Shown piece by piece: positions 1 to 55,344 of a DNA stretch of 55,344 bases. The stretch is from NCBI GenBank assembly GCA_024403995.1, contig JAKSQT010000008.1:1-55344 (forward strand), read 5' to 3'. Both the position numbers and the translations under genes were made by a program. This DNA is from Ruminococcus sp. (GTDB lineage: Bacteria; Bacillota; Clostridia; Oscillospirales; Ruminococcaceae). The notes below the pieces were generated by a model that made no database searches, was not told the DNA's origin, and saw only the letters and a list, made by a program, of their open reading frames with translations. The number at the start of each line of letters is the position of its first letter. Within the stretch, counting starts at the first letter, position 1.

Positions 1-74
1 TACGTATTTCAAGGTTTTCTGACGCAGAATTTCTTCTTCAGGACAAGCAGAAAATTCAAGATTTAGTTGGTGGA

Positions 75-108
75 GCAATAAGTACAAAATTTATATAAGC
101 AACGCTGT
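75..108. repeat. Family A inverted-repeat arm (solo fragment)
   Basis: The stretch AATAAGTACAAA followed by a TATATAAGC..CGCTGT end matches the right arm of the intergenic inverted repeats at 13892-13999 and 4703-4928. Only one arm is recognisable here, so this is a remnant downstream of rsgI. Confidence 0.5.
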
Positions 109-117
109 AAAAGGGGG

Positions 118-167
118 AATGCCGCACCGAAAAGCTGAATGAAGGGAAGGCTTTCCGATGCGGCATT
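118..167 (-). terminator. Hairpin terminator of the sigI-rsgI unit
   Basis: Arms 118-135 and 150-167 pair over 18 bp with two G-U wobbles (AATGCCGCA on the outside). On the minus strand the hairpin is followed by CCCCCTTTTAC, an imperfect T-run. It lies 37 bp after the rsgI stop. Confidence 0.6.
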
Positions 168-203
168 GCAATGATGGTATATATGAAGAAAATTGGAGAT
201 GGC

Positions 204-1313
204 TTAATCAAGTGCCTGTTCAGTTTCAACAGACGGAAGAATATCTTCAATTTCGTTATTTTTTTCGGTAAGTACAGGCTTCGGCGGTTCGTTTTCCGCA
301 GTCTCATTCTCCTCAGTATGAACAGGCGGACGTGGACACGAAAGCTTCGGCGATTTAAGTTCAAGTTCAGGAAGTCCCGCTTCACGGTCGTGGTGAACTC
401 CTATATCAGGCTTGTCTTTATCATCTGCAGCGGGAGGTTCAGGGGCAGGCACGCCGTTTTCAGGAGCAATCGGAAGCGGTTGGTTTTCCTTGTCTTTTAT
501 GTCATGTTCAGGCTTTGCATCAGGCTTATCGCCGATTTCAGGTGCAGGAGTCTGACCATTTGCGATATCGGGTGGTGCAGGAGCATCATGCTCTGCAATT
601 TTTTCGTCAGGCTGAGGCGGCTTTACAGCTTCGTCAACAGGTGCAGGCGGAGCGGCAGGAGCATTCTTATCCTCAACAGGCTGCGGCGGAACAGGCTTTT
701 CGCCTTCGGGAGCTGCAACAGGCTCTTTTGGTTTCTTAGGAGGAGCGACTGTATCATGGACAACAGGTTTCAGTTTAAGTCCAGAGATACTGTTTTCAAA
801 TTCGTCCTTGTAAGAAACATAGTCATCAGAGCTGTCAGTTGATATCACAACGTCAACGGTATCACCGCTTGTTATGATGCCCTTGGATATCTCAATTTCC
901 AGCAGTTCATTGGCAACAGTAAGTTTATCCTTGCCTTTGCCGTCATAGTCTTTGAGGATTTCCTCTCCGCATTCGTTGTCGCTTCTGAGGTAGAGTACCT
1001 CGCCTTTTTTGTTAAGTCCCATTTTAATGTCAGCTTCGGAAGAAATCTGAACAGTAGAATAGGTCTTGAGGTTTTTTGCGTAATATCCGTAGCCTGTGCC
1101 TGCGATGACCGCAAGGCAGGCAGCAGCGGCGGCAATTCTTGTGATAATAAAACCGGAACGGACAGCTGAACCGCTGTTTATGTTCATAAGAACAGGATCA
1201 GTGACAGTCTGACCGACTTCATAGTGAAGATCAGCCGCATGGACAAAGACGGACTCATCGTCCATCAATATTGCATACCCCTCGTGGATTTCCATTACAA
1301 TGTATTTTTTCAT
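204..1313 (-). CDS. rsgI: RsgI-type transmembrane anti-sigma factor
   Basis: A 369-residue anti-sigma factor partner of the SigI gene just upstream. Residues 1-45 (MKKYIVMEIHEGYAI..) look like the cytosolic RsgI N-terminal domain that binds SigI, residues 54-78 are a single membrane helix, and residues 80-190 form the juxtamembrane extracytoplasmic domain. The remaining 180 residues are a low-complexity Pro/Ala/Glu/Lys tail. I see no carbohydrate-binding module, unlike the sensor RsgI proteins of Clostridium thermocellum. The family usually has an Asn-Pro autocleavage pair after the first juxtamembrane strand; the equivalent place here reads ISSEADIKMGL, without NP. The start at 1313 is chosen because GGGAGG lies just upstream and it is 1 nt after the sigI stop. 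Role by family: membrane sequestration of SigI. The signal it senses is unknown; the tail may span the cell wall. Confidence 0.85.
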   Translation of the reverse strand: MKKYIVMEIHEGYAILMDDESVFVHAADLHYEVGQTVTDPVLMNINSGSAVRSGFIITRIAAAAACLAVIAGTGYGYYAKNLKTYSTVQISSEADIKMGLNKKGEVLYLRSDNECGEEILKDYDGKGKDKLTVANELLEIEISKGIITSGDTVDVVISTDSSDDYVSYKDEFENSISGLKLKPVVHDTVAPPKKPKEPVAAPEGEKPVPPQPVEDKNAPAAPPAPVDEAVKPPQPDEKIAEHDAPAPPDIANGQTPAPEIGDKPDAKPEHDIKDKENQPLPIAPENGVPAPEPPAADDKDKPDIGVHHDREAGLPELELKSPKLSCPRPPVHTEENETAENEPPKPVLTEKNNEIEDILPSVETEQALD

Positions 1314-1314
1314 G

Positions 1315-2034
1315 TTATTTCCCTCCCTTGAGAACCTGCATGATATGTCCACGCATAATTTCGTAGCCGTTAGTACATATCAGAAGAACAGCCACGAGAT
1401 ATCTTCTGTGTCTCTCAAGTGACTTGCGTTCAACATCAGCACCCTCTGCAAGCTTTGCAAGCGGAACACGTTTTGTCCGCAGGAAATCCTCAAGTATTTC
1501 AGGATTATTTCTTGCATAGGAAACAGCTTTCTGACATATTTCAAGCGTTCTCTGTTGTCTTGGTGAATTATCTGCCACATCGCTCATAGAAACACCAAAG
1601 TCCGTCATCTGAGCCGAAAGCTCCTCGATCTCATGTCGGGTAGCTTCACGTATCTCATTTTCCGAATACTCATCATGAGTATCCTGAATTGTATCGATCA
1701 GTTCGGATTTATCATCATCAGCAGTGCTTTCAAGAGAAATCTGTCCCTGATTCTTTTTTTCCTTACGGTAGTTGTCTATGAGTCTGTTTTTTATCTGTAG
1801 TGCAGCAAATTTCAGAAAAGAGCCTTTCAGTTTAGAATAATTGCGAATAGCTTCATAAAATGCAAACATTGCGATGCTCAGTTCATCATCGCTGCTGTCC
1901 GGCGGACGTTTAAGGAACTTTGAGGTTTCGGATTTGATAAACGGCATATAAGCCTGAATCAGATCGTCAGCCGCTCTGCTGTCTTTTTTTGCCGCATAGA
2001 CCTGCGAAATGAGCTGATGTGCGCTGGGTTCCAT
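1315..2034 (-). CDS. sigI: RNA polymerase sigma factor SigI
   Basis: A 239-residue alternative sigma factor of the SigI family. The N-terminal half carries sigma region 2 features (DDELSIAMFAFYEAIRNY, then FLKFAALQIKNRLIDNYRK, typical of SigI); the C-terminal half (RTKRVPLAKLAEG..RKSLERHRRYLVAVLL) is the DNA-binding part. In Bacillus it answers heat and envelope stress; in cellulosomal clostridia paralogues switch on cellulase genes when the partner RsgI senses polysaccharide. A GTG at 2043 lies inside the ribosome site, so the ATG at 2034, six bases after GGAGGTG, is the better start. It is followed by rsgI after 1 nt, and by position it can be proposed to control the neighbouring dockerin enzymes. 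That link is inference: those genes appear to have sigma-A promoters. Confidence 0.88.
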   Translation of the reverse strand: MEPSAHQLISQVYAAKKDSRAADDLIQAYMPFIKSETSKFLKRPPDSSDDELSIAMFAFYEAIRNYSKLKGSFLKFAALQIKNRLIDNYRKEKKNQGQISLESTADDDKSELIDTIQDTHDEYSENEIREATRHEIEELSAQMTDFGVSMSDVADNSPRQQRTLEICQKAVSYARNNPEILEDFLRTKRVPLAKLAEGADVERKSLERHRRYLVAVLLICTNGYEIMRGHIMQVLKGGK

Positions 2035-2119
2035 GTCTGTCACCTCCGAAGTATTGCTCCGTCAATGATACTGCCGCACCTGTGCATTAAAGCACAAATA
2101 CAGGCGGTACTATAAAGAG

Positions 2120-2152
2120 TAATACGCAGATACTTCACCAAAATCGGGGTAT
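2120..2152 (-). promoter_or_regulatory. Possible SigI-type promoter before sigI
   Basis: On the minus strand ATACCCCG is followed about 19 nt later by CGTATTA. SigI promoters in Bacillus have a C-rich -35 (ACCCC) and a CGAA/CGTA-like -10, which would fit autoregulation. The spacing is longer than I expect for the family, so this is tentative. Confidence 0.25.
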
Positions 2153-2185
2153 CTGAAATATTTTTTTGTTTTAATTTTATAGAAT

Positions 2186-2219
2186 ACCGCACAAAGCGCA
2201 TAAGACGGCATTGTGCGGT
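2186..2219 (-). terminator. Terminator-like hairpin after GH9
   Basis: ACCGCACAA..TTGTGCGGT arms immediately after the GH9 stop on the minus strand; the downstream T-run is weak. The ACCGCAC arm resembles the ends of element C (22735-22909), so it may derive from that repeat. Confidence 0.5.
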
Positions 2220-2226
2220 GTTATTG

Positions 2227-4584
2227 TTATTTTGAACTGTCGATAACAAGCTGACGGAGAATTATCTCATCAAAAACATCAATTTCGCCGTCATTATTGA
2301 AGTCAAACTGTTCGGCAGTCTCCTTTGTGTCAAACGGTGCAGTTCCGAGGAGCATTTTGCGGAGACGGACAAGCTGTGAGACTTTATACACCTTTGCCGG
2401 TTTTGTGCCGTCAGGCTCAGTACCGCCGATAAGCTTTCCGTCAGCATAAACGCATACATTGTCGCAGCGCTTTGCAAGTTCAACGCCGCCTACGATAGTA
2501 TCATAATCCTCTGTTATTTCTTCAATTCCCTGTCTGCTCCAGTCATTTGTCGGATCCCAGTTGTCACCGTAGTACATACCGATTATGAACTGATATTTTT
2601 TGTTGGAGTTGGCAATTGCATAGTCAGGCCACGAAATTTCCACATAGTAGATATTGTCCTTATACTGCTTTGGCTGAGAGAGAACAGCGGCTTTGCCTGT
2701 GACCTCAGTTTCGACCTGATCGTAGGTTTTCTGGAGAACGAAGCTTGACGGTATATCAGTATTATTCTCAAACTCGGAAATATCAAAAAAGTAGCGGATA
2801 GAGAGGTCGTTATGCGGTTCAAGAGAATCAGTATTTACAAAGAATGTCAGCTTTGTAACGCCTGCGCCTGTATTTTCGGGAGAATCCGAACAGTAGCCTG
2901 CCGCCCAGAAATCGTCACCTGAGAAAAGCTGGGAGTCGTCTTCTTTTTCGGCAGGAGGGAAATCCTCAGTCGGCTTCATCGTCTCGTCACCGCAGAAAAG
3001 ATACAGACCTGCGGCTGCACCGACGATAGCTGCGTTATAGTCAATGGTTACTTCATTGTATATCCAGTCGTTTGTGGTATCATGGTGGTCGTCATGCTCG
3101 TCAGGGCCGCCTGCGAGAGCACCATAGAGAACGTGCTTATGTTCGCCCTTGTCCTCAGCCATTGTAAGTCCTGATGCGGCACGGTGATGAGGGTATTTTA
3201 CCGAATTTTCGCCGTATCCGACAACATAGTTCCTGCCGAGCGGGTTGTCTCCGATGATATACTCCATCTGACCGAGTGCCCAGTTAGAGAAGGTGTAGTC
3301 CTCATGGTCAGGGTTATACAGGTCTTTGCCTTTCTGATATTTGTCATATACAAGAGCGCAGAACTGAGCGGCTGTGTTGTAACGTGCGCTTCCCCATGTG
3401 TCGAGCCAGAAATAACCGGCAGGAGTGATCGTACCGATATCGCCCTTCATCCATGCGTTGACAGCCTTAGCCTCCATTTTCCAGAAGTCTATCTCCTCAT
3501 AGGGATTTCTGCCTGCGGCTTCACGGTATTCCTCGCAGACATCGGGATAAATGTCCTGAATTCGTCCGAGAAGGATAGAAACGCCGTTCCACATATCGTT
3601 CCAGCAGAGTACATATCCCGGAGGTGCATAGTAATCTACATATTCTATGCATTCTTCAAGATAGCGGTGGTCTTTGGTTATGAGATAAAGCCAGCAAGCG
3701 GCGAATGAGAAATCGTCCTCCCATTTGCTTGATGTATAGTAGCTGTCAGGGCCGTCTTTTCCGAGACCGACTTTTTTTTCATTTTTTGCGGCAAAATCAA
3801 AGAGCGCCTTTGAGTAGTCAAGGCATTTTTCGGCATATTCGGGGTCTGTTTCGAGGAAGTTGTAATAGTTTATGGCAAGTGCGGCGGCGCTGAGAGATAC
3901 GTCGTCGGTCGTAGGAATTTCGGATGTTGCAAAGTATGCAGGACGAGCCATTGCGTCTATTTCAGGAGCCTGCCAGTAGCTGTGGTCAATATCGCCGTCA
4001 CCGACTTCATAGCAGAAAGCAACTACATCGCCGTTTTTGTCACGGAAAGTGCTTCTCATGAAATAGTCACTGAAATAGCGGCATATCGTTTCGGCATGAG
4101 CATCCTGACCTGTTTTTTCATAGGCTTCACGGAATTCATAGTAGCCCCATGACACGACAGATGCGGCATATGCTTCAGGCAGACCGAATTTAACGTGGTC
4201 GCCTGCGTCATGGAAACCGCCTGAAACATCGACAAAACCGTCACCGTCGGGGTCGAGGATATCGCTGTACTGTTTTATGAATGAATCTGAAAGGTTTGTG
4301 CCGACTTCGTTTTCATCCATAGGCTGGAGCGGAACTTTTGAGTCATATACGTGGCAGTCACCACGCCATGAGAGCAGATTGTTCTCGGAAACGCCTGTGC
4401 CGCACATATTTGCGTCATAGAAAAACATGGTATACTGGAGCAGTTTAGCCCAGTTGTTTTCGGTCTCCTCATAGTCTGCGGCATCAGGAGTAGCTTCACA
4501 GAATGCACTTAATGACGGGGAAACGGCTGAGAATGCAGTGATTACCGCAGCAGCGGCAGAGATGCATTTTTTTATTTTATGCAT
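2227..4584 (-). CDS. GH9 endoglucanase with CBM3 and atypical dockerin
   Basis: A secreted 785-residue cellulase. A signal peptide (MHKIKKCISAAAAVITAFSA) is followed by a GH9 catalytic domain at about 40-550 with the catalytic Asp pair in GGFHDAGDHVKFGLP, the His in HHRAASG and the acid Glu in EVTIDYNAA. A family 3 carbohydrate-binding module (about 560-720; IRYFFDISE, NDWSRQG) follows, the arrangement of processive GH9-CBM3c endoglucanases. The C-terminal dockerin (about 728-785) is odd: the second calcium loop DFNNDGEIDVFD is intact but the first repeat begins AKVYKVSQLVRLRK and lacks the DxNxDG loop. ATG at 4584 has AAAGGA upstream; an upstream in-frame start at 4659 overlaps the promoter and is rejected. 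It substitutes for no other gene here; two other GH9 enzymes lie at 36-42 kb. Confidence 0.9.
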   Translation of the reverse strand: MHKIKKCISAAAAVITAFSAVSPSLSAFCEATPDAADYEETENNWAKLLQYTMFFYDANMCGTGVSENNLLSWRGDCHVYDSKVPLQPMDENEVGTNLSDSFIKQYSDILDPDGDGFVDVSGGFHDAGDHVKFGLPEAYAASVVSWGYYEFREAYEKTGQDAHAETICRYFSDYFMRSTFRDKNGDVVAFCYEVGDGDIDHSYWQAPEIDAMARPAYFATSEIPTTDDVSLSAAALAINYYNFLETDPEYAEKCLDYSKALFDFAAKNEKKVGLGKDGPDSYYTSSKWEDDFSFAACWLYLITKDHRYLEECIEYVDYYAPPGYVLCWNDMWNGVSILLGRIQDIYPDVCEEYREAAGRNPYEEIDFWKMEAKAVNAWMKGDIGTITPAGYFWLDTWGSARYNTAAQFCALVYDKYQKGKDLYNPDHEDYTFSNWALGQMEYIIGDNPLGRNYVVGYGENSVKYPHHRAASGLTMAEDKGEHKHVLYGALAGGPDEHDDHHDTTNDWIYNEVTIDYNAAIVGAAAGLYLFCGDETMKPTEDFPPAEKEDDSQLFSGDDFWAAGYCSDSPENTGAGVTKLTFFVNTDSLEPHNDLSIRYFFDISEFENNTDIPSSFVLQKTYDQVETEVTGKAAVLSQPKQYKDNIYYVEISWPDYAIANSNKKYQFIIGMYYGDNWDPTNDWSRQGIEEITEDYDTIVGGVELAKRCDNVCVYADGKLIGGTEPDGTKPAKVYKVSQLVRLRKMLLGTAPFDTKETAEQFDFNNDGEIDVFDEIILRQLVIDSSK

Positions 4585-4629
4585 AAAATCATTCCTTTCT
4601 GAATTGATCAAGTATAGTCTGATAAATAT

Positions 4630-4659
4630 ATTATATCCTGTCAGAACATCCGCTGTCAA
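4630..4659 (-). promoter_or_regulatory. Sigma-A promoter of GH9
   Basis: TTGACA (4654-4659) and TATAAT (4630-4635) with an 18-bp spacer, about 45 bp before the GH9 start. Confidence 0.6.
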
Positions 4660-4702
4660 GAAATATATTGCGGTATTGCAGAAAAATCCCGAATTCGCAC
4701 AA

Positions 4703-4928
4703 CAACGGTACTCTTATAAAAGTTTGTACTATCTATCGGGGCAAACCTTTTTTAGGAAATGTTTGCCCTGAAAAACACCCAAAAGTTTTAGGAAGGGAGT
4801 TTGAGGGTGACTCCCCACAGGGTGGGGAGATGTCACGAAGTGACAGAGGAGGACGTGGCATCAGCCAACCCTTTTTCAAAAGGTTTTCCCTCAATAATAA
4901 GTACAAATTTTCTATAAGAGTACTGCTG
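4703..4928. repeat. Family A long inverted-repeat element
   Basis: The left arm (4703-4729, CAACGGTACTCTTATAAAAG..) is an imperfect inverted copy of the right arm (4901-4928, GTACAAATTTTCTATAAGAG..). The interior has a GGGCAAACCT..AGGTTTGCCC-like hairpin and, at 4785-4890, a segment with short palindromes (CTCCCCACAGGGTGGGGAG and GTCACGAAGTGAC). The right half recurs inverted at 55262-55344 and a 108-bp form lies at 13892-13999. No transposase is encoded: MITE-like. Apart from this and the GH9 promoter, 4585-4951 holds nothing else I can see. Confidence 0.65.
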
Positions 4929-4951
4929 CTGCGTGAAATCGGGATGAAGTA

Positions 4952-5417
4952 TTATTCAGGAAGTTTAGTGATAAGTTCAAGCATGAATTTCTGGATAGTA
5001 AGTGCATCAAGGTTGGTTATGCCGTCATTTCCGCTGACATCGCCGTTAAGCATACCCTGACGTGTGATATGTGTGGGGGCATTGCCGTTCAGACCGTATT
5101 TGCCGGGATTTGCTTCACTTATTGCAGGACAGTACAGCTTTTCATCCGATTTTACGACGAGAGAAGGCATAATAGAGCCGCTGAAATATTTAACTGATGA
5201 AGGAACCAAAATTTCAGTAATATCCGCACTTCTGTCAAAAATATTGCTGCATATTCCGACAGTGCCCTCCTCAAAAAAAGCCTTTTCAACGTGTCTGTCA
5301 GCGTAAACAGCCCAGTTTCCTATGTAGCCTATGCCGTCTGTTTCAGATGGCTGAGTATCTGCCGCATTATCGGGCAGAATGATATCTTCTTTTTCTTAAG
5401 GATATGATTTTCTTCAT
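4952..5417 (-). pseudogene. Broken BspA-like/dockerin gene
   Basis: Remnant of a secreted dockerin protein. The ATG at 5417 has AGGGGA upstream and begins MKKIISLRKRR, but this frame stops after 16 codons. A +1 frame, open from the stop at 5396-5398, encodes a leucine-rich-repeat-like stretch (KAFFEEGTVGICSNIF, ITEILVPSSVKYFSGS) and then only the second half of a ruminococcal dockerin (ISEANPGKYGLNG.. to DGITNLDALTIQKFMLELI). The first calcium repeat (GDxNCDG..VVLIMQ) is missing: KLYCPA runs straight into the inter-repeat ISEANPGKYG. Signal-peptide core and first dockerin repeat are both lost, which suggests an inactive gene with an internal frameshift and in-frame deletion. The promoter and RBS remain, so decay may be recent. 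A two-base sequencing error could not restore the missing repeat. Confidence 0.75.
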
Positions 5418-5450
5418 AAAAAATTTCCCCTGAAAAATAATATATAAGCT

Positions 5451-5478
5451 ATTATATCACAATATATTTTTTATTCAA
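5451..5478 (-). promoter_or_regulatory. Promoter of the broken dockerin gene
   Basis: TTGAAT (5473-5478), 16-bp spacer, TATAAT (5451-5456), about 35 bp before the ATG at 5417. Confidence 0.5.
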
Positions 5479-5530
5479 TGGTCAGATTATACAAAGGAAA
5501 ATCTCCTTTTAGTAAGACACGTCAAAAAAA

Positions 5531-5555
5531 CAGTACCGCCATTCAGACGGTACTG
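5531..5555 (-). terminator. Terminator of the GH2 gene
   Basis: CAGTACCG..CGGTACTG hairpin followed on the minus strand by TTTTTTTGAC, ten bases after the GH2 stop. Confidence 0.85.
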
Positions 5556-5564
5556 CCAAAAATA

Positions 5565-9842
<4,278 letters not shown>

Positions 9843-9844
9843 TT

Positions 9845-9873
9845 ATTTTATCACATTTTATACATACAGTCAA
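9845..9873 (-). promoter_or_regulatory. Promoter of GH2
   Basis: TTGACT (9868-9873), 17-bp spacer, TAAAAT (9845-9850), about 30 bp before the TTG start. Confidence 0.5.
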
Positions 9874-9948
9874 CACATAAAAAGAACAAAAAGGTGTAAA
9901 AATAGATGATTTTTGAGAATATCTGTGCATAATTTGTGTGTCTGATGC

Positions 9949-9977
9949 TTGAAATATTAAATAAGAAGTGATATAAT
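9949..9977 (+). promoter_or_regulatory. Promoter of the MATE gene
   Basis: TTGAAA (9949-9954), 17-bp spacer, TATAAT (9972-9977), about 45 bp before the ATG. It is divergent from the GH2 promoter. Confidence 0.6.
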
Positions 9978-10023
9978 AATAAATATTATAACTCAAAAAT
10001 AGGAAAGGAACGGCAGAAGAATA

Positions 10024-11382
10024 ATGACAAAAAAATTGACAAAAGATAATGACAGACGAATTTACACAATGGCGGAGGAAAAAACGTCAGCGGCAGTGCT
10101 GAAAATGGGATTGCCGGTTACACTCGGTATGCTTTTTATGGTGGCATATAATCTTGTTGACACGTATTTTGTGGGACTTCTGCATGATGACTATCAGCTT
10201 GCGGCGACAAATCTTGCGTATCCGGTCATGATGATAATGATCGCAGTTTCGGGCATTGCAGGAAACGGCGGCGCATCGTATATTGCCCGATGCATAGGCG
10301 CAGACAGGAAAGATGAAGCAAATCATACGCTTATGATAGGATTTGAACTGATACTGACGGCCGGCATTGTGATAACAGCTTTTGGTATAATTTTTATTGA
10401 CCCGATAGTAAAACTTCTTGGAGCAAAAGATAATACATTTGATTATACAAAGGACTATGTGCTTATCATGTTTATAGGCTGTATTTTTACGATGGGAAAC
10501 TATGCGGTCGGTCAGCTCCTTCGCAGTGAGGGTTCGACATTTTACTCAATGATAGGCATGATAATTGGCACAATTACTAATATCATACTCGATCCATTGT
10601 TTATTTTTACCCTGAAAATGGAGATAAAAGGTGCGGCAATAGCTACGGTTATCGGAAATGCAGTCGGAATGTTCGTGATGCTTGGCTTCTATTTCAGCGG
10701 AAAAACCATTCTGAAACCGTCACTGGAATATAAGCATTTTGACAAAAACATAATAAAAGAGATAATGCTTGTGGGCATACCGCATACTTTTGAGCAGTTT
10801 TTCTCTACTGCGGCTATAATTGTCAGCAACAATCTTGCCGCAGATTATGGTGAACTGACGGTTGCGGCAATGGGAATATCAAACAAAATAATGACATTCG
10901 GCGGTTATGTTTATCAGGGCATGGCGGCAGGCTGTCAGCCTCTTATGGGATATAACTACGGCGCAAAGAATTTCAGCCGCATGAAAAGCCTTATCATGGC
11001 AGGCGTTATTGAAACAAGCATTATCGAGATCTGCATTATGGCAGCTTACGGTATATTTGCGCCCGAACTTATCGGCATATTTTCGGAGAATTCCGAGGTA
11101 ATACAGACTGGCGTGAGGACGCTTCGTGCGGCAATGCTGATGCTGCCGTTTGTCGGGGCAACATCAATTTCACGCAATACATTCAATGCGATAGGTATGC
11201 CGCTGTATGCTTTCGGCATCACTATCGTTCGTCAGCTTGTGCTTTACATACCGTTTCTGCTGATCTTCAACCGTTTATGGCAGTACAGCGGACTGATTTT
11301 TGCACAGCCTGTTGAGGAAATGGTCTGCATGGTATTCTCAATGTTTTTGCTGATGCGTGTGATAAAGCAGCAGAACAATTGA
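10024..11382 (+). CDS. MATE family multidrug/metabolite exporter
   Basis: A 452-residue polytopic membrane protein of usual MATE length, with twelve hydrophobic segments in two homologous halves. Diagnostic sequences are KMGLPVTLGMLFMVAYNLVD at the first helix, GNGGASYIARCIGA and, in the second half, GYNYGAKNFSRMK and TSISRNTFNAIG. The family exports cationic compounds or peptides in exchange for sodium or protons; substrate cannot be told from sequence. It stands alone between two divergent or co-directional dockerin genes with its own promoter; the ribosome site AGGAAAGG lies 14 nt before ATG, a rather long spacing. A link to sugar use is not implied. Confidence 0.88.
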   Translation: MTKKLTKDNDRRIYTMAEEKTSAAVLKMGLPVTLGMLFMVAYNLVDTYFVGLLHDDYQLAATNLAYPVMMIMIAVSGIAGNGGASYIARCIGADRKDEANHTLMIGFELILTAGIVITAFGIIFIDPIVKLLGAKDNTFDYTKDYVLIMFIGCIFTMGNYAVGQLLRSEGSTFYSMIGMIIGTITNIILDPLFIFTLKMEIKGAAIATVIGNAVGMFVMLGFYFSGKTILKPSLEYKHFDKNIIKEIMLVGIPHTFEQFFSTAAIIVSNNLAADYGELTVAAMGISNKIMTFGGYVYQGMAAGCQPLMGYNYGAKNFSRMKSLIMAGVIETSIIEICIMAAYGIFAPELIGIFSENSEVIQTGVRTLRAAMLMLPFVGATSISRNTFNAIGMPLYAFGITIVRQLVLYIPFLLIFNRLWQYSGLIFAQPVEEMVCMVFSMFLLMRVIKQQNN

Positions 11383-11410
11383 AAAATGCACCAAATCTTC
11401 ATTTTGTGAG

Positions 11411-11439
11411 TTGTCTTTCTGAGAAAAATACTATATAAT
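11411..11439 (+). promoter_or_regulatory. Promoter of GH43
   Basis: TTGTCT (11411-11416), 17-bp spacer, TATAAT (11434-11439), about 47 bp before ATG. No terminator is obvious between the MATE stop and this promoter. Confidence 0.5.
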
Positions 11440-11486
11440 TAGTATATAAATGTTAGCTTTTTTGAACATTTTTTCAGGAGGATATT

Positions 11487-13871
11487 ATGGAGAAACTCAA
11501 ACGTTTTACTGCGGGAGCTGTGATTTCCGCAATGGTACTGGCTAATTCGGGAGCAGTACTTCTCTCAGATGCAAAAAATATTTTAACTATGTCAGCCGCC
11601 GCCGCAACGACAGTGAATAACCCTGTCATCTGGGCGGACGTTCCCGATGTTGACATTATCCGTGTCGGAGATACCTATTATACGGTCAGTACGACCATGT
11701 TTTTCAGCCCCGGTGCGCCTATAATGAAGTCGAAAGACCTTGTTTCGTGGGAAATATGCAATTATGTCTATGACACTCTTGCTGACGGTGATGTTCAGAC
11801 GCTGAAAAACGATAAGCATGACTATTCTCATGGTCAGTGGGCAGCAAGTCTGCGCTATCATGACGGAAAATTCTATGTTTTCTTCGGCAGTTACGGTACG
11901 AATAAGTCATATATCTACTCAACGGACGATATTGAAAACGGAAAATGGTCATGCAGTGCGGTCAACGGAATGTACCATGATGCATCGATCCTTTTCGATG
12001 ATGACGGCAGAAATTACCTTGTCTACGGCGGAAACGGCGAAATAAAAATCAAGGAATTCAATGAGCAGATGACTGATTTCAAGTGGGGCGGCGTGGACAA
12101 GACTTTGTTCAAGACAGGTCTGGACGGACTCGCAGGCGAAGGCTCTCACGTCCAGAAAATAGGCGATTATTACTATGTATTCGTCATTGCATGGCCGTCA
12201 GGTCACCCCAGAATCGAGCTTTGCTACAGGAGCAAGAGTCTGCTTGGAAATTATGAGGGCAAGACTGTGCTCGAATCAGGCGTTGGCTCATACGGAAGCG
12301 GCGTTGCACAGGGCGGAATCGTTGATACTCCCGACGGAAAATGGTATGGTCTGCTGTTTCAGGATCACGGTTCTGTCGGCAGAATACCTGTGCTCGTGCC
12401 TGTAACATGGCAGAATGACTGGCCTGTCATGGGCGTAAACGGCAAAGCTCCCGTTTCGTTTACGGTTGACGGGGATGCAACAGGTGCAGTAGTTGCCCGT
12501 GATGACGATTTCAGCTATACCGAAAATAAGCTGAAGCTTGAATGGCAGTGGAATCACAATCCTGACAATAAATCATGGTCTGTTACAGAGCGTGAAGGTT
12601 GGCTGAGACTGCATAACAATAACATGGCAACAAATATCATGAATGCCCGAAATACGCTGACTATGCGTACCGTAGGCCCGGCGTGCAGCAGTGTGATAAA
12701 GCTTGATACAAAGGGTATGAAGGCAGGAGATCACGCCGGTCTTTCTGCATTTCAGTTCAACTACGGAAATATCGGCGTTTATGTAACGGACAGCGGTCAG
12801 AAAAAGGTGTATATGTCGAAAAACGGCGGATATTCCGGAAATGCGAATATCAAGGACAGCTACGACAAAAAAGTTGCTGAGGAAAATCTTGACGGCGATA
12901 CGGTATATCTGAAAGCCGATTTCAAGTTCAGCGACGTTAAATCCGATATGAGTGCCTCAAATGATATAGATAAGGTCAATTTCTATTATTCGTATGACGG
13001 CACAAACTGGAAAAAGCTTGGCGATGAGATAAAAATGACCTATGACCTGAAAGTTTTCACAGGTTACAGAAGTGCGATATACAGCTATCCTACCAAGTCA
13101 ACAGGAGGTTATGCCGATATCGACAGCTTTGATTTTGAGTGTACGCCGTGGAATTATGTTGAAATTATCGAGCCTGACGAGAACGGATATTATTTCCGCA
13201 GTTCATTTGAGGGCAGTACTGATAAATGGGAGGGCAGAGGCAGCGCAAAGATCACATCTACCGATAAAACCGCATCAGACGGCAGTTCTTCTGCATATGT
13301 TTCCAATCGTGAGGCTTCGTGGAACGGTATCACACAGCATCTCAATTCTGCATTCAAGGGCGGTGAGTCCTATAGTTTCAGCGCAGATGTAATGTATGAC
13401 GAGGGCGAAACAGACTCACAGACGTTCTTCCTGACTCTCCAGTATGAGGACAGTACAGGCGAAACTCATTATGATAAAGTAGATACAGCAGTCGTTACCA
13501 AGGGCAAGTGGCTGCAATTGTCGGACGAAAGTTTCAAAATTCCTGATGGGGCGGTAAATCTCTGGCTGTATGTCGAGACTGAGGAAGGCTCAGATTCGTT
13601 CTATGTTGACAATCTCATCGGTGCGGTTGACGGAGTGAAGATAACAAGCGCAGGCAGTGAACCGGAAATAAATGTCACACCAGGAGACATAAATTCCGAC
13701 GGCGCTGTTGACGTGTTTGACCTTATCATGGCACGAAGCGGACTTATCGGCGGCTTTGACGATAAGACGGCTGAAAAAGCGGCTGATGTTGATAATAGCG
13801 GCAAGGTCGAAATAAATGATCTTGTACTCATCCAGTCATATTTGCTCGGCAAAACGGCTATTTCACAATAA
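11487..13871 (+). CDS. GH43 xylosidase/arabinofuranosidase with CBM22 and dockerin
   Basis: A secreted 794-residue enzyme. After a signal peptide (KRFTAGAVISAMVLANSGAV) comes a five-bladed GH43 domain with the three carboxylates in WADVPDVDII (about 52), MYHDASILFDDD (about 164) and GLAGEGSH (about 218). A beta-sandwich C-terminal GH43 domain follows (about 330-555), then a CBM22-like xylan-binding domain (about 565-715; SFEGSTDKWEGRG, FYVDNLIGA) and a two-repeat dockerin (GDINSDGAVDVFD, ADVDNSGKVEINDL). It most likely removes xylose or arabinose from xylan; the exact GH43 activity cannot be assigned by eye. A strong AGGAGG ribosome site precedes the ATG. The dockerin is the short type shared with the GH2, not the long type of the enzymes at 36-42 kb. 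Confidence 0.88.
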   Translation: MEKLKRFTAGAVISAMVLANSGAVLLSDAKNILTMSAAAATTVNNPVIWADVPDVDIIRVGDTYYTVSTTMFFSPGAPIMKSKDLVSWEICNYVYDTLADGDVQTLKNDKHDYSHGQWAASLRYHDGKFYVFFGSYGTNKSYIYSTDDIENGKWSCSAVNGMYHDASILFDDDGRNYLVYGGNGEIKIKEFNEQMTDFKWGGVDKTLFKTGLDGLAGEGSHVQKIGDYYYVFVIAWPSGHPRIELCYRSKSLLGNYEGKTVLESGVGSYGSGVAQGGIVDTPDGKWYGLLFQDHGSVGRIPVLVPVTWQNDWPVMGVNGKAPVSFTVDGDATGAVVARDDDFSYTENKLKLEWQWNHNPDNKSWSVTEREGWLRLHNNNMATNIMNARNTLTMRTVGPACSSVIKLDTKGMKAGDHAGLSAFQFNYGNIGVYVTDSGQKKVYMSKNGGYSGNANIKDSYDKKVAEENLDGDTVYLKADFKFSDVKSDMSASNDIDKVNFYYSYDGTNWKKLGDEIKMTYDLKVFTGYRSAIYSYPTKSTGGYADIDSFDFECTPWNYVEIIEPDENGYYFRSSFEGSTDKWEGRGSAKITSTDKTASDGSSSAYVSNREASWNGITQHLNSAFKGGESYSFSADVMYDEGETDSQTFFLTLQYEDSTGETHYDKVDTAVVTKGKWLQLSDESFKIPDGAVNLWLYVETEEGSDSFYVDNLIGAVDGVKITSAGSEPEINVTPGDINSDGAVDVFDLIMARSGLIGGFDDKTAEKAADVDNSGKVEINDLVLIQSYLLGKTAISQ

Positions 13872-13891
13872 ACTGAAAAATAGATTATAAA

Positions 13892-13999
13892 AACAGCGGT
13901 GCTTATATAGAATTTCATGCTTTTTATCGGGGTAAACCTTTCTGAGGAAAGGTTCTTCCCAGATAATAAGTACAAAGTTCCTATATAGGCGCCGCTGTT
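13892..13999. repeat. Family A inverted repeat (short form)
   Basis: ACAGCGGTGCTTATATAG.. at the left is repeated inverted as CTATATAGGCGCCGCTGT at the right, with a GGGTAAACCT..AGGTT hairpin inside. It directly follows the GH43 stop and may act as that gene's 3' hairpin. Related copies: 4703-4928, 55262-55344 and the arm at 75-108. Confidence 0.7.
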
Positions 14000-14011
14000 A
14001 TTATAATTATA

Positions 14012-14026
14012 GTTTTAGAGATGCCC
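14012..14026. repeat. Family B end fragment
   Basis: TTTTAGAGATGCCC matches the right terminus of family B elements (for example 20229-20328). No left end is present. It abuts the stop of the minus-strand gene at 14028. Confidence 0.5.
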
Positions 14027-14027
14027 T

Positions 14028-15089
14028 TTAGTTTAAAGCGGAAAGCTTGCGGACAAGACCGTTTTCGTCGAAGATAAAGGTCATATCGCCGCAGTTTTCG
14101 ACGGTATATTTGCCGCCGTCAACGATCTCATCGGCAGGGAGACTTGCTATTTCCCTGAAATTATCCGAGTTATAGTAAACGAATTTGCCGTTATAGTATG
14201 TGATGGTGTATTTGTCGTCATAGTGCAGAATACGTTCGGTTCTGTGGAATTTCTTTTTCTCGGTTATTCTGCCTGTACGCTGTTCAATGACCTTAGCCGA
14301 GTCGTATTTATTGTGTTTCAGGTCAGTTCGTGAAAAATCCTTGTCCTCCCAGAAGAACGATTTATTCTCAGTCGTGGAGATATAGAGCCCGTCTTCGGTG
14401 TCGAATGATGTATTGAGTTTACCGACATGGGTTATATTATATGCCAGCAGATTCGGATAGTCAAACACGATATCCGTATCGTCGATCGGACGTGTGCAGG
14501 CGATATAATCATCTGTTACCGAAAGTATTTCGCTGTATATCGAATCACTTACAACGACAGGTTTTCTGCCGTCTTCAAAATCAAAAATAGTAGCATCACC
14601 TGCAAATTTACGTTCATAAATTACAGGAATTTCTTTGAATCCATTAAAAATATCATAAAATCTGAGGACAGATTTATCAGTGACTTTCTGGACGGACTGG
14701 ACACACATGATTCCCTCCTGAATGGTACCTTCAAGACCGTCAGGAGTTTCAAGCGTTACAAGTGCATTGCCCGAATTTTTGTCAAAGATATAGAGTGTGT
14801 TATGTCTGACTTTATCTTTCAGGACAACGTCGCTGCAATAAAGTCTGCTCTGGTCAACATAGAAGCTGTCATAGCTGCCCTCTGCAATAAGTGTATCATT
14901 CTCGCCGCACCGGTAGACTCCCCGTGGAGTACTGTAGTAGTATTCGTCACCGTACTGTACGATTCTGCTCGTTGTCGGTGACACTGCTATGTCAATGTCG
15001 TCAGTCAGTTTATACGCAATGAAGGGAGTCAGCAATATAAGGACAATAATGGTGCAAACTGCAAGAAGAATTGCTTTTATATGTTTCAT
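14028..15089 (-). CDS. Membrane-anchored protein of unknown function
   Basis: 353 residues, not recognised. The N-terminus MKHIKAILLAVCTIIVLILL is a membrane anchor or uncleaved signal; the rest is predicted outside the cell. It is rich in short beta strands with recurring aromatic and Asp patterns (YGDEYYYSTPRGVYRCGEND, NTLYIFDKNSGNALV, YYNGKFVYYNSDNF), which suggests a beta-propeller or DUF5050-like fold. Its start overlaps the end of the alpha/beta hydrolase gene by ATGA, so the two are translationally coupled and may work on the same surface process. No catalytic motif is visible. Confidence 0.7.
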   Translation of the reverse strand: MKHIKAILLAVCTIIVLILLTPFIAYKLTDDIDIAVSPTTSRIVQYGDEYYYSTPRGVYRCGENDTLIAEGSYDSFYVDQSRLYCSDVVLKDKVRHNTLYIFDKNSGNALVTLETPDGLEGTIQEGIMCVQSVQKVTDKSVLRFYDIFNGFKEIPVIYERKFAGDATIFDFEDGRKPVVVSDSIYSEILSVTDDYIACTRPIDDTDIVFDYPNLLAYNITHVGKLNTSFDTEDGLYISTTENKSFFWEDKDFSRTDLKHNKYDSAKVIEQRTGRITEKKKFHRTERILHYDDKYTITYYNGKFVYYNSDNFREIASLPADEIVDGGKYTVENCGDMTFIFDENGLVRKLSALN

Positions 15090-16192
15090 TCGGCAGTCTC
15101 TGCTGTAAGCTGCTTTTCAAAGAAGCTGTCAATGAGTTCTATAAGCTCAGGATTCGGAGCATTATAGAGGTCTTTGTTGATAGATGCTACATATCCGGCA
15201 TATTCATCATCAGGGATGTCGTCGCCGTATTTTGCCTTTAATTCGGTATCTCTCGGCTTGAGGTCAGCATTGTAGTGCTCATAGTATTCGCTTGTTTTGA
15301 ACATACCGTTGTGGGTATCCTTGTCTGTTGCTTCAAATGTATAATATTCGGCATTCGGATTTGTGATATGACCTCTCTGGGCGATGATTGAAGCGCCGTT
15401 GTATTCAATGGTCTCGTCGTTGTCGCCATGAACTATGAGAACAGGAGTATCTGTCTTGTTGATGGAATCAACAGCTGATATTGAGGCATATCTTCCGAAA
15501 TGCACCTGATTATAGAGCCAGATGAAAGGATATATTGCTATGCTCTTTTCGCCGAATTTTCTGTCGGCGAATTCACAAAGCTCGGTAAACGGCTTGTTAT
15601 AGCCTGAAAGTGTGCAGCTTGCGGTGATATCGTGGTCAAAACCGAGGATAGCGGCTGAAGCATATCCGCCCCAGCTGTGACCGAGGACGAATACAGGCAT
15701 ATCCTTGAAAATCGGGTTATCCTCAACGAAATTGAGTGCTCTGTCCATATCAATAACGGACTGACCAAGACCTACTGTATTTTTGCCTTCGCTTGTACAG
15801 GTGCCAGTGCAGTCGTATGTAAAAACACGCCAGCCGCAGTCAACGAGAGCATTGATGGTGCTGAGGTATCTTTCATGGCCGTGGCTTACCCCGTGACCGA
15901 AAACAATAACGCCCTTGTCGTTGTTCAGACCGTAGATATAGCCTTTCAGGACGTTGTCACCTGAACGGAAGCTGACTTCCTCTCTTGGATACTTGTCCTT
16001 ATAGTGATCGTAGTGATAATCGGGATCAAGAGCTGCATCGGGATATTCAACTCTGAAAAATTTCTTGTCCATTTCCTTGGATGTTATGTAGTAGCCGACA
16101 ACGAATGCGGCAATGAGAGCGATCAAAATAATAGTCAGGAGTACTTTCATAATTGTTCTGAAAATGCTTTTCTTTTTTGTTTTAGCGGACAT
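15086..16192 (-). CDS. Membrane-anchored alpha/beta hydrolase (S33-like)
   Basis: 368 residues with a basic N-terminus and one membrane helix (about 12-33, VLLTIILIALIAAFVVGYYI), then an alpha/beta hydrolase domain. Visible elements are the oxyanion region FGHGVSHGHERYL, the nucleophile elbow VLGHSWGGYAS, the acid region VHGDNDETIEY and the late His in DKDTHNGMF. The family includes esterases and serine aminopeptidases of peptidase family S33; the substrate is not inferable. Start at 16192 has AAAGGAG upstream, and a consensus promoter lies 55 bp before it. Coupled by ATGA to the unknown surface protein downstream. Confidence 0.82.
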   Translation of the reverse strand: MSAKTKKKSIFRTIMKVLLTIILIALIAAFVVGYYITSKEMDKKFFRVEYPDAALDPDYHYDHYKDKYPREEVSFRSGDNVLKGYIYGLNNDKGVIVFGHGVSHGHERYLSTINALVDCGWRVFTYDCTGTCTSEGKNTVGLGQSVIDMDRALNFVEDNPIFKDMPVFVLGHSWGGYASAAILGFDHDITASCTLSGYNKPFTELCEFADRKFGEKSIAIYPFIWLYNQVHFGRYASISAVDSINKTDTPVLIVHGDNDETIEYNGASIIAQRGHITNPNAEYYTFEATDKDTHNGMFKTSEYYEHYNADLKPRDTELKAKYGDDIPDDEYAGYVASINKDLYNAPNPELIELIDSFFEKQLTAETAE

Positions 16193-16248
16193 AGCAATTC
16201 TCCTTTACAAATTACGGCTATAAAAAGCCATATTACAATATCATTAAA

Positions 16249-16277
16249 ATTATATCACATCAATATACATTTGTCAA
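16249..16277 (-). promoter_or_regulatory. Promoter of the hydrolase pair
   Basis: TTGACA (16272-16277), 17-bp spacer, TATAAT (16249-16254). Confidence 0.65.
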
Positions 16278-16335
16278 CAGCGGAAAAAAGACATCATCGT
16301 CAGCAGACTTGAATATTTTATGCAAAGCAATAAAA

Positions 16336-16368
16336 ACCGTACAAAGCCGGAATTCAGCCTTGTACGGT
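16336..16368 (-). terminator. Terminator of the pyr operon
   Basis: ACCGTACAA..TTGTACGGT hairpin followed on the minus strand by TTTTTATTG, immediately after the lipoprotein stop. Confidence 0.85.
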
Positions 16369-16375
16369 TTATGTA

Positions 16376-17155
16376 TCAGAAAATATCCATATAGGTAAGC
16401 AGTTCCGAGTTCATATACGTTGAATAGGAAAGATACCATTTTCCGTCCTTTTCGACGAATGCACAGCCGTTTCCCACAAATTTATGCTCGTCCTGCCCGT
16501 CAGTATAGTATACATGGGCACAGTCCATAGCAGTTGAAAATCCCGTGCCAAGTGTGACGTTGAAGTTTGACAGTTCATCTATTGTATTCGCTGTCAGGTC
16601 ATCGGGCTTGAAAGTCACAGTCCACTGTTCAGGCGGAAGTGTGGAATTTGCCGCCATTACCTCACGTATCCCATCCATAGAAAGCTTGATAGCCTTAACA
16701 ACTTCTGCTTTGCGGAATGCATTTTCAGCAGTTTCTTCGCCGAGCATACCCGTTCTGTCAACAAGTCTGTGGTAGCCGTCGATCTCCTCCTGAGAGAACA
16801 TATCATAGACAAGCTCAAAGTTGTCTGAAAGATATGCGTTATAATAGGTCTGTGCGGCTTCAACAGCCGATGAATAGCCGTTTGTCGGCGCAGGTGCAGC
16901 GGTTGTCTCAGCGGCAGCCGCTTCGTCAGTCATTTTCGCTGCAGCCGTTGTTGTTGTAACTGAGGTCGCAGCTGATGAAGTTTTCTTTGGCGCAGAAGAA
17001 GTGGTTTTTGTGGAAGTTCCGGTCTGGACAGAAGTTGTAACGGATGCGCTTTCTGTTGGTTCAGATGAAACATTTCCGACTTTTTTTCCGCCGCAGGAAT
17101 AAAGCGCAAGGGCAGCAAGACATACTGCGCCAAGCCATTTGAATTTGTTACTCAT
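16376..17155 (-). CDS. Lipoprotein with Ser/Thr-rich linker, unknown function
   Basis: 259 residues. The N-terminus is a lipoprotein signal with lipobox ALYSC (Cys at about 21), then a Ser/Thr/Ala-rich linker of about 65 residues and a globular domain from about residue 90 (SAVEAAQTYYNAYLSDNFEL.. to YLSYSTYMNSELLTYMD). The domain resembles small NTF2-like or DUF4878-type extracellular modules, but this is a weak impression. It is the last gene of the pyrC-pyrF-GNAT operon, starting 1 nt after the GNAT stop with GGAGAA upstream, although no pyrimidine role is visible. Nothing is broken. Confidence 0.72.
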   Translation of the reverse strand: MSNKFKWLGAVCLAALALYSCGGKKVGNVSSEPTESASVTTSVQTGTSTKTTSSAPKKTSSAATSVTTTTAAAKMTDEAAAAETTAAPAPTNGYSSAVEAAQTYYNAYLSDNFELVYDMFSQEEIDGYHRLVDRTGMLGEETAENAFRKAEVVKAIKLSMDGIREVMAANSTLPPEQWTVTFKPDDLTANTIDELSNFNVTLGTGFSTAMDCAHVYYTDGQDEHKFVGNGCAFVEKDGKWYLSYSTYMNSELLTYMDIF

Positions 17156-17156
17156 T

Positions 17157-17699
17157 TCAATTCTCCGGTAAAGAGAGGATACTCTGTTTTATGCTTTCAC
17201 AAGGTATTCTCACGTATACATTTGTATCGTCCTCGTGGTGGATATAGCCGTCGTTTCCGAGCATGGTGCGTATCGACGGCAGATTGTCCCTGTGTGCTCT
17301 GAGGTAGACTTCGTTTTCGGGAATTATCTTCACAGCTTTTCTGAGAGCGAGCGAAAGTCCCTTTGTGCCATAGCCTTTTCCACGAAAGTGCGGTGAAATG
17401 TACTGACCGATATGCCCCGAACCGTTCACCAGTGACTCACAGAGATAATGGCGTATTCTATACCAGCCGATTATCTGTTCGTCATTCCATAGAAAATATG
17501 AGGTTTCAGGCACATAGCCTTCGGGCAGTCCGCTTCCTTTTTCATTGTCAGCCATGACTGCAAGGCACTTTTCACGGAAATCTTCACGTTTTATGCCTGC
17601 CCATTCATTAATAAAGCCGTTTTCGTCATACGGGACGCTGCTTATAAATCGGAATTCCTCGTCAATGTCATCAAAATTTGCTTTTTTCAGTGAAAGCAT
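17157..17699 (-). CDS. GNAT family N-acetyltransferase
   Basis: 180 residues of usual GNAT size. The acetyl-CoA pyrophosphate loop is HFRGKGYGTKGL (consensus R/QxxGxG/A), preceded by the beta4 strand GHIGQYISP and followed by RAHRDNLPSIRTMLGNDGY, the usual Asn-containing helix before the C-terminal strand. It would transfer an acetyl group from acetyl-CoA to an amine; the acceptor is unknown. It starts 2 nt after pyrF and ends 1 nt before the lipoprotein gene, so it is co-transcribed with pyrimidine genes without an evident functional link. Confidence 0.85.
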   Translation of the reverse strand: MLSLKKANFDDIDEEFRFISSVPYDENGFINEWAGIKREDFREKCLAVMADNEKGSGLPEGYVPETSYFLWNDEQIIGWYRIRHYLCESLVNGSGHIGQYISPHFRGKGYGTKGLSLALRKAVKIIPENEVYLRAHRDNLPSIRTMLGNDGYIHHEDDTNVYVRIPCESIKQSILSLPEN

Positions 17700-17701
17700 G
17701 A

Positions 17702-18628
17702 TTATTTCAGGTTGATATACTGAGTGATATCATCTCTCATGCGGATAACTTCACGGCGTGCAGCCTTAGCAAAGTCACGCTCGTCGCATTCTTCCTTCTT
17801 ATAAGCACACATAACGGCTCTTGAAGAATTTACGATAGCGCCGAGACCGTTCTCGTCAAATCCGCCTTTAAGACCTTCTGCACCGCCGCCCTGAGCACCG
17901 TAGCCCGGAACGAGGAACATTGTGTGCGGAAGTCTTGCACGGAGTTCGGAAAGCATTTCAGGGTATGTAGCGCCCACAACAGCACCAACAGCAGAATAGC
18001 CGAATTTCCCTCTTGTATCTTCGCCCCATTTTTCGCACATATCGCCCATAGCCTCATATATAGTGCGTCCGTCAGCGAGCTTCATGTCCTGTAATTCGCC
18101 GCTTGAAGGGTTTGAAGTTTTTACGAGTACAAATATGCCCTTGTCACGTGCTCTGCAAACCTTGAGGAGAGGTTCGATGCCGTCTGTGCCGAGATAGCCG
18201 TTTACTGTAAGAGCGTCTGCGCCGAAAGCTTCGATATCATTTTCGGCAACTCTTGTAACTCCGAGGTGAGCATTTGAATAAGCCTCCATAGTTGCGCCGA
18301 TATCGTTTCTCTTGCCGTCTGTCATAACAAACATACCGTTGAGCTTTGCATAGCGGATAGTTTTTTCAAGAGTTCTGATTCCGTAGTGACCGTACATTTC
18401 ATAGTATGCAGCCTGCGGCTTTATCGCAGGGACAATATCATGAATTTCATCAATAATAGCCTGATTGAACTCATAGATAGCTCTTGCAGCAGCTTTCAGT
18501 GTCCAGCCGTCCTCGTCAAGATAGCGGCGCTTGATGAAATCAGGCACATATTCAAGCTTAGGGTCAAGACCTACAACAGTAGGGTTTTTCTTTTCGATGA
18601 TTTTTTCAATAAGTTTGTCAAATGACAT
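17702..18628 (-). CDS. pyrF: Orotidine 5'-phosphate decarboxylase
   Basis: 308 residues, the longer (type 2) form of OMP decarboxylase. It catalyses the last step of UMP synthesis in the cytosol. The N-terminal phosphate-site strand NPTVVGLDPKLEYVPDF and the catalytic Lys-Asp network MTDGKRNDIGATMEAYS are present, as is the GYGAQGGGAEGL phosphate-gripper region. ATG at 18628 is preceded by AAAGGAAG. It follows pyrC after 20 nt in the same operon, and both would respond to the same leader upstream of pyrC. Confidence 0.95.
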   Translation of the reverse strand: MSFDKLIEKIIEKKNPTVVGLDPKLEYVPDFIKRRYLDEDGWTLKAAARAIYEFNQAIIDEIHDIVPAIKPQAAYYEMYGHYGIRTLEKTIRYAKLNGMFVMTDGKRNDIGATMEAYSNAHLGVTRVAENDIEAFGADALTVNGYLGTDGIEPLLKVCRARDKGIFVLVKTSNPSSGELQDMKLADGRTIYEAMGDMCEKWGEDTRGKFGYSAVGAVVGATYPEMLSELRARLPHTMFLVPGYGAQGGGAEGLKGGFDENGLGAIVNSSRAVMCAYKKEECDERDFAKAARREVIRMRDDITQYINLK

Positions 18629-18648
18629 AATTTATACTTCCTTTCAGG

Positions 18649-19917
18649 TTATATGATCGAGTAGCGGATTTCGCCCTTTGATACCGTAACAAGCGGCTTT
18701 CCTGTCAGCTCCATGCCTTTGAAAACGGAGTTATGTGACTTTGAATGGAGCTTTTCAGGCTCAACAGTCCATTTTCTGCTGATATCGGCGATCATAAGGT
18801 CAGCCGTACTTCCGACTTTTATTGACGGTATATCAAGACCGAGAATTTTTCTCGGGTTTATGCACATAAGCTCTGCGACCTTATTCAGCGATATCTCACC
18901 TGTATGATAAAGTGCAGTGAGAGTTGCGGCAAATGATGTTTCAAGACCGACAACGCCGTTCGGAGCTTTTATGAAATCAGCTTTTTCTTCTGCGGAATGT
19001 GGAGCATGGTCTGTGATGATGCAGTCAATGGTCCCGTCCTTGATACCCTCGATAATTGCCTTGATATCGGCATCTGTGCGGAGCGGCGGATTCATTCTGT
19101 AGTCTGCATCACGCTTTTCGAGGAGCTTATCCGTCAGCATGAAATAATGCGGAGCGGTCTCACAGGTAACTTTAACGCCACGGGATTTTGCAAAGCGTAT
19201 CATTGCGGTGCTGCCTTCAGTCGAGACATGGCAGATATGTATCCTTGCATTTACTGAATGAGCAAGTATCATCTCACGGGCAGTGATATAGTCCTCGGAA
19301 GCTCTGTCCATGCCCTTTACGCCGAGCTTTTCCGAGATTTCACCCTTATTCATTTTGCCGCCGTCTATAATGTTAAGGTCTTCGCAGTGTGAGGCAACAA
19401 GGAGTCCGTTTTCGTTGGATAATTCAAGGGCTTTACGCATCATTTCGGCATTTTCGACAGGTCTGCCGTCGTCTGAGATGCATATAACGCCTGCCTTTTT
19501 GAGAGCATCATAATCGCAGAGACCATCGCCCTTCATGCCGCCTGTGATGCAGCCGACGGGATAGACATCAACGCCCGTGTCCTTGGCTTTATCAATTATA
19601 TACCTGATAGTTTCGGGATTATCGCATGGCGGGACGGTATTCGGCATAGCAAGAACGCCTGTAACTCCGCCTGCAAGAGCCGCACTGCATCCTGTGAGCA
19701 CATCCTCCTTGTATTCAAGACCGGGGTCACGGAAATGGACGTGCATATCGAAAAGTGACGGCATGAGCACAAGACCTGTGCCGTCAATTGTCTTGTCAGC
19801 CTGAACGCTGAGACTTTCGCCTATTTCAGCGATAATGCCGTCTTTTACGAAGATATCGGAAACGATATCAGTCACATCATCGACGGCACGGATATTTTTA
19901 ATAAGCAGAGAAGCCAT
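18649..19917 (-). CDS. pyrC: Dihydroorotase
   Basis: 422 residues, a class I dihydroorotase of the amidohydrolase family that interconverts carbamoyl-aspartate and dihydroorotate. The zinc ligands are visible in DMHVHFRDPG and HICHVSTEG, and the catalytic Asp in IITDHAPHS. ATG at 19917 with GAGGAAAT upstream starts the conserved MASLLIKNIRAV. The frame is open 21 codons further up to 19980, through a terminator-like hairpin and without a ribosome site, so that extension is probably leader RNA. First gene of the pyrC-pyrF-GNAT-lipoprotein operon. Confidence 0.95.
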   Translation of the reverse strand: MASLLIKNIRAVDDVTDIVSDIFVKDGIIAEIGESLSVQADKTIDGTGLVLMPSLFDMHVHFRDPGLEYKEDVLTGCSAALAGGVTGVLAMPNTVPPCDNPETIRYIIDKAKDTGVDVYPVGCITGGMKGDGLCDYDALKKAGVICISDDGRPVENAEMMRKALELSNENGLLVASHCEDLNIIDGGKMNKGEISEKLGVKGMDRASEDYITAREMILAHSVNARIHICHVSTEGSTAMIRFAKSRGVKVTCETAPHYFMLTDKLLEKRDADYRMNPPLRTDADIKAIIEGIKDGTIDCIITDHAPHSAEEKADFIKAPNGVVGLETSFAATLTALYHTGEISLNKVAELMCINPRKILGLDIPSIKVGSTADLMIADISRKWTVEPEKLHSKSHNSVFKGMELTGKPLVTVSKGEIRYSII

Positions 19918-19941
19918 GATTTCCTCACTTTCATAGAAAAA

Positions 19942-19963
19942 CCGTCTGATATTCAGCAGACGG
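19942..19963 (-). terminator. Terminator-like hairpin in the pyrC leader
   Basis: CCGTCTG..CAGACGG (7 bp) followed on the minus strand by TTTTTCT, only 25 bp before the pyrC ATG and downstream of the promoter at 20020. A second hairpin, ACAAAGCT..AGCTTTGT (19984-20007), precedes it. This is the layout of a transcription attenuator; a PyrR-binding consensus is not recognised. Confidence 0.6.
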
Positions 19964-20019
19964 GGTAATTTGGACATCATCGTACAAAGCTGCCGGATGA
20001 GCTTTGTGTGTACTATTTT

Positions 20020-20048
20020 ATTATACCATATTTTTTGCAGCTTGTCCA
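20020..20048 (-). promoter_or_regulatory. Promoter of the pyr operon
   Basis: TGGACA (20043-20048), 17-bp spacer, TATAAT (20020-20025). Start of transcription expected near 20013, giving a leader of about 95 nt before pyrC. Confidence 0.65.
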
Positions 20049-20110
20049 GTATTCGGAAACAGATTTTTTGAACACGTTTTTGGGGGTCGTTTTTTCGGCA
20101 TCAGACAGAA

Positions 20111-20144
20111 AAAATGCTTTCAGGAAAATCCCAAAAGCATTTTT
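20111..20144 (-). terminator. Terminator of the 16-codon gene
   Basis: AAAATGCTTT..AAAGCATT hairpin five bases after the small ORF stop, with TTTTTTCTG following on the minus strand. The plus-strand side also has a T-run, so it could work both ways. Confidence 0.7.
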
Positions 20145-20148
20145 TTAA

Positions 20149-20199
20149 TTATTGTAAACCTAACCATTCTAATATATCATCAATTATCCATTCCCACAT
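20149..20199 (-). CDS. 16-residue Trp-rich peptide gene (undescribed)
   Basis: A very short ORF encoding MWEWIIDDILEWLGLQ. I support it by context: a full Shine-Dalgarno site GGAGGTGG lies 5 nt before the ATG, a terminator starts 5 bp after the stop, and a near-consensus promoter (20363-20390) lies upstream on the same strand, with a family B inverted repeat between promoter and gene. The peptide is acidic and amphipathic, with Trp at 2, 4 and 12 and alternating Ile/Leu and Asp/Glu; as a helix it would have one hydrophobic face. It could be a membrane-active toxin, a signalling peptide or a small regulatory protein; I do not recognise a family. It may alternatively be a spurious ORF in a small RNA. 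Confidence 0.55.
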   Translation of the reverse strand: MWEWIIDDILEWLGLQ

Positions 20200-20228
20200 A
20201 CTTGCCACCTCCGTTCATATTAAATAAA

Positions 20229-20328
20229 GGGCACCTCTAAAAACCCCTTCTGAGAAAAAACAGCTATGTACAGCATCTGCTGCACCTATCTGTTTTTTCT
20301 TACTGAAAACGGGTTCTTAGAGATGCCC
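20229..20328. repeat. Family B inverted repeat, copy B1
   Basis: 100 bp from GGGCACCTCTAAAAACC to ..TTCTTAGAGATGCCC; the arms fold into a long hairpin with an internal CAGCATCTGCTG palindrome. It lies between a promoter and the 16-codon gene, in the opposite orientation to copies B2, B4 and B5. Confidence 0.8.
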
Positions 20329-20362
20329 TAAAGCAAAAAATATTTCTTTGCTGAATAAAATT

Positions 20363-20390
20363 ATTATAACATAATAGCACGATTTGTCAA
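20363..20390 (-). promoter_or_regulatory. Promoter of the 16-codon gene
   Basis: TTGACA (20385-20390), 16-bp spacer, TATAAT (20363-20368). The transcript would be about 245 nt and contain repeat B1, the 16-codon ORF and its terminator. Confidence 0.6.
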
Positions 20391-20444
20391 GAAATACTAC
20401 GATATATTTAATTAAAAGCGGCATATTAGTATATCATATCAAAA

Positions 20445-20469
20445 ATGCCCTCAGAAAAACTGAAGGCAT
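20445..20469 (-). terminator. Terminator of the trmB unit
   Basis: ATGCCCTCAG..CTGAAGGCAT hairpin followed by TTTTTG on the minus strand, just after the stop of the 68-residue ORF. Confidence 0.8.
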
Positions 20470-20476
20470 CTGATAA

Positions 20477-20683
20477 TCATTTTTTCTTGCTGACTTTATG
20501 TTTGAGGAGCACCAGACCCGTGAGAGCAGCGGCTTTTGCGGCAGTTACGGCAATGCCCTTAACGTCACGCTTTGTTTTTATCGATTTCGGCACTTCCTGA
20601 GCATCAGAGAGACTGCCCTTGCCTGCGGTTTTTATTGAGCCTGCGCCGAATGTGAAATTACCCTTTGTTTTTTCAAATTCCAT
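20477..20683 (-). CDS. Small basic hypothetical protein
   Basis: 68 residues, not recognised. A polar, lysine-rich first half (NFTFGAGSIKTAGKGSLSD) is followed by a weakly hydrophobic segment GIAVTAAKAAALTGLVLLKH and a basic tail KVSKKK, so a peripheral or single-pass membrane protein is possible. ATG at 20683 has GGGAGG upstream and begins 1 nt after the trmB stop, which means translational coupling to trmB. It is followed by a clear terminator, so it is a real second gene of the unit. Confidence 0.7.
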   Translation of the reverse strand: MEFEKTKGNFTFGAGSIKTAGKGSLSDAQEVPKSIKTKRDVKGIAVTAAKAAALTGLVLLKHKVSKKK

Positions 20684-20684
20684 T

Positions 20685-21350
20685 TCAATCCTCCCTGACA
20701 GGTTCGGCGATAAGGAACTTTATCTTCTTGCCCTCATCGGTGAACATCTTTTCATGTTCGGTCACGAAATTTTCATACGGACTTTCGGCGTGAAGGTCAA
20801 ATGTCTTATACTTGATCTTAAAGCCTGCCTCCTCGAAGTATTCAAATGACTCCTCAAAAAGCTCGTCATCGTCGGTTTTGAACCATATTTCGCCACGCAG
20901 GAACTTTTTGTAGTTCAGAAGCTGACGGGTATGGGTAAGGCGGCGCTTTTTGTGCTTTTTCTTTGGCCAGGGATTGCAGAAATTGATGTAAATGCGGTCT
21001 GCACGGTCATTTTCGTCCCATGCAAGATCAAGTCTTTCGATATTCTGGATGGCTATACGTGTGTTTCCGTCAGGAGCAGTGCCCTTTGCTGAGAATGCAT
21101 CTTCAAGCTTTCTTTTGGCAAGTACGAGCATTTCGTTCTTGATGTCCATAGCCACAAAATTTATTTCCGGATGTGCAGGTGCAGCCTGAGAGATGAATCC
21201 ACCCTTGCCGCAGCCGAGTTCAACATAAAGAGGCTTGTCGGGTTCGCTGAAAAGTTCTCTCCAGTGACCGATATTAGCCTGCGGTTCTTTTACATAGAAT
21301 GAGCATTCCTCAAGTTCAGGCTTTGCCCAGGGTTTGTGTCTTATTCGCAT
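20685..21350 (-). CDS. trmB: tRNA (guanine-N7)-methyltransferase TrmB
   Basis: 221 residues. It methylates G46 in the variable loop of tRNAs using S-adenosylmethionine. The SAM-binding motif I is VELGCGKGGFI, motif II-like FVAMDIKNEM, and the family signature INFCNPWPKKKHKKRRLTH and the C-terminal TDDDELFEESFEY are all present. ATG at 21350 is preceded by GAGGTATTTTTT. A promoter lies at 21475-21503 and inverted repeat B2 occupies the leader between promoter and gene. Confidence 0.95.
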   Translation of the reverse strand: MRIRHKPWAKPELEECSFYVKEPQANIGHWRELFSEPDKPLYVELGCGKGGFISQAAPAHPEINFVAMDIKNEMLVLAKRKLEDAFSAKGTAPDGNTRIAIQNIERLDLAWDENDRADRIYINFCNPWPKKKHKKRRLTHTRQLLNYKKFLRGEIWFKTDDDELFEESFEYFEEAGFKIKYKTFDLHAESPYENFVTEHEKMFTDEGKKIKFLIAEPVRED

Positions 21351-21375
21351 AAAAAATACCTCATTAAAAATTTAT

Positions 21376-21472
21376 GGGCATCTCTAAAGAACCATTTGGG
21401 ATAAGAAAAAGCAGACAGTTGCAGCAGATGATGTTCATATCCGCTTTTCTCAGAAGTTTTTTAGAGATGCCT
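21376..21472. repeat. Family B inverted repeat, copy B2
   Basis: GGGCATCTCTAAAGAACC.. to ..TTTTTTAGAGATGCC with internal GCAGCAGATGATG. It sits in the 5' leader of trmB, between promoter and ribosome site. Confidence 0.75.
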
Positions 21473-21474
21473 TT

Positions 21475-21503
21475 ATTATACTATATTATGAATAATATTT
21501 CAA
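21475..21503 (-). promoter_or_regulatory. Promoter of trmB
   Basis: TTGAAA (21498-21503), 17-bp spacer, TATAAT (21475-21480). The -10 box directly abuts repeat B2. Confidence 0.55.
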
Positions 21504-21513
21504 TAGGAAAGAA

Positions 21514-22221
21514 CTATTTTTTCTTGAATTTACAGGTCTTGTCCTTGCAGTTCTGGCATTTCAGAATCTGATTCGAGCCTTCCCAGAACCTTTCGGGGTG
21601 CTTTGAATAGGCAAGTTCCCAGCGTATGAGCACGATGAGCGAAGTGAAGAAAAGACTCCATGAGAAAAAATTCTTGATGAAAAGCATAGGCGTGAACATC
21701 ATGAAATGTCCCCAGTCATAGATGCGGCAGTTTACACAGCATTTGTTTTTCATGAGTTTCGAGCTGAACGGGCAGTAGAACAGAATGCAGATATAATCGC
21801 AAAGAAAATAGAAGCCTGAAATAATGAGCAGTTCAGCCTCGCCGATAACGCTTAAAAGATAGAGCAGTGCCCATATACTATTAAAAATGAGCCATACCAG
21901 CATTACTTGCCATGCCTTGCGGTTTTGTTCCTGAACATATTTCAGCAGTTCATATTCCGAATAATCCTTGACGGGTACATATTTCCGCTTCTTCGACTTG
22001 AGAAGTGCCATTGAACGGAGATTTGTCGGGAAGATATGTGATATCATGATTATCATGAACATCGCCCATATTATGTGGAGAAGGTTTATGCCGTGGAAAA
22101 CAGGTTTTGTCAGAAATTCCGTCATTTCGTTTTTTCCCGTGAAGTAAAGGAATAACAGTGCTCCAAGTGCGCCGACTCTGAAAACAAGCTTAACAATGTA
22201 ATATTTCAGCTTTTTTGTCAC
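21514..22221 (-). CDS. Polytopic membrane protein with Cys clusters
   Basis: 235 residues, family not recognised. About five hydrophobic helices are visible (near 12-28, 44-64, 103-125, 129-150 and 172-200). Two cytosolic-looking cysteine clusters, KNKCCVNCRIYDWGHFMM in the middle and KCQNCKDKTCKFKKK at the extreme C-terminus, could bind a metal or iron-sulfur cluster. The conserved look of WGHFMMFTP between the clusters suggests a functional core. The start is GTG at 22221, five bases after GGAGGCGG. It has its own promoter and no operon partner. Confidence 0.75.
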   Translation of the reverse strand: MTKKLKYYIVKLVFRVGALGALLFLYFTGKNEMTEFLTKPVFHGINLLHIIWAMFMIIMISHIFPTNLRSMALLKSKKRKYVPVKDYSEYELLKYVQEQNRKAWQVMLVWLIFNSIWALLYLLSVIGEAELLIISGFYFLCDYICILFYCPFSSKLMKNKCCVNCRIYDWGHFMMFTPMLFIKNFFSWSLFFTSLIVLIRWELAYSKHPERFWEGSNQILKCQNCKDKTCKFKKK

Positions 22222-22250
22222 TGAAACCGCCTCCTATGCAAGTATATCAA

Positions 22251-22279
22251 ATTATACCATATTTGATATTAAAAGTCAA
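22251..22279 (-). promoter_or_regulatory. Promoter of the Cys-cluster membrane protein
   Basis: TTGACT (22274-22279), 17-bp spacer, TATAAT (22251-22256), 30 bp before the GTG start. Confidence 0.6.
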
Positions 22280-22331
22280 AGGATTTACCGTGATATCAAG
22301 TAAAATTTATATTTTACCGATGCAGGTAAAA

Positions 22332-22522
22332 ATAAAAAACGCACCCGTGATGAGTACGTTTTTTCTGATATGCCCTCTTACAAAGCACAGGATAGCATGA
22401 ATTATTACATTTCCGCTGTAAGCTATCCTATCACAGCGGAAATTCGTCCGTTACGCCATGAACAGTGTGCAGATATTCATGGCGGCACGGGAAAGCGTAA
22501 ATGAGAGGGAAACTTCATTACA
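22332..22522 (-). ncRNA. Candidate structured ncRNA with pseudoknot
   Basis: An RNA gene of about 190 nt on the minus strand, with promoter 22529-22557 and terminator 22338-22360. Read 5' to 3' on the transcript: P1 strand CCCTCT (22504-22509), a CCGT/ACGG helix enclosing a 9-bp hairpin TTCATGGCG..CGCCATGAA shape (arms 22454-22462 and 22476-22484), then an 11-bp helix (22433-22443 with 22409-22419) interleaved with an 8-bp helix (22422-22429 with 22389-22396), then the closing P1 strand (22373-22378). The interleaved pair is an H-type pseudoknot with connecting loops of 3, 2 and 12 nt; this order suits the minus strand (short loop over the deep groove, long loop over the shallow groove) and not the plus strand. 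No ORF with a ribosome site lies in it. I do not recognise it as 6S, SRP, tmRNA or RNase P. Confidence 0.65.
22338..22360 (-). terminator. Terminator of the structured RNA
   Basis: AACGTACTC..GGGTGCGTT hairpin with two wobbles, followed by TTTTATTTTT on the minus strand; T-runs flank both sides so it may also stop plus-strand transcripts. Confidence 0.7.
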
Positions 22523-22528
22523 AGACAT

Positions 22529-22557
22529 ATTATAAACTAAAAATGTCACAAATTCAA
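22529..22557 (-). promoter_or_regulatory. Promoter of the structured RNA
   Basis: TTGAAT (22552-22557), 17-bp spacer, TATAAT (22529-22534), placing the RNA start near 22522, about 13 nt before the first helix strand. Confidence 0.6.
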
Positions 22558-22607
22558 CCCATAAAATACATAATAAGTGGACAAAATAACGTTTTTTTCA
22601 TATATAA

Positions 22608-22937
22608 GGCACCTCTAAAAAAACTTCTGAGAAAAAGCAGCTATGTACAGCATATGCTGTGTCAACTCCTCTTGTAGTGCGAAAGCACGCCTTCGATGGC
22701 TTCCCTTGCATCTACTGCATCTATCTGCTTTTTTAGGCAATACCGCACAGAGCTGGCGGTGCAGATACGCAGTCAGATTTTTCGTCAGATTGTATGAAAA
22801 CGACGCCGCTGGGCTGACGCCCAGCAAGGAGTTTTCGTGCAAAATGACGGAAAATATGCAAGTAGATGCGCTGCCAAGCCGTCAGGCGGGCTTTGTGCGG
22901 TGTTGCCTTTACTCAAAACAAGTTTTTAGAGGTGCCC
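22608..22937. repeat. Family B copy B3, interrupted by element C
   Basis: Ends GGCACCTCTAAAAAAAC and TTTTTAGAGGTGCCC. The left part matches B4 (45783-45940), including GTGCGAAAGCAC; after CTATCTGCTTTTTT the match is broken by a 175-bp insertion and resumes with TTACTCAAAAC. It lies upstream of the traX-like gene but outside its promoter. Confidence 0.75.
22735..22909. mobile_element. Element C: MITE-like insertion in B3
   Basis: A 175-bp element bounded by 14-bp terminal inverted repeats AGGCAATACCGCAC and GTGCGGTGTTGCCT (one mismatch). Comparison with uninterrupted copy B4 shows it was inserted as a unit. Inside are GC-rich palindromes such as CTGGGCTGACGCCCAG. There is no transposase ORF; movement would need one elsewhere. 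Related ends occur at 2186-2219, 52142-52149 and perhaps 47109. Confidence 0.65.
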
Positions 22938-22947
22938 ATATGTATTC

Positions 22948-22976
22948 TTGACAAAGTCATCGTAATGCTATATAAT
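22948..22976 (+). promoter_or_regulatory. Promoter of the TraX-like gene
   Basis: TTGACA (22948-22953), 17-bp spacer, TATAAT (22971-22976). Confidence 0.65.
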
Positions 22977-23019
22977 GTGAATATTGCGGATAAATAATTT
23001 TCGGAGAAAGGAAAATTAT

Positions 23020-23727
23020 ATGAACGAACAGATAATACCACAGAAATATAAAATAGTAAGCGGAAGTATGCTGAAACTGATAGCCGTAATTACTATGCTC
23101 ATAGATCATACCGGTTCTGTCATAATAAGCTGTCTTGCGGAACAGAATGCCGATTATTCAGCGCTGTATACGCTTACACGAACTATCGGGCGTGTTGCTT
23201 TTCCAACGTATGCATTTCTTCTTACGGAAGGATTTGTGCATACTCATGACAGGAAAAAATATGGCATAAATCTGCTTTCGTTTGCGCTGATTTCCGAAAT
23301 ACCGTGGAATCTTGAACATACGGGAAAGTTTTTCTGGCAGTCACAGAATGTCTTTTTTACGCTGTTTCTCGGCTTTCTCGGAATGTACTGCTGTGAGCGG
23401 TACAAAAATGACGGAAAAAAACTTGCACTGTCACTTTCGGCACTTCTGGTTGTGTCAGTGATATTGAAAAGTGATTACGGCTGTCTCGGATATACATATA
23501 TTCTGATGCTCTATATCCTTCGTGACAAGCCGGTGCTCAGAAATATAGTCGGTGCAGGCACGACAGGTTCATCATGGAGGGGAGCTGCTGCATTTGTTCC
23601 GATATCACTGTATAACGGCAAACGTGGCTTCATCAGGGGTAAGGCAATGAAATATACATTCTATCTTATTTACCCTGTACATATGCTTATTCTGTATTTC
23701 ATCAAAAAATCTGTTTTCGGTTACTGA
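23020..23727 (+). CDS. TraX-family membrane protein
   Basis: 235 residues with about seven hydrophobic segments. The family signature runs SMLKLIAVITMLIDHTGSVI, then RTIGRVAFPTYAFLLTEGF and LLSFALISEIPWNLEHTG, and it ends with the conserved YLIYPVHMLILYFI. TraX proteins are thought to be membrane acetyltransferase-like; the founding member N-acetylates F-pilin, but chromosomal relatives in Firmicutes have unknown acceptors. The ATG at 23020 follows AAAGGA; an in-frame TTG at 22984 has no ribosome site. A strong palindromic terminator follows, so it is monocistronic. Confidence 0.85.
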   Translation: MNEQIIPQKYKIVSGSMLKLIAVITMLIDHTGSVIISCLAEQNADYSALYTLTRTIGRVAFPTYAFLLTEGFVHTHDRKKYGINLLSFALISEIPWNLEHTGKFFWQSQNVFFTLFLGFLGMYCCERYKNDGKKLALSLSALLVVSVILKSDYGCLGYTYILMLYILRDKPVLRNIVGAGTTGSSWRGAAAFVPISLYNGKRGFIRGKAMKYTFYLIYPVHMLILYFIKKSVFGY

Positions 23728-23735
23728 TTTTCGGG

Positions 23736-23779
23736 GCAGCTCCCTGCAAAGCTTTTCTTAGGGCTTTGCAGGGAGCTGC
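23736..23779 (+). terminator. Terminator after the TraX-like gene
   Basis: A perfect 17-bp stem (GCAGCTCCCTGCAAAGC and its complement) with a 10-nt loop and a short TTTAATTT tail. Confidence 0.8.
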
Positions 23780-23791
23780 TTTAATTTGCAG

Positions 23792-23820
23792 TTGACATCC
23801 GACATAAAAATGTGTATAAT
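23792..23820 (+). promoter_or_regulatory. Consensus promoter of tepA
   Basis: Perfect TTGACA (23792-23797) and TATAAT (23815-23820) with a 17-bp spacer. Confidence 0.7.
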
Positions 23821-23888
23821 TAAATGTGAATATGCCCCCGAAAAATGCTTATAATAAAAATGAAAATTTAATTTTTGGAGGCATTTTT

Positions 23889-24581
23889 ATGTGTGAGTCT
23901 GACAAGCAGAAAAATGAACTTGAAGAACTTCTTCTTGAGGAGAAAAACGGTGAGAGTATCTCACAGAATTCAAAGCATCTCATTCACTGCCTTTCGGTGA
24001 TAGGGCAGATAGAAGGTCATTATGTGCTTGCAGAACAGAATAAGACTACAAAATATGAGCATATCATTCCTGCGCTTGTGGCGATAGAACAGGACAGGAG
24101 CGTGGAAGGACTGCTGATAATACTGAATACCGTCGGCGGAGATGTCGAGGCAGGTCTTGCGATCGCCGAGCTTATCTCAGGCATGAAAACTCCTACGGTT
24201 TCGCTTGTTGTCGGCGGCGGACATTCCATCGGAGTGCCGCTTGCAGTCAGCGCAAAACATTCTTTTATAGTGCCAAGCGCTTCAATGACGATTCACCCTG
24301 TACGCATGAACGGGACAGTCCTTGGTGTTCCGCAGACTCTCTCGTATTTCGACAGAATGCAGGACAGGATCGTGAATTTCGTGCTCTCAAACAGCAGTAT
24401 TTCGGAGGATGATTTCCGTCAGCTCCTTATGAATACCGAGGAGCTTGTGCTTGATGTCGGAAGTGTTGTGGAAGGCAGAAAGGCTGTCGAACTTGGTCTT
24501 ATTGACGAGCTTGGAAGCCTCAGCGATGCACTTGAATGTCTTTATGATATGATAGAAAATTCAGAGAAAAGATATAGCTGA
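23889..24581 (+). CDS. tepA: ClpP-family serine protease TepA-like
   Basis: 230 residues of the ClpP/crotonase fold. The Ser nucleophile lies in VVGGGHSIGVPLAVSA (about 112) and the His in SASMTIHPVRMNG (about 135), with the strand LLIILNTVGGDVEAGLAIAELI before them, as in ClpP. Bacillus TepA (YmfB) was linked to signal peptide degradation and protein translocation; it acts without a known ATPase partner. The ATG at 23889 directly follows GGAGG; the longer reading from 23826 has no ribosome site. It precedes ftsK by 42 nt, the same order as ymfB near spoIIIE in Bacillus, so co-transcription with ftsK is likely. Confidence 0.85.
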   Translation: MCESDKQKNELEELLLEEKNGESISQNSKHLIHCLSVIGQIEGHYVLAEQNKTTKYEHIIPALVAIEQDRSVEGLLIILNTVGGDVEAGLAIAELISGMKTPTVSLVVGGGHSIGVPLAVSAKHSFIVPSASMTIHPVRMNGTVLGVPQTLSYFDRMQDRIVNFVLSNSSISEDDFRQLLMNTEELVLDVGSVVEGRKAVELGLIDELGSLSDALECLYDMIENSEKRYS

Positions 24582-24623
24582 TGATGGTTTGGCTATGAAA
24601 TATACGGCAATTGGAGGAAAGAA

Positions 24624-27083
24624 ATGGCAGATCTTAACCAGAATAATGAAAACGGAAATGCAGCACCGCCTGATTCATCGAATCAGTACTGGTCTGTACT
24701 TCTTTTTGCTATCGGAGTCCTGACAGGGCTTCTGACGCTTGTGAAAGGTTCTTCGGGCTGGAACAAGCTCCATAATCTTCTGCTTGGACTGTTCGGACTG
24801 GCTGTTATCGCAGTTCCGACTATGTTTATCTACGTTTCAATTCAGATAGGCAGGAACAGAAATGAAGATGTTATAAGAAAACGCACGTCTTTCGGATGTG
24901 CGCTGACGATATTCCTTGCGACCGTTATTCAGGTGTTCACGCCGAATTACGAGATTGCAAACAAGTATTTTGAAGCAATAAAGATCGCCTTCGCCGACGG
25001 AAAACACCTCAAGGGAGGCGGTGCGGCAGGTTCGGCGATAGCATGGTTTCTGCTTAAATATGTAGGCGCTCTTGGTGCAAGGATAATCACCGGGCTTGCG
25101 GTCTTTGTGCTCGTCATGTGTCTTACGGGCAACGGCATGATGGATCTTTTCGGCGTTTTTAAACGCTTCGGACTTTACATACGACGCTGCGGAAACGGCT
25201 TGCAGAATATGATAATGGGCGGCGAATTCCATGATGAATTTGTTGATGATGACAGCGATGACGAAAATCTGCCTGTTCCGGCTGAAAATACACCGCCTGA
25301 ACAAACAGAGCCACGTACTTCACGCAGAAGACGCAGACCTATCCGTGAGCTTGAACCTCTGCCTGAACAGCCGCAGGAGGACAATTTTGACCTTGATGTC
25401 GCACTGCCTGAAGGTGAGGTGCTTCCGCCTGTTGACGATGATTTCGAGATATTCCCGATGATGAATTCCGAGGATACGATGCAGTTTGCTCCGCCTGAAG
25501 AAGTGATTCGGACGGAACCGATTCCCGAGATCCCTGAAATTTTCCCTGAGCCTGCAAATGAACCTGAAAATGCCGCAGAAACAGTTCATGACGAGCCGCT
25601 GCAGCCGCAGTATGTGATGCCGCCGCTTGATCTTCTGTCAAATTCCGAAGTCCGTGTAAACAAAAACGAAGTTATGAGGGAAATGCACGAAAAAGCCGAT
25701 ATTATAGTAAATACTCTCAGCAGTTTCGGCGTTGAGGTCAAGATAAAGGACGCTTTCCGTGGCCCTGCAATTACAAGATATGAAGCACAGCCCGGCGTTG
25801 GCGTAAAGGTCAAGAAGATCACCAGTCTTGCCGATGATATCGCCCTCAGCCTTGCCGCTCAGGGAGTACGTATCGCACCTGTTCCGGGAAAAGCCGTTGT
25901 CGGCATTGAAATACCAAACAGCACAAAGGATACCGTTTCGCTTAGGGAGATTCTTTCTGCGCCTGATTTCCGGAATGCAGGAAGCAAGCTTACTTTTGCT
26001 GTCGGAAAGGATATCACGGGTAACGTTATTCTTGGCGATATTGCCAAGATGCCCCACGTTATCATTGCAGGTACGACAGGTTCGGGTAAATCTGTCTGCA
26101 CACGTTCAATTATCATGAGTATTCTTTTCAACGCCCGTCCTGACGAGGTGAAGCTTATCCTCATCGACCCGAAGATAGTTGAATTCAAGGTATTTGAGGG
26201 CATTCCTCATTTGCTTATCCCTATCGTTACCGATGTCAGAAAGGCGGCAGGTGCTCTCGGCTGGGCAGTAAATGAAATGATGCGAAGATACAACCTTTTT
26301 GCGGATGCAGGTGCAAATGACCTGAAATCATACAACGAGCTTGCACGTATGGACGGCGATTTCGATATTATGCCGCAGATAGTTGTATTTATCGATGAGC
26401 TTGCCGACATGATGCTTATTGCCAAAAATGAGGTCGAGGACTCGATACAGCGTCTTGCACAGATGGGACGTGCCGCAGGTATGCACCTTGTTGTTGCTAC
26501 ACAGCGTCCTACCACAGATGTTATCACTGGTATCATCAAGGCAAATATCCCGAGCCGTATTGCGCTTTCGGTAAAGTCACAGGTTGACTCACGTACAATT
26601 ATTGATTCCGCAGGTGCGGAAAAACTTCTCGGAAACGGCGATATGCTCTATATGCCGATCGGTGCGAGCGATGCTGTCCGTGTTCAGGGATGTTTTGCTT
26701 CAAATAAGGACATAAACTGCACTCTTGACTTCATCAAGAATCAGTTCAGTGAAGTTACATACGACAATGAAATTGTTGAGGCTGTTGAATCATTCGTTCC
26801 TGCCGCTAAGGGTGACCACGGCGACAGCAGTGACTCAGGTGTTATCGAGGGCAGTGATGAGGATTACGTTGAGCGTGCGATAAGAGTTGCAGTTGATGCA
26901 GGTCAGCTTTCAACTTCCATGCTCCAGAGAAAGCTGAAACTCGGCTATGCCCGTGCCGCAAGAATCATGGACGAGCTGGAGGAACGTGGCGTTATTGCAC
27001 CAAGCGAAGGTGCAAAGCCGAGACGTGTCCTTATGTCGAGAATGCAGTATGACGAACGCAGAATGAGAATGGAGAATGACTGA
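24624..27083 (+). CDS. ftsK: DNA translocase FtsK/SpoIIIE
   Basis: 819 residues. The N-terminal 170 residues carry four membrane helices that anchor the protein at the septum, then an acidic, proline-rich linker (about 205-340). The motor has Walker A IIAGTTGSGKSVC (about 482) and Walker B VVFIDELADMMLI (about 588), and residues about 745-810 form the DNA-reading gamma winged helix (AGQLSTSMLQRKLKLGYARAAR, split by one residue from EDYVERAIRV). It pumps chromosomal DNA through the closing septum toward the terminus. GGAGG lies 9 nt before the ATG. First gene of a long plus-strand run to ispH-rpsA. Confidence 0.95.
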   Translation: MADLNQNNENGNAAPPDSSNQYWSVLLFAIGVLTGLLTLVKGSSGWNKLHNLLLGLFGLAVIAVPTMFIYVSIQIGRNRNEDVIRKRTSFGCALTIFLATVIQVFTPNYEIANKYFEAIKIAFADGKHLKGGGAAGSAIAWFLLKYVGALGARIITGLAVFVLVMCLTGNGMMDLFGVFKRFGLYIRRCGNGLQNMIMGGEFHDEFVDDDSDDENLPVPAENTPPEQTEPRTSRRRRRPIRELEPLPEQPQEDNFDLDVALPEGEVLPPVDDDFEIFPMMNSEDTMQFAPPEEVIRTEPIPEIPEIFPEPANEPENAAETVHDEPLQPQYVMPPLDLLSNSEVRVNKNEVMREMHEKADIIVNTLSSFGVEVKIKDAFRGPAITRYEAQPGVGVKVKKITSLADDIALSLAAQGVRIAPVPGKAVVGIEIPNSTKDTVSLREILSAPDFRNAGSKLTFAVGKDITGNVILGDIAKMPHVIIAGTTGSGKSVCTRSIIMSILFNARPDEVKLILIDPKIVEFKVFEGIPHLLIPIVTDVRKAAGALGWAVNEMMRRYNLFADAGANDLKSYNELARMDGDFDIMPQIVVFIDELADMMLIAKNEVEDSIQRLAQMGRAAGMHLVVATQRPTTDVITGIIKANIPSRIALSVKSQVDSRTIIDSAGAEKLLGNGDMLYMPIGASDAVRVQGCFASNKDINCTLDFIKNQFSEVTYDNEIVEAVESFVPAAKGDHGDSSDSGVIEGSDEDYVERAIRVAVDAGQLSTSMLQRKLKLGYARAARIMDELEERGVIAPSEGAKPRRVLMSRMQYDERRMRMEND

Positions 27084-27096
27084 CAGAGGTGATCAG

Positions 27097-28983
27097 ATGT
27101 ACGAAGGATTTCTTCCGACTACTAAACAGGAAATGAACGAGCTTGGAATAGAGCAGTTCGATTTCATTTACATAACAGGTGATGCTTATGTTGACCATCC
27201 GAGTTTCGGTGCGGCTATCGTTACGAGACTTATTGAGTCAATGGGATTTACAGTCGGCATAATTTCACAGCCTGACTGGCATACCGACCGTGATTTCCGC
27301 AGGTTTGGCGCTCCGAAGTACGCATTTCTCGTAACATCGGGAAATATCGACTCAATGGTAGCACATTACACTGCCGCAAAGAGAAAACGTTCAGATGATG
27401 CCTATACCGCAGGCGGAATTGCAGGAAAACGCCCTGACAGAGCCGTTATCGTCTATTGTCAGAAGCTTCGTGAATATTTCGGCGATGTTCCTATAGCCAT
27501 TGGCGGACTTGAGGCTTCACTCCGACGTTTTGCCCATTATGACTACTGGGATGATGCAGTCCGTCCGTCTGTTCTTGCTGACAGCGGCGCAGATCTGCTT
27601 ATGTACGGCATGGGCGAGCATCAGATTCAGGAGCTTTGCACACGCCTTGCAAACGGTGAAAAAATAGGCGATATCCACGATATCCGTGGTACGTGCTATA
27701 TGACCGAGCCTGTGAATACGCCGATAGGTGCGGCACAGTGTCCGTCATTTGAACATGTCCGTGACAATAAGACAGAGTATGCAAAAGCTACGAAGATACA
27801 GTATGACTGGCAGGACGAGGTCTACGGAAAGACCGTTATTCAGCGGCACGGAAAGATGATGCTGGTGCAGAATCCGCCTGCATACAGTCTTACTACCGAG
27901 GAACTTGACCATATCTACTCTTTGCCGTACACAAGGGCATACCATCCGTCTTATGAGGCTGCCGGCGGTGTTCCGGGCATTGAGGAGGTACGCTTCTCAA
28001 TTACCCATAACCGTGGATGCTTCGGCTACTGCAACTTCTGTTCAATTGCGCTTCATCAGGGCAGACGTGTGACCTGCCGCAGTGAGGAGTCAGTCCTTGC
28101 CGAGGCGGAACGAATAACTCAGATGCCCGATTTCAAGGGATATATTCACGATGTAGGCGGTCCGACTGCCAATTTCAGGCGTACCTCATGCGACAAACAG
28201 CTCAGTCAGGGACTTTGCATGGGTAAAAAATGTCTTGCTCCAACGCCGTGCCCTGCGCTGAAAGTTGACCATACGGAATATCTCGGAATGCTGAGAAAAC
28301 TGCGTAAGGTCAAGGGCGTGAAGCGTGTGTTTATACGTTCGGGAATACGTTATGACTACCTTATTGAAGACGAAAACGATGAGTTTATGCGTGAACTGAT
28401 AAAATATCACGTCAGCGGACAGCTTAAAGTTGCCCCTGAACACTGCTCTTCCGTTGTGCTCGACAAAATGGGAAAGCCGCATATCGAGGCGTATAAGCGT
28501 TTTCAGAAACGTTTCTATGAGATAACAAAGGGTATAGGCAAGGAACAGTACCTCGTGCCGTATCTCATGTCGTCGCACCCCGGAAGCACACTGAATGAAG
28601 CGATAGACCTTGCACTTTTCCTGAAAGAGAATAAGATACGTCCCGAACAGGTTCAGGATTTCTATCCGACACCGGGAACTATCTCGACGTGTATGTTCTA
28701 TACAGAGCTTGATCCTTATACGATGGAAAAGGTATATGTGCCGAAAACTCCGAAGGAAAAGGCTATGCAGAGGGCGCTTCTCCAGTATTTCCGCCCGCAG
28801 AACAGGGAAATAGTTCTTGAAGCGCTGAAAAAGGCAGGCAGACGTGACCTTATAGGTACTTCGCCTAAATGTCTCGTGGCAGACGATGCTCCGAATAACG
28901 CTAAACAGCCGAATAAGAGAGGAAAATCTGATGTCAGGGGCAGGTCATCTGTGAAGAACAAGCGTAATTCCAGAGGACGCTGA
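27097..28983 (+). CDS. YgiQ family radical SAM protein
   Basis: 628 residues. The radical SAM cluster motif CxxxCxxC is NRGCFGYCNFCSIALHQG (about 307-314), preceded by an N-terminal cobalamin-binding-like Rossmann part (GDAYVDHPSFGAAIVTRLIE) and followed by the family's conserved DVGGPTANF and YFTPxx-like QDFYPTPGTISTCM. The tail is Lys/Arg-rich. The reaction of YgiQ (formerly UPF0313) is not established. The ATG at 27097 has GAGGTGATCAG upstream; a start at 27076 would overlap ftsK by eight bases and lacks a ribosome site. Confidence 0.9.
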   Translation: MYEGFLPTTKQEMNELGIEQFDFIYITGDAYVDHPSFGAAIVTRLIESMGFTVGIISQPDWHTDRDFRRFGAPKYAFLVTSGNIDSMVAHYTAAKRKRSDDAYTAGGIAGKRPDRAVIVYCQKLREYFGDVPIAIGGLEASLRRFAHYDYWDDAVRPSVLADSGADLLMYGMGEHQIQELCTRLANGEKIGDIHDIRGTCYMTEPVNTPIGAAQCPSFEHVRDNKTEYAKATKIQYDWQDEVYGKTVIQRHGKMMLVQNPPAYSLTTEELDHIYSLPYTRAYHPSYEAAGGVPGIEEVRFSITHNRGCFGYCNFCSIALHQGRRVTCRSEESVLAEAERITQMPDFKGYIHDVGGPTANFRRTSCDKQLSQGLCMGKKCLAPTPCPALKVDHTEYLGMLRKLRKVKGVKRVFIRSGIRYDYLIEDENDEFMRELIKYHVSGQLKVAPEHCSSVVLDKMGKPHIEAYKRFQKRFYEITKGIGKEQYLVPYLMSSHPGSTLNEAIDLALFLKENKIRPEQVQDFYPTPGTISTCMFYTELDPYTMEKVYVPKTPKEKAMQRALLQYFRPQNREIVLEALKKAGRRDLIGTSPKCLVADDAPNNAKQPNKRGKSDVRGRSSVKNKRNSRGR

Positions 28984-29894
28984 TGCCTATGAAAAAGAAA
29001 GCAAAGAAAAATGCGAAAGCTGATATAAAAAGCAGGGCAGTACTCATTATAATGATACTGCTTGCCGCCGCTGCCGAAGCGCTGTATCAGTACTATAAGG
29101 CGCAGAAACTGAATGGCGATGGTCTGACGGTACACTTTGTCGATGTCGGACAGGGGGACTGCGAGCTTATCTGTTGTGACGGAAAAAATGTGCTTATTGA
29201 CTGCGGCGAGGAATCAAAAGCCGCTGATGTTATCGCATATTTAAATAAGTATAGTGTAAAAAATCTTGACTATATCATAGCTACCCATCCGCATTCCGAC
29301 CACATGGGCAGTATGAGCCGTGTTATCGAGGAATACAGCGTCGGTGAGATAATCATGCCGCATCTTCCTGACAAGGATATCCCGACTTCACGCTATTTTG
29401 AGAAATTTCTCGCTGCCTGCGATGCACACAAAACCAAAGTATCAGAGGCAGAAACAGGCAGAAAGCTTGAGATAGGCGGTGCTGAGGCAGAAATAATCTC
29501 ACCAAACGGCGAAAGCTATGACGATGTGAACAACTATTCAGTCGGAATTATCCTGAATTACGGCATGAACAGCTTTTTTATGGCCGGAGATGCAGAGACG
29601 CTTTCCGAAAAGGAAATGCTTAAAGCCGGCAGACTGCGTGATGTTGACGTTTACAAGGCTGGTCACCACGGCAGCAGCAGTTCAGGCAGTGCGGCTTTTC
29701 TGAAAGTGATAAAACCTGAAATTTCGGTGATATGCTGCGGCGTGAACAATTCCTACGGCCATCCGTCACAGAAAACCCTGAAAGCACTGAAAAAGTATTC
29801 CACGGAAATATACAGAACCGACCTCAACGGCAGCGTTGTCATTCATTCTGACGGCACAAAGCTGACCGTTACACCTGAAAGGGAGAGCAAATGA
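28983..29894 (+). CDS. ComEC-like metallo-beta-lactamase-fold hydrolase, membrane anchored
   Basis: 303 residues: a lysine-rich N-terminus, one membrane helix (about 18-36), then a complete metallo-beta-lactamase fold related to the C-terminal domain of ComEC. Metal ligands are in ATHPHSDHMGSM, MAGDAE and KAGHHGSSSSGS. Such proteins are likely extracytoplasmic nucleases or phosphodiesterases; here there is no ComEC channel domain. The start overlaps the ygiQ stop (TGATG), and the stop overlaps the next gene, a DUF3006 protein that commonly accompanies this family. Confidence 0.85.
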   Translation: MPMKKKAKKNAKADIKSRAVLIIMILLAAAAEALYQYYKAQKLNGDGLTVHFVDVGQGDCELICCDGKNVLIDCGEESKAADVIAYLNKYSVKNLDYIIATHPHSDHMGSMSRVIEEYSVGEIIMPHLPDKDIPTSRYFEKFLAACDAHKTKVSEAETGRKLEIGGAEAEIISPNGESYDDVNNYSVGIILNYGMNSFFMAGDAETLSEKEMLKAGRLRDVDVYKAGHHGSSSSGSAAFLKVIKPEISVICCGVNNSYGHPSQKTLKALKKYSTEIYRTDLNGSVVIHSDGTKLTVTPERESK

Positions 29895-30100
29895 ATATAA
29901 TTGACCGATTTGAAGGAGAATATGCCGTTATTGAGACAGACGGCGGAATGATAAACGTGCTGAGAAGCGAATTGCCCGAAAATGCGGCAGAAGGCGATGT
30001 ATTGACATATGACGGCACATGGGCTGTTGATGAGACTGCCACGGAGGAACGCCGCAGTTCAATGCGTTCAAGACTGAGGAGACTTACCGGCAATGACTGA
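29891..30100 (+). CDS. DUF3006 protein
   Basis: 69 residues matching the small DUF3006 family by pattern (IIDRFEGEYAVIETDGGM, then RSELPENAAEGDVLTYDG). The fold is probably a small beta barrel. It overlaps the MBL-fold gene by ATGA upstream and the FAD oxidoreductase by eight bases downstream, so it is tightly coupled. DUF3006 genes recur next to ComEC-type MBL proteins; a partner or inhibitor role is only a guess. The C-terminus is Arg-rich. Confidence 0.8.
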   Translation: MNIIDRFEGEYAVIETDGGMINVLRSELPENAAEGDVLTYDGTWAVDETATEERRSSMRSRLRRLTGND

Positions 30101-31310
30101 CGTTATTATTATCGGCGGCGGTGCGGCAGGCTGTCTTGCGGCGGTTCAGGCGGCAAGATACGGCAAAAGCGTACTGCTTTTTGAAAAAAATGACCACCTC
30201 GGACGCAAACTGCGTATTACTGGCAAGGGCAGATGCAACGTCACCAACAACAGTCCGACTGAGGAGCATATGAAGAATATCCCTGTAAATCCGAGATTTC
30301 TTTACAGTGCATTCTCAAATTTTGATTCGCAGGACGTTATGGATTTCTTTGAGGAGCTTGGCGTTCCGCTGAAAACCGAGAGGGGAAACAGAGTCTTTCC
30401 AGTCAGCGACAACGCAAACGATATCGCTGATGCACTTGCACGGGAGATGAAAAAGCTTGGTGTTAAAGTAGTAAACAGGCGTGTTACTAAGCTTCTGACC
30501 GAAAACGGTGCGGTCACGGGAGTTCGTGCAGGCGGTGAGGATCATTCGGCATCGGCTGTACTGATAGCCTGCGGAGGAAGATCCTATCCGAATACAGGCT
30601 CGACAGGTGACGGCTATACCCTTGCTGAGAGTGTCGGACATACGGTGACGGAGCTGAAACCAAGTCTTGTGCCGCTTGTTTCGCCTGACAAGTACTGTTC
30701 CGAACTTATGGGACTTTCGCTGAGAAATGTCACGCTGAAGCTCATGGACGGCGAAAAACTGCTGTACAGCGAACTCGGAGAGATGCTTTTCACGCATTTC
30801 GGCGTTTCAGGGCCTCTGGTGCTGAGTGCAAGCTCACATATCCGTGACATGATGCCGAACAGATACAGGCTCATGATAGACCTGAAGCCTGCGCTTTCGG
30901 CGGAACAGCTTGATGCACGTATACAGCGTGATTTTGCGGAAAATCTGAACCGTGACTTCTCAAACGGCATACGTAAACTGCTGCCTGCAAAGCTTGTGCC
31001 CGTGGCAGTGAAGCTTTCGGGAATACCTTCCGAGCAGAAAGTCAACAGCATTACCAAGGAACAGCGCCGTAAATTCGGTGAGCTTATAAAGGCATTTCCT
31101 GTGAGAATCTCGGCATTCCGTCCGCTTGACGAGGCTATCGTCACAAGCGGCGGTATATCCACAAAAGAGATAAATCCGAAAACTATGGAGTCAAAAATTG
31201 TAAACGGTCTGTATTTTGCAGGCGAGGTCATCGACGTTGATGCCTATACAGGAGGATTTAATCTGCAAATAGCTTTTTCTACCGCTTATACGGCGGCTAT
31301 AAATATGTAA
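30093..31310 (+). CDS. NAD(P)/FAD-dependent oxidoreductase (HI0933/BaiN family)
   Basis: 405 residues. The N-terminal FAD dinucleotide-binding motif is VIIIGGGAAGCLAAVQAA, followed by the family signature GRKLRITGKGRCNVTNN. The second nucleotide strand VLIACGGRSYPNTGSTGDGY and the C-terminal GGISTKEINPKTMESK..YFAGEVIDVDAYTGGFNLQIA are typical. The family includes BaiN, implicated in bile-acid dehydroxylation, but most members have no assigned substrate; none should be assumed here. Co-transcribed with cmk 12 nt downstream. Confidence 0.88.
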   Translation: MTDVIIIGGGAAGCLAAVQAARYGKSVLLFEKNDHLGRKLRITGKGRCNVTNNSPTEEHMKNIPVNPRFLYSAFSNFDSQDVMDFFEELGVPLKTERGNRVFPVSDNANDIADALAREMKKLGVKVVNRRVTKLLTENGAVTGVRAGGEDHSASAVLIACGGRSYPNTGSTGDGYTLAESVGHTVTELKPSLVPLVSPDKYCSELMGLSLRNVTLKLMDGEKLLYSELGEMLFTHFGVSGPLVLSASSHIRDMMPNRYRLMIDLKPALSAEQLDARIQRDFAENLNRDFSNGIRKLLPAKLVPVAVKLSGIPSEQKVNSITKEQRRKFGELIKAFPVRISAFRPLDEAIVTSGGISTKEINPKTMESKIVNGLYFAGEVIDVDAYTGGFNLQIAFSTAYTAAINM

Positions 31311-31322
31311 GGAGTAAAGAAT

Positions 31323-31997
31323 ATGAGTACAGTAAATATCGCAATCGACGGTCCGGCAGGCGCAGGCAAGAGCACCATCGCAAAAATGGTTTCAGCAAAG
31401 CTTGGCTATATCTATGTTGATACAGGCGCACTTTACAGAACTATCGCACTTTATATCACTGAAAATGACATACCTGACGACAAAATCGAAGCATCGCTTG
31501 AAAATGCCGATGTTTCGCTGAAGTTCATTGACGGAGCACAGCGTGTCTTCCTTGGCGGACGTGACGTGTCAGAACTTATCAGAACGCCTGAGATATCCAT
31601 GGCAGCTTCAAGAACATCCGCAATTCCTGCCGTAAGAAAATATCTTTTCGGCACACAGCAGAAAATTGCCGCAGAAAATAATGTGATAATGGACGGCAGA
31701 GATATCGGTACAGTCGTTCTTCCGAATGCAGATGTCAAGATATTCCTCACAGCTTCGGCTGAGGAACGTGCAAACCGCCGTTACAAGGAGCTTGCGGAAA
31801 AGCCTGACTGCCCGACCTATCAGGAGATTCTTGATGATATAATCAAGCGTGACTATCAGGATATGCACCGTGAGACTGCTCCGCTTAAACAGGCTGATGA
31901 TGCGGTTCTGGTTGATTCTACTGAGCTGAACCTTGAACAGTCAGCAGATGCTATTGTAAAAATAATCAGCGAAAAGATCGGCGGAGGTCTCTGCTGA
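31323..31997 (+). CDS. cmk: Cytidylate kinase
   Basis: 224 residues. It phosphorylates CMP and dCMP with ATP. The P-loop is AIDGPAGAGKSTIAK, followed by YVDTGALYRTIAL, the DGRDIGTVVLPNADVKIFL strand and the lid region RRYKELAEKP, all family signatures. GGAG lies before the ATG. The stop overlaps the plsC start (TGATG), and the cmk-plsC-ispH/rpsA order is a common clostridial cluster. Confidence 0.95.
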   Translation: MSTVNIAIDGPAGAGKSTIAKMVSAKLGYIYVDTGALYRTIALYITENDIPDDKIEASLENADVSLKFIDGAQRVFLGGRDVSELIRTPEISMAASRTSAIPAVRKYLFGTQQKIAAENNVIMDGRDIGTVVLPNADVKIFLTASAEERANRRYKELAEKPDCPTYQEILDDIIKRDYQDMHRETAPLKQADDAVLVDSTELNLEQSADAIVKIISEKIGGGLC

Positions 31998-32629
31998 TGT
32001 ACTATGTTATAAAATTTCTGGTCAAGGTATTTTTTAAAATTGCCTTTAATCTTCACTATGAAGGCAGGGAGAATATCCCTGACGGGGTGACGGTCATCTA
32101 TGCCTGCAACCATCGGACAAATGCCGATCCGCCGCTTCTTGGCGCTAATGCAAAGGGAAAATTTGCGTTCATGGCTAAAGAGGAGCTTTTCCACAACAAG
32201 CTGTTTGCATGGCTGATACGTTCTCTCGGAGCATATCCTGTATCCCGTGGAAAAGGCGATACTTCGGCAATTGATACTGCTGTTGAGAGACTGAACAATA
32301 ACCGCAGCCTCATGATATTCCCGGAGGGCACACGCTCAAAGGACGGCAAAGTTCATAAGGGACATACAGGTGCGGCTCTTATTGCGGGAAAAACAGGCAA
32401 ACTCGTTGTTCCGTGCGGTATTATCTTCGGTGAAAAGCTGAAATTCCGCACAAAAGTCACTGTCGTATACGGCAAGCCCATCGATCCGGCAGAGTATGTT
32501 GATATCTGCGATGCGCCTAATCCACGTCAGCTCGTGAAGCTCAAAAACCGCTTCATGGACGATATAAAGCTGATAGTTGAGGGCGAACCCGAAAATGATG
32601 CGGAAACGGAGGAAAAGGCTGATGAGTAA
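31997..32629 (+). CDS. plsC: 1-acyl-sn-glycerol-3-phosphate acyltransferase
   Basis: 210 residues with an N-terminal hydrophobic helix. It makes phosphatidic acid from lysophosphatidic acid at the membrane. The catalytic H(X4)D is CNHRTNADPPLLG and the glycerophosphate-binding motif is IFPEGTRSKDGK. Length is normal for the family. It overlaps cmk by one base and ispH-rpsA by eight bases. Confidence 0.93.
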   Translation: MYYVIKFLVKVFFKIAFNLHYEGRENIPDGVTVIYACNHRTNADPPLLGANAKGKFAFMAKEELFHNKLFAWLIRSLGAYPVSRGKGDTSAIDTAVERLNNNRSLMIFPEGTRSKDGKVHKGHTGAALIAGKTGKLVVPCGIIFGEKLKFRTKVTVVYGKPIDPAEYVDICDAPNPRQLVKLKNRFMDDIKLIVEGEPENDAETEEKADE

Positions 32630-34586
32630 GGTCACTGTTGCAAAGTCCGCAGGTTTTTGCTTCGGTGTGGACAGAGCGGTGAAAATGGTCTACAGCGAAC
32701 TTGAAAAGAATACAAGAGTCGCAACGCTCGGCCCGATAATCCATAATCAGGACGTTGTGAACGATATGAAGGCAAAGGGTGCACGTATCGTTGAAACTGT
32801 CGATGAGCTTGAACCCGATGAAACTGTTGTTATCCGTTCTCACGGCGTTGGACGAAAAGTTTACGAGGAAATAGCGGCAAAAGGAAACAGGATGCTTGAC
32901 GCAACCTGTCCGTTTGTGTCGAGAATACACAAGATCGTTGCCGAAAAATCGGCGGAAGGCTATTTTATTCTTATTGCCGGAGATAAGAATCATCCTGAAG
33001 TGCAGGGAATTGTTGGTCATTGTGACGAAAATTACCTTGTTTTTAAGGACAACTTTGAGCTAAAAGCCTTTTTTGAAAAAAATTATAAAAATTTTGGAAA
33101 AAAGCTTGCAATTGTGGCACAAACAACGTATAATATAGTAGTATGGGACGAGTGTTTAAACGTGCTCCCGAAGAACGATGCGAATATCGTCATATTTGAT
33201 ACCATCTGCAACGCTACCGACACAAGACAGTCCGATGCGGCTGAACTTGCAAAATCTTCGGATATCATGCTTGTCGTGGGCGGCAGACACAGCTCGAATA
33301 CCGTGAAATTGTTCGAGGTGTGCAGCAGGTACTGTAAAACATATCATATTGAAAATTCGGACGAACTTCGGACTCTAATGCTTCCCAATGCCGATAATAT
33401 CGGCATTACGGCAGGAGCTTCAACTCCTGCTTATATAATCAAGGAGGTACAAACCAAAATGGCAGAGAATGAAATCATTTCAGCAAATTCGAATGAGGAC
33501 TTCGACTTCGCTCAGGCGCTCGATGAATCATTCAAAAAAATACATACAGGAGAGACTGTTAAGGGCATAGTTGTTGCTGTTAACAATACAGAAGCTATCG
33601 TAGATCTCGGTACAAAGCACACTGGCTACGTTAATATTGACGATCTTACTGATGATCCTTCAAAGAAGCCTTGCGATATCGTTTCAGTTGGCGATGAGAT
33701 CCAGCTCGTTGTTATCAAGGTCAACGACGCAGAAGGCACTGTTGCTCTTTCCAAGAGAAAGGTTGACGAACAGGCTGGCTACGAGAAGATCGTTAAGGCT
33801 CAGGAAGAGGGCACTATTCTTGAAGGCACGATCCAGCACGTTGTTAACAAGGGCGTTACTCTTACAGTATTCGGCGTAAGAGTATTTATCCCTGCATCAC
33901 TCACAGGTCTTCCAAAGGGCGCTGAACTCGATCAGCTCCTCAAGAAGAAGGTTGAGTTCAAGATCATCGAGGTTGCTGAGGGCAGCAGAAAGAGAGCTGT
34001 TGGTTCTATCAAGGCTGTTCAGGCTGCTAAGAAGGAAGAAGCTAAGGCAAGATTCTGGGAAACTGCTGAGGTTGGCTCAGTTTATACAGGTAAAGTCAAG
34101 TCACTTACAAGCTTCGGTGCATTTGTTGATCTCGGCGGCATCGACGGTATGGTTCACATTTCTGAACTCTCATGGAAGAGAATCAAGAATCCAAGCGATG
34201 TTGTCAAGGTAGGCGATACTCTTGAAGTTTACATCAAGGAACTTGATAAGGATGCAAACAGAATTTCTCTCGGCTACAAGAAGACAGAGGACAACCCTTG
34301 GGAAATCTTCAAGTCACAGTACAACGTAGGCGATGTTGTTAAGGCTACTATCGTTTCAACAACTAAGTTCGGTGCATTCGCTCAGATCATCGACGGCGTT
34401 GACGGTCTTATCCACATCTCACAGATCGCTGACCAGAAGGTTGAGAATGTTGATGACGTTCTTTCAAAGGGCGATGAAGTTGATGTTAAGATCATCGATA
34501 TCGACTTTGATGCTAAGAGAATCAGTATTTCAATGCGTGCTCTCCTTCAGAATGATGAAGAAGCTGCTGATGAGGACGCTGAATAA
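32622..34586 (+). CDS. ispH-rpsA: IspH - ribosomal protein S1 fusion
   Basis: 654 residues. Residues 1-278 are 4-hydroxy-3-methylbut-2-enyl diphosphate reductase, the last MEP-pathway enzyme, with iron-sulfur Cys residues in SAGFCFGVDRA, LDATCPFVSR and ICNATDTRQ. Residues about 300-640 hold four S1 RNA-binding domains (for example VKSLTSFGAFVDLGG and IVSTTKFGAFAQIIDG), as in ribosomal protein S1. This fusion is known in Clostridia. ATG at 32622 follows GGAGGAAAAG. Codon use changes at the junction: the S1 half uses AAG, CTC and GTT heavily, like a highly expressed gene, while the IspH half resembles its neighbours. An AAGGAGGT at 33441-33448 ten bases before an in-frame ATG (33459) and a TTGCAA-17-TATAAT promoter at 33106-33134 could give S1 on its own. 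A terminator follows. Confidence 0.93.
   Translation: MSKVTVAKSAGFCFGVDRAVKMVYSELEKNTRVATLGPIIHNQDVVNDMKAKGARIVETVDELEPDETVVIRSHGVGRKVYEEIAAKGNRMLDATCPFVSRIHKIVAEKSAEGYFILIAGDKNHPEVQGIVGHCDENYLVFKDNFELKAFFEKNYKNFGKKLAIVAQTTYNIVVWDECLNVLPKNDANIVIFDTICNATDTRQSDAAELAKSSDIMLVVGGRHSSNTVKLFEVCSRYCKTYHIENSDELRTLMLPNADNIGITAGASTPAYIIKEVQTKMAENEIISANSNEDFDFAQALDESFKKIHTGETVKGIVVAVNNTEAIVDLGTKHTGYVNIDDLTDDPSKKPCDIVSVGDEIQLVVIKVNDAEGTVALSKRKVDEQAGYEKIVKAQEEGTILEGTIQHVVNKGVTLTVFGVRVFIPASLTGLPKGAELDQLLKKKVEFKIIEVAEGSRKRAVGSIKAVQAAKKEEAKARFWETAEVGSVYTGKVKSLTSFGAFVDLGGIDGMVHISELSWKRIKNPSDVVKVGDTLEVYIKELDKDANRISLGYKKTEDNPWEIFKSQYNVGDVVKATIVSTTKFGAFAQIIDGVDGLIHISQIADQKVENVDDVLSKGDEVDVKIIDIDFDAKRISISMRALLQNDEEAADEDAE
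33106..33134 (+). promoter_or_regulatory. Possible internal promoter in ispH-rpsA
   Basis: TTGCAA (33106-33111), 17-bp spacer, TATAAT (33129-33134) within the IspH half, preceded by an A/T-rich stretch resembling an UP element. It would serve the S1 half. Confidence 0.4.
33441..33461 (+). promoter_or_regulatory. Internal ribosome site for stand-alone S1
   Basis: AAGGAGGT (33441-33448), 10 nt, then ATG (33459-33461) in frame at Met280, exactly at the IspH/S1 junction. The bases also encode Lys-Glu-Val of IspH's last helix, so chance cannot be excluded. Confidence 0.45.
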
Positions 34587-34599
34587 TTGAATTTACAGA

Positions 34600-34627
34600 A
34601 AGCACTTCCGTTTGGGAGTGCTTTTTT
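34600..34627 (+). terminator. Terminator of the ispH-rpsA run
   Basis: AAGCACT..AGTGCTT hairpin followed by TTTTTT, 14 bp after the stop. Confidence 0.85.
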
Positions 34628-34638
34628 GTTATAAACAG

Positions 34639-34667
34639 TTGCATTATGTATATATTTGTGATATAAT
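34639..34667 (+). promoter_or_regulatory. Promoter of the lipoprotein gene at 34720
   Basis: TTGCAT (34639-34644), 17-bp spacer, TATAAT (34662-34667). Confidence 0.55.
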
Positions 34668-34719
34668 GATTTATAATAAATGTTCGTCTACAAAATTAAT
34701 TATAAGGAGAAGCGATATT

Positions 34720-35793
34720 ATGAAAAAACTTTTTGCATCATTAATGGCACTGACAATGCTCATACCGCTTTCTGCCTGCGGAAAAAAAGCTGATGAGACC
34801 AGCGAAAGCAGTCAGACAGAAGAAACAACAGCAGCCGATACTACCGCTGCTGAAGAAACAACCGAAGCAGAAACTACAACTGACGCAGATACACCCGACC
34901 TTAGCGAAGTACCGGAAGGCTCGGTAACGGATGAAACAAAGCTCGGTGAATCCATTACTTACAAAACTGACAGTGAAGGCTACATTATATTCTCAATCAA
35001 GACCTCTGCTGATATTAAAATGGATAACGGCTGGCTTGGTATATGTCCTCTTGGCATATACCTCACGGAAGAATCTGCCGATGATGTAGATTCCTACTAT
35101 GAATATGTCGATACATCATACGACAAGGAATGGTTTGACGGTGCATACACATTCAAACTGAATAATGATTGCATCGACTCGGATACATATACAATGGTTC
35201 TCTGCGATGATGACGATTGCGGAAATATAATCGGTGAATGGATTTTTAAGAAGGATGAGAGCGGAAAATTTGAAGTCGTTTTTGATGATGCATGGCTCAT
35301 AGGCGCAGGAGAGAAAAAGGAAACCAAAGAATTTGACAGTTTAGAGGATGAAGTTGCATCGTGGTTTGACTTTAACGCATACAGCGAAGACTGGTCTGAA
35401 TTCTTCTTTGACGGATATTACCTTGAAGAAACAGACCCGCAGGGATATGACTGTTACTATATGATGATCTGCCCTGAAGGCGATTATTCAACTTATGAAG
35501 ATGCCGATGCTGTTGATTTAACATATGCCGGTATCGGAGAAAAATGTCCTTATAAGTTCTCACTTGATAATTACTGCGTACCTGAGCTTGGCAAATATAC
35601 TATAGTGCTTGCAAAGATGGGCGGCGATGTTGAGATTCAGTTTAACGCTGAAAAGGTAAGTGCTACCGACTGGAAGATGGATTTCTCTGACGCAAAATGT
35701 CCTGCCCTTGAAAGCAAATATGCCGAGACCTCAACAGATACCGAAACAACAACGGCTGCCGAGGCAGAAACAACAGAAGAAGCTGCATCATAA
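34720..35793 (+). CDS. Lipoprotein with acidic repeats, unknown function
   Basis: 357 residues. A lipoprotein signal (MKKLFASLMALTMLIPL, lipobox LSAC) is followed by a Glu/Thr-rich linker (about 23-65). Two homologous-looking halves follow, each with a beta-rich, Asp/Tyr-rich pattern: GWLGICPLGIYLTEE..YTFKLNNDCIDSDTYTMVL and YMMICPEGDYSTYE..YKFSLDNYCVPELGKYTIVL. Each half may bind a ligand. A Thr-rich tail ends the protein. I do not recognise the family. AAGGAGA precedes the ATG at 34720; it is monocistronic, with its own promoter and terminator, and lies just before two cellulase genes. Confidence 0.72.
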   Translation: MKKLFASLMALTMLIPLSACGKKADETSESSQTEETTAADTTAAEETTEAETTTDADTPDLSEVPEGSVTDETKLGESITYKTDSEGYIIFSIKTSADIKMDNGWLGICPLGIYLTEESADDVDSYYEYVDTSYDKEWFDGAYTFKLNNDCIDSDTYTMVLCDDDDCGNIIGEWIFKKDESGKFEVVFDDAWLIGAGEKKETKEFDSLEDEVASWFDFNAYSEDWSEFFFDGYYLEETDPQGYDCYYMMICPEGDYSTYEDADAVDLTYAGIGEKCPYKFSLDNYCVPELGKYTIVLAKMGGDVEIQFNAEKVSATDWKMDFSDAKCPALESKYAETSTDTETTTAAEAETTEEAAS

Positions 35794-35810
35794 GCAGCGA
35801 ATATTATACA

Positions 35811-35838
35811 GCACCGTCTGGTAAAGGCGGTGCTTTTT
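35811..35838 (+). terminator. Terminator after the 34720 lipoprotein
   Basis: GCACCG..CGGTGC hairpin followed by TTTTTAT, 18 bp after the stop. Confidence 0.75.
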
Positions 35839-35930
35839 ATATTATAATAGTATACATTTTGGTTTACTGGATTAACCTACAATAAATCGGCTGATATTTT
35901 GTGCATAATACCATTTTTTTGAGTGTCAAC

Positions 35931-35959
35931 TTGACAAATTGTAAATTATGTTGTAAATT
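35931..35959 (+). promoter_or_regulatory. Promoter of GH9-CBM3
   Basis: TTGACA (35931-35936), 17-bp spacer, TAAATT (35954-35959); the -10 is weak, and TATAAA lies just after it. Confidence 0.45.
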
Positions 35960-36013
35960 ATAAATGTATAGGTATGCACTCCTATGCAAAATAATACGAG
36001 AGGGGTATTTAAA

Positions 36014-38530
36014 ATGATATTGAAAAAAATGACAGCGGTTTTATCTGCATTAGCCATGTCGGCAGGGGCACTCGCTTCTTTGCCTGCAAATACTATTGCT
36101 CCTGAGGCTGCTTCAAAGTACAACTATGCCGAGGCTCTCCAGAAGTCAATGTTTTTCTATGAGGTTCAGCAGTCAGGTGTTCTTCCTGAATGGAACGAGG
36201 TACAGTGGCGTGCTGATGCTATGGTAGACGAAAGCGGCAAGGATACAGATGAAGTTCCCGGCGGCTGGTTCGATGCAGGTGACCACTTCAAATTTACGCT
36301 TACCAATGCATATTCTGCTTCAATAATGGCATGGGGTTATATTGAGTATGAGGAAGCTCTTAAAAAAGCCGGACTTGACGAAACTCTCCGCAACAATATC
36401 CAGTGGGGACTTGATTATGTTTTAGGCTGCGATAAGGGCGGCGGAAAGATGGTAGGTACAATAGGTGACTTTAAAGGCGGTTCTACTGACCATAACATAT
36501 GGTGCAGTGCAGAAGTATACCTCCGCAAGCACCACCTCAATAACGGCGACTGGACACGTCCTTATGATGTTATCTCAAATGCATCTGTTGCAGGCCTTTC
36601 CGCAGCTGCACTTGCACAGGGATACATTATGTTCAAGGACACTCAGCCAACAAAGGCAGCTGAATATCTTGAACACGCAAAAGATCTCTTTGAAGGTGCC
36701 AACAAGATAAAGGCAAATAAGGATATCGGCGGTATGGCAGGTATGTATGATACATCATCATGGATCGATGACTGTATGTACGCTGCAAACTGGCTCTACA
36801 GAGCTACCGGCGACAAGTCATATCTTGATATCTGTGAAAAGGAATATATCCCGAACTTCCCGCTTGAAAGTCAGTCCAGTGACAAAAAGTTCACATGGGG
36901 ACTTTGCTGGGATGATACAACTCAGGCAGCAGCTCTCCTTTATGCTCAGAATACAGGAAGCGAAGAATGGATCAATCATGTAAAGCGTCATCTCAACTAC
37001 TGGATGAACGAAGAATCCAAGCCGTTTGAGGGAAAGTATACATCTGACGGTCTTGCATGGCTCACAAACTGGGGCTGTCTCCGTCATGCAGCTAATACAG
37101 CATGGCTTGCAAAGCTTGCAAGTGATACTATCTTCAAGGATGACAGTGCTCTTGTAAGCAAGTACAATGAGTGGGCTGACGGACAGATGAACTATATGTT
37201 CGGTGACAATAAGCTGAAACTCAGTTATGTTCTTGGAATGGGTGATAATAACCCGACTTCTATCCATCACAGAACTGCATCAGGTATTCATGACGATCAC
37301 TGGAATGAGCTTGGTCAGGCAAGCGGTTCAACTATGAGCGGAGAAGAATGGCAGACAGAATACGCTCATACACTTTACGGCGCACTTGTCGGCGGTCCTG
37401 ACAGTTCAGGTAACTACGGCAACTATAAGGTTTCAGACTATCAGTACACTGAGGTAGCCATTGACTATAACGCAGGTTATACAGCAGCACTTTGTGCACT
37501 TGTTGATGATTACGGCGGAACACCTCTTGCAGACTTCCCGCCTGTTGAAACTCCTACATGGGATGAATGGGAGGTCGCAGCAGTTCTCAACGGCAGCGGC
37601 GACAGCTATACCGAGATAAAGGCATGGGCTATGAACCACACAGCATGGCCGGCAAGAGTTGCAAAGGACATCTCATACCGCTACTACTTTGATATTTCAG
37701 AGCTTCTTGATGCAGGTCTCTCGGCAGACGATGTAAAGGTTGAAGGCAAGTCTCAGCAGTATTCCGCAGGCGCCCAGGGTTATGCTACGGTTTCAGGTCC
37801 TTACCAGTATGACGGAAATATCTATTATGCAGAAGTCAAGTTTGAAGACGGCAGAGCTATCCAGCCTACAGGTCAGAGCGAACACAGAGATGAAGTTCAG
37901 TTCAGAGTTTCTATTCCTGATGCAATTGATGGCAAGTCAACAAAGGGCGCATGGGATCCGTCAAATGACTGGTCATATGAAGGCGTTACAAAGTCAGACA
38001 GCCTTAAATCATCAAAGTCACTCAACAAGCACTTCACAATGTATGTTGACGGCAAGCTTGTATGGGGCGAAGAACCTGACGGAACAGTTCCTGAGCCATA
38101 CACACCTCCAAAGGAGACAAACAAGCAGACAACTGCTGTAACAACGACTACAACTACCACAACAACTGAAACTACAACCACAACTACTTCAACAACACAG
38201 CCAACAACTGAACCGACTACACAGCCGACGACTGAGCCTGTAACAACTACAAACAATACGGGATCACAGGGCGGAACAGATGCCAAGGTAACAAAGTGGG
38301 GCGATGCTAACTGCGACGGCGGAATCAATATGGGCGACGTTGTTCTTATCATGCAGTCTATTGCAAACATCGACAAATACGGCGTGAACGGTTCTGATAA
38401 GTCACATATCACAGCAGTAGGAATTCTTAATGCGGATGTATTTGAGAACGGCTCAGGCATCACAGGAAATGATGCTCTTGCTATTCAGAAATTCCTTCTC
38501 GAACTTATCCCGACACTGCCTGAATCGTGA
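36014..38530 (+). CDS. GH9 endoglucanase with CBM3, Thr linker and long dockerin
   Basis: 838 residues, secreted. After the signal peptide (ILKKMTAVLSALAMSAGALA) comes a GH9 domain (about 35-510) with the Asp pair in GGWFDAGDHFKFTLT, the His in SIHHRTASG and the Glu in YTEVAIDYNAGY. A CBM3c-like domain (about 515-690; ISYRYYFDISELL, WDPSNDWSYEG) marks it as a likely processive endoglucanase. A Thr-rich linker (about 700-752) leads to a long ruminococcal dockerin (GDANCDGGINMGDVVLIMQ, then ENGSGITGNDALAIQKFLLEL). The start at 36014 follows GAGAGGGG; the longer reading from 35984 contains the ribosome site. Its dockerin is nearly the same as that of the next gene, so both probably bind the same cohesin class. 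Confidence 0.92.
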   Translation: MILKKMTAVLSALAMSAGALASLPANTIAPEAASKYNYAEALQKSMFFYEVQQSGVLPEWNEVQWRADAMVDESGKDTDEVPGGWFDAGDHFKFTLTNAYSASIMAWGYIEYEEALKKAGLDETLRNNIQWGLDYVLGCDKGGGKMVGTIGDFKGGSTDHNIWCSAEVYLRKHHLNNGDWTRPYDVISNASVAGLSAAALAQGYIMFKDTQPTKAAEYLEHAKDLFEGANKIKANKDIGGMAGMYDTSSWIDDCMYAANWLYRATGDKSYLDICEKEYIPNFPLESQSSDKKFTWGLCWDDTTQAAALLYAQNTGSEEWINHVKRHLNYWMNEESKPFEGKYTSDGLAWLTNWGCLRHAANTAWLAKLASDTIFKDDSALVSKYNEWADGQMNYMFGDNKLKLSYVLGMGDNNPTSIHHRTASGIHDDHWNELGQASGSTMSGEEWQTEYAHTLYGALVGGPDSSGNYGNYKVSDYQYTEVAIDYNAGYTAALCALVDDYGGTPLADFPPVETPTWDEWEVAAVLNGSGDSYTEIKAWAMNHTAWPARVAKDISYRYYFDISELLDAGLSADDVKVEGKSQQYSAGAQGYATVSGPYQYDGNIYYAEVKFEDGRAIQPTGQSEHRDEVQFRVSIPDAIDGKSTKGAWDPSNDWSYEGVTKSDSLKSSKSLNKHFTMYVDGKLVWGEEPDGTVPEPYTPPKETNKQTTAVTTTTTTTTTETTTTTTSTTQPTTEPTTQPTTEPVTTTNNTGSQGGTDAKVTKWGDANCDGGINMGDVVLIMQSIANIDKYGVNGSDKSHITAVGILNADVFENGSGITGNDALAIQKFLLELIPTLPES

Positions 38531-38573
38531 TCGGAACAGAGTATTGATAATTAAATTTAAATAATTCATAAAA

Positions 38574-38608
38574 TAAATAAGAAGGGGGTGAATACTCCCT
38601 TCTTATTT
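38574..38608 (+). terminator. Terminator of GH9-CBM3
   Basis: AATAAGAAGGG..CCCTTCTTATT hairpin followed by TTTTATG, about 45 bp after the stop. Confidence 0.85.
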
Positions 38609-38680
38609 TTATGTTTTTTGGCAGATTATACAAAAAAGTCGCTTTGCCATTAGGGAAATGCACGAAATTCAAGAAAACTA

Positions 38681-38709
38681 TTTACTTTTTATTTGCGATA
38701 TAATATAAT
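38681..38709 (+). promoter_or_regulatory. Promoter of CBM4-GH9
   Basis: TTTACT (38681-38686), 17-bp spacer, TATAAT (38704-38709). An overlapping TATAAT begins at 38699. The leader is about 135 nt long. Confidence 0.5.
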
Positions 38710-38715
38710 ATACAC

Positions 38716-38769
38716 AGTGAGTGAGGACCGGTGCAGGGTTCAGGGGAACTTTATGTTAACTCACTTTTT
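38716..38769 (+). promoter_or_regulatory. Leader hairpin before CBM4-GH9
   Basis: AGTGAGT (38716-38722) pairs with ACTCACT (38759-38765), followed directly by TTTTATATTTTTA. It begins at about the expected transcription start and has the form of a leader terminator, so premature termination or a 5' stabilising hairpin is possible. The remainder of 38531-38849 shows only the upstream terminator, the promoter and the ribosome site. Confidence 0.4.
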
Positions 38770-38849
38770 ATATTTTTATGGTATAACAGCAGTGTTTGCA
38801 CTGGCATTGCTTTATAAATCTTTTTTAAATATTCAGGGAGGGTATTCTA

Positions 38850-41800
38850 ATGCACAAGAAAAGTAAAATTGCAAAGACACTTGGTGCAAGCCTTTTAGCT
38901 GCATCAATGATTGCACCTACAGTTGCTGCTATCGCTCCAATGAGTGCTAACGCAGCTTGTCAGGTTCTTGGCGAAACAAGCTTTGATTACAAGGCACTGC
39001 CTTGGCATACTTGTGAGTCAAGCCCTGCAAAACAGGATTTTGATATCAGTAACGGCGCATTCCACGTTGAGATCATCAACGCACAGGGCGCTGACGGCGA
39101 AAAGTGGGACCTTCAGGTAAGACACAGAAACCTTAACTTCAAGAAGGGTCATACATATGAAGTAAGCTTCAAGGTTAAGTCAAACAGAGCCGGTATGGAA
39201 CTCTGCTCAAAGATCGGTAACATCAAGGGCGACGAAGAGTATTTCGTACTCAGCGGTTCAGAAATGCAGATGGGTCCTCACATGGGCGGTCAGTGGGGCA
39301 AGGCTCTCTCACTTACAACAGATTACCAGACTGTAAAGGGCACATTCAAGCCTACACAGGACATCGAAGCTGCTGAGTGGGCATTCCACTATGCACAGGG
39401 TACTAAGTACGAAGGTAACGGCAAAGCCGGCGACGAACTCTGGTTCGACGATATGTCCATCGTTTGTCAGGATTGTCCTGAAACATGGTCAGAAGGCACC
39501 TGCGGCGTTGACCCTGACAACCATTTTGGTGCTGTAAGCCGTGAATACAGTAATAGTGCTGATCCTAAGATGAAGGACGGCAAAACACTCGTTAACTATA
39601 TCTCTGTAAACCAGGTTGGTTACTATCCAAACCTCCAGAAGATCGCTGTTCTCGGTGATAACGCAGGCGATATCGTTTACGGTGCTCAGAGCATTTCACT
39701 TTCAAAGAGCTCATATGACTTTGACGTTTGTGATGCTTCTTCAGGCGCTTCTGTATACTCAGGTACTTCAGGTTCTACATTCAAGGATCCTGATTCAGGT
39801 GATACAGTATGCAAGCTCGATTTCACAGAATTCAATAAGCCGGGCAGATACTACATCAAGGTCGGCGACTGGAGATCTATGGAATTCAACATTGGCGACA
39901 ACATCTACACAGATGACAGCCACAATATGCTTACTAACGCAATCAACTACTTCTATCAGAACCGTTCAGGTCTTGATATTGAAGCTAAATATATCACTTC
40001 AGGTGATACAGGTACTCTTGCTCATAAGGGCGGTCATAAGACAGATAAAGCTGCTGTTCAGAAGATCTGGAAGAACGAGTACGCAAGCAAAGATGAAGCT
40101 ACAAGTACATACGCTTCTTCAACAATAACAGCTAACAAGGGCTGGTACGATGCCGGTGACCACGGTAAATACGTTGTTAACGGCGGTATCGCAGTATGGA
40201 CTCTCCAGAATATGTATGAGAGATCTCTCATCGTTGATGGCGGCGACAAGTTTGCTGATAATTCAGGTACAGTTGTAGTTCCTGAAACAGGCAACAAGAT
40301 TCCTGACGTAATCGATGAGTGTCTCTATGAAATGGACTTCATGACACAGATGGTTGTTGATTCAAGCGAGCCAACATGGGGCAAGTATGCAGGTATGGTT
40401 TACCACAAGCTCCACGACCACAAGTGGACAGGTCTTGCTACAAAGCCGGACGGCTATGAGGAAGAATGGGGTACAACACGTATCGTTAAGCCTCCAACGT
40501 TCGCTGCAACTCTGAACTACGCTGCTTGTGCTGCTCAGACTGCACGTCTCTTAGAGCCATATGATTCAACAAAGGCTAAGTTCTTCCTTGAGGAAGCTAA
40601 GACTTCATATCAGGCTTACAAGGACAACTACTATGAAGCTGACCACAGCAAGAAAACTCATCCTGACCTCAAGTGCGATTGTGAGGCAGAAGAAATCAAC
40701 GAGAAGTCACTCTATGCTCCAATGTGGCAGGCAAAGGGCGGCGGACCTTACGGCGATAACGAGGTTAAGGACGACGGTTACTGGGCAGCTTGCGAAATCT
40801 TCGTAACTGCTAAGGCACTCGGCGATTCTGACGCTGACAAGTTCTTCGAGGAACTCTCTGCTTATAAGGATGCATTCAAGGTAACAACAAGAATCACCGG
40901 CGGTGAAAACAAGGATGGTTCATTTACCACATTTAACTGGGGTAATACAGCATCTGCCGGTTCTATGACACTCCTTATGCACCAGGATCTCCTTTCTGAA
41001 GATCAGGCTAAGACACTTCAGGATTCTGTTGTTGAAGCTGCTGATAACTACATCGCAGAGGAAACAAAGCAGGGTTATGGTATTCCTTACAAGTATGACG
41101 GTCAGGGATACAACGATCCTAACAACCTCAACCCAAGCATCATAATCAATGGTTATGAGTGGGGTTCAAACTCAATGGTTATCAACAATGCTATCGTTAT
41201 GGCTTACGCTTACGATATCACTGGTGATGTTAAGTACATGAACGGTGTTACAACCGCTATGGACTACCTCCTTGGTACAAACCCACTTTCATTCTCATTC
41301 GTAACTGGTTACGGTACATACCACGAGCAGAAGCCTCACCACAGATATTGGTCCAACGAGCTTGATAAGACTCTCCCAATGGCTCCTGATGGTGTTCTTT
41401 CAGGTGGTCCTAACGCAGGTCTCCAGGATCCATATGTACGTGCTCTCGGTTTCGTTTCTGGTGATGCCAGCAACCCGTCACAGAGATGCTTCGTTGACTC
41501 AATCGAAGCTTGGTCAACAAACGAAGTTACAATCAACTGGAATGCTCCTCTTGCTTGGATCGTTTCATTCCTTCAGGATGAAGCTGCACAGGCTCCAGCA
41601 GCTGCAAAGGGCGACAAGTTCGGCGGCAAAAAGACTGTTACAGATCCTGTAACTACAACAACTCAGGCTCCTGTTACAACAACTACATCTAAGGAAACAA
41701 CATCTGTTGTTACAACAACAGTTAAGAATCCTTCAGCAGTTAAGGCTGACCTTTACGGTGATGCTAACTGCGACGGCAAGGTTAACATGGGTGACGTTGT

Positions 41801-41987
41801 TCTTATCATGCAGTCACAGGCTAACCCTGACAAGTTCGGTCTTAACGGTTCTGATAAGTCACACATTACAGCACAGGGTAATGCTAATGCAGACGTTTAC
41901 GAGAATGGTTCAGGTATCACAAACAACGATGCTCTGTCAGTTCAGAAGTATCTCCTTGAACTCATCAAGTCACTTCCAGAGTCATAA
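38850..41987 (+). CDS. CBM4-Ig-GH9 cellulase (CbhA-like) with long dockerin
   Basis: 1045 residues, secreted. Signal peptide (SKIAKTLGASLLAASMIAP), a CBM4-like cellulose-binding domain (about 40-215; ETSFDYKALPWHTC, ELWFDDMSIVC), the Ig-like domain typical of this GH9 subgroup (about 245-350; NYISVNQVGYYPN), then the GH9 domain (about 355-905) with Asp residues in GWYDAGDHGKYVVNGG, His in KPHHRYWSN and Glu in STNEVTINWNAPLAW. A short Thr-rich linker and a long dockerin (GDANCDGKVNMGDVVLIMQ) end it. This architecture is that of CbhA/CelK cellobiohydrolases. Codon use is strongly biased (AAG, CTC, GTT, AAC), as in the S1 gene, which implies very high expression. AGGGAGGG precedes the ATG. It is likely a dominant exo-acting cellulase. 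Confidence 0.93.
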   Translation: MHKKSKIAKTLGASLLAASMIAPTVAAIAPMSANAACQVLGETSFDYKALPWHTCESSPAKQDFDISNGAFHVEIINAQGADGEKWDLQVRHRNLNFKKGHTYEVSFKVKSNRAGMELCSKIGNIKGDEEYFVLSGSEMQMGPHMGGQWGKALSLTTDYQTVKGTFKPTQDIEAAEWAFHYAQGTKYEGNGKAGDELWFDDMSIVCQDCPETWSEGTCGVDPDNHFGAVSREYSNSADPKMKDGKTLVNYISVNQVGYYPNLQKIAVLGDNAGDIVYGAQSISLSKSSYDFDVCDASSGASVYSGTSGSTFKDPDSGDTVCKLDFTEFNKPGRYYIKVGDWRSMEFNIGDNIYTDDSHNMLTNAINYFYQNRSGLDIEAKYITSGDTGTLAHKGGHKTDKAAVQKIWKNEYASKDEATSTYASSTITANKGWYDAGDHGKYVVNGGIAVWTLQNMYERSLIVDGGDKFADNSGTVVVPETGNKIPDVIDECLYEMDFMTQMVVDSSEPTWGKYAGMVYHKLHDHKWTGLATKPDGYEEEWGTTRIVKPPTFAATLNYAACAAQTARLLEPYDSTKAKFFLEEAKTSYQAYKDNYYEADHSKKTHPDLKCDCEAEEINEKSLYAPMWQAKGGGPYGDNEVKDDGYWAACEIFVTAKALGDSDADKFFEELSAYKDAFKVTTRITGGENKDGSFTTFNWGNTASAGSMTLLMHQDLLSEDQAKTLQDSVVEAADNYIAEETKQGYGIPYKYDGQGYNDPNNLNPSIIINGYEWGSNSMVINNAIVMAYAYDITGDVKYMNGVTTAMDYLLGTNPLSFSFVTGYGTYHEQKPHHRYWSNELDKTLPMAPDGVLSGGPNAGLQDPYVRALGFVSGDASNPSQRCFVDSIEAWSTNEVTINWNAPLAWIVSFLQDEAAQAPAAAKGDKFGGKKTVTDPVTTTTQAPVTTTTSKETTSVVTTTVKNPSAVKADLYGDANCDGKVNMGDVVLIMQSQANPDKFGLNGSDKSHITAQGNANADVYENGSGITNNDALSVQKYLLELIKSLPES

Positions 41988-42010
41988 GCTCTGATTGCTC
42001 AAACGGATAA

Positions 42011-42037
42011 GAGGACGCATTTTGCGTCCTCTTTTTT
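42011..42037 (+). terminator. Terminator of CBM4-GH9
   Basis: GAGGACGC..GCGTCCTC with a 5-nt loop and TTTTTT tail. Confidence 0.9.
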
Positions 42038-42054
42038 AAAAGGGGTGAGTTTTT

Positions 42055-43140
42055 ATCGCAAATATTCTTGATTATATGGACTGGCGGGGAGATGTTCCTT
42101 TTTCTGTCTCGCCGTTCAATGAAGTTGATGCACTTATACTATGCCAATTCGCCTATGTAAAGTTTGAACGTGTGGCATCCGACAGCTTCACCAATACAAT
42201 TGCAGTAGCAGATGCTTATAAAAACTTTAAGATAGGTGCTGTGCCTGAAAACGACCGTGCAGTGACATTTGCTCAGGATAATATTCTGTTCTGTAAAATG
42301 GCAGAATCACGCAGATTCGGCAATATGCTGATATCAGGCAGCTGCAATATGTTCAGTCAAGATGAAAATATGCAGTTTGCTGCTATAACCTGTATGCTCG
42401 ATGACGGCTCGGTTTTTATCGCTTTCAGAGGTACTGACGGTACAATGGTCGGCTGGAAGGAAGATTTCATGATGAGCTATGTTCAGGAGATACCAAGTCA
42501 GCGACAGGCTGTAAGCTATCTCAATGAAAACTTCAAAGGGATAAAGTGCCCAATAAGAATAGGCGGTCATTCAAAAGGCGGTAATCTTGCGGTTTATGCA
42601 TCCATGTTCATTGATAAAGAAATTCAGGATAAACTGACAGAGGTATACAGCTTTGACGGGCCGGGATTCCGTGATGAGATCGTGGACAGCGAGTCGTATA
42701 AGGCTGTTCAGGGGAAAATTCACAGCTTTGTTCCGGAAGGTACAGTTGTTTCAATGCTTTTGAACAGTGATATTCAGCATAAATACGTCAGAAACAGTGT
42801 TTCAGGTCTTATGCAGCACGTTTCGTTTAACTGGATGGTTGAGCGTGACAGATTTGATTATCTGCCGCAGAGCGAACAGAAAACAGGCAGGATAAACAAA
42901 ACGCTGTCGGGACTTATTTCTGATCTTGATGATAAAGAACGTGAAGGTTTTGTCAATGCACTTTTCAAGGCTTTGGAAAATTCTGATGCGAGCACTATAT
43001 ATGAGCTGAAAGACTTAAAAAAATACCCTGCGTTTATCAAGGCATTCAGTAAGCTGGAGCCTGACGAGCAGAGTGTAATGAAGGATGTATTGAAAAAAGC
43101 CATTAAAAACGGCAAAAACTCATTGTTTTTTGATAAATAA
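42055..43140 (+). CDS. DUF2974 (Mbeg1-like) alpha/beta hydrolase
   Basis: 361 residues of the DUF2974 lipase-like family. The start signature (M)ANILDYMDWRGD..PFNEVDALILCQFAYV, the region FIAFRGTDGTMVGWKEDF and the nucleophile elbow RIGGHSKGGNLAVYAS are present, with SFDGPGF after them. The function is unproven; it resembles class 3 lipases. The start is unusual: homologues begin at ANILDY, but the first codon there is ATC (42055), seven bases after AGGGGTGA. The first ATG, at 42076, has no ribosome site and would trim seven conserved residues. No signal peptide is seen, so it is cytosolic. A terminator shared with rplA follows. Confidence 0.82.
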   Translation: MANILDYMDWRGDVPFSVSPFNEVDALILCQFAYVKFERVASDSFTNTIAVADAYKNFKIGAVPENDRAVTFAQDNILFCKMAESRRFGNMLISGSCNMFSQDENMQFAAITCMLDDGSVFIAFRGTDGTMVGWKEDFMMSYVQEIPSQRQAVSYLNENFKGIKCPIRIGGHSKGGNLAVYASMFIDKEIQDKLTEVYSFDGPGFRDEIVDSESYKAVQGKIHSFVPEGTVVSMLLNSDIQHKYVRNSVSGLMQHVSFNWMVERDRFDYLPQSEQKTGRINKTLSGLISDLDDKEREGFVNALFKALENSDASTIYELKDLKKYPAFIKAFSKLEPDEQSVMKDVLKKAIKNGKNSLFFDK

Positions 43141-43141
43141 A

Positions 43142-43165
43142 AAGCTGCACATTTCTGTGCAGCTT
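43142..43165. terminator. Bidirectional terminator between DUF2974 and rplA
   Basis: AAGCTGCAC..GTGCAGCTT, 9-bp stem with 6-nt loop. It serves both convergent units, with A/T tails on each side. Confidence 0.75.
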
Positions 43166-43184
43166 AATTTGTATACTGAATTAA

Positions 43185-43880
43185 TCAGACACCATACTTT
43201 GCTGTAGCAACTGGAACACCAGGGCCCATTGTTGAAGTAACAGTGCAGCTCTTGAGGTATGAACCCTTTGCAGCAGCCGGCTTAGCCTTAACGATAGCTT
43301 CCATAAGTGTAGAGAAGTTTTCTTCAAGCTTAGCAGCACCGAAAGATGCCTTGCCGATTGGGCAGTGGATGATGTTTGTCTTGTCGAGACGGTACTCGAT
43401 CTTACCAGCCTTAGCATCAGTTACAGCCTTAGCTACGTCAGGAGTTACAGTACCAGCCTTCGGGTTTGGCATAAGTCCACGAGGACCGAGAACCTTACCG
43501 AGACGACCAACGAGACCCATCATATCAGGTGAAGCAACAACAACGTCGAACTCCATCCAGTTTTCCTTGATGATCTTATCAACGAGATCCTGACCGCCAA
43601 CGAATTCAGCGCCTGCAGCCTTAGCAGCCTCGTACTTATCTTCCTTGCAGAATACGCATACACGAACAGTTTTACCTGTACCGTTTGGAAGAACTACAGC
43701 ACCTCTGACCTGCTGGTCAGCGTGTCTTGAGTCAACGCCGAGACGGATGTGAGCTTCGATTGTTTCATCGAACTTAGCCTTTGCATTCTTGCAGACAATA
43801 TCAAGAGCCTCAGCGGACTCATACTGCTTTGCATAATCAACAGCCTTAGCGCTGTCAACATATTTTTTGCCGTGTTTCAT
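43185..43880 (-). CDS. rplA: 50S ribosomal protein L1
   Basis: 231 residues. L1 binds helices 76-78 of 23S rRNA at the E-site stalk and represses its own operon. Signatures include the N-terminal [33 protein letters not shown] and the closing [22 protein letters not shown] precedes the ATG. Its leader (43900-43952) contains an rRNA-like L1 target. Codon use is that of highly expressed genes. The operon ends here; rplJ and rplL, often next, are not in this window. Confidence 0.97.
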
Positions 43881-43899
43881 TATATTTCCTCCTATTTAA

Positions 43900-43952
43900 G
43901 TGGTAATACCGGATGCTTATAGCGAACCGATTAGCGGAATTTTCCTCCCACC
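43900..43952 (-). promoter_or_regulatory. L1-binding mRNA leader before rplA
   Basis: On the minus strand GGTGGGAGG (43944-43952) and TACCAC (43900-43905) flank a short hairpin region, just before the rplA ribosome site. 23S rRNA's L1 site has the same GGUGGGAGG and UACCACC strands. Mimicry gives translational autoregulation by L1. Confidence 0.65.
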
Positions 43953-44002
43953 AATAGAACTCTGAACGGGAACTTGTCCCATATCATCATTCAAATTATT
44001 AA

Positions 44003-44428
44003 TTAGTCAACAACTACAACGCCCATTGAACGAGCTGTACCTGCGATCATGCTCATAGCTGCTTCAAGAGAACCAGCGTTGAGGTCTGGCATCTTCTGCT
44101 CAGCGATCTTCTGAACCTGTTCCTTAGTGATGTTTGCAACCTTAGTCTTGTTAGGAACGCCTGAACCGCTGTTGATGTTGCAAGCCTTCTTGATAAGAAC
44201 TGCTGCAGGTGGAGTCTTAGTGATGAATGAGAATGAACGGTCTGCGTAAACAGTGATAACAACAGGGATGATCATACCGATGTCGTTCTTTGTTCTCTCA
44301 TTGAATTCCTTTGTGAATGCCATGATATTAACACCATGCTGACCGAGAGCCGGACCAACAGGTGGTGCAGGAGTAGCCTTTCCTGCTGCGATCTGAAGCT
44401 TAATGTAGCCAACTACTTTCTGTGCCAT
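44003..44428 (-). CDS. rplK: 50S ribosomal protein L11
   Basis: 141 residues, full length. It binds the GTPase-associated region of 23S rRNA and is needed for RelA activation. Signatures: [21 protein letters not shown] with the proline-rich switch, [10 protein letters not shown] and the C-terminal [19 protein letters not shown] precedes the ATG. It sits after nusG with a leader containing an L1-like site. Confidence 0.97.
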
Positions 44429-44449
44429 GTAATTCGCACCTCCATAAAT

Positions 44450-44490
44450 GTGGTAAACGGCGGGATAATCTGAATTTTATCCCTCCCACT
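44450..44490 (-). promoter_or_regulatory. L1-binding mRNA leader before rplK
   Basis: AGTGGGAGGG (44481-44490) and TTTACCAC (44450-44457) enclose a 7-bp hairpin GGGATAA..TTATCCC, ending about 10 nt before the rplK ribosome site GGAGGTG. This is the second copy of the L1-target pattern in the operon. Confidence 0.65.
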
Positions 44491-44538
44491 GAAACCTCTG
44501 CGGGTTTCTTTTGACCTGAATTGACCTGAAATTTCAGG

Positions 44539-45066
44539 TTAGTCCTCCACAACTCTTATCTGGTCGATAGGAACTGTAGTAGGAGTTTCACGACCGAACA
44601 TAGATACGAGAAGATCTACCTTGCGGTCTTCGAGATTAATGTTCTGAACGACACCAACGAAGCCTTCCATGCCGTTGCCTGAGATCTGAACGCTGTCGCC
44701 CACTTTAAAGTTGACGCTTACAGAAGAAACCTCAACGCCGAAGAGCTGTTTAACTTCAGCCTCGGAAAGGGGAGTAGGTTCGGATGCTGGTCCTACGAAG
44801 CCTGTGCAGCCTCTGGTATTTCTTACGAGATACCATGTGTCATCATTGACAACCATTTTGATAAGAACGTAACCCGGATAGGTTTTGCGTTCAACCTCTT
44901 TTGATTTGCCATCGGCGATCTCGGTCGCCATTTCGGTTGGGACTCTGACCTCCTGGATAAGCTCGTGAAGCTTGCGGTTTTCGACCGTTTTTTCAATATC
45001 CTTGGCTACTTTATTTTCATAGCCTGAATATGTGTGGATGACATACCACTTAGCTGCTTCTGACAT
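44539..45066 (-). CDS. nusG: Transcription termination/antitermination factor NusG
   Basis: 175 residues. The NGN domain (about 5-110; KWYVIHTYSGYENKVAKD, YPGYVLIKMVVNDDTWYLVRNT) contacts RNA polymerase, and the KOW domain (about 125-170; GDSVQISGNGMEGFVGVVQNI) contacts S10 or Rho. Family length is normal. It follows secE by 29 nt with GAGGATCAG upstream and is transcribed with the ribosomal genes. Confidence 0.97.
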   Translation of the reverse strand: MSEAAKWYVIHTYSGYENKVAKDIEKTVENRKLHELIQEVRVPTEMATEIADGKSKEVERKTYPGYVLIKMVVNDDTWYLVRNTRGCTGFVGPASEPTPLSEAEVKQLFGVEVSSVSVNFKVGDSVQISGNGMEGFVGVVQNINLEDRKVDLLVSMFGRETPTTVPIDQIRVVED

Positions 45067-45095
45067 TACTGATCCTCCTCAGATTTTCCCATGGT

Positions 45096-45362
45096 TTAGC
45101 TGTTGTAGATAAAGCTGAACAGAGCAAGGAAGCCCTCGTCAAGCAGACCTACAAGAACTGCTGAAAGTGCGATAACACCGACAACTACTGAAGTATTTGT
45201 AACAACAGTGCTCTTTGTTGGCCAAACCACTTTTTTGAATTCGACTTTTAAGTCTTTGAACCATGACTTGATTTTGCCCGGTTCTTTTTTGTCTGCTTTT
45301 TTCTCAGACTTTTTTTCGGAAGTAACTTCCTTTTTCTTTTCTGAAGTTGTATCCTTAGCCAT
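45096..45362 (-). CDS. secE: Preprotein translocase subunit SecE
   Basis: 88 residues. An unusually long Lys/Glu/Ser-rich N-terminal extension (about 1-28) precedes the conserved amphipathic helix KSWFKDLKVEFKKVVWPTK and a single membrane helix (VVGVIALSAVLVGLLDEGF). SecE clamps the SecY channel in the membrane. Position between rpmG and nusG is the standard bacterial order. Confidence 0.95.
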   Translation of the reverse strand: MAKDTTSEKKKEVTSEKKSEKKADKKEPGKIKSWFKDLKVEFKKVVWPTKSTVVTNTSVVVGVIALSAVLVGLLDEGFLALFSFIYNS

Positions 45363-45380
45363 TAAAAATACTCCTTCCGA

Positions 45381-45530
45381 TTACTTTGTTTCCTTGTGAA
45401 GAGTATGCTTGCGGCAGAATTTGCAATGCTTCATCATTTCAATTCTGTCCGGGTCATTCTTCTTGTTCTTCTTAGAAACATAGTTGCGCTGCTTGCACTC
45501 TGTACAAGCTAAAGTAACCTTTACTCTCAT
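45381..45530 (-). CDS. rpmG: 50S ribosomal protein L33
   Basis: 49 residues, the zinc-binding (C+) form with [10 protein letters not shown] and HCKFCRKHT Cys pairs. GGAGGTGCCGAT directly precedes the ATG at 45530. A longer reading from 45602 would run through the leader and is rejected. First gene of the rpmG-secE-nusG-rplK-rplA operon. Confidence 0.95.
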
Positions 45531-45630
45531 ATCGGCACCTCCTGAATTAGTACTTCCTTCGTTTAACGAAGGTAGGTTGTTTGCCTCCCTCAGACAGGGC
45601 AAAAAAATAAACCCCTAATGAGGTACATTC

Positions 45631-45659
45631 ATTATAACATATATATCAGTGAAAGTCAA
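45631..45659 (-). promoter_or_regulatory. Promoter of the rpmG-rplA operon
   Basis: TTGACT (45654-45659), 17-bp spacer, TATAAT (45631-45636). The leader holds a TTTGCC..GGCAAA hairpin and a CCTTCGTT..AACGAAGG hairpin. Confidence 0.65.
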
Positions 45660-45721
45660 GTGGTTTTTGCCGAATTACTGAAAATTTTTTGTGTGGTTCT
45701 GCGCTGATATCCATCGTTCTC

Positions 45722-45750
45722 TTGAAAATATGATTCTTATGTGATATAAT
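45722..45750 (+). promoter_or_regulatory. Promoter of the chromate transporter pair
   Basis: TTGAAA (45722-45727), 17-bp spacer, TATAAT (45745-45750). Repeat B4 lies between it and the gene. Confidence 0.6.
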
Positions 45751-45782
45751 GAAAAACGTGACAGCTGCAAAGAATGTCATAA

Positions 45783-45940
45783 GGGCACCTCTAAAAACCC
45801 CTTCTGAGAAAAAGCAGCTATGCACAGCATCTGCTGTGTCAAGCCCTCTCGGAGTGCGAAAGCACGCCTTCAAGGGCTTTCCTTGTATCTGCTGCACCTA
45901 TCTGCTTTTTCTTACTCAAAACGGGTTTTTAGAGGTGCCC
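45783..45940. repeat. Family B inverted repeat, copy B4 (long form)
   Basis: 158 bp from GGGCACCTCTAAAAACC to GGGTTTTTAGAGGTGCCC. Contains an extra arm with GTGCGAAAGCAC absent from the 100-bp copies but present in B3. Lies in the leader of the chromate genes. Confidence 0.8.
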
Positions 45941-45967
45941 ATAATTTTTTGAAAAAGGAAGTAAAAT

Positions 45968-46537
45968 ATGAATTTACTGACAGATTTATTTCTCACTTTT
46001 GCAAAAATAGGAGCATTCACATTCGGCGGCGGATATGCCATGATATCATTTATCGAGGATATCTGCGTTAAAAAGAAAAAATGGATAACGCATGAAGAAA
46101 TGATGAATATTACGATAATAGCCGAATCAACTCCGGGGCCTGTAGCCGTAAACTGTTCAACATTTGTCGGCTATAAGCAAGCCGGAATTAAAGGTGCATT
46201 GTCAGCAACTTTAGGAATGGTTCTGCCTTCTTTTGTTATCATTTTCATTATTTCATTATTTCTGAACAATTTTCTTGAAAATGAAATTGTTGCAAAAGCG
46301 TTCAAAGGCATAAAAATAGCTGTGGGAATACTTATTTTAAGCGTAGGCATAAACATGATCAGGAAAATGAAGAAAAACAGACTTTCTCTTTCAATTATGA
46401 GCATATCATGCATTGCAATGCTTATCATTAATATTTTTTCTGTGAATTTTTCATCCGTCGTGCTTATGCTGATGGCAGGCATAGCAAGTCTCATTATTTT
46501 TTCCGTATCAGGTAAAATAAAGGAGGAAAACAAATGA
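45968..46537 (+). CDS. Chromate transporter (CHR) subunit 1
   Basis: 189 residues with about six hydrophobic segments. It is a half-size member of the CHR family: LFLTFAKIGAFTFGGGYAMI and the family loop ESTPGPVAVNCSTFVGY are present. Two half-size genes with opposite topology make the transporter, so this is not a frameshifted full-length gene. Chromate efflux is proven for some members only; sulfate or other anions are possible. Stop overlaps the next start by ATGA. Confidence 0.9.
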   Translation: MNLLTDLFLTFAKIGAFTFGGGYAMISFIEDICVKKKKWITHEEMMNITIIAESTPGPVAVNCSTFVGYKQAGIKGALSATLGMVLPSFVIIFIISLFLNNFLENEIVAKAFKGIKIAVGILILSVGINMIRKMKKNRLSLSIMSISCIAMLIINIFSVNFSSVVLMLMAGIASLIIFSVSGKIKEENK

Positions 46538-47088
46538 TACTGCTTGATCTTTTTCTTGGTTTCCTGAAAGTCGGATGCTTTTCATTCGGAGGTGCATACG
46601 GTGCGGTTCCTCTGATACGTGAAGTGGTGATGAAATACGGTTGGATGAACGATGACGAGATCGCCTATATGGTAGCGGTCAGCGAAAGCACTCCGGGGCC
46701 GATAATGATAAATCTTGCTACATTTACAGGCAGCAGCGAGGCAGGCATCATAGGCGCTTTGATTGCAACATTTGCCGTTGTGCTTCCGTCTTTTATTGTT
46801 ATAATTCTGCTTACGATAGCATTGAAAAATCTTCTGAAAAACAAATATACGCAGGCTGCGATGAATGGTCTGACAGCAAGCGTCATCGGAATAATATCAG
46901 CCACGGGAATATATATGATATTGTCAAATACCGGAATTAATGCTTCTGTTGGATTTGATATGAAAGCGCTTATTCTTACAGTTGTTCTGTCCGCTGTAAT
47001 GTTTGGTTATAAACCGCTGACAAAGAAAAATCTTTCGCCTTTTGTCTTTATTATTGTTTCGGCTGTCTGCGGAATACTAATATTTTGA
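46534..47088 (+). CDS. Chromate transporter (CHR) subunit 2
   Basis: 184 residues, the paralogous partner of the gene before it. The motifs repeat: LFLGFLKVGCFSFGGAYGAV and ESTPGPIMINLATFTGS, with an IIGALIATFAVVLPSFIVII helix. About six hydrophobic segments. It has GGAGGAAAACAA before its ATG, which overlaps the first subunit, so the pair is translationally coupled. It is followed by element D. Confidence 0.9.
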   Translation: MILLDLFLGFLKVGCFSFGGAYGAVPLIREVVMKYGWMNDDEIAYMVAVSESTPGPIMINLATFTGSSEAGIIGALIATFAVVLPSFIVIILLTIALKNLLKNKYTQAAMNGLTASVIGIISATGIYMILSNTGINASVGFDMKALILTVVLSAVMFGYKPLTKKNLSPFVFIIVSAVCGILIF

Positions 47089-47108
47089 TTGGTGTCGGAT
47101 AAAACAAT

Positions 47109-47291
47109 ACCGCACAGAAACTGTGCGGTCAGCGTGTCAAAAAACTTATTTGGGGACGTCGAGGACGCCGTCCCCTACAAATGCATTAACGAAGAATAGC
47201 TGAATTGTAGGGGCTGGCGTCCTCGACAGCCCTTGCTTAACGAAATAATTTCGACTTTTTCAACAGACTGACCGCACAGAAACTGTGCGGT
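47109..47291. mobile_element. Element D inserted in a 21-bp palindrome
   Basis: Two identical copies of the palindromic 21-mer beginning ACCGCACAGAAACTG (47109-47129 and 47271-47291) flank a 141-bp insert. The insert has outer inverted ends (CAGCGTGTCAAAAAAC and ..CTTTTTCAACAGACTG) and inner inverted arms (GGGGACGTCGAGGACG and CGTCCTCGACAGCCC). No ORF. The 21-bp copies may be a long target duplication or independent terminators; the second one ends the minus-strand lipoprotein gene. Confidence 0.6.
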
Positions 47292-47297
47292 GCTGCC

Positions 47298-47930
47298 TTA
47301 ATTGTTTGCGAGTTCAGAGGAGCTTGCAAATATGAGTTTCCAGCCGTCGTCCTTGAGCTTTGCGGCACAGACGGTGGAATCACTTGTGTCAGAGCCTTTT
47401 GTTCCTTCAAGGGTATAGCGGAAGTATACCTCACAGACCTCCTCGACCTGAATATCGTATTCAAATTCGCCGAAATTGTCCTTGAAATACTTTTCAGCCT
47501 TTGGAAGAAAAGCATCATTGAGAGTGAATATCTTTGTGATCTCGTTGAGTCTGAGCATAGCTCCGTCGCCGTATTCGCTCCACTGATTATGCTCCTGATT
47601 GATAGTTGCGTCAATACTCAGCAGAAAATTCTGGTACTTATTTTCGTCCTTGAGCTTCTGTACATAGGCTTTCGGGGTATAGGCAGTAAGCTCGACCTTG
47701 GCGTTTTTATTGTTTGTGCCACGGAAATAGGTATTGAAAACGTCTGTCAGTTCATCAATAGTCTGCTGGTCATTGTTTTGTGAACCTTTTTCAGGATTAA
47801 ATTCCTCCTGATTATAAGTATAGCCTTCAATATATTCTGAACTATCGCTGTTTTCGTTCTTTTTATCGCATGAAGTGAGCGGACAGAGAATGAATGTGCA
47901 GGCGGCAAGAAAGGAAATTATCTTTTTCAT
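47298..47930 (-). CDS. Lipoprotein of unknown function
   Basis: 210 residues. A lipoprotein signal (KKIISFLAACTFILC, lipobox PLTSC) is followed by a Ser/Asp/Gln-rich linker and a single domain from about 60 with alternating helix and strand character (TIDELTDVFNTYFRGTNN.. to GWKLIFASSSEL). The ending, a strand followed by a short helix, recalls NTF2-like modules such as the one in the lipoprotein at 16376, but homology cannot be shown by eye. It begins 9 nt after radA's stop with GAGGTCACT upstream, the last gene of that operon. Confidence 0.75.
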   Translation of the reverse strand: MKKIISFLAACTFILCPLTSCDKKNENSDSSEYIEGYTYNQEEFNPEKGSQNNDQQTIDELTDVFNTYFRGTNNKNAKVELTAYTPKAYVQKLKDENKYQNFLLSIDATINQEHNQWSEYGDGAMLRLNEITKIFTLNDAFLPKAEKYFKDNFGEFEYDIQVEEVCEVYFRYTLEGTKGSDTSDSTVCAAKLKDDGWKLIFASSSELANN

Positions 47931-47939
47931 AGTGACCTC

Positions 47940-49313
47940 CTATTTTATGACCGCAAAAGCCTGTTTGAGGCTGCTTGCGGGGATTATTTCTATATTGTAG
48001 TCGCTTGTGTCGATAGAGGACATAGACTGTCTGGGGATAACGCAGGTTCTGAAGCCCATTCGTTCAGCCTCACGGATACGATGGGTAAGGTGGGGGACGG
48101 AGCGAATCTCTCCGCCGAGACCGATCTCGCCGAAAGCGATAAGCCCCTCATCGATCTGTTTGTCCATGATGCCCGAATAGAGCGCCATAGCAACAGGGAG
48201 ATCTCCTGCCGGTTCATCAAGCTTGAAGCCTCCGACGATGTTCAGATAGACATCAAGAGAACCCATGAAAATTCCGAGACGCTTTTCAAGAACGGCGATG
48301 ATGATGCTGAGTCTGTTGAAATCAAAGCCTGTTGACATACGCCGTGGAGCGGAATAACTCGTTTTTGAGGCAAGAGCCTGAACTTCGGCAAGAATAGGGC
48401 GGCTGCCTTCCATGATGCAGGCAACGCAGCAGCCTGAAACTCCGTGAGGTCTGCCTGCAAGCAGCATTTGTGACGGATTGGCAACTTCACGCAGTCCCTT
48501 GTCTATCATCTCGAAAACGCCGATCTCATTTGTCGAGCCGAAACGGTTCTTGACGGCACGCAGCAGCCTGTAGCTCTGATGACGCTCACCCTCAAAGCAC
48601 AGTACGGCATCCACGATATGTTCCATGACCTTCGGACCTGCAATAGCGCCGTCCTTGTTGACGTGACCGACGATGATAATAGGAATTTCCTGGTTTTTTG
48701 CAGTATGCATGAACAGGTTGGTGCATTCCCTGACCTGAGTGAGACTGCCCGGACTTGAAGATATTCTGCCGATGCTCATGGTCTGTATCGAGTCAATAAT
48801 TGCGATATCAGGTGCGGCAGATGCTATTGTCTCGGAGACGGATTCTGCGTCGGTCGATGTGAGAATATAGAGATTTTCACTGTCAACGCCGAGACGCTGG
48901 GCACGCAGCTTTATCTGACGGGCTGATTCTTCTCCCGAAACATAGAGGATAGAGTGCTCCTCGCCGAGAAACTGGCATATCTGGAGGAGCATGGTACTTT
49001 TTCCTATGCCGGGTTCACCGCCTAAAAGTACAAGAGAGCCTTTTACAAGACCGCCGCCGAGGACACGGTTAAGCTCGTCAAGTCCCGTATCATAGCGCAC
49101 ATCGCTGTCAACGCCGATGTCGGCAAGTTCAAAGATACGCTCTGAAAGGTCTGCGGCAGGAGCTGATGAAGCAGAGCGTGAGGAAGAAGACGAATTATCG
49201 GCAATATCCTCCTCAAAGCTGTTCCATGCGCCGCATGACGGGCATTTGCCGTTCCATTTCGAGCTTTCATAGCCGCACTGGTTGCAGGTATAGATATAAC
49301 GTGATTTAGCCAT
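47940..49313 (-). CDS. radA: DNA repair protein RadA
   Basis: 457 residues, full length. An N-terminal zinc finger (YTCNQCGYESSKWNGKCPSCGAW), a RecA-like ATPase with Walker A LLGGEPGIGKSTML (about 97), the RadA-specific KNRFGSTNE (about 254), and a Lon-protease-like C-terminal domain (FKLDEPAGDLPVAMAL). RadA is a helicase that drives branch migration in recombination. It begins 11 nt after the lipoprotein gene upstream and is followed by another lipoprotein gene; why these share an operon is not evident. Confidence 0.96.
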   Translation of the reverse strand: MAKSRYIYTCNQCGYESSKWNGKCPSCGAWNSFEEDIADNSSSSSRSASSAPAADLSERIFELADIGVDSDVRYDTGLDELNRVLGGGLVKGSLVLLGGEPGIGKSTMLLQICQFLGEEHSILYVSGEESARQIKLRAQRLGVDSENLYILTSTDAESVSETIASAAPDIAIIDSIQTMSIGRISSSPGSLTQVRECTNLFMHTAKNQEIPIIIVGHVNKDGAIAGPKVMEHIVDAVLCFEGERHQSYRLLRAVKNRFGSTNEIGVFEMIDKGLREVANPSQMLLAGRPHGVSGCCVACIMEGSRPILAEVQALASKTSYSAPRRMSTGFDFNRLSIIIAVLEKRLGIFMGSLDVYLNIVGGFKLDEPAGDLPVAMALYSGIMDKQIDEGLIAFGEIGLGGEIRSVPHLTHRIREAERMGFRTCVIPRQSMSSIDTSDYNIEIIPASSLKQAFAVIK

Positions 49314-49324
49314 TTTTTATCCTT

Positions 49325-50383
49325 TTAGCGGAATGCAGAGTTCACTGAATCATTTGTAAGAATATAGTTTCTTCCGCATACCATAGTATTTTCTGATGGT
49401 TTGAATTTATCAAGATCGGCATCATTCAGACTCCAGCACTGTGTTTCAGACTTGCCGTCGGAGAAGAAAACGCTGTTTTCAACATCGAATGTAAAGCAGC
49501 CGTACTGACCGCAGCTTGTACCGAGGTCATTGACAACTGCCTCATTCAGGAAATAAACATGACAGTCACAGATATCGGTAAAACCTGTTGAGAGTATAAG
49601 TTCAGGAACATTGTTTCCGTCGAGGTCGGCAATTTCAAAAGCAGCATCATTTTCAGGAGAATTTGCAATAATGTCAGAGAGGATCTTTTTGTATGCATTT
49701 TTCTGGATATCCGAAAGAACAGCGCCCCAGCTCTGTGAGCAGTGAAGAGCGTAATCGATCGATTTTTCGCCGAAAGTATATTTTCTTCCAAGGTCAACTG
49801 CGGCTGCTCCGGAATATATCTGAACTGCGCTTTCGTATTCGGCAAGTGTCACTTCGGCATTGTTTATCTCATATTTGATGGTAGCGCCGGCAGCGGCAGA
49901 ACCAAGGTTGTTGTAGTATGTTACGGAAGGCTCTGAGATATTTTCGGAAGCCGAATGGTATTCACCATATACAAAACCATCGCCGCTGTATTCATAGCCG
50001 ATACATCCAAGTGACGGGATATATCTGAATGTGCCGTTTGCACCGATATCGGCAACTTTTTCAAGAGCATTTCTGTATGTGTATATCTCGCAGACTGAAG
50101 AAAGCTCGCTGTCGGGAGAGATGATAAGCTCAGGTGTTCCGTCGAGGTCGATGTCATAAAGGTCAAATCTTGAATTTTTGCTGCTATATGCAGATGATGA
50201 ACTGAATTCTTTGAGCTTCTCCTCATAAGATTTCTGCCAGTCAAATATTATGCTGTGTGGATCGATGCCGGTATTTATTACGACTTCTTCTGAGACTTCG
50301 GAACTATTTGTTCCTGAGCAGCCGAAAGCTGAGAGTATAGCGGCAAGTGCTGCGGTAATTGATAAAATTCTTCTTATTTTCAC
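49325..50383 (-). CDS. Lipoprotein with FG-GAP-like DxDG motifs
   Basis: 352 residues. Lipoprotein signal with lipobox SAFGC, then two similar units containing calcium-type loops: RFDLYDIDLDGTPELIISP (about 70) and FEIADLDGNNVPELILSTG (about 260). Such loops followed by a short strand occur in FG-GAP/VCBS repeats of secreted proteins in this group. The function is unknown. The start is GTG at 50383, eight bases after AGGAGG; upstream ATG codons precede the ribosome site. First gene of the operon with radA; repeat B5 lies in its leader. Confidence 0.78.
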   Translation of the reverse strand: MKIRRILSITAALAAILSAFGCSGTNSSEVSEEVVINTGIDPHSIIFDWQKSYEEKLKEFSSSSAYSSKNSRFDLYDIDLDGTPELIISPDSELSSVCEIYTYRNALEKVADIGANGTFRYIPSLGCIGYEYSGDGFVYGEYHSASENISEPSVTYYNNLGSAAAGATIKYEINNAEVTLAEYESAVQIYSGAAAVDLGRKYTFGEKSIDYALHCSQSWGAVLSDIQKNAYKKILSDIIANSPENDAAFEIADLDGNNVPELILSTGFTDICDCHVYFLNEAVVNDLGTSCGQYGCFTFDVENSVFFSDGKSETQCWSLNDADLDKFKPSENTMVCGRNYILTNDSVNSAFR

Positions 50384-50438
50384 GTAAAATGCCTCCTGAA
50401 AAACTGACATATCCATGTCAGACGCAAATAGATTTCAA

Positions 50439-50531
50439 GGGCATCTCTAAAAAACCGTTTTGAGCAAGAAAAACTGACAGCATCAGATGCTTTACATATC
50501 TTTTTCTCAGAAGGGGTTTTTAGAGGTGTCC
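50439..50531. repeat. Family B inverted repeat, copy B5
   Basis: GGGCATCTCTAAAAAACCG.. to ..GGGGTTTTTAGAGGTGTCC, with internal CAGCATCAGATGCT. Between the promoter 50541-50569 and the GTG start at 50383. Confidence 0.8.
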
Positions 50532-50540
50532 TCAAAATAT

Positions 50541-50569
50541 ATTGTATCACTTTTATAGAAAGATGTCAA
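50541..50569 (-). promoter_or_regulatory. Promoter of the lipoprotein-radA operon
   Basis: TTGACA (50564-50569), 17-bp spacer, TACAAT (50541-50546). Confidence 0.6.
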
Positions 50570-50631
50570 TTAAGATATTATTACAGCTTGCCAAAAATTG
50601 CGAAGTTTTATGGCAGCTTCAAAAAGAAAAA

Positions 50632-50652
50632 TCTCCGACGTAAAATCGGAGA
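50632..50652 (-). terminator. Terminator after tRNA-Arg
   Basis: TCTCCGA..TCGGAGA stem followed on the minus strand by TTTTTCTTTTT. Confidence 0.85.
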
Positions 50653-50657
50653 CAAAT

Positions 50658-50725
50658 AGCCTGTTCAGCATCAGTCAGCGTTCGGATTTGCCGAAAAGCT
50701 GTATGCAAAAGATACTGAACAGGCT
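50658..50725 (-). ncRNA. Candidate hairpin RNA downstream of tRNA-Arg
   Basis: An 11-bp stem AGCCTGTTCAG (50658-50668) with CTGAACAGGCT (50715-50725) encloses a second helix CAGC..GCTG and TTCGG..CCGAA (50676-50685 with 50691-50701). It starts 7 nt after the tRNA 3' end and is followed by the terminator, so it would be released by tRNA processing as a roughly 70-100 nt trailer RNA. No ORF. Function unknown. Confidence 0.5.
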
Positions 50726-50732
50726 CCGGAAG

Positions 50733-50806
50733 CGTCTCAAAGAGGATTTGAACCTCCGGCCTGCCGCTTAGGAGGCGGCCGCTCTATCCAACTGAGCTAT
50801 TGAGAC
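50733..50806 (-). tRNA. tRNA-Arg (CCU)
   Basis: 74 nt cloverleaf: acceptor GTCTCAA/TTGAGAC, D-arm AGCTCAGTTGGATAGAGC, anticodon stem GCCGC/GCGGC with loop CTCCTAA (anticodon CCT), and T-arm GGAGGTTCAAATCCTC, discriminator G. The CCA end is not encoded. It decodes the rare AGG codon. Confidence 0.95.
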
Positions 50807-50829
50807 ATATTTGTGCGGTTCACCATAAT

Positions 50830-50858
50830 ATTATACCACAAATGAGATTGTTTTGCAA
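50830..50858 (-). promoter_or_regulatory. Promoter of tRNA-Arg
   Basis: TTGCAA (50853-50858), 17-bp spacer, TATAAT (50830-50835), about 25 bp before the mature tRNA. Confidence 0.6.
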
Positions 50859-50891
50859 GTGATGAAACTAATTTTATTATTTTAATCAAAA

Positions 50892-50916
50892 AGGGGCTGC
50901 ATTTTCAGCAGTCCCT
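50892..50916 (-). terminator. Terminator of the 379-residue gene
   Basis: AGGGACTGC..GCAGCCCCT hairpin followed by TTTTTGATT on the minus strand. Confidence 0.8.
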
Positions 50917-50923
50917 GAGAGGT

Positions 50924-52063
50924 TCACCATAACTTATACTCGTTGTTGATAAGATAAATAATATCAGAAAAAACAAGCTCATCGATTCTGGCGCCGTTAT
51001 TCACAGCCTGACGCACACCGTTGAAGCGTGAGCTTACAGACATTATCTGCATAGCCTCATCCTTTTGCGGCTTTTTTTCACGGATATAGCTGTATACCGC
51101 ACTGTCTATATAGCCAAATCCACGTGACTGACTTTTCTTCATTTCGATCTTGCTGTTGTCATCAACATTTACAGCGATGATTCCGTCGCTGTCACGCAGT
51201 CCGAGAACAGCACTGCAAAAGATCTCAGGCACAAACATGACGATCTCACGACCGAGAGATCTGTCTTTGCATTCGTTCATGATGCCGCTGAGGACATTGT
51301 TGCATTTTTCCTGGCTGTCAATGGTTTTGATACGCTCAATTGCATCATAGGTAAGCTTTTTGACATCGCTCTTTGTGTATGGGCAGGGGACATAGGTCTC
51401 ATCGCTCTGTATGAGAAGGATGAACTGTTTTTCCGAAACATATCCGCTGGGATCCTGCGGTTTTTTCACTTTTTCACGGAGCTTATTCGTAAGTTCAGAC
51501 ATAAAAGCACCGTTTATTCTGACCTCGCATGAAAGATGATCGGTAGTCCAACCTGCAAAAAGTTTTATCCAGTAAGCCTTCTTTTTGCCGATATACTGAG
51601 GAATATCATCATAGATAAGCTCAAGTATATCATGACCTTCGCCCATGAATTTATCGCCGACATTGAATGTGCCTCTTACGCACGGAACTCTGAAAATATG
51701 TTTTTCTCCGGCGATATCAGCGGTCATTGTTTCCTCGCTCTGACATTTTAATGCGCCTAAAATGAATTGCAGAACACCTGAGCAGAAACTCTCGGTACCC
51801 ATGATAAGGGCGGATTTTACGTCTTTTCCGAGGCCTGCACAGATCTCTACGAGTTCCTCGTCAAAGAAAGGATGAACTGCTGTGAATACCATTTCTGCCA
51901 TGCATCTGTCTTTTTCATCTCTCAGGCTTACAATATTCACGCCGACCGAGAGGTCGTATTCTTCAAAATAAATGCTTTCGTTTTTCATGATGCTTTCTTT
52001 GTATTTATCGTGCATCATTTCCAGAACGATCTTATTGATCGCCTTTTTGTCATATATAGCCAT
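50924..52063 (-). CDS. Cytosolic protein of unknown function
   Basis: 379 residues, family not recognised. No signal peptide or membrane helix. The N-terminal half is mixed alpha/beta (IYFEEYDLSVGVNIVSLRDE, EMVFTAVHPFFDEELVEICAGL), the middle has GYVSEKQFILLIQSDE, and the C-terminus is helical with VSSRFNGVRQAVNNGARIDELV. The middle part with an ExxFILLIQ strand and a GREIVMFVPEIF segment suggests two related subdomains. ATG at 52063 has GGAGG upstream; the earlier ATG at 52087 precedes that site. Monocistronic, with a consensus promoter and a terminator. Confidence 0.75.
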   Translation of the reverse strand: MAIYDKKAINKIVLEMMHDKYKESIMKNESIYFEEYDLSVGVNIVSLRDEKDRCMAEMVFTAVHPFFDEELVEICAGLGKDVKSALIMGTESFCSGVLQFILGALKCQSEETMTADIAGEKHIFRVPCVRGTFNVGDKFMGEGHDILELIYDDIPQYIGKKKAYWIKLFAGWTTDHLSCEVRINGAFMSELTNKLREKVKKPQDPSGYVSEKQFILLIQSDETYVPCPYTKSDVKKLTYDAIERIKTIDSQEKCNNVLSGIMNECKDRSLGREIVMFVPEIFCSAVLGLRDSDGIIAVNVDDNSKIEMKKSQSRGFGYIDSAVYSYIREKKPQKDEAMQIMSVSSRFNGVRQAVNNGARIDELVFSDIIYLINNEYKLW

Positions 52064-52096
52064 TCCCGTTTCCTCCATACTATACAATATTTATGT

Positions 52097-52125
52097 ATTA
52101 TATCATATAAAAATACAAATGTCAA
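52097..52125 (-). promoter_or_regulatory. Promoter of the 379-residue gene
   Basis: TTGACA (52120-52125), 17-bp spacer, TATAAT (52097-52102). Confidence 0.65.
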
Positions 52126-52141
52126 CTGATTTTGTTCAATT

Positions 52142-52265
52142 AAGGCAATAACGTACAAACTTTTTGTGTTCAGCCTGTTGAAAAAGTCGAATTTTTTCGG
52201 TGAACATAGCATTTATAATTCTGTGCATAGCTGTTTGTTTTCAGAATGTGTTTTTAGAGATGCCC
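52142..52265. repeat. Mosaic of C, D and B repeat fragments
   Basis: AGGCAATA (52142-52149) resembles an element C end, CAGCCTGTTGAAAAAGTC (52171-52188) an element D end, and 52221-52265 (CTGTGCATAGCTG.. to TTTTTAGAGATGCCC) the right half of family B. The fragments abut, as expected from repeated insertion and deletion at one site. Confidence 0.5.
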
Positions 52266-52268
52266 ATA

Positions 52269-52297
52269 TTGCAAAACAGAAAAATATGTGATATAAT
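52269..52297 (+). promoter_or_regulatory. Promoter of the anion transporter gene
   Basis: TTGCAA (52269-52274), 17-bp spacer, TATAAT (52292-52297), directly after the family B fragment. Confidence 0.55.
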
Positions 52298-52331
52298 ATG
52301 TACGCTCAAATTATGCAAAGAAGGTATAAAA

Positions 52332-53432
52332 ATGAAAAAATTCCTCAGATCACAGCCTGTTCTGGTCATCTCATTCATTGCGGCAGTGATAACAATGTTT
52401 GTGATTCCTCCGGACAAGGAGTATATAGGCTACATAAACAAAACTGTCCTGATTCAGCTTTTTTCGCTTATGGCGGCAGTCGCAGGCTTCCGGAACGTCG
52501 GTATTTTTGAAAAAGCTACCTCATTTATGCTGAAAAAGGCAGGTACAGTCCGCAGACTTGCGCTTGTTTTCATAATTCTGTGCTATTTTTCGTCGATGCT
52601 CGTCACAAATGATGTGGCACTGCTGACGTTCGTACCGCTTACTCTGCTCGTTTTCAGCGGCATGAATGACGAAAAAAGTCTTATATTTACCATAGTTCTT
52701 GAAACGATAGCCGCAAATATGGGCAGTATGCTCACACCTATCGGCAATCCTCAGAATTTGTTTGTCTATGACGAATTTCACCTCACCGCAGGGCAGTTCA
52801 TCACAACAATGCTGCCTGCTGGACTTATCAGCGGCGCTATGCTGGTACTTCTGACTCTGTTTCTTCCGAAAACGGCGTGTATATCCGAAAACAGCGAAAA
52901 TACGAAGATAAAGCCTGTTCCGACAGCCGGATTTGCAGTACTTTTTGCCGTTTGTCTGCTGACTGTTTTCAGGGTGATTCCCGACTGGGCGTGTCTCATT
53001 GCAGCAGTCGCAATATCGCTTATTTTCGACAGAAAAGTGCTTGCAAAGGTGGATTACGCATTGCTTGCAACATTTGTCTGCTTTTTCGTTTTTGTCGGAA
53101 ATATCGCAAGAATTGAACCTGTCAGGGAGTTTTTCTCGGAAATCCTTGTGGGACGTGAACTTATCGTTACCTGTCTGCTTTCACAGGTCATCAGCAATGT
53201 ACCTGCCACAGTCATGCTTGCAGGCTTCACGGATAACGGCACACAGCTTATTCTCGGCGCTGATATCGGCGGTCTCGGCACTATTATCGCATCGCTTGCA
53301 AGTCTTATCTCGTTCCAGATATACCGCAAATCGGAAAACTCAAAGTCTGGCAGATATCTCCTTACATTCACGGGCGTAAGCGTATGTATGCTCATTCCGC
53401 TGCTTCTCGTTCATATGTTTCTGATAAAGTAA
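52332..53432 (+). CDS. SLC13/ArsB-like anion transporter
   Basis: 366 residues with ten or so hydrophobic helices, of the ion transporter superfamily (citrate/arsenite/Na-H antiporter type). The family re-entrant loop signatures are MLVTNDVALLTFVPL and NMGSMLTPIGNPQNLFVYD in the first half, and QVISNVPATVMLAGF in the second. It is shorter than most DASS members (about 430-450). The substrate cannot be assigned. ATG at 52332 follows AAAGAAGG; a reading from 52200 would run through repeats and the promoter. Confidence 0.87.
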   Translation: MKKFLRSQPVLVISFIAAVITMFVIPPDKEYIGYINKTVLIQLFSLMAAVAGFRNVGIFEKATSFMLKKAGTVRRLALVFIILCYFSSMLVTNDVALLTFVPLTLLVFSGMNDEKSLIFTIVLETIAANMGSMLTPIGNPQNLFVYDEFHLTAGQFITTMLPAGLISGAMLVLLTLFLPKTACISENSENTKIKPVPTAGFAVLFAVCLLTVFRVIPDWACLIAAVAISLIFDRKVLAKVDYALLATFVCFFVFVGNIARIEPVREFFSEILVGRELIVTCLLSQVISNVPATVMLAGFTDNGTQLILGADIGGLGTIIASLASLISFQIYRKSENSKSGRYLLTFTGVSVCMLIPLLLVHMFLIK

Positions 53433-53459
53433 CAAAACGGTTAAAATTTGAAATTACGC

Positions 53460-53488
53460 TTGACAAATGCACTTGTTATGAGTATAAT
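53460..53488 (+). promoter_or_regulatory. Consensus promoter of the rtcB leader
   Basis: Perfect TTGACA (53460-53465) and TATAAT (53483-53488) with a 17-bp spacer. Confidence 0.7.
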
Positions 53489-53522
53489 AAATCCATAATT
53501 TACTGAAAGGAAGGTGAAAAAC

Positions 53523-53609
53523 ATGTTCAATATAATATTTACATCATACAGAAAATCAAATAATGAAAATAAACATGGGGTTCGCCTGCAAAGCCGTAAT
53601 ATACGCTGA
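53523..53609 (+). CDS. 28-residue leader ORF upstream of rtcB
   Basis: A short ORF with GGAAGGTG 7 nt before its ATG and a consensus promoter 35 bp upstream. The peptide (MFNIIFTSYRKSNNENK.. ending LQSRNIR) is basic and not hydrophobic. Its 3' end overlaps a perfect hairpin ATATACGC..GCGTATAT (53599-53622), and a terminator follows 28 bp later, before rtcB. It may be a leader peptide that controls read-through into rtcB, or an independent small gene. No family is recognised. Confidence 0.45.
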   Translation: MFNIIFTSYRKSNNENKHGVRLQSRNIR

Positions 53610-53636
53610 TTTGTGCGTATATCTACAGTTATATAC

Positions 53637-53667
53637 AACGCTCCTGTTTTTTCAGGGGCGTTTTTTT
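53637..53667 (+). terminator. Terminator/attenuator before rtcB
   Basis: AACGCTCCTG..CAGGGGCGTT (10 bp, one wobble) with a TTTTTTT tail, 35 bp before the rtcB start. rtcB has no other visible promoter, so read-through here would control it. Confidence 0.75.
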
Positions 53668-53701
53668 ATTGCAGGCAGAACATTGGAGGAAAAAGAATAA
53701 T

Positions 53702-54910
53702 ATGCTGATTTTAAATGGAAAATATGCCTCCGCAAAGGTCTTCACCGATGTTATTGAGGAGGATGCGATCACACAGATCATCAGAATGTGCAATCAGGAA
53801 ATGAGCGATGGCTCACAGATTCGCATTATGCCCGATGTACACGCAGGTTCAGGCTGTACTATCGGCACAACAATGACCATAACAGATAAAATTGTCCCGA
53901 ATCTTGTGGGCGTGGATATCGGCTGCGGCATGGAGACAGTCCGCCTGAAAGAAAAACACATAGAAGTTCAGCAGCTTGATAAGCTTATCTATAATAAAAT
54001 ACCGTCAGGATTTTCGCTTCGTGTAAAGGAGCACCGCTATACCCAGAAAATAGATCTTGCAGAGCTTTACTGCGCCGAACATATCAATTATGACCGTGCA
54101 ATGCTCAGTCTGGGTACTCTCGGCGGCGGAAACCACTTCATCGAGGCTGATAAAGGCAGCGACGGAAGCATATATATCGTTATTCATTCAGGTTCACGCC
54201 ATCTCGGACTCGAAACGGCAAAATACTACCAGAATGAGGCTTATAAGCGCTTGAACAAGTGCTCTGAAACTGATCTGAAGCCGATTATCGAGAAGATGAA
54301 AGCCGAGGGCAGGGCAAAGCAGATCGAAAGTGAACTGAAAAAGCTGAAAAATACCAAGACTACTTCCATTGCGAAAGATCTTGCATATGCCGAGGGAGAG
54401 CTGTTCAAGCAGTATATCCATGACATGAAGATAGTTCAGGAATATGCTATGCTAAACCGTCAGGCTATGATGGATGAAATTATCAAGGGCATGGGACTGC
54501 ACGTAACAGAGCGTTTCACCACTATTCATAACTATATCGATACCGACAGCATGATTCTGCGAAAGGGCGCAGTTTCAGCTAAGGAAGGCGAAAAGCTCAT
54601 AATCCCGATAAATATGCGTGACGGCAGCCTTATCTGCATCGGCAAGGGAAATCCTGACTGGAATTACTCAGCACCGCACGGTGCAGGCAGACTTATGTCC
54701 CGTACACAGGCAAAAAACAGCTTCACAGTATCTGAATTCAAAAAGCAGATGAACGGTATTTACACGACTTCTGTAAGTTCGTCAACCCTTGACGAGTGCC
54801 CGATGGCATACAAACCTATCGATGCTATTGTTGACAATATCGGTGATACGGCAGATATTGTTGATATCATCAAGCCTATCTACAATTTCAAGGCAGGTGA
54901 CGAGGAATAA
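53702..54910 (+). CDS. rtcB: RNA-splicing ligase RtcB
   Basis: 402 residues. RtcB joins 2',3'-cyclic phosphate and 5'-OH RNA ends using GTP and Mn2+. Visible active-site elements are VGVDIGCGMETV (metal Cys), LGTLGGGNHFIE, IVIHSGSRHLG and SAPHGAGRLMSR, which holds the guanylated His. It is a full-length bacterial form with no archease neighbour. ATG at 53702 has GGAGGAAAAAG upstream; a reading from 53669 lies in the terminator tail. Its stop overlaps the next small gene by one base. Confidence 0.95.
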   Translation: MLILNGKYASAKVFTDVIEEDAITQIIRMCNQEMSDGSQIRIMPDVHAGSGCTIGTTMTITDKIVPNLVGVDIGCGMETVRLKEKHIEVQQLDKLIYNKIPSGFSLRVKEHRYTQKIDLAELYCAEHINYDRAMLSLGTLGGGNHFIEADKGSDGSIYIVIHSGSRHLGLETAKYYQNEAYKRLNKCSETDLKPIIEKMKAEGRAKQIESELKKLKNTKTTSIAKDLAYAEGELFKQYIHDMKIVQEYAMLNRQAMMDEIIKGMGLHVTERFTTIHNYIDTDSMILRKGAVSAKEGEKLIIPINMRDGSLICIGKGNPDWNYSAPHGAGRLMSRTQAKNSFTVSEFKKQMNGIYTTSVSSSTLDECPMAYKPIDAIVDNIGDTADIVDIIKPIYNFKAGDEE

Positions 54911-55080
54911 TGGAAAAGTTTACACCATACGAAAAGCTCAGCAAAAAGGAAAAGAAAAAGCTTGATTCCGAGAAACGCCGTGACTGGAACGGGCTGAATC
55001 CTGTGACACGTGTTGTCGAAGATGAGCGTAAGGAGTACAAGCGCAAGCCGAAACATCCAAAAAATTACGACGAAGAATAA
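54910..55080 (+). CDS. 56-residue highly charged protein after rtcB
   Basis: A small ORF starting at the last base of the rtcB stop (TAATG), hence translationally coupled. The protein is Lys/Glu/Arg-rich (KLSKKEKKKLDSEKRRDWNG, then NPVTRVVEDERKEYKRKPKH) and likely a helical RNA-binding or disordered accessory. I do not recognise a family; coupling to an RNA ligase suggests it acts on RNA or on RtcB. Confidence 0.65.
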   Translation: MEKFTPYEKLSKKEKKKLDSEKRRDWNGLNPVTRVVEDERKEYKRKPKHPKNYDEE

Positions 55081-55084
55081 AACT

Positions 55085-55116
55085 GTTCGCATAGAAAGCA
55101 AAAATCATATGCGAAC
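55085..55116 (+). terminator. Hairpin after the rtcB unit
   Basis: GTTCGCATA..TATGCGAAC, a perfect 9-bp stem 4 bp after the stop. There is no T-run, so it may be part of a two-hairpin 3' structure with 55126-55170. Confidence 0.5.
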
Positions 55117-55125
55117 AAGTTCTAT

Positions 55126-55170
55126 ACCTCCGTGCAGGCGAATAGAATGCTTGTACGGAGGTGATTTTTT
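55126..55170 (+). promoter_or_regulatory. Hairpin covering the ribosome site of the 28-residue ORF
   Basis: ACCTCCGTGCAGG (55126-55138) pairs with CTTGTACGGAGGT (55150-55162), 13 bp with two wobbles. The right arm contains the GGAGGT ribosome site and is followed by GATTTTTT. It can therefore act as a terminator of the rtcB unit, as a ribosome-site lock on the next ORF, or both. Confidence 0.55.
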
Positions 55171-55257
55171 ATGAAAAAATTTTTCAGATTATCAGTAATA
55201 GGCGCAATTTTGTATTACGCCTACAGATTTAGCGTGGACGGAGGATTTTACAGGTAA
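55171..55257 (+). CDS. 28-residue hydrophobic/basic peptide gene
   Basis: ATG at 55171, eight bases after GGAGGTGA, encodes a peptide that starts MKKFFRLSVIGAILYYAYRF and ends with SVDGG and a basic tail. It has one short hydrophobic segment (about 8-17) flanked by Lys/Arg, like small membrane peptides. The ribosome site is buried in a hairpin. No family is recognised; a repeat A element begins four bases after the stop. It may be spurious if the hairpin is only a terminator. Confidence 0.45.
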   Translation: MKKFFRLSVIGAILYYAYRFSVDGGFYR

Positions 55258-55261
55258 AAAT

Positions 55262-55344
55262 AACAGCGGCGCTTATATGAAACTTTTCTCTTATTATTGA
55301 GGGAAACCCTTTTGAAAAAGGGTTGTCCCTCAAACTCCCTTCCT
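55262..55344. repeat. Family A element, cut by the window end
   Basis: AACAGCGGCGCTTATATG.. then TTATTATTGAGGGAAA and AAGGGTTGTCCCTCAAACTCCC, the inverted counterpart of 4790-4928. The right arm lies beyond the window. Confidence 0.65.

Follow-up and report, generated by a model that had tools for sequence, protein, structure and literature searches.

A probable new RNA family in Ruminococcus with stand-alone pseudoknotted genes and modules behind cellulosomal hemicellulase genes

CsrB-type decoy RNAs titrate CsrA and carry many GGA hairpins. Hfq-dependent sRNAs derived from 3'UTRs are modules at mRNA 3' ends with a terminator, and they also occur as stand-alone genes. In the cip-cel cellulosome operon of Ruminiclostridium cellulolyticum, mRNA processing is controlled by stem-loops, according to an excerpt of PMC10311766. 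The raiA RNA (RF03072) is stand-alone, ~200 nt long and pseudoknotted (excerpt of PMC11751092).

Here we describe an RNA locus in a window of 55,344 nucleotides, the whole stretch of Ruminococcus sp. DNA analysed (contig JAKSQT010000008.1), and its relatives. With 3'UTR-derived Hfq-type sRNAs the new family has in common the 3'-end module with terminator and the additional stand-alone genes; unlike them, it reuses the same structured module behind different enzyme genes. With CsrB/RsmY-type decoys it may share a logic, that of a stand-alone RNA mimicking the mRNA sites of a shared regulator. The proposed likeness is one of logic and not of a CsrA link, and there is one CUGCAC hairpin where CsrB has many GGA hairpins. 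The size, pseudoknot and stand-alone gene recall raiA. No raiA covariance-model match was obtained, however, and by inspection of the raiA excerpt the pseudoknot topology seems to differ. Unlike raiA, the family has several modules per genome and minimal forms in 3'UTRs, and was found in one genus only. The nearest prior art among the literature matches listed is cip-cel stem-loop processing, which likewise links RNA structures to clostridial cellulosome mRNAs (selective RNA processing and stabilization; PMC4423207 and an excerpt of PMC10311766). The cip-cel stem-loops sit between genes of one operon, whereas in the new family a loop and tail conserved in sequence lie at the ends of transcripts, genus-wide.

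The window RNA gene and known RNA families

The initial annotation had described a free-standing pseudoknotted RNA gene of ~190 nt with a TTGAAT-17-TATAAT promoter and a terminator, and had proposed a trans-acting or protein-binding role. The gene and its signals were all found on the minus strand, and the putative role is plausible. The features of the locus were as follows (loci of relatives are given below as L numbers).

22330..22522, minus strand: structured RNA gene, ~190 nt, 5' end placed from the -10 box
22529..22579, minus strand: promoter with the motif CAC-N14-RTGRGTTG-N17-TATAAT (pattern search)
22454..22484, minus strand: P1 hairpin, 11 pairs (22484-22474/22464-22454), conserved loop CTGCAC at 22472-22467
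22409..22443, minus strand: pseudoknot stem 1, 11 bp, ATTTCCGCTGT 22443-22433 / ACAGCGGAAAT 22419-22409
22389..22429, minus strand: pseudoknot stem 2, 8 bp, AGGATAGC 22429-22422 / GCTATCCT 22396-22389
22364..22389, minus strand: P3 region and conserved TGTAAGAGGGCATATCAGA (family form UUGUAAGGGGACAAAUCAGA)
22334..22364, minus strand: terminator-like hairpin P4 (13 pairs including G-U, 5-nt loop), then a U-rich tail
22373..22509, minus strand: tentative long-range closing helix, CCCTCT 22509-22504 / AGAGGG 22378-22373
21514..22221, minus strand: downstream gene, hydrophobic by eye, adjoining the RNA in L063 and L064 too

The promoter boxes are TTGAAT at 22557-22552 (-35) and TATAAT at 22534-22529 (-10), separated by a 17-nt spacer. 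The two stems interleave as an H-type pseudoknot with loops of 3 nt (22432-22430), 2 nt (22421-22420) and 12 nt (22408-22397), exactly as the annotation had read them. P3 offers an optional 5-bp pairing (22389-22385/22373-22369); the annotation had counted at least five helices. The tail reads ATATCAGA and is of the AAAUCAGA type. The CCCTCT strand of the closing helix was kept in L062-L064 and L066-L068 and was missing, by eye, from the other members viewed. The minimum free energy of the window RNA was -64.9 kcal/mol, compared with -43.7 ± 4.5 kcal/mol for 200 shuffled sequences, none of which folded as well (z -4.7). A short open reading frame over P1 was rejected as coding because the stem and the frame vary among relatives (by eye). 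Immediately upstream of the RNA gene lies a MITE-like element with GGCACCTCTAAAA terminal inverted repeats (22608-22936), and further copies or half copies are found in the window at 45784-45939 and 20230.

The RNA had been annotated as having no obvious family, and the suggested Rfam search agreed. At the gathering score, Rfam 15 gave one tRNA in the whole window and nothing at the RNA locus; at E ≤ 10, the region 22200-22700 matched only TtnuCD20, SraG and sR4, all far below gathering. Scans of 41 further loci (members at 36 of these; E ≤ 1 or gathering score) gave no credible match at the module; sub-threshold Thr_leader and MicC matches overlay terminator hairpins in L195 and L196. The 6S RNA model (RF00013) matched neither the locus nor the own genome and was positive in 5 of 14 controls. 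Multiple GGA-loop hairpins of the CsrB type were not present in the window RNA, which by eye has one AGGA, in the pseudoknot hairpin loop. The plasmid collection held no match to it. No prior description was found among the literature matches listed (open literature, titles and abstract starts), and the word Ruminococc does not occur in the main text of four candidate-RNA surveys (PMC2864571, PMC8040213, PMC8632094 and PMC11109978).

Relatives, conserved structure and range

Matches to the window RNA at E ≤ 1 were found by blastn in 113 of 125 genomes of the genus, many of them by chance. The clear relatives comprised a window-like short type (~190 nt by eye) and a long type (~260 nt by eye). 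Common to both were the CUGCAC loop, a stretch resembling UGUAAGRGRRCRNAUCAG, a terminator-like hairpin and a pseudoknot formed by GGAUAGC and GCUAUCC. Model R1, built on the 3' part, matched 42/125 genomes at E ≤ 0.01, and its weak matches exposed members without the pseudoknot. Model R2, which covers the 3' module only and contains no P1, matched 110/125 genomes at E ≤ 0.05 and 74/125 at E ≤ 0.001, many genomes having several module matches. CTGCAC was present in the hit or in the 190 nt upstream for 38 of 40 second-tier R2 hits, compared with 153 of 2000 windows drawn at random from those loci; the 40 hits are not independent events, since 17 of them are orthologues at one locus (which also supplied two R2 seeds, L101 and L131).

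A third model, R3, was made from an alignment (A3) of 30 pseudoknot-free members. Because A3 excludes the pseudoknot types and the window, the recovery of the window RNA by R3 (22327-22486; E 2.7e-5 in the genome search and 5.7e-7 in the window alone) is an independent membership test. The family core consists of the hairpin P1 with the loop CUGCAC on a freely varying stem, P3 in the form UUGU[AAGGGG]ACAA, AAAUCAGA and the terminator-like hairpin. The window RNA has the CUGCAC hairpin with covarying stem, P3, the AAAUCAGA-type tail and the terminator hairpin, and it very probably belongs to a new RNA family. By sequence comparison, the pseudoknot is an extra domain and the window RNA one subtype of a larger family. 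The short core motif G[AG]CA[AG]ATC[AG]GA occurred 59 times in members and 4 times elsewhere in 1.39 million strand-bases, one of the four being a further member. Exact CTGCAC was present in 85 of 89 loci; by eye, L062, L181 and L183 have one-letter variants, and L098 is two letters off. In its own genome, the window RNA is a single copy by blastn, and at least one further family member is present (L210, G000:C118:16096-16181; E 9.8e-4). A second module copy was detected by the core motif on one contig of G049 (L200, minus strand, ~1184).

Several candidates were dropped as chance hits: L016, L017, L025-L027, L080 and L100; L217 and further weak R2 matches that lacked CTGCAC; and a hit within a GH2 gene of the window (9600-9425, E 0.027).

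Conservation of the fold was evident from several comparisons. CTGCAC lay in a hairpin loop with a median stem score of 17.0 in 85 loci, compared with 7.8 at 538 control CTGCAC sites (Mann-Whitney p ~1e-37); one of the 85, L184, was kept as a member although the CTGCAC scored there sits in the terminator loop. In A3, both sides had changed at 9/9 pairs of P1 and 10/10 pairs of P4, and neither any of 500 shuffles nor any slid version reached the observed values for the whole structure. Owing to its varying register, P1 was paired in only 60% of cells. Little covariation accompanied the conservation of P3 (UUGU/ACAA). Alternatively, its GGGAC strand may pair with the 3' tail (helix 73% paired, both-side change at 1/7 pairs); the two pairings may compete, and a switch between two folds is possible.

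The initial annotation had called for a search for compensatory changes in both pseudoknot helices. A simple rule recognised stem 1 (22409-22443) in 35 of 38 pseudoknot members, with 31 distinct sequences among them, and no stem in the other 3. Stem 2 (22389-22429) was nearly invariant, as loop and downstream partner were conserved in 38 members relative to 106 control GGATAGC sites (p ~2e-13). L077 and L089 have G-U variants of stem 2, and in L164 and L166 the pairing is shifted (CGGATA/TATCCG).

Members were spread across the genus Ruminococcus. In the GTDB species collection, a search by exact pattern matched 27 stretches, 26 titled Ruminococcus and one 'Bacillota bacterium'; among the Ruminococcus titles were R. 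flavefaciens FD-1, 007c, ND2009, MA2007, Y1, YAD2003, YL228, SAb67, XPD3002 and ATCC 19208. Across the taxonomic family, R1 matched only the own genome among 247. R3 matched 7 of the 247. Besides the own genome these were three from its genus and three from other genera; the hits in the latter were marginal (E 0.003-0.006), lacked CTGCAC and the core, and read as chance terminators. Across the phylum, R3 matched only the own genome among 348. These large searches used strict filters and scored few candidates per genome, so that weak members elsewhere could escape. As far as they reach, no convincing R3 member lies beyond the genus and the RNA family is restricted to Ruminococcus.

Genomic settings and a shared promoter motif

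A census of 89 loci was taken for same-strand coding sequences of at least 250 aa ending no more than 130 nt before P1 (for L183, before the module). By position, the order stop codon, module, terminator that marks 3'UTR-derived sRNAs was found at 29 loci, one of which, L065, has the promoter motif between gene and RNA. The window member has its own promoter and is not of this type. CAZyme or dockerin genes precede 26 of the 29, as judged by Pfam in 15 of the 17 scanned and by membership of the same BLAST clusters in 11 more; one of the 29, L179, lies outside the Pfam scan. The Pfam exceptions were L065, behind a lactate dehydrogenase, and L218, whose preceding gene has no Pfam family but does have dockerin-like repeats by eye. 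The domains found were GH10, GH11, GH26, GH30, GH43, arabinofuranosidase, PL11, esterases, CBM_4_9, CBM_6, CBM_35 and Dockerin_1, and the enzymes include xylanases. Orthology lowers the number of independent events, with at least 8 enzyme architectures among the tagged genes. The 130-nt cut-off was chosen after the data had been seen; at 150 nt, 17 potassium-channel loci join and the proportion becomes 26/46, and in the channel loci viewed a consensus-like promoter sits between gene and module (by eye). Dockerins are numerous in 125/125 genomes of the genus (up to about 47 scored in each), with or without a module hit, so that their presence offers no correlation test. This 3'UTR setting had been overlooked by the initial annotation, as had the multi-copy family with its minimal form.

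Other members had other neighbours. Nineteen lie behind a potassium-channel gene (by BLAST cluster, with Pfam on L163 only). These Ion_trans/TrkA_C loci (L101, L131, L163, L165, L167-L169, L172, L174-L178, L181, L182, L186, L191, L194 and L198) hold an orthologous stand-alone minimal member, with the leader AATAATTGGGTTATTATTTGAGCG conserved in most. Further non-CAZyme members are found upstream of rRNA, tRNA-Leu or hpt (by eye) and behind lactate dehydrogenase or glycerate kinase. In L069-L073 and L075, an rRNA-type promoter follows the pseudoknot RNA after a few hundred bases; the contigs often end there, and a 16S rRNA start is legible by eye downstream in L071 and L072. In the long-type loci L081-L096, the RNA often lies several hundred bases behind an ECF sigma factor and a Thr-rich, membrane-protein-like gene (anti-sigma-like by eye), and a DNA polymerase IV-like gene (by eye) follows on the opposite strand. 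Judging from these loci, the core has two uses: it forms a 3'UTR module, for the most part after genes for secreted cellulosomal hemicellulases or pectinases, and it occurs in stand-alone RNA genes. The window itself encodes further plant-fibre enzymes: GH9 with CBM_3 (2227-4659), a GH2 beta-galactosidase with dockerin (5565-9833) and GH9 with CBM_4_9 and dockerin (38850-41987).

The initial annotation had also missed a promoter motif that the RNA has in common with a GH43-dockerin gene of the same window:

11389..11439, plus strand: second window copy of the promoter motif, before the GH43-dockerin gene, its sole other use in the window
11487..13871, plus strand: cellulosomal beta-xylosidase-type gene with the Pfam domains GH43, GH43_C2, CBM_4_9 and Dockerin_1

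The motif, searched as CAC-N14-RTGRGTTG-N17-22-TA...T within 450 nt upstream of the module, was found at 16 of the 89 loci, and a further 6 sites occurred in 1.39 million strand-bases. Its carriers were all 16 short-type stand-alone pseudoknot members, the window included, out of 38 pseudoknot members; over the same 450 nt it was absent from the 16 long-type and 6 gene-end pseudoknot members. Over all loci (2.57 million strand-bases, overlaps included) there were 22 distinct sites: 16 before RNA genes of the family, 2 before GH43-dockerin genes and 4 just behind GH10/GH43-type genes. In L079, the order is motif, GH43-GH43_C2-CBM-dockerin enzyme, motif, RNA. The other 3'UTR-tagged enzyme genes in the loci had no such motif, so the proposed co-regulation is confined to the GH43 genes. 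The four sites behind GH10/GH43-type genes seem to serve as promoters of another conserved small RNA, with the sequence CGAAATCTTCTTAATCATCCCTCATTATGCGGC and a terminator-like hairpin (L197:3119-3350, L199:3076-3300, L188 on the minus strand from 3068, and L219:1625-1850). On one side of it are the GH10/GH43 3'UTR modules and on the other an HMGL-like gene, apparently with a promoter of its own.

A putative shared binding factor and competing explanations

The same modules, not complementary ones, occur in mRNAs and in stand-alone RNAs, and the simplest reading would be one common binding partner. A conserved loop sequence on an arbitrary stem likewise suggests a shared partner, with the stand-alone RNA as a decoy. 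Loop and tail would be recognised by a dedicated RNA-binding factor, either a protein or a protein together with a processing nuclease, which would govern the stability or translation of the tagged hemicellulase mRNAs. The window RNA, if transcribed, might imitate the tag in a stable form, shielded by its pseudoknot, and by titrating the factor might alter enzyme output. We regard this competition for a factor as the likeliest mechanism considered, though tentative and at less than even odds; against it stand the members not tied to CAZymes and the presence of the promoter motif before only two CAZyme genes.

It is somewhat unlikely, in our judgement, that the stand-alone genes and 3'UTR fragments are instead sibling trans-acting sRNAs that base-pair with mRNAs via shared seeds, these being the CUGCAC loop, the purine-rich UAAGGGG or a C-rich stretch, CCCUCUC, close to the window RNA's 5' end. 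A terminator hairpin with a U-rich tail is typical of sRNAs, and the module ends in a terminator-like hairpin with a mostly U-rich tail; many genomes also have several module hits. The CCCUCUC stretch, found in the window, L062-L064 and L066-L068, resembles anti-Shine-Dalgarno seeds, but it is not universal and can pair internally with AGAGGG in the window RNA. The preservation of stems by covariation suits a structure-specific binder rather than such seeds. An mRNA 3'-end element that shields hemicellulase transcripts against decay or flags a site for an endonuclease, with the stand-alone copies as independent stable RNAs or by-products, would fit the 26 CAZyme-type loci in which the module comes after the stop codon and before the terminator, and has a precedent in the stem-loop-controlled processing of cip-cel cellulosome mRNA (excerpt of PMC10311766). 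We consider it unlikely, as it leaves unexplained the conserved CUGCAC loop and AAAUCAGA tail, the stand-alone genes with their own promoters and the added pseudoknot.

The remaining explanations have far less in their favour. A leader or attenuator of the gene at 21514-22221 is suggested by the common strand and by the same neighbour in the window, L063 and L064. This is very improbable, because the RNA's terminator and the gene's own promoter (TTGACT-17-TATAAT, 22279-22251) intervene, in line with the annotated lack of an obvious cis target, and because the genes beside other members are unrelated and lie on either strand. The annotation's idea of a divergent raiA-type RNA drew on the similar size, the pseudoknot and the stand-alone gene in a clostridial lineage (raiA traits from the excerpt of PMC11751092). 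It can hardly be upheld: raiA (RF03072) gave no match at the locus even at E ≤ 10, none in the own genome or the relatives' loci and 0/147 in genomes of the order, although the 14 control genomes were silent too and the order may yet contain raiA. In that excerpt, pk-1 of raiA joins the loop of P3 to the junction between P5 and P6, whereas here a hairpin loop pairs with the strand just 3' of its own stem. The annotation is supported on the gene, the pseudoknot and the lack of a known family, and not supported on raiA. Equally hard to credit is a misreading of chance terminators or of a mobile repeat as a gene family. Weak R2 hits are indeed often ordinary terminators (10 of 15 inspected with E ≥ 0.001, L221 and L229 excluded, lacked CTGCAC), but the covariation, hairpin, core-motif and CTGCAC tests all oppose this reading, the stems differ freely, unlike those of a recent repeat, and the window RNA is single-copy in its genome by blastn.

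The novelty lies in an RNA family without a curated match; its mechanism may prove to be of a known sort. Extended from the shared factor to the whole genus, our reading becomes more doubtful though still worth considering: an RNA regulon over the Ruminococcus cellulosome, in which a factor would read the 3' CUGCAC hairpin and AAAUCAGA, and stand-alone pseudoknotted copies, one class of them expressed from a GH43-type promoter, would set the level of free factor. Histone and iron-responsive stem-loops are eukaryotic 3'UTR hairpin regulons, and the proposed regulon, if true, would be a bacterial parallel to them. Ruminococci are major plant cell wall degraders in the rumen and gut, and to our knowledge little has been established about the post-transcriptional setting of their cellulosome make-up. 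A genus-wide module provides handles on this question, namely a loop and tail to mutate, a bait for the partner and a promoter motif with which to find the regulator. The relatives at the ends of fibre-enzyme genes, mainly for hemicellulose, suggest that an RNA-based layer of control may lie over fibre digestion in these bacteria.
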